Source: Bacteroidota bacterium
GTDB taxonomy: Bacteria; Bacteroidota; Bacteroidia; Flavobacteriales; Weeksellaceae
DNA: 5,261 bases
Reading direction: 5' to 3'
NCBI GenBank assembly: GCA_023399675.1
Contig: JAEWOM010000108.1
Span: forward strand, 1 to 5,261
This document shows positions 1 to 5,261 of this stretch, one piece after another. Below the pieces are notes generated by a model. It made no database searches, was not told the DNA's origin, and saw nothing but the letters and a program-made list of their open reading frames with translations. Positions within the stretch are counted from its first letter, which is position 1; every line of letters begins with the position of its first letter. Position numbers and translations under genes: made by a program.

Positions 1-1454
1 CATTTAATTTAGATCCGGATTCATTAAAAATTGCGCTGCAATCAAGCATGGAATACGGTAAATCGAAAAACGTACTGGTAATTTCCGATTTTATGGAGAT
101 TTCTGATTTTGATGATACGTTATATCCGACTGTTGCCAAGATGGTGAATCAGTACAAGTTTACAGAAATCGTGCTGGTCGGAGAGAAAATCACCGGTTAC
201 CGCAACCTGTTCAATACTGTGACAACAGCTTTTGCCGATACAAAGGAACTTATTGATAGTCAACACTTAAACCATTTCGAAGACACGCTGATTCTGCTGA
301 AAGGTGCCAGAAAATTTGCCTTCGAAAAAATAAAAATTCATCTCGAACTGCAGAAGCATGATACCGTGCTGGAGGTTAACCTGAACTCCATTCTGCACAA
401 TATCAAAGCACACACCGCAAAACTCAGCCCTTCAACAAAGGTTATGGCCATGGTGAAAGCCTACGCTTACGGACTCGGCAGCGTTGAGATTGCTGAATTC
501 CTGCAGTTGCATCATATCGACTATCTCGGTGTTGCTTATGCTGATGAAGGCGTGGAACTCCGTAAAAAAGGCATAACACTTCCGATTATCGTCATGAATC
601 CGGAGCAGCACAGTTACGATGCCATTATCGATTACGGACTCGAACCGGAAATCTACAGTCTGCGTGTTTTGAAACTGTTTACAGACCGACTGGAGAGCCG
701 CGGTGTTCTGGATCAGTATCCGGTCCATATCAAGTTAGAAACAGGCATGCATCGACTTGGCTTTAAAGAATCGGAAATAGAACAACTGTCTGCAGAAATT
801 CGTGAGAACAATATCCTGGTTAAGTCAATTTTCAGCCATCTGTCATCATCTGATATTCCGGCTGAAAAAGATTACACGGAAAAGCAGGCGTCCGTATTTG
901 AACGGATATCTTCGAAACTGATTTCGGGAATCGGTTACCGTCCGCTCCGCCACATCCTAAACAGCAGCGGAATTGCAAATTATCCGCAATTTCAATACGA
1001 TATGGTGAGAATCGGCGTTGGTATGGTGGGAATATCTGCATCCGTTGATTTAAAAAGGCGTTTGCTTCCGGCGGTTCACTTTAAAACGGTGGTATCACAG
1101 GTTTCGCGTTTGGAAACTGGTGACACGGTCGGTTACGGACGAAATTTTGCAGCTGATTCGCCGAGAGAAATTGCAACCGTTCCGGTTGGTTATGCAGATG
1201 GAATTCCGCGTCTGATTGGGAAAGCAGCAGGAAAAGTAAGTATTCATAATCAATTGGTTCCGATTGTTGGAAATATCTGTATGGATATGATGATGCTGGA
1301 TGTCACCGGTTTGTCGGTTCAGGAAGGCGAAGAAGTAACGATTTTTAACGGATCACCGACGTTGGAAGAGTTCGCAGAGTATTGTCAGACCATACCGTAC
1401 GAAGTGCTTACGTCCATTTCCAGAAGAGTGAAAAGAGTTTATATCAAAAGCTAA
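1..1454 (+). CDS. alr: Bifunctional MurF (UDP-MurNAc-tripeptide:D-Ala-D-Ala ligase) / alanine racemase, 5'-truncated by window edge
   Basis: The frame is open from base 3 to the TAA at 1452-1454, so the ATG at 48 is an internal Met and the true start lies upstream of the window. Residue numbers here count that Met as 1. Residues before it plus about 1-97 are the end of the MurF C-terminal domain (PDSLKIAL just after the window edge; LLKGARKFAFEKI at 84-96), which adds D-Ala-D-Ala to the UDP-MurNAc-tripeptide in the cytoplasm. From about 105 to 466 there is a full fold-type III alanine racemase (L-Ala to D-Ala). Visible are the PLP lysine K137 in MVKAYAYG, R236 in ETGMHRLGF, R321 in the DMVRIGVGMVG segment that contacts the PLP ring nitrogen, catalytic Tyr Y363 in VGYGRNF, the VPVGYADGIPR block (378-388), and C411-M412-D413. 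The one polypeptide would make D-Ala and use its dipeptide. This fusion is typical of Bacteroidota. All catalytic residues of the racemase half are present. The ATP-binding part of MurF is outside the window and cannot be judged. Confidence 0.96.
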   Translation, partial: FNLDPDSLKIALQSSMEYGKSKNVLVISDFMEISDFDDTLYPTVAKMVNQYKFTEIVLVGEKITGYRNLFNTVTTAFADTKELIDSQHLNHFEDTLILLKGARKFAFEKIKIHLELQKHDTVLEVNLNSILHNIKAHTAKLSPSTKVMAMVKAYAYGLGSVEIAEFLQLHHIDYLGVAYADEGVELRKKGITLPIIVMNPEQHSYDAIIDYGLEPEIYSLRVLKLFTDRLESRGVLDQYPVHIKLETGMHRLGFKESEIEQLSAEIRENNILVKSIFSHLSSSDIPAEKDYTEKQASVFERISSKLISGIGYRPLRHILNSSGIANYPQFQYDMVRIGVGMVGISASVDLKRRLLPAVHFKTVVSQVSRLETGDTVGYGRNFAADSPREIATVPVGYADGIPRLIGKAAGKVSIHNQLVPIVGNICMDMMMLDVTGLSVQEGEEVTIFNGSPTLEEFAEYCQTIPYEVLTSISRRVKRVYIKS

Positions 1455-3611
1455 ATGAGGAAGTTATTTTTTATATGGATGTGCTTATGCGCTGTGATTT
1501 TCGTTGATGCGCAGACAAATGAGAACATCAAAATTCCCGCTAATCCCAAAATAGGGCTTTCTCTTTCCGGAGGCGGTGCAAAGGGCTTTGCGCATATTGG
1601 AGTGCTGAAAGTGCTGGATTCTATTGGTGTTAAAATCGATTATATTTCAGGAACAAGTATGGGTGCTATCGTTGGCGGCCTATACGCATCCGGCTATACA
1701 GCTAAAGATATTGAACAGATTGTGCTGGAAACCGATTTCTACACATTAATACAAAACGAAAAAACGAGGGAAGAAGCGAGTTTCTTCGATAAATCTACCG
1801 ACAAATACATTCTGAATATTCCGATTAAGAATAAAAAAATCAACGTGTTGCCAAAGGCGATCAGTACCGGACAGAAAAACGTGTACATGCTGAAGGAACT
1901 GTTCAAAAATGTAGCAGGAATTGAAGATTTTTCTAAACTGCCGATTCCATTTATGTGCGTGGCAACCAATCTGGAAACCGGTAAAATGGAAATTTTCGAG
2001 AAAGGTGATCTGGTAAAATCGATTATGGCGAGCTCCGCGTTTCCTTCGCTGATGGATCCTGTAAAGATCGGGGAAAGTTTATACATCGACGGTGCGATGA
2101 CGCTGAATTATCCATCAAAACCTCTGAAAGACAAAGGAATTGATTTCGTAATTGGTGTGGATTTAAGTCAGGGACTGGCATCCAGAGAACAACTGCTTTC
2201 ACTGATTGATATCCTAAATCAGGTAATCGATTTCGGAATTCAAAAAGAGACAGCAAATCAGTACAGATATACAGATCTCAACATCAAACCGGAACTCACA
2301 GGCCTCACCGCAACGAGCTATGGTGAAAAGGAAAGAATCGTGCTTTCCGGCGAAACAGAAGCCACGAAATATATACCGGTTTTCGAACGGTTACCGAAAC
2401 GTAAAATACCCGCATTACGCGCTGCAATCAATCCTATTTTTTCCAATGTTTATAAGATCGACAGTCTTGATCTGGTAAACAGTGAAATTTATACAGAGAA
2501 TTATGTTCGGGGTAAAATGAATTTGCGCGTACCATCAATGCATACGTACGGAAGCATTAATAAAATGGTTGATAAACTCTACGCAACCAACAACTATTCG
2601 TTCATTACATACGATATCGTACAGCAGAACGACGGAACCATCTTGAAATTAAATGTTACCGAAGACAATAGCCGATATTTCCTCAAACTCGGGCTTCATT
2701 ATGATGAAATTTTTAAAACAGGACTGCTTCTCAACGCAACAGTTAAGCGCCTGTTATTCCGAAACTCGACCATTTCACTTGACGGTGTAATCGGCGATAA
2801 ACCACGCTATTATTTCAATTATTTCATAGACAACGGATATTTGCCGGGCTTCGGTATTTATGCTTCAGGAATGAAGCTGGATTTACGCGACAGTGATGCG
2901 AGAATTACCGATACCTGGTTCTGGTTGAGGAATGAGGCATACCTGCAGAGTATCTGGAAGGATAAATATGCAATTGGTGGTGGTCTTAGCCACGATTACT
3001 ACGAAAGTGAACGGGATCTGTTCCGGGTAAAAAACTCGTTTAACCCGTATATTTTTGTAAAAAGTGATACGCAGGACGACCGTACCTTCCCGACAAAAGG
3101 TTTCTATCTGGACTCGGAAGCAAAGTTGCTCGATATATTCAATGATGAGGTCGCTGAAAAAGCAATTCAGGTAAAAGCAAATCTATCCTTCAACACCTCA
3201 TTCGCCAAAATATTTACCTACCGATTAAGACTGTTCGCCGGTTTTTCTTTTGGTCAGGATATTTCTCCTTACTACAAATTCAGACCGGGTGCAATTTTCG
3301 AACAGCGTCTCGGTAATTTTGTTCGTTTTCCGGGTCTGCACTTCGGAGAACAGTCTACTGATAACCTGCTAAAGGCATCTCATGACGTTTTAGTGAAGGT
3401 CCGGAAGAATATTTTTGTAATCGGAAGTTTCAATATGCTCAATCAGTTTGATGAAGCGACCTCGGAACAGATTCTCCGGATTTCCCAGATGTCGGCCGGT
3501 ATATCTGCTGCATACAAATCACCAGTCGGACAAATAAAGGTAAATTACTCTAAAGCTTTTGACAGCAACAACAACGGTATCTTCAGTGTGATTCTTGGAC
3601 ATTGGTTTTAA
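1455..3611 (+). CDS. Patatin-like phospholipase fused to POTRA and Omp85-type outer-membrane beta-barrel (PlpD-like, type Vd)
   Basis: This complete gene encodes 718 residues. The start ATG abuts the TAA of the murF-alr gene and opens a clear Sec signal peptide (MRK, then hydrophobic residues 4-17, likely cleavage after A19 before Q20), which fixes the start. Residues about 32-240 are a patatin domain: oxyanion loop GGGAKG at 39-44, nucleophile Ser68 in GTSMG (66-70), and catalytic Asp212 in the DGA motif. Both members of the Ser-Asp dyad are intact, so phospholipase A/lysophospholipase activity is expected from the family. Residues about 334-403 look like a single POTRA domain, and about 405-718 a beta-barrel of the BamA/FhaC type with alternating aromatic strands, a DDRTFPTKGF segment (541-550), and a C-terminal Phe (HWF) suited to BAM recognition. 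This order matches the PlpD/type Vd autotransporter family. The protein should sit in the outer membrane with the lipase either displayed or facing the periplasm; the substrate is unknown. No linker protease site is evident. Confidence 0.93.
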   Translation: MRKLFFIWMCLCAVIFVDAQTNENIKIPANPKIGLSLSGGGAKGFAHIGVLKVLDSIGVKIDYISGTSMGAIVGGLYASGYTAKDIEQIVLETDFYTLIQNEKTREEASFFDKSTDKYILNIPIKNKKINVLPKAISTGQKNVYMLKELFKNVAGIEDFSKLPIPFMCVATNLETGKMEIFEKGDLVKSIMASSAFPSLMDPVKIGESLYIDGAMTLNYPSKPLKDKGIDFVIGVDLSQGLASREQLLSLIDILNQVIDFGIQKETANQYRYTDLNIKPELTGLTATSYGEKERIVLSGETEATKYIPVFERLPKRKIPALRAAINPIFSNVYKIDSLDLVNSEIYTENYVRGKMNLRVPSMHTYGSINKMVDKLYATNNYSFITYDIVQQNDGTILKLNVTEDNSRYFLKLGLHYDEIFKTGLLLNATVKRLLFRNSTISLDGVIGDKPRYYFNYFIDNGYLPGFGIYASGMKLDLRDSDARITDTWFWLRNEAYLQSIWKDKYAIGGGLSHDYYESERDLFRVKNSFNPYIFVKSDTQDDRTFPTKGFYLDSEAKLLDIFNDEVAEKAIQVKANLSFNTSFAKIFTYRLRLFAGFSFGQDISPYYKFRPGAIFEQRLGNFVRFPGLHFGEQSTDNLLKASHDVLVKVRKNIFVIGSFNMLNQFDEATSEQILRISQMSAGISAAYKSPVGQIKVNYSKAFDSNNNGIFSVILGHWF

Positions 3612-3617
3612 ATTATT

Positions 3618-4025
3618 ATGATAAATTTCTTCGCCGAAAACGTCCCATCCCCTACCCTTTCAACCAGAGTTTCATCCTGGATTACTGAGATTATTCAAGA
3701 AGAAGGCAAGAAAGAAGGTGAAATCAATTACATTTTCTGTGATGATGAATACTTGCTGCAGGTAAACCGGGATTTCCTCAACCACGATTATTACACCGAT
3801 ATTATTACATTCGATTACGTTAAAGGCAAAATCATCAGCGGCGATATTTTCGTATCTTTGCAACGAATTCAGGAAAACGCCGAAGAATTGCAGTTCGCGA
3901 TGTCTTTTGAACTTTACAGAGTCCTGGCACACGGCATCTTACATTTATGCGGCTATCAGGACAAAACCCCTGAACAGCAACAGTTGATGAGAGAGAAAGA
4001 AGATTATTTTCTGGCAAAATTCTGA
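3618..4025 (+). CDS. ybeY: Endoribonuclease YbeY (rRNA maturation factor, UPF0054)
   Basis: This complete gene encodes 135 residues, close to the usual 140-155 and typical of short Bacteroidota forms. YbeY is a metal-dependent single-strand endoribonuclease that helps process the 3' end of 16S rRNA and takes part in ribosome quality control in the cytoplasm. Supporting blocks are TDIITFDY (60-67), GDIFVS (75-80) and the signature HGILHLCGYQDK (105-116), followed by an acidic C-terminal helix with MREKEDYFL. Two metal-ligand histidines are present (H105, H109). The third canonical one (HGxLHLxGYDH) is replaced by D115, which I recall as the Bacteroidota form. The segment that holds a conserved Arg in E. 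coli YbeY appears to read FLNHD here, so that Arg also seems absent. The ATG lies 6 bases after the patatin gene stop, in the same frame, with no Shine-Dalgarno, as usual for this phylum. Co-transcription with the upstream gene is likely. Confidence 0.95.
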   Translation: MINFFAENVPSPTLSTRVSSWITEIIQEEGKKEGEINYIFCDDEYLLQVNRDFLNHDYYTDIITFDYVKGKIISGDIFVSLQRIQENAEELQFAMSFELYRVLAHGILHLCGYQDKTPEQQQLMREKEDYFLAKF

Positions 4026-4038
4026 AGTTTTTTCTGAT

Positions 4039-4054
4039 TGTTTCACGTGAAACG
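4039..4054. other. parS-like centromere site (ParB-binding palindrome)
   Basis: The bases TGTTTCACGTGAAACG contain a perfect 14-base palindrome (4040-4053) around a CACGTG core. They match the well-known parS consensus TGTTTCACGTGAAACA at 15 of 16 positions, differing only in the last base. parS is bound by ParB (Spo0J), a CTP-dependent clamp that spreads on flanking DNA, recruits SMC and drives chromosome segregation with ParA. The site lies in the 43-base gap between ybeY and mnmG, 13 bases after the ybeY stop codon and 14 bases before the mnmG start. Such a long exact match is very unlikely by chance in one short gap. parA and parB are not in this window, so binding is inferred. Confidence 0.9.
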
Positions 4055-4068
4055 TAATACTCCTTTAC

Positions 4069-5261
4069 ATGATTAATGAAGTTTATGACGTAATAGTCGT
4101 AGGAGCAGGACATGCCGGATGCGAAGCTGCAGCAGCGGCTGCCAATCTCGGCTCAAAAACACTGCTGATTACGATGAATATGCAGACAATCGGGCAAATG
4201 AGCTGCAATCCGGCAATGGGCGGGATTGCAAAAGGCCAGATTGTACGAGAAATAGATGCGCTCGGTGGCTATTCCGGAATAATTGCAGATAAATCAGCAA
4301 TACAGTTCAAAATGCTGAATCTGTCGAAAGGACCGGCCATGTGGTCGCCACGAACACAGAATGACCGCATGCTGTTTGCCGAAGAATGGCGTCTGGCGCT
4401 TGAAAATACAGAAAATCTGGACTTTTACCAGGATATGGTGAAAGAACTGATTATTGAAAATAATGCTGTTCAGGGTGTAGTTACCTCACTCGGAATTAGA
4501 ATCAAGGGTAAGTCCGTCGTTCTTACCAATGGAACCTTTCTCAACGGATTAATTCACGTTGGTGAAAAACAACTGGGCGGCGGAAGAATGGGCGAACCAA
4601 AAGCGATGGGGATAACTGAACAGTTACAGTCTTTCGGTTTTGAAGCCGGCAGAATGAAAACCGGTACACCACCACGTGTTGACGGCAGGACACTGGATTA
4701 CAGCAAAATGGAGGAACAGAAAGGCGATGAAAATCCTAAGAAATTCTCTTTTTCCGAAACGCCTACTCTAACGGAACAGCGCAGCTGCCATATAACCTAT
4801 ACCAATGAAACAGTTCACGAAATTTTGCGGGAAGGATTCCACAGAAGTCCGATGTTTAACGGAACCATTCAAAGTTTAGGACCACGCTATTGCCCGAGCA
4901 TTGAGGATAAAATCAACCGATTTGCCGAACGAACCAGGCACCAGCTTTTTGTGGAACCAGAAGGTTGGAAAACCATTGAAATTTATGTCAATGGATTCAG
5001 TTCTTCGCTCCCTGAAGACGTACAGATGAAAGCCATGAAACACATTCCGGGTTTCGAAAACGTCAAAATATTCCGACCGGGATATGCTATTGAATACGAT
5101 TACTTCCCTCCTACCCAACTGAAACATACACTCGAAACCAAGATCATTGACGGGCTATATTTTGCAGGCCAAATCAACGGTACAACCGGTTACGAAGAAG
5201 CGGCAGGACAGGGAATTATTGCAGGAATCAATGCCCACAACAAAGTACATCAAAAGGAAGA
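4069..5261 (+). CDS. mnmG: tRNA uridine-5-carboxymethylaminomethyl(34) synthesis enzyme MnmG (GidA), 3'-truncated by window edge
   Basis: The frame opens with ATG at 4069 and stays open for 397 codons to the window edge; the family is usually about 620-630 residues, so roughly the last third is missing. MnmG is an FAD enzyme that, with the GTPase MnmE, installs the (carboxymethyl)aminomethyl group on wobble U34 of several tRNAs in the cytoplasm. Seen in order: Rossmann FAD loop GAGHAGCEA (12-20), the [14 protein letters not shown] block with functional Cys46, [15 protein letters not shown] (197-203), the first GidA signature [15 protein letters not shown] with Cys275, and the second signature [17 protein letters not shown] (366-382). 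Both conserved cysteines (E. coli 47 and 277 equivalents) are intact. The start is secure: an in-frame TGA at 4048-4050 lies within the parS palindrome, and this is the first ATG after it. No Shine-Dalgarno is visible. The gene may share the upstream transcript or use a promoter in or before the parS gap. Confidence 0.97.

Follow-up and report, generated by a model that had tools for sequence, protein, structure and literature searches.

The short non-coding gap between ybeY and mnmG in the DNA analyzed here (5,261 nucleotides, in the following referred to as the window) raises the question of which function the 16-bp palindrome located in it may have and what it reveals about the chromosomal position of the window. 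Four genes are encoded on the plus strand, namely the C-terminal part of a murF-alr fusion, a patatin phospholipase that carries a fused Omp85-type barrel (1455–3611), which lies 5' of ybeY in most relatives, ybeY (3618–4025; TIGR00043, 99.9 bits at a cut-off of 45) and mnmG, also designated gidA (4069–5259; TIGR00136, 607 bits at a cut-off of 525), which is truncated by the end of the window after 397 codons. Both profile matches confirm the gene calls ybeY and mnmG of the initial annotation, and the ybeY stop at 4025 and the mnmG ATG at 4069 delimit the 43-bp gap (4026–4068) in which that annotation had placed the site. A mechanically called minus-strand ORF of 92 amino acids (3835–4113) overlaps the site and is without support as a gene.

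The sequence TGTTTCACGTGAAACG occupies positions 4039–4054 of the plus strand, 14 bp 5' of the mnmG ATG, and differs from the palindromic 16-bp parS consensus TGTTTCACGTGAAACA in its last base only (A16G). Counting this single mismatch reproduced the previously claimed agreement at 15 of 16 bases, and the perfect 14-bp palindrome GTTTCACGTGAAAC, likewise claimed before, was read directly from bases 4040–4053. At up to three mismatches to the consensus, the site represents the sole match in the window, and 200 dinucleotide shuffles of the window yielded a mean of 0.02 such matches, with any match occurring in four of the 200. Judged by its sequence, the site is a canonical and ordinary parS in an informative place. 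Very probably it represents a chromosomal parS, namely one member of a predicted pair bracketing mnmG, where a ParB clamp would be pulled by ParA such that the origin region separates first.

Loci of relatives were gathered by a scan with the patatin protein of the window. In total, 55 loci were obtained, mostly carrying genus names of Weeksellaceae, with eight labelled only Flavobacteriaceae, Flavobacteriales or Bacteroidetes. Membership of the Weeksellaceae was checked for Kaistella, Epilithonimonas and Bergeyella, and Chryseobacterium, Halpernia, Soonwooa and Cruoricaptor were presumed to belong to this family as well. Sites with up to two mismatches were considered parS-like, and the pair was counted in 53 of the 55 loci, L027 and L050, from which mnmG is absent, having been dropped. 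An upstream site was found 9–64 bp before the mnmG ATG in 52 of these 53 loci (it is missing in L039) and a downstream site in all 53, located in an interval that reaches from 2 bp ahead of the end of the mnmG stop codon to 29 bp past it. The gaps between ybeY and mnmG mostly measure 34 to approximately 230 bp in the relatives, and their sequences diverge widely, except for the site and a repeat common to some of them. An alignment of this gap across related genomes had been proposed by the initial annotation, and retention of the site before mnmG in 52 of 53 loci, in a gap that has otherwise largely diverged, is in line with its view that the motif is under selection. In locus L036, a distance of 7 kb separates mnmG from ybeY, and both sites stay with mnmG; in L039, mnmG is detached from ybeY, the downstream site stays with mnmG and one match with two mismatches occurs elsewhere.

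Among the 105 sites of the relatives, positions 2–4, 6, 8, 9, 11 and 13–15 are invariant and substitutions are confined to the symmetric pairs 1/16, 5/12 and 7/10, as expected for the target of a homodimer. The mismatch of the window site affects position 16, which differs in nine of the 53 downstream but in none of the 52 upstream sites. Based on these loci, the window site is predicted to be the upstream half of the pair, and a second parS is predicted just past the mnmG stop codon of this organism, outside the window.

The distribution of the motif was further analyzed in 14 whole genomes chosen from the 55 relatives for long contigs and spread. At up to two mismatches, each of these genomes contains matches in two to four places, and matches with at most one mismatch comprise the mnmG pair, plus a third site in three of the 14 genomes; in Bergeyella cardium (G002), the second member of the pair carries two mismatches. 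The genome-wide scan suggested earlier hence revealed, in the relatives, matches at the mnmG pair and not scattered round the chromosome.

Moreover, the association with mnmG extends across the phylum. Sixty genomes were sampled from the phylum to which Chryseobacterium sp. Marseille-Q5410 (G001) belongs and were combined with G001 itself. Of these 61 genomes, 51 contain a site with at most one mismatch, compared to two of 61 for a reversed control pattern. Thirty of the 51 genomes were represented by parS-centred loci, in 28 of which mnmG adjoins the site; the two exceptions are L104, which is without mnmG, and L108, which contains only ybeY and lies near a contig edge. A second set comprised 30 mnmG-centred loci, one from each of the remaining 31 genomes except G030, including two loci shortened by contig ends and one, L220, with a misassigned frame. 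Of these loci, 27 carry a site at up to three mismatches, and 60 control palindromes with an identical half-site composition were found in a mean of 0.5 and at most three of the 30. Nine of the ten genomes without a match at one mismatch still possess a site at the mnmG locus at up to three mismatches. Sites occur on both sides of mnmG in five loci, only downstream in 16, only upstream in five and on neither side in three, and one locus features a site overlapping the mapped start in addition to a downstream site. Within 1.5 kb of mnmG, no site at up to three mismatches was detected in L197, L204 and L206; two of these three loci originate from genomes (G027 and G048) with matches at no more than one mismatch elsewhere. 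The gene ybeY was found beside the site in seven of the 30 parS-centred and three of the 30 mnmG-centred loci, as determined by tblastn with the YbeY of the window, which distant homologs may escape. These locus counts indicate that mnmG is the usual neighbor, with side and number of the sites depending on the lineage. Since relatives across the Bacteroidota usually keep such sites beside mnmG, the window site probably marks the chromosomal region that is replicated and segregated first.

In order to locate the replication origin relative to the sites, nucleotide skews were evaluated in four relatives. In G001, represented by a contig of 2.15 of approximately 2.7 Mb, the cumulative GC skew reaches its minimum (100–500 kb) at 278,230, and the sites are located at 284,279 and 286,206. 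In G002, for which the contig end was assumed to be joined to the start, the minimum lies at 36,141 and the sites at 43,078 and 44,996, so that the minima are 6–7 kb from the sites in both genomes. Third-codon skew, calculated in 20-kb bins, turns at approximately 300–320 kb in G001 and 60–80 kb in G002, i.e., some 15–40 kb off the sites, and the sampled skew turns back at approximately 1.7 Mb and 1.0 Mb, respectively, with a few stray samples, e.g., at 630 kb in G002. Third-codon skew was added because raw GC skew was insufficient alone in two further genomes: in G003, it features two near-equal lows at 240–260 and 410–430 kb, with the site at 359 kb, and in G005 it is lowest at 850–870 kb and shows no turn at the site (635 kb). 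Third-codon skew turns at 290–330 kb in G003 and at 600–650 kb in G005. Skew accordingly places the origin near the mnmG pair, with a clean signal in G001 and G002 and with a signal confined to third-codon skew in G003 and G005, which is the outcome that the GC-skew comparison proposed by the initial annotation produced in the relatives.

Where the distance could be measured, the gene dnaA is located far from this region. In G001, dnaA and parB reside at 1.25 and 1.33 Mb, and in G002 at 0.91 and 0.96 Mb, near the predicted terminus. Along the contig, dnaA is separated from the sites by 0.86 Mb in G002, 0.96 Mb in G001 and 1.08 Mb in G012; in the other 11 of the 14 genomes, dnaA and the sites are on separate contigs. 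The earlier proposal that a parS near the origin locates the window on the chromosome therefore held as far as proximity to the origin is concerned, as seen from the skews of four relatives, but not regarding dnaA as the origin marker: plotting the matches against dnaA would mislead, since the origin of the relatives is not at dnaA.

A candidate for the origin itself was recognized close to the pair, and the AT-rich gap upstream of pgk likely represents oriC in these relatives. In 39 of the 55 loci, pgk (minus strand) and rpiB (plus strand) are separated by 521–924 bp with a G+C content of 19–34%, and this gap begins 2.1–3.3 kb after the second parS-like site; among the other 16 loci, one or both genes could not be located in 14, and in two the genes are too far apart. 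An example is the gap at 16768–17406 of L006, to which 38 gaps are homologous. The DnaA box searched, TTATCCACA, was taken as a general consensus and may not be that of Weeksellaceae. In the 39 gaps (26,463 bases), which are related and not independent sequences, 128 DnaA-box-like 9-mers with up to one mismatch were counted, compared to an expectation of 9.3 derived from chain shuffles; for exact boxes, the count is 25 and the expectation 0.4. Furthermore, in an unaimed scan, the densest 400 bp within 400 kb of G001 start at 288,529, inside the pgk-rpiB gap, and those within 280 kb of G002 start at 48,068, just 5' of pgk, from which rpiB has moved away in this genome; the lead of these clusters amounts to four boxes versus three in their rivals. 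An origin at dnaA was rejected for the relatives examined, as dnaA lies 0.86–1.08 Mb from the sites in the three genomes with both on one contig and no box cluster was found in the 14 dnaA loci (18 boxes at up to one mismatch in 60,888 bases). An oriC inside the window is not supported either, with only three one-mismatch boxes and no exact one. The mnmG pair, the phylum-wide link to mnmG and an origin that probably lies at pgk rather than at dnaA thereby go beyond the initial annotation.

In bacterial chromosome segregation, ParB is loaded at parS, forms a closed CTP clamp and spreads, and the resulting complex is moved by ParA; loading of Smc-ScpAB is a further task of ParB in many bacteria. 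Presence of parB, another point that the initial annotation had marked for checking, was verified for the relatives, where TIGR00180 (ParB) exceeded its cut-off in 14 of 14 genomes. The ParB of G001 comprises ParB_N, HTH_ParB and ParB_C domains, a gene encoding a ParA-type ATPase is located upstream of it, and its best solved relative, likewise a ParB, matches residues 39–228 of 296. In genome G009, a second ParB-like protein (G009:C7:37648-38058; 68.8 bits) is over the cut-off and weaker than the main ParB; it shares a contig with the mnmG sites, approximately 33 kb off. Smc (TIGR02168, over the cut-off), ScpA, ScpB and DUF4194, which we take to be the MksE/JetB-type family, were each found in none of the 14 relatives' genomes by profile search, with weak and mostly short Smc matches in all 14; positive controls were found in 14 (Smc), nine (ScpA), eleven (ScpB) and one (DUF4194) of 14 named genomes. 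This result agrees with a passage of PMC10197239 according to which no known condensin was found in two gut Bacteroidetes. With Smc above the cut-off, ScpA and ScpB in none of the 14 genomes, ParB is expected to act via ParA and not via Smc loading, and it probably does work through ParA in these bacteria.

For the organism of the window, we infer that the second site, the ParB and the arrangement of the origin match those of its relatives and that ParB binds at the window site. ParB would load on this site as a CTP-dependent clamp and ParA would pull the ParB-loaded site, causing the freshly copied origin region to separate first, so that segregation would be driven by ParA without loading of Smc-ScpAB.

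Other roles of the palindrome have to be weighed against a centromeric one. Its position 9–64 bp before the mnmG ATG in 52 relatives would suit an operator by which a transcription factor, or ParB as a repressor, controls mnmG, but a second copy follows the mnmG stop codon in all 53 relatives, sites at up to three mismatches lie solely downstream of mnmG in 16 of 30 phylum loci, the sites are near the skew origin and the window sequence departs from the parS consensus in a single base; an operator in place of a centromere is consequently very unlikely. Binding of ParB might nevertheless influence mnmG expression as a by-product. The inverted repeat might also function at the RNA level and form a hairpin or a terminator in the ybeY-mnmG gap, since the 16 bases could, as read from the sequence, form a 6-bp stem with a 4-base loop. 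Such a structure needs no particular loop, yet the bases of the would-be loop, ACGT, are kept as well as those of the stem (C8 and G9 are present in all 105 sites, and A7 and T10 each in 103 of them), and near-identical sites flank mnmG on both sides, its neighbors varying across the phylum sample, which leaves this role with an even slighter probability than an operator. A coincidental match within a short AT-rich gap has nothing in its favor apart from the shortness of the site and is practically negligible given 0.02 matches expected per window at up to three mismatches and retention before mnmG in 52 of 53 relatives, though much of the gap has diverged. The reading as a chromosomal parS is therefore preferred.

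A binding site of the ParB relative Noc (NBS; consensus TATTTCCCGGGAAATA, recognized by a protein with Q173 and R201) was rejected as well. The NBS is a related 16-bp palindrome, as described in a passage of PMC7383237, but the window site features the parS core CACGTG, and the ParBs of all 14 relatives lack the Q and R of Noc and instead possess R173 and G201, which the same passage describes as absolutely conserved in ParB and tied to parS, not NBS. Using the numbering of the PMC7383237 motif, GERRxR, R173, N178, G201 and R204 were found in all 14 main ParBs, and residue 172 is E, D or Q in these proteins and S in Caulobacter. L036, L038 and L042 contain sites whose core reads CCCGTG or CACGGG, which is one step closer to the NBS; the matching ParBs might have a shifted specificity, and the ParB from the genome of L036 retains R173 and G201.

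The system resembles ParABS of Bacillus, Caulobacter and Pseudomonas in the 16-bp consensus, in few sites near the origin of the relatives, in ParB encoded by 14 of 14 relatives and in ParA upstream of parB in G001. Unlike in these organisms, parB and the sites are approximately 0.9–1.0 Mb apart in G001 and G002, and Smc above the cut-off, ScpA and ScpB were detected in none of the 14 relatives. Among the matches listed in the literature search, as judged from titles and the beginnings of abstracts, no paper dealt with parS at mnmG in Bacteroidota. A broad parS survey by Livny et al. 2007 reportedly exists and may already list these sites, and a first report is therefore not claimed. Parts of PMC10197239 describe Hi-C of parS clusters in gut bacteria, two Bacteroidetes included, and share with the present analysis the search for consensus parS at up to two mismatches, the origin deduced from parS and GC skew and dnaA as an unreliable origin marker, whereas its main text contains neither mnmG, gidA, Weeksellaceae nor Chryseobacterium. 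Furthermore, a passage of PMC2099444, citing Ogasawara and Yoshikawa 1992, places gidA (mnmG) among genes tending to the vicinity of the origin; in contrast to this ancestral origin cluster, the sites stay with mnmG, and dnaA and parB are far off in the two relatives measured.

For most of the phylum, somewhat better than even chances are given to a centromere anchored at mnmG, with sites that turn over and switch sides, an adjacent oriC that in Weeksellaceae lies 5' of pgk and at a great distance from dnaA and parAB, and, lacking Smc-ScpAB, a ParB that works with ParA alone or loads an unrecognised condensin. The order parS-mnmG-parS, followed by pgk in Weeksellaceae, would give Bacteroidota, for which dnaA seems to be a poor guide, an origin landmark, which would aid orientation of assemblies and estimation of growth rates from coverage. 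It would also define an exact locus at which to study chromosome organisation by ParB and parS without Smc-ScpAB, a question that PMC10197239 did not answer.

Two additional sequence elements were observed near the pair. The third site, TGTTTTACGTGAAACA or its complement, is present at G004:C1:335320, G005:C2:647168 and G012:C1:1324353, all of which are Epilithonimonas, and is located 9–10 kb past the second pair member, beyond the proposed oriC. Moreover, a repeat-like element of 78–142 bp, starting near GAGCTATTTCCCGCT and ending near ATCGGGGCTA, occurs 3' of ybeY in many Chryseobacterium and Epilithonimonas loci (L009, L012, L015, L018, L020, L028, L032 and others); in the 13 loci caught by the pattern, it ends 14–65 bp before the parS site.
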